A stretch of DNA of 9,511 nt, taken from contig MGQK01000082.1 in the NCBI GenBank assembly GCA_001797815.1, positions 77,073 to 86,583 on the forward strand. Reading direction: 5' to 3'. A program made the position numbers and the translations under genes. The DNA is from Deltaproteobacteria bacterium RBG_13_61_14 (GTDB lineage Bacteria > RBG-13-61-14). Shown here piece after piece: positions 1 through 9,511 of this stretch (positions are counted from its first letter, which is position 1; every line of letters starts with the position of its first letter). A model generated the notes under the pieces. It ran no database searches. It was given only the letters and a program-made list of their open reading frames with translations, and was not told where the DNA came from.

Positions 1-1
1 G

Positions 2-172
2 CGGGTGGCGTCCATTGCCAACGGCGCCGGGATGGGCGCGGCCTTGATGCTCTTGGAGGACAACTTTGCGCGGGCCGAGGAGCTGGCGCTGCGGGTCGAG
101 CACGTGGAGTTGAACCTCGATCCCCAATTCCAGGAGCGGTTTATCGAGGCCCTGACCCTGGCCCCAGGCTAG
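2..172 (+). CDS. RACo-like corrinoid-activation protein (DUF4445/ASKHA), C-terminal fragment
   Basis: This is the last 56 codons of a gene that enters from the left edge; the stop is TAG. What can be seen is a glycine-rich stretch (SIANGAGMGAAL, residues 4-15 of the fragment), then a helix and the ending VEHVELNLDPQFQERFIEAL. That ending matches the conserved C-terminus, as I remember it, of the large [2Fe-2S] ferredoxin/ASKHA-ATPase proteins of the RACo/RamA type (DUF4445). These use ATP to re-reduce inactive Co(II) corrinoid proteins to Co(I) during methyl transfer from methylated amines, ethers or similar compounds. The ferredoxin and ATPase halves lie outside the window, so the assignment rests on the tail alone. 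The following SDR gene begins 28 bp downstream on the same strand, suggesting co-transcription. Confidence 0.7.
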   Translation, partial: RVASIANGAGMGAALMLLEDNFARAEELALRVEHVELNLDPQFQERFIEALTLAPG

Positions 173-200
173 GCTCGCGGCCCCGCCGGATTATTCACAA

Positions 201-989
201 GTGGATTACTTCACCGACAAAGTGGCCTTGATCACGGGTTCGGCCCGGGGCATCGGGTTCGCCGCCGCCCGGCTGCTCGGCGGCCGGGGAGCCAAGGTGG
301 TCCTTTCCGATATCCTCGATGACACTCTGGCTCAGGCTCAAAAGCGGCTTCAAGCAGAGGGCATTGCGGTAACCGCGAAAAGGGCGGACGTGACCGTTCC
401 GGAGGAATGCGAAGCCTTGGTCCAGGCCGCGCTGGCTGAATTCGGCCGGCTCGACATCCTGATTAACAACGCCGGGGTGAGCATCGTGTCCAACTTTGAG
501 GAGGTCAAGCCCGAGGTGGCCCGGAAGCTCCTGGACGTGAACGTGATGGGGTGCATCAACATGACCTTGGCCGCGCTGGATGCTTTGAAGCAAGCCCGCG
601 GTCATGTGGTTTTCCTGTCCAGCGTGAGCGGCATCCGCGCCATCCCTACCGGCAGTCTCTATAGCGCCAGTAAAGCCTTTTTGCGCAGCTTGGCCGAGTC
701 GTTGCGGCTGGAACTGAAGCCGTATGGAATCCATGTCGGCGTCATCTGCCCCGGTTTCACCACGACCGATCCGAGCAAGACGGTGATGAAAGGCGATGGA
801 AGTCCCCGTCCCATTGGGCGGCCGGCCCATGATACTCCCGAGGGAGTAGCCAAAGGCATCGCCCGGCTGATCGAACGCCGCGAGCGGGAGCGGGTGCTAA
901 CCTCCTTGGGCAAAGCCACCGCCTGGCTCCAGCGCCTGAGCCCCTCGCTCCTGGACCGGATCTTGGCCGGGCGGGAATTGAAAAACTGA
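201..989 (+). CDS. SDR-family NAD(P)-dependent oxidoreductase
   Basis: A classical short-chain dehydrogenase/reductase of 262 aa, the normal length for the family. Visible motifs in order are the Rossmann nucleotide-binding TGSARGIG (12-19), an acidic residue at the end of beta-2 (D37, which usually favours NAD over NADP), D63 near the adenine pocket, NNAG (89-92), N114, and the catalytic triad S141, Y154 (YSASK) and K158. The PG motif after beta-6 (184-185) is also present. It should oxidise an alcohol or reduce a ketone in the cytoplasm; the substrate cannot be read from sequence. The start is GTG at 201, the only reasonable start in frame after the preceding gene's stop; no clear Shine-Dalgarno precedes it. 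The C-terminal about 50 residues are basic and amphipathic, as in SDRs that associate with membranes or act on lipids. The next gene starts directly after the stop. Confidence 0.9.
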   Translation: MDYFTDKVALITGSARGIGFAAARLLGGRGAKVVLSDILDDTLAQAQKRLQAEGIAVTAKRADVTVPEECEALVQAALAEFGRLDILINNAGVSIVSNFEEVKPEVARKLLDVNVMGCINMTLAALDALKQARGHVVFLSSVSGIRAIPTGSLYSASKAFLRSLAESLRLELKPYGIHVGVICPGFTTTDPSKTVMKGDGSPRPIGRPAHDTPEGVAKGIARLIERRERERVLTSLGKATAWLQRLSPSLLDRILAGRELKN

Positions 990-2297
990 ATGAGTGATCT
1001 GGAGCGGACCGGCCACCCTCGGCCCGCGGGCGAAAGCTACACCGGGTCCGGCCGGCGTTCTCATTCCATCCTGATCGTCCTCTTCCTGATCTATATGTCC
1101 GACTATGCCGACCGCTACGTGATCTCCAGCATGATCCATTACATCCAGGAGGATTGGCAGATCACCGACGCCCAGGCCGGCTGGCTGATGGGCATTGTCC
1201 TCTTATTCATCACCGTCTTTTCGGTGCCGGCTTCGATCCTGATTGACCGCTGGAGCCGGCGCAAAATGGTGGCGATCATGACTTTTTTCTGGAGCTTGGC
1301 CACCCTGGCTTGTGCCTTTACCAGCAGCTATTTCCAGCTCTTGGTGGCCCGGGCCTTCATCGGGATCGGGGAATCCGGCTACGCGCCCGGAGGGACGGCC
1401 ATGCTCGCCGCGGCTTACCCGGAGGAGAAACGGGCCCGGGTGATGGGAATCTGGAACGCCTCCATTCCCTTGGGCATCGGCCTCGGCCTGGCGGCCGGCG
1501 GCCTGATCGCGAGGAGGTGGGGATGGCACCATGCCTTTGGCCTGGTCGCTCTTCCCGGGATGGTGTTGGCATTGGCGGCATGGTTCCTGCCCGACTATCG
1601 AAGCGTCAAGGTCCAGGACCCCGGCACGGGTATCGGCCGCGGCTTTTTGCGGGATTTGACGGTGGTCTTTCGCATCCCCTCTCTGGTCCTGACTTATTTG
1701 GGCTTTGCCATGAATGTATCCATCACCACTGCCTTGATGACCTGGCTGCCGTCCTACTTCGAACGCACGGGAATCGCCGAGCCTGGGCAAGGAGGCGCTC
1801 TGGCCACCCCGATTTTCGCCCTGGTCATGGTGGGAGCGCCGCTGGGCGGATTTCTGGCCGACTCCTGGGCCAAGCGGCAAAGGAACGCCCGTCTTCTCCT
1901 GCCGGTCCTGAGCTCGGTTCTGGCCGCGATCACGCTCTGGGCGGCATTCTCCTGCGCGGGGCAAAAATTCCTGCAGATCGGAATCCTTTGCGCTTACGGC
2001 ATTTTCATCACCGGTTTTATCGCCCCGGCCGCCGCGGTCACCCAGGACGTGGTGCACCCGGGGCTCCGCGCTTTCAGCTATGCCATGTGCGTTATTGTCC
2101 AGCACCTGGCCGGGGACATCTGGTCCGCGCCTCTGCTCGGCTGGCTCAGCGACCGGATCGGGCTCCCGCAAGCCGTGTTTTTTATCCCCGCTTACGGAGT
2201 CATCGCCGCGATCTTCTTCTTTTTCGGCTCTCGTTTTTACGTGCGGGATCTGGATCGGGTGGAAAAAGTCAGGCTGGAACCCGAGCTTGCTCCCTGA
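990..2297 (+). CDS. MFS transporter, spinster-like
   Basis: A 435-aa major facilitator superfamily permease of the inner membrane with about 12 hydrophobic helices. A polar N-terminal tail of about 25 residues precedes helix 1, which carries DYADRYV (38-44). The MFS motif A, DRWSRRK, lies at 86-92 in the loop between helices 2 and 3, and its weaker second-half copy DSWAKRQ at 291-297. RAFIGIGESGYAPGG (121-135) resembles the GIGEA signature of the spinster/Spns-like group. A charged loop near 203-222 separates the two halves. The ATG follows the SDR stop TGA with no gap, so translation is probably coupled. With the corrinoid-activator tail upstream it may import the substrate, or export the product, of the SDR pathway; this is inferred from position only. 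Direction and substrate are unknown. Confidence 0.88.
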   Translation: MSDLERTGHPRPAGESYTGSGRRSHSILIVLFLIYMSDYADRYVISSMIHYIQEDWQITDAQAGWLMGIVLLFITVFSVPASILIDRWSRRKMVAIMTFFWSLATLACAFTSSYFQLLVARAFIGIGESGYAPGGTAMLAAAYPEEKRARVMGIWNASIPLGIGLGLAAGGLIARRWGWHHAFGLVALPGMVLALAAWFLPDYRSVKVQDPGTGIGRGFLRDLTVVFRIPSLVLTYLGFAMNVSITTALMTWLPSYFERTGIAEPGQGGALATPIFALVMVGAPLGGFLADSWAKRQRNARLLLPVLSSVLAAITLWAAFSCAGQKFLQIGILCAYGIFITGFIAPAAAVTQDVVHPGLRAFSYAMCVIVQHLAGDIWSAPLLGWLSDRIGLPQAVFFIPAYGVIAAIFFFFGSRFYVRDLDRVEKVRLEPELAP

Positions 2298-2319
2298 TCG
2301 CGCATAACCGCGGATCGTC

Positions 2320-2329
2320 TTCCCGGACG
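2320..2329 (+). repeat. Left target-site duplication TTCCCGGACG
   Basis: Perfect 10-bp direct repeat abutting the left inverted terminus at 2330. The partner copy is at 2467-2476. Confidence 0.7.
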
Positions 2330-2466
2330 CTTGCCCACCCCTCAGTTTTTGTCCGCACCGCATATTTTCGGACTGCGTAGGGGCGCAATTCATTGCGCCC
2401 GGTCCCGGTCAGGGCGCGATCAATCGCGCCCCTACCAGAGCTCCCGGAAAAATGAGGGGTGGCAAG
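2330..2466. mobile_element. MITE-like element with TIRs and 10-bp target duplication
   Basis: The left end CTTGCCCACCCCTCA (2330-2344) and the right end TGAGGGGTGGCAAG (2453-2466) are inverted copies differing by one missing C. The similarity continues inward over a T5/A5 tract to GTCC (2351-2354) and GG (2446-2447). Immediately outside both ends is the same 10-mer, TTCCCGGACG, at 2320-2329 and 2467-2476. Inverted ends abutting a perfect direct repeat are the hallmark of transposition with target-site duplication. The element is 137 bp, has no ORF and so would be non-autonomous; I do not recognise the family. It encloses a different palindrome (2377-2435). Confidence 0.72.
2377..2435. repeat. 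GTAGGGGCGC...GCGCCCCTAC double-hairpin palindrome
   Basis: A 59-bp near-perfect palindrome. The outer arms GTAGGGGCGC (2377-2386) and GCGCCCCTAC (2426-2435) are fully complementary. Each half also folds by itself: GGGCGCAAT/ATTGCGCCC (2381-2389 and 2392-2400, 2-nt spacer) and GGGCGCGAT/ATCGCGCCC (2412-2420 and 2423-2431, 2-nt spacer). The site can therefore form one long stem or two small hairpins. From memory, GTAGGGGC-type palindromes recur as dispersed repeats in many environmental bacterial genomes; copy number here is unknown. It lies wholly inside the TIR-bounded element. Confidence 0.8.
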
Positions 2467-2476
2467 TTCCCGGACG
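2467..2476 (+). repeat. Right target-site duplication TTCCCGGACG
   Basis: Perfect copy of the 10-mer at 2320-2329, abutting the right inverted terminus that ends at 2466. Its end lies only 4 bp before the candidate -35 box of pepA. Confidence 0.7.
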
Positions 2477-2479
2477 ACC

Positions 2480-2508
2480 TTGAATTGGCCTGGGATAAAT
2501 GGTATTTA
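2480..2508 (+). promoter_or_regulatory. Weak sigma70-like promoter candidate for pepA
   Basis: TTGAAT (2480-2485), a 17-bp spacer, and TATTTA (2503-2508). The -35 matches 4 of 6 consensus bases and the -10 only 3 of 6, so this is tentative. It sits in the only AT-rich stretch of the leader, about 85 bp before the chosen pepA start, and begins just outside the repeat element. Confidence 0.28.
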
Positions 2509-2510
2509 TC
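2494..2510. promoter_or_regulatory. Operator-like inverted repeat upstream of pepA
   Basis: Perfect 7-bp arms GATAAAT (2494-2500) and ATTTATC (2504-2510) are separated by GGT. The dyad overlaps the candidate -10 region, as a dimeric repressor site would. No regulator gene is in the window, and in AT-rich DNA a dyad this short can arise by chance. Confidence 0.35.
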
Positions 2511-2581
2511 AATTTGGATTTAAGCTTTCTGACCGGATGAGCGCAAAGAAGTGGAAGAGCAGGATGCGGAGTTCGGATGGG

Positions 2582-2586
2582 GGAGG
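2582..2586 (+). promoter_or_regulatory. Shine-Dalgarno GGAGG deciding the pepA start
   Basis: GGAGG lies 6 nt before ATG 2593, ideal spacing. The frame is open back to a GTG at 2551, but that start has no comparable site and would add a polar 14-residue tail that resembles no aminopeptidase N-terminus. Confidence 0.7.
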
Positions 2587-2592
2587 CAGACC

Positions 2593-4077
2593 ATGAAGAT
2601 AATCGTAGGCCGGGGCAAAGGCGATTCCGGCCGGTGCGACGCGCTGGCCCTTTTGTTCATCGAGGCAGAGCTTCGCCTGGATGCGGCCGGCAAGGCCGCG
2701 GACCGGGAGAGCGGAGGCGCGGTCTCGCGGCTGCTCCGGGACGGCTTTGAGGGCAAGCGCGACCAGGTGGAGGTGATTCCGGCGGGCCGGAGCTCCCGGT
2801 TCGGGCACGTGGTTTTGCTGGGGCTGGGCAAGAAGGAGAAGCTCGACGCCGAGAGTTTCCGCCGGGCCGGGGGTGGACTCGCCGGCGCGCTGGCGAAGCG
2901 GACGGTGAAACTTTGCCGGGCGGCGCTGCTCCCGGCCGAGGCGGTCCCGATCGCGGTGGAAGAGTGCGCCCGGGCGCTGGCCGAAGGCGCTCTTCTCCGC
3001 AGTTATCGCTTTACTGAATACAAGAAGGCCGAGAACGACCAAGGCATCCAGACCCTGGCCATTTTCGGGGGCGGGCCCAAGGCGCCGGCGGCGCTCACCC
3101 GGGCCGCGGTGATCGGAGAAGAGCACGCCTACGTGCGGAACCTGATCAACCGGCCGGCGCGGGACCTGGCCCCCGAGGACCTGGCGGCCGAGGCGCGGGC
3201 GAGCGGGCGCCGGTTTGGGTTCGGCTGCCGGGTCTTCACCGAGAAGGACCTCAGCCGGATGGGCTACCATGCGATCCTGGCCGTGGGCCAGGGCAGCCGC
3301 CGGCCGCCGCGGCTGGTGGTGCTGAATTATGCGGGCGGGCCGAAAAAGCAGAAGCCGCTCGCGCTGGTGGGCAAGGGCGTTATCTTTGACTCGGGCGGGA
3401 TCTCGATCAAGCCGGCGCAGGGCATGGAGCAGATGAAGGGCGACATGGCCGGCGCGGCCGCGGTGCTGGGGATCATCCGGAGCGCGGCGCGGCTCTCGCT
3501 GCGCCACAACCTGTTCGGGGTCCTGCCCTTGGCCGAGAACCTGCCCGGCGGCGGGGCCCAGCGGCCGGGCGATATCATCCGGACCGGGGCCGGGGTGACG
3601 GTGGAAGTGATGAGCACGGACGCGGAGGGCCGGCTGGTTTTGGCCGACGGCATCCACCACGCGAAAAAGCTCAAGCCCCGGGCGATCGTGGACGTGGCCA
3701 CGCTCACCGGCGCGGCTTTCATCGCGCTCGGGAGCCATGCGATCGCGCTGATGGGCAATGACGAGGGACTGCTGGCCCGGATCACCGCGGCCGGGATTGC
3801 CGCGGGCGAGCGCACCTGGATCTTGCCGTTGTGGGAGGAATACGAGGAGATTCTCAAGTCGGAGGTGGCGGACCTCAAGAACAACTCCTGGACCCGGGAG
3901 GCCGGCACCATCTGCGGCGGCATTTTCCTCAAGAAGTTCGCGGGCGACACCCCTTGGGCGCACCTGGATATCGCCGGGGTGGACTGGAACGAAAAGTCCC
4001 ATCCCTACCTGGCCAAAGGCCCGACGGCCAAGGGCATGCGGCTCCTGGTCCGGATGCTGGAAGAGCACGCCGATTAA
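2593..4077 (+). CDS. pepA: Leucyl aminopeptidase (M17 family, PepA)
   Basis: A 494-aa cytoplasmic two-metal exopeptidase that removes N-terminal residues, notably leucine, during peptide turnover. E. coli PepA has 503 aa. The N-terminal third (about 1-165) is the variable macro-like domain; the rest is the catalytic M17 domain. By spacing against E. coli PepA (constant offset of 9), the metal ligands are K261 and D266 (in GKGVIFDSGG), D284 (KGDMAGAAAV), and D343 and E345 (STDAEGRLVLADG). The catalytic residues are K273 (SIKP) and R347. All are present, so the enzyme should be active. One oddity is that the usual NTDAEGRL signature reads STDAEGRL (S341). PepA homologues in E. coli also bind DNA; nothing here shows that. 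A glycosyltransferase gene begins 4 bp after the stop, so they are likely co-transcribed, though the functions look unrelated. Confidence 0.93.
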   Translation: MKIIVGRGKGDSGRCDALALLFIEAELRLDAAGKAADRESGGAVSRLLRDGFEGKRDQVEVIPAGRSSRFGHVVLLGLGKKEKLDAESFRRAGGGLAGALAKRTVKLCRAALLPAEAVPIAVEECARALAEGALLRSYRFTEYKKAENDQGIQTLAIFGGGPKAPAALTRAAVIGEEHAYVRNLINRPARDLAPEDLAAEARASGRRFGFGCRVFTEKDLSRMGYHAILAVGQGSRRPPRLVVLNYAGGPKKQKPLALVGKGVIFDSGGISIKPAQGMEQMKGDMAGAAAVLGIIRSAARLSLRHNLFGVLPLAENLPGGGAQRPGDIIRTGAGVTVEVMSTDAEGRLVLADGIHHAKKLKPRAIVDVATLTGAAFIALGSHAIALMGNDEGLLARITAAGIAAGERTWILPLWEEYEEILKSEVADLKNNSWTREAGTICGGIFLKKFAGDTPWAHLDIAGVDWNEKSHPYLAKGPTAKGMRLLVRMLEEHAD

Positions 4078-4081
4078 CTCG

Positions 4082-5602
4082 ATGAGCGAGAGCCGGGAGT
4101 CGCGGCCGTCGCTTGCTCTCCGCGCGCGATGGGCCCAAGGTTTTCTCTTTCTGATCCCCGCGATTTTTTGCTGGGGGCTGGCCCGCCATGAGCCGGCGCT
4201 CCTGATTGACGACGCCTACATCACTTTCCGCTACGCCGAAAACCTGGCGCGAGGTCTGGGCCCGGTCTTCAACCCGGGCGAGCGGGTGCTGGGCACCACC
4301 GCCCCGCTCTGGGCCGGAATCCTGGCCGGGGCGCGGCTGCTCGGCTTCGCGATTCCTTCCGCGGCCCTGGTCCTGGGCCAGATCTTCACCGCGGCGACCT
4401 GCGGCCTGCTGGCCTGGATCCTGTTTCGCCACGTGGCCGCGCCGCTGGCGGTTTTGGCCGGGTTGGTCCTGGCCCTGCATCCGGACGCGATTTTTTTCGC
4501 CAACTCCGGGATGGAGACCGGACTCTCCATGGCGCTGGTGTTGGGATCGCTGGAGACAGCTTTACGCCGGCGCTTCTTGGCGGCTGGGGTCCTGAGCGGC
4601 GCCGCTTTCCTGGTGCGGCCGGATGGCGCCTTGCTCTTGCTCCTGGGCGGGGTGTTGGCGCTTCTGCAGGGGCGCAAGTCCTTGGTCCGCTTTGCGATCG
4701 CCGCGGCGGTGTTGGTGTTGCCCTGGATCATTTTTGCCATGGTCTTTTATGGCTCTCCCATCCCGCAGTCCATTGCGGCCAAGCAACTGATCCATGCCAC
4801 CAGCTTCCGCCACGCGCTGATGGGATACGCGCTGCTTTTTTTGCCGCCGGTCTGGCCCATGCGGCTTTTGGCCGCGCTGGCGCTGCCGGGTCTGGGCTTG
4901 GCCCTGATCTCGCGCGGTCGGCTCTGGCCTTTTGCCGCCTGGGCCATTTTATACATAGTTGGCCTTGTCTTTTCGCGGATCTCGGCGGTCTTCCCCTGGT
5001 ACCTGACGCCGCTCCTGCCCGTGATGTGCTTATTTGATAGCGAGACCTGGAACCGGTTTTTCTTGAGGGGGACAGGCATTCCTGCCTGTCATCAACCCGC
5101 TTGGCTCAAAAGAATTGGCTGGCTCGGTGCGATTCTGCTCCTCGGCCTGGGCGGCTGGCTTTACTCCTTTCGCCCGTTTTACCTGGAGGTGCGCGAGGCT
5201 CAGTTTGGCCGGGTGCGAGAGTATGAGAGACTCGGCGAGTGGCTGAAAACCCAGGCGCGGCCGGGGGACCAGATCCTGGTCGGGGAGGTCGGCGCCCTGA
5301 GCTTTGCGCTGATGGATTTCCCGGTGCTGGACAGCTCGGGGATCAACTCGCCGGAAATTTTGCGTCTGCACCGGGCGGATCAGGAGAGAAGCTTGGCCGC
5401 CGGGCAGGCGGCAGAGTCGGCGCGGTGGGTGAAGGAAGTGATTCAGCGTTTCCAACCGGAGTGGATTGTCACCTGGTACCGGTTCCTGCACCTGGAAGAA
5501 TTGGCCCAGGACCCCGATTTGCGCAGCCGCTATGTTCGGGTGAAGCCGCCGCTGCCGAACCTGGACCGCTTTTTCGTGCTCGAGCGGCGGGAATCTCCAT
5601 GA
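4082..5602 (+). CDS. GT-C type membrane glycosyltransferase, copy 1
   Basis: A 506-aa polytopic membrane protein. One hydrophobic segment (20-33) precedes a long extracytoplasmic loop with DDAYITFRYAENLARG (43-58) and FNPGERVLGTT (63-73). About nine more hydrophobic segments follow up to 361, then a soluble C-terminal region (about 365-506). An acidic DD pair in the first outer loop, followed by many helices, is the layout of GT-C enzymes (GT39/ArnT/AftB-like) that use polyprenyl-phosphate sugars; D43/D44 are the expected catalytic or metal site. Other shared blocks are SGMET (142-146), RPD (179-181), SIAAKQLIH (230-238), WYLTPLLP (306-313) and LDSSGINSPEI (416-426). The start ATG lies 4 bp after pepA, without a clear ribosome site. 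Residues about 329-338 come from a palindromic repeat absent from the paralogue downstream. Donor and acceptor are unknown. Confidence 0.82.
   Translation: MSESRESRPSLALRARWAQGFLFLIPAIFCWGLARHEPALLIDDAYITFRYAENLARGLGPVFNPGERVLGTTAPLWAGILAGARLLGFAIPSAALVLGQIFTAATCGLLAWILFRHVAAPLAVLAGLVLALHPDAIFFANSGMETGLSMALVLGSLETALRRRFLAAGVLSGAAFLVRPDGALLLLLGGVLALLQGRKSLVRFAIAAAVLVLPWIIFAMVFYGSPIPQSIAAKQLIHATSFRHALMGYALLFLPPVWPMRLLAALALPGLGLALISRGRLWPFAAWAILYIVGLVFSRISAVFPWYLTPLLPVMCLFDSETWNRFFLRGTGIPACHQPAWLKRIGWLGAILLLGLGGWLYSFRPFYLEVREAQFGRVREYERLGEWLKTQARPGDQILVGEVGALSFALMDFPVLDSSGINSPEILRLHRADQERSLAAGQAAESARWVKEVIQRFQPEWIVTWYRFLHLEELAQDPDLRSRYVRVKPPLPNLDRFFVLERRESP
5065..5095. repeat. REP-like palindrome inserted in frame in the glycosyltransferase gene
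   Basis: Arms GACAGGCA (5071-5078) and TGCCTGTC (5083-5090) form a perfect 8-bp stem with the 4-nt loop TTCC. The stem is preceded by a G-run and followed by ATCAACCC. It is translated as GTGIPACH within a loop between two membrane helices. The paralogue at 5599 lacks it: between the shared TPLLP and PGD blocks copy 1 is 9 residues longer, close to the size of the repeat. Confidence 0.7.
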
Positions 5603-7107
5603 CCGGCTCCCGTTTCCGCAATCTGCTCCCGGCCTTGCCTTTATTGGCGATCCCGGCCGCGGCGGTGCTCGGCGGGGTCGCAGCCTCGGGCTGGCTCTTC
5701 ATTGACGACGCCTACATCACCTTCCGCTACGCCGAAAACCTGGCCCGCTCTCTGGGCTTCGTCTATAACCCGGGCGAGCGCGTGCTCGGCACCACCACCC
5801 CGCTCTATTGCCTCTGGCTCGCCCTGGGCAACCTGGCGGGCGTGCCGACTTTGGTGCTGGCCCTGCTCACCGGAATCCTGGCCGCCGGGGCCAGCGGCTG
5901 CCTGGTCTGGCGACTGGGACGGACTCTCGGCCGGGACCGGGCCGGTTATGCCGCGGGCCTCGTGCTCGTCTGTTTCCCTCGTTTCTGGGTCGCGGCGGCC
6001 TCGGGCATGGAGACCACTCTGGCCGCGGCCATTGCTCTCCTCGCGCTCATCCTCGACTTCCGGAAGAAACCGGTCTGGGCGGGCTTAAGCCTGGCCGCCC
6101 TGGTCCTCACCCGGCCGGACGCCGTAGTCCTGGCCGCCGCCATCCTGGGAGTCCGCCTGGTCTTGGACCGCAAGGCCGCCTGGATCGAAGCCTCGGTCCT
6201 TCTGCTCGCGCTCCTGCCCTGGACGGTTTTCGGCTGGCTTGAATTCGGCTCGCCGCTCCCGCATTCCATCGCGGCCAAGCGGCTGATCCACCCGTTTCCC
6301 TGGGACCTGGTCCTGGGCAAAGAGTTGAAGTGGTTTGTCTCGGAGCCGGGTCTGATCGTGACTTCGGTCCTGTGGCTTCTGGGCGCGGGCTGGATGGCGG
6401 CGAGGAAGCGGGAAGCGCTCGTGTTCGCCCTCTGGCCGCCCCTGTTCCTGGCCGGATTGGCCGCGGGTCAGGTGGGGCCGTTCTTCTGGTATCGGACGCC
6501 GCTCTTGCCCGCCTATTTCCTGGTCGCCTTCCTGGGAGCGGAAGCTTTTGCCCGGCTGCTGCGGGAGCCTTGGCCCCGGCGGGTGATGGTCGGGCTCTCG
6601 GCTCTTTTCCTCGGTCTCTTCCTGGCGCCGGTGCCGACCGCTTTCCGCCAGGGTCTGGAGGCGCTCGTGGCCAAGGAGCGGGTGTATGAGCAGATGGCCG
6701 GGCGCATCCGGGAGCTGGGTCAGCCGGGGGACAAGGTGTTCGTGGGCGACGTGGGCGTGCTGGGGTATCGGCTCCAGGATTTTTATTTGCTGGACAGCTC
6801 CGGCATCAACTCGCTGGAGATCTACCGGCTGCGGCTGGCGGATCGTAAAAAACTTTTACAACAAGGCCCGAGTTACCGGTTCGACTGGTGGGGGAGCGCG
6901 GCCTGGAGCCGGGACGTGATCGAGCAATACCAGCCCCGGTTTATCGCCTCGGATGTTTCCTACCTGCACCTGCCGGAGCTGATCGGTGATCCCGAATTCC
7001 AGGCGCTCTACCGGATCGTCCGGACCTGGAGCCTGCCGGCCGCGAACTACGTGTTGCTGGTCAGGAACGAAAAGCCGGCAAACCCGAACCCGGCGGGACC
7101 GCCTTAG
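5599..7107 (+). CDS. GT-C type membrane glycosyltransferase, copy 2 (paralogue)
   Basis: A 502-aa paralogue of the gene before it, overlapping its stop codon through ATGA (5599-5602), so translation is coupled. Layout is the same: first helix about 10-30, outer loop with DDAYITFRYAENLAR (36-50) and YNPGERVLGTTTPL (56-69), about ten further helices up to 345, and a soluble C-terminal region. Shared landmarks include SGMET (135-139), TRPD (171-174), SIAAKRLIH (223-231), FFWYRTPLLP (295-304) and LLDSSGINSLEIYRLRLAD (397-415). D36/D37 are the likely catalytic or metal residues by analogy with GT39/ArnT-type enzymes. The C-terminal region (about 375-490), with a PGD-x3-VGDVG block, is shared by both copies and looks specific to this subfamily. 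Two such enzymes in tandem could add successive sugars to one glycan or lipid, or act as a heteromer. The substrate is not known. Confidence 0.82.
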   Translation: MTGSRFRNLLPALPLLAIPAAAVLGGVAASGWLFIDDAYITFRYAENLARSLGFVYNPGERVLGTTTPLYCLWLALGNLAGVPTLVLALLTGILAAGASGCLVWRLGRTLGRDRAGYAAGLVLVCFPRFWVAAASGMETTLAAAIALLALILDFRKKPVWAGLSLAALVLTRPDAVVLAAAILGVRLVLDRKAAWIEASVLLLALLPWTVFGWLEFGSPLPHSIAAKRLIHPFPWDLVLGKELKWFVSEPGLIVTSVLWLLGAGWMAARKREALVFALWPPLFLAGLAAGQVGPFFWYRTPLLPAYFLVAFLGAEAFARLLREPWPRRVMVGLSALFLGLFLAPVPTAFRQGLEALVAKERVYEQMAGRIRELGQPGDKVFVGDVGVLGYRLQDFYLLDSSGINSLEIYRLRLADRKKLLQQGPSYRFDWWGSAAWSRDVIEQYQPRFIASDVSYLHLPELIGDPEFQALYRIVRTWSLPAANYVLLVRNEKPANPNPAGPP

Positions 7108-7115
7108 TGCTCCAG

Positions 7116-7284
7116 TTCATAATTTCGATGACGTATTTTCACTGCTCGGTCCCGCCTGGCCCCATCAAGCTCCCCCTCACCCTCCCCTCTCCCCCCAGCG
7201 GGGGAGAGGATAAGGAGAGGGGGGTAGCCTTTCGGTGTCCCAGGACTGATATGAAGATCAAGAATACGTCATGATATTTATGAA
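7116..7284. mobile_element. MITE-like element between convergent genes
   Basis: The ends 7116-7140 and 7260-7284 are inverted copies, 19 of 25 positions matching. They include TTCATAA at each outer edge and the perfect 10-mer pair ATGACGTATT (7128-7137) and AATACGTCAT (7263-7272). The 169-bp unit has no ORF and encloses a GC-rich hairpin. I find no convincing flanking direct repeat, so insertion by a transposase is less certain than for the element at 2330. Alternatively it is a long bidirectional structured spacer. Confidence 0.5.
7172..7224. repeat. C-rich/G-rich hairpin repeat (CCCCCTCACCCT...GGAGAGGGGG type)
   Basis: The inner stem CCTCTCCCCC (7186-7195) and GGGGGAGAGG (7200-7209) is perfect over 10 bp with loop CAGC. 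An outer, imperfect stem continues to CCCCC (7172-7176) and a closing G-run (7219-7224). Hairpins of this composition are widespread dispersed repeats in high-GC bacteria. It may end transcription between the converging genes, but there is no following T-run on either strand. Confidence 0.7.
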
Positions 7285-7293
7285 ATAGCCCAC

Positions 7294-8331
7294 TTAGCCG
7301 GCCTCCTCCAGCAAGTCGGTCAGCTCCACGATCTCGTCCTCCCCGATCTCCTCCCCCGAGGCCACCAGACTTTTCAATTCCGGATAATCGAGAAAAGGCT
7401 TCCAGGGGCCTTTGTCCTTCTGGACTTCCTCTTGCCCGGTAAGGTTGCCGGCCGCGACCAGGTCCTCCACCGAGATCAGGCGGACCGGTCCCAGCACCAG
7501 GCCGTCGGGGTAACGGATCTTGTAGCGGGAGACATTTTCCGAGGGAGCGGAAGTCCGGGCCGGCGGCGTGGGCGGGGCCGCAGGAGGAGTTGGCAAAGGT
7601 TCCGCCGGCCTGGGCGGAGGCGGGGCCGGCTGGGGCGGCTTGACCACAGCTTTGGGCTCCAAGGGTTCCTCATCCAAATCCAGGGGGATCTCTTCCTCGT
7701 GCTCGTGCACCGGCTTTTCGGCCGGGGGCGGGGAAGGCTCCGACGGAAAGAGATCCGGAAAGAGCTTCCTCAATTCCTCGAACTCGGCCAAAGGCCGGAA
7801 GTCGCCGCCGTCCTTGGAAACTTCTTCCTGGCCCTTGAGCCGTTTTTCGCGGACCAGCACCGCCACGGTCTTGAGTTTGATGGGGCCCAGGAGCAGGCCG
7901 TCGGGCGAGCGGAAGGTGTATTTGCTTTTGACCTCCGGGAGTTCGACCTCATCGGTCACCCCGTATTTATCCTTGATCTTGCTGATAATGGCGTCAATCC
8001 GGCATTGGTAGCAGAGCCGGTCTTTATCGTCCTGGTGCTTGACAAAGGTGGTCCCGCACTTCAGGCAGGAGAGCTGGACCGTGCCGGTGGCGGAGGTTTC
8101 CGCCGCCGGAGTAGCGGCCGCGGCGGGTTCGGGTCCAGCCGCGGGTTCGGGAGCCGGAGGAGGGGCCGTGGTTTCCGGCGGGAGGGCAGGGCTGAGGTCC
8201 TGGGCCAATTCTTCGGGAGAGATGACAATAGTCTTCTGGCATTTCCCGCACCGGAAGTTGACCGGTTTGGTGGGCGCCTTTTTGATGGTGATCTTATATT
8301 TCGAGTGGCATTGGTCGCAAAGAATCAGCAT
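7294..8331 (-). CDS. Zinc-ribbon protein (MJ0042-type) with two GYF_2-like domains
   Basis: A 345-aa protein without membrane helix or signal peptide, so probably cytoplasmic. The N-terminal zinc finger has C5, C8, C28 and C31 in the MJ0042 pattern. A Pro/Ala-rich linker (about 48-82) follows, then a second four-cysteine ribbon (C89, C92, C107, C110). Next come two homologous domains: about 138-191 and 270-323, each with PDGL-x-LGP, then GQEEV and a terminal EL-x2-L, about half identical. A second Pro-rich linker with an acidic patch (205-267) separates them. The domain resembles GYF_2/DUF4339 modules, which often bind proline-rich peptides; that likeness is from memory. The C-terminus is acidic (EEIGEDEIVELTDLLEEAG). 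The frame stays open to a TTG at 8346, but ATG 8331 places the first CxxC at residue 5, as usual for this finger, and fits the promoter upstream. The function is unknown; a protein-protein adaptor is my best guess. Confidence 0.78.
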   Translation of the reverse strand: MLILCDQCHSKYKITIKKAPTKPVNFRCGKCQKTIVISPEELAQDLSPALPPETTAPPPAPEPAAGPEPAAAATPAAETSATGTVQLSCLKCGTTFVKHQDDKDRLCYQCRIDAIISKIKDKYGVTDEVELPEVKSKYTFRSPDGLLLGPIKLKTVAVLVREKRLKGQEEVSKDGGDFRPLAEFEELRKLFPDLFPSEPSPPPAEKPVHEHEEEIPLDLDEEPLEPKAVVKPPQPAPPPPRPAEPLPTPPAAPPTPPARTSAPSENVSRYKIRYPDGLVLGPVRLISVEDLVAAGNLTGQEEVQKDKGPWKPFLDYPELKSLVASGEEIGEDEIVELTDLLEEAG

Positions 8332-8366
8332 GTCGGGAAACCCCAATCCCGCCGCAGATCAAGTTC

Positions 8367-8395
8367 AATCTATCACTATCGGCGCGAAGTTTCAA
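8367..8395 (-). promoter_or_regulatory. Sigma70-like promoter of the zinc-ribbon gene
   Basis: Read on the minus strand: TTGAAA (8395-8390), a 17-bp spacer, and TAGATT (8372-8367). The matches are 5 of 6 and 4 of 6 to consensus with ideal spacing. The predicted transcript would start near 8360, leaving a leader of about 30 nt to ATG 8331. It implies that the zinc-ribbon gene can be transcribed independently of the membrane-protein gene upstream. Confidence 0.5.
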
Positions 8396-8413
8396 CCGGG
8401 CCGGCGCGAGAAG

Positions 8414-8448
8414 TTGACGGTTGGCAGTTGGTGGTTGGTGGTTGTCAG
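8414..8448. repeat. Heptanucleotide tandem repeat (TTGNNNG x5)
   Basis: Five consecutive 7-mers of the form TTGNNNG: TTGACGG, TTGGCAG, then TTGGTGG twice, then TTGTCAG. The last unit overlaps the stop codon (8445-8447, minus strand) of the membrane-protein gene, so the array begins at its 3' end and runs into the gap before the zinc-ribbon promoter. Confidence 0.75.
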
Positions 8449-9509
8449 GGGACCGGTTCCCCTGCCGGGGAAAGGCCGGGGGTTTCCGGGGCCGGGCCTT
8501 CGGAGAGGCGCATCCATTCCGACCAGGCTGGCTTGAGACTGGCGAGCCCGATCACGGCCCGGGCCAGGCACGAGAGCACCGGGAAGGCCAGGGTGAAGGC
8601 GAGATAGGTATCGGCCGGAGCGTAATCAGGGAAAAAGAGCTGCCAGGCAATGGTGGTGGTGCCGAAGCCGCCGAAGGCGATGGGCAAATTGGAGATGAAG
8701 AGCACGAGCGGGATCAGGATCACGAATTCCAGGACCGGGATGCGGATGTCAAAGGCGAAGGCGCAGAGGTAAAGCCCGGCCAGGTTGAAGACCAGCGGCG
8801 GCGCGGAGTAGAGCGCCAGCTTGAGCCAGTGCCCGGGCGAGGCATGGGCAAAGGCGTGCCAGAGCGGCCAGTCGCGGCGGAGCAGGTAGTTGAAGGGCCA
8901 CCAGCGCCAGCCGCGGAGCCAGTAGGTCCAGGCGTGGAAAAGCCAGAGCCAGCCGAGCCCGAGCAGGATGGCAAAAGTGCGCCAGGGGATCTTGCCGGCG
9001 AGGTCGAAGCCCAGCGCGACCGAGGCGGCGACCATGGCGCTGAACACCGCGAGGAGGCTCCAGAGGCTGATCCCGGCCCGGAACAATTGGATTCCCGCCA
9101 GCTTGGTGATGCCCATGCGGGTTTTGCGGAGCAGGTAGAGGAACATGCCGCCGTTGGAGATGTTGACGTTGACCAGCATGGCCAGGTAGAGGGCGCCGCG
9201 CACCCAGAAGATGTCGCGGATCCGGACCGGCCGGTCGAACCATCGGAACAGGATGGCGGTGATGAAAGCGTCGAAGCCCCAGAACACGAGCAGGGGCAGG
9301 AGTCGGGCGGAGACCAAGAGCCAGAGGTTAGCCTGGTCCAGGGCTTGGAGCACCGCCTCCCACTCCACTTTTCGGAAGTAATAGTAGAGGATGGCCGCGG
9401 AGACCAGGACCGGCACGACCTTGCGCAGCCAGGCCCAGACCGGATGCCGGCGCGGCTGGATTTCATCCACCAGGTGTTGAAGGCGTTCTTGCGTGGCCGA
9501 TTCGGGCAT
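8445..9509 (-). CDS. LPG-synthase-TM / UPF0104 (YbhN/AglD-like) membrane protein
   Basis: A 354-aa inner-membrane protein. An N-terminal cytoplasmic segment (1-28) is followed by about eight hydrophobic segments (roughly 30-45, 62-89, 104-127, 146-169, 177-197, 229-254, 258-278 and 300-325) and a Pro-rich tail. SNLPIAFGGFGTTT (273-286) corresponds to the conserved P-I-x-x-G-G-x-G motif of the family that includes the flippase-like domain of MprF, archaeal AglD and YbhN. Such proteins act in lipid or lipid-linked glycan transfer or flipping. No C-terminal aminoacyl-transferase domain is present, so it is not a full MprF. A link to the two nearby glycosyltransferases is tempting but they are on the other strand. 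ATG 9507-9509 lies 2 bp from the window edge, so an upstream start cannot be excluded. The stop lies in a heptanucleotide repeat. Confidence 0.8.
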   Translation of the reverse strand: MPESATQERLQHLVDEIQPRRHPVWAWLRKVVPVLVSAAILYYYFRKVEWEAVLQALDQANLWLLVSARLLPLLVFWGFDAFITAILFRWFDRPVRIRDIFWVRGALYLAMLVNVNISNGGMFLYLLRKTRMGITKLAGIQLFRAGISLWSLLAVFSAMVAASVALGFDLAGKIPWRTFAILLGLGWLWLFHAWTYWLRGWRWWPFNYLLRRDWPLWHAFAHASPGHWLKLALYSAPPLVFNLAGLYLCAFAFDIRIPVLEFVILIPLVLFISNLPIAFGGFGTTTIAWQLFFPDYAPADTYLAFTLAFPVLSCLARAVIGLASLKPAWSEWMRLSEGPAPETPGLSPAGEPVP

Positions 9510-9511
9510 GA

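Follow-up and report, generated by a model that had tools for sequence, protein, structure and literature searches.

REP elements are palindromes of 20–50 nt that are dispersed in many copies, mostly in intergenic DNA, and preceded by a conserved 5′ tetranucleotide, which is GTAG in most cases. It was reported by Di Nocera et al. (2013; PMC3733652) that REPs may also lie wholly inside the ORFs of many species, and the encoded residues were given. According to the same paper, recB of two Xanthomonas species is occupied at nearly one and the same position by REPs that differ from each other, RPE-4/6 are counted as CGTC repeats, and GTGG is the usual form of the GTAG-20 elements of O. terrae. The Rickettsia palindromic elements (RPE) likewise occur in frame within protein genes and are translated, although RPE-1 is longer than the element described here. 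With regard to mobility, the strings GTAG, GGAG, and GTGG are all present in a RAYT/REP paper (PMC2817692), and the tetranucleotide is reported to guide the cut site, cleavage moving to CC when it was changed to GTGG (PMC8266576).

In the 9,511-nt stretch of DNA analysed here (the window), from Deltaproteobacteria bacterium RBG_13_61_14, a REP belonging to the G[GT][AG]G-GACAGRCATTCYTGYCTGTC family has very probably been inserted into a glycosyltransferase gene and is read as nine extra residues. Similar to the intragenic GTAG/CGTC-tagged REPs of Di Nocera et al., it is a tetranucleotide-tagged, translated palindrome inside an ORF; however, the commonest tetranucleotide here is GGGG. The string GACAG was not found in the main text of PMC3733652, and the family thus appears to be absent from the listing there. 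Intragenic translated REPs have been known since 2013, and the present case adds a clean instance to that known phenomenon; what is new is an apparently unlisted family, with a RAYT partner identified in other genomes.

The host gene and its protein

The features of the window are given in Table 1. The ORF that carries the element most likely starts at the ATG at 4082, and its product, called a glycosyltransferase in the initial annotation, indeed has a GT-C fold. NCBIfam NF041481 (arabinofuranosyltransferase) matched only weakly (38.9 bits, below the cut-off), while a PDB sequence search returned AftB (9dlf) as the sole match (E 3.4e-6), and a fold search with the predicted model placed AftB and ArnT at the top (9dlf, E 3.7e-8). 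The protein is AftB-like, AftB being its best solved relative, and possesses an N-terminal acidic (DD) motif, D43 D44, which is invariant. At window positions 7172–7223, 3′ of the second glycosyltransferase gene, an imperfect inverted repeat, CCCCCTCACCCTCCCCTCTCCCCC / GGGGGAGAGGATAAGGAGAGGGGG, was also observed.

Table 1. Coordinates of the features discussed (window positions).
Feature	Position	Strand	Remarks
Inverted pair of a separate REP family, GTAG-GGGCGCAATTCATTGCGCCC / GTAG-GGGCGCGATTGATCGCGCCC	2377..2435	.	Between genes; context only
GT-C family membrane glycosyltransferase carrying the in-frame REP (copy 1)	4082..5602	+	506 aa; ORF, NCBIfam, PDB sequence and fold matches
REP element	5067..5090	+	Tetranucleotide GGGG (5067–5070) and 20-nt palindrome GACAGGCATTCCTGCCTGTC (5071–5090)
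Approximate 27-nt insertion	5067..5093	+	From the 9-aa length difference; exact borders need an empty site
Codons read as GTGIPACH	5069..5092	+	Link between helices 305–330 and 340–391
Tandem paralogue without the REP element	5599..7107	+	38% identical to copy 1; start overlaps copy 1 stop (ATGA)

The in-frame element and the nine extra residues

The palindrome has the structure GACAGGCA-TTCC-TGCCTGTC, its 8-mer arm being found at 5071–5078 (+) and 5083–5090 (−). That it is translated in frame as GTGIPACH, as originally noticed, was confirmed: these are residues 330–337 of the protein (context ...FFL R GTGIPACH QPAW...), and the frame across the palindrome is RGTGIPACHQPAW. Inspection of the palindrome and its common variant found no stop codon in any of the six frames.

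The length difference from the paralogue, put at nine residues in the initial annotation, holds exactly. Between the WY..P(L/M)L motif and the YE position in the alignment, copy 1 has 75 residues and the paralogue 66, an excess of 9 residues or 27 nt, and the same stretch comprises 66 residues in each of two same-order homologues (G001 and G002; counted by hand on the printed sequences). The nine residues are therefore lacking in both the paralogue and the same-order homologues, and their presence throughout distant relatives, the pattern that would speak against an insertion, was not found. Because the length of the interhelix link varies among more distant homologues, these speak neither for nor against an insertion, which is judged from the comparison with the paralogue and with the homologues of the same order. 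An empty allele from a near relative, i.e., the site without the 27 nt, was not detected among the compared genomes, two of which share the order.

In an AlphaFold2 model (26-sequence alignment, pLDDT 84, pTM 0.87), the REP peptide is predicted to form the link joining two long helices, with lower confidence at the peptide itself (blocks of about 56–65). This location supports the earlier suggestion that extra residues are tolerated between membrane helices. Briefly, the REP would have entered the gene as a 27-nt insertion, and the frame would have stayed open because of this length and the absence of stop codons in the palindrome. Nine residues (about GTGIPACHQ) would thereby lengthen the flexible segment that joins two membrane helices, at which the enzyme probably tolerates them. 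We infer that the peptide is present in the protein as produced and has a neutral effect, and that the window copy was moved by a RAYT.

Copies in the genome

The palindrome GACAGGCATTCCTGCCTGTC was found at 22 places with ≤2 mismatches in the 4.74-Mb genome, compared with 0 for the reversed control, and four copies are exact; the genome search proposed at the outset thus did not find it to be unique. A looser pattern adds further members, giving ~30 copies overall. Among 29 copies fetched irrespective of the tetranucleotide, 28 have G[GT][AG]G directly 5′ of the palindrome (21 GGGG, 6 GTGG, and 1 GTAG) and 15 have AACC directly 3′, and repeated flanks are common to several of them. Most copies appear to be located outside long ORFs with conserved content, as judged by ORF inspection. 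The window copy carries GGGG and so departs from the strict GTAG form; it is single rather than part of an inverted pair, and the element is mostly single in this genome.

Dispersed copies, a conserved tetranucleotide, and a common 3′ flank constitute the anatomy of a REP element. Given that a GTGG tetranucleotide shifts cleavage to CC in PMC8266576, the AACC flank is, by analogy, a plausible RAYT cut site. If point mutation had produced the palindrome within an ordinary loop, this would be in line with the variable length of the interhelix links across the family, but such a chance origin is refuted by the number of copies, four of them exact and 22 near compared with 0 for the control, and is contradicted by the identical palindrome in Planctomycetes, Acidobacteria, and Kiritimatiellaeota, and its probability is practically nil.

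A second REP family (GTAG-GGGCGCRATTNATYGCGCCC), whose window pair lies between the MFS and aminopeptidase genes, is much commoner in this genome (149 copies; control 0).

Other genomes and RAYT genes

Among 386 sampled genomes, own genome included, the exact degenerate 20-mer occurs in the own genome and only six or seven others, and it was not found in the two same-order genomes of this sample. Carriers of the GGG-preceded form, in a scan of the collection other than the window's own record, include Phycisphaeraceae PL25a_bin.26, Phycisphaera IP29b_bin.17, Phycisphaerae 4_bin.8, Aquisphaera insulae, an acidobacterium, and a Kiritimatiellaeota genome. The tetranucleotide at the loci of other genomes, again fetched irrespective of it, is mostly GTAG or GTGG. 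The copies often form inverted pairs, mostly 55–80 bp apart, as in Phycisphaerae, Aquisphaera, Kiritimatiellaeota, and others; this is the arrangement of a REPIN or BIME (two inverted REPs with a short linker), which the window copy does not form.

In PL25a_bin.26, two inverted palindrome pairs flank a Y1 transposase gene (L140/L162), the product of which passes NCBIfam NF047646 (REP-associated tyrosine transposase) with 101 bits against a cut-off of 80. The RAYTs of Aquisphaera insulae (L163) and Kiritimatiellaeota Nt197P3bin96 (L181), which are 52% and 36% identical to it, respectively, have the palindrome on both sides in the form GGAG-GACAGGCATTC[CT]TGCCTGTC. All three loci thus show a RAYT flanked by the same REP, as in a REPtron, and the tetranucleotide with hairpin, the inverted pairs, and the flanked RAYT of described REPINs and REPtrons (PMC3116915, PMC2817692, PMC8266576) are all seen in these three genomes. 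Sister palindromes adjoin related RAYTs in the acidobacterium (50%; GTGG-GGCAGACACTCTTGTCTGCC) and in G296 (47%; GGAG-GGCGGACATTCCTGTCCGCC), which suggests, from the sequences compared, that palindrome and RAYT diverged together. Since RAYTs are flanked by the palindrome in three other genomes, a REP/RAYT relationship is well supported; together with the dispersed copies, the tetranucleotide, and the nine-residue excess, all observed directly, these RAYTs bear out the initial description of the element as REP-like.

The suggested search for a RAYT or Y1 transposase in the own genome succeeded in part. It yielded 19 matches to PF01797 (Y1 transposase), but no RAYT flanked by the window palindrome was found within the ~1.5–3 kb read on either side, and in this respect, as in its mostly single copies, the genome differs from described REPINs and REPtrons. 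The nearest own-genome relative of the cognate RAYT (C130, 43% identity) adjoins a different REP, TGCGGGTGNNNNCACCCGCA. RAYT-like genes on C63 (L192), C130 (L193 and L194), and C71 (L195) are flanked by REPs of the CGCGSCTGANNNCAGSCGCG and TGCGGGTGNNNNCACCCGCA types, so that several REP/RAYT sets exist in one genome. The assembly is 95% complete, and the partner RAYT of the window family may have been lost or remain unassembled; alternatively, the element may be served in trans by a different RAYT.

If the repeat had spread without a transposase, through recombination or through template switching at palindromes, this would account both for the fact that no cognate RAYT was found in the own genome and for the repeated flanks that several copies have in common. 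Such a process fits neither the conserved tetranucleotide nor the RAYT genes flanked by the element in three genomes, and we regard it as unlikely. The mover would most likely be a RAYT, a Y1/HUH single-strand transposase recognising the tetranucleotide and the hairpin.

In-frame copies in methylase genes

Two more genes of the genome contain the same REP in frame and continue as coding sequence to its left and right. In an Eco57I-type adenine methylase (C33) it is read as GGTDIPVCQP directly before LRILDPACGSG, and in a DUF1156 methylase (C92) as KTGKNACPP. This count leaves aside the in-frame readings in L003, L007, L011, L013, L050, and similar ORFs of uncertain coding status, as well as L042 and L048, in which the element is at a possible 5′ end and the true start may be downstream. 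The DUF1156 methylase with the REP (L008) also contains, in the same frame, a GIY-YIG nuclease domain (residues about 220–320; Pfam E 4.9e-15). After DPACGSG, the L012 methylase has an in-frame repeat-like RRGAPLCAPPTGQTRGSAPT (from GTAG-GGGCGCACCCCTGTGTGCGCCCC-CTAC) and HRDTESTEG.

A paralogue of the C33 methylase on C53 (88.6% DNA identity over 1.5 kb) has the REP at the same codon. Its copy reads GGCAGACATTCCTGTCTGCC, with a two-sided change, GACAG..CTGTC to GGCAG..CTGCC, that keeps the stem paired. The pair has a dN of 0.078 and a dS of 0.317 (dN/dS about 0.25; Nei–Gojobori, 502 codons, one pair). The pair is under purifying selection, which suggests that the methylase has been kept as a protein while containing the translated REP.

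It might be argued that the hairpin is instead kept because it has a function within the gene as an RNA or DNA signal, for attenuation, ribosome pausing, or protection of the mRNA end before the coupled second gene. The hairpin in the glycosyltransferase gene is stable as folded RNA (−16.5 kcal/mol, z −2.2), an ATGA overlap joins the gene to its downstream paralogue, and the stem pairing is preserved in the two methylases. Nevertheless, the paired change was a single event, seen in a single gene pair, and is no proof that the hairpin is selected; moreover, the element lies in the middle of the gene, 0.5 kb short of its end, is absent from related genes, and is found both in unrelated genes and in intergenic DNA. 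A signal function is accordingly quite improbable, and insertion of a mobile REP is preferred.

In 20 methylase homologues, the segment that runs from YTP to DPACGSG comprises 40–43 residues and has no REP-like insertion in this loop. Longer segments without a clear REP were found in G368 (53 residues) and G131 (57 residues), while three own-genome paralogues, G022, and G002 have segments of 64–87 residues with different in-frame palindromes. This loop, which precedes AdoMet motif I, carries palindromes in L200/L012 (C33), L224 (C53), L225 (C12), L201 (G022), and L205 (G002): GTAG-CCGCGACCG..CGGTCGCGG, GTGG-GACAGACA..TGTCTGTC, CCCACCCTTCGC..GCGAAGGGTGGG-CTAC, GTAG-GGGCGCGATTCATCGCGCCC, CGTC-ATTCCCGC..GCGGGAAT, and GTAG-GGGCAGGGC..GCCCTGCCC. 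A second nearby loop holds more palindromes, and those in C12 resemble the ones beside the C63 and C130 RAYTs.

Some protein loops could be recurrent landing sites for many REP families. Tentatively, the Eco57I-type methylase loop may have been filled independently in several genomes, with translated REPs persisting under protein selection, and the glycosyltransferase link may be a further such site; the homologue set behind this suggestion is small and non-random.

Biological implications

With the putative methylase landing site, the finding reaches past the window itself, and this is the part of greatest interest. With up to four in-frame palindromes and many repeat-free homologues, the methylases of this genome offer a natural set for estimating rates at which REP insertions are tolerated. 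A REP family common to several phyla, and tied to a probable transposase, appears to add short peptides to proteins without disrupting the reading frame.
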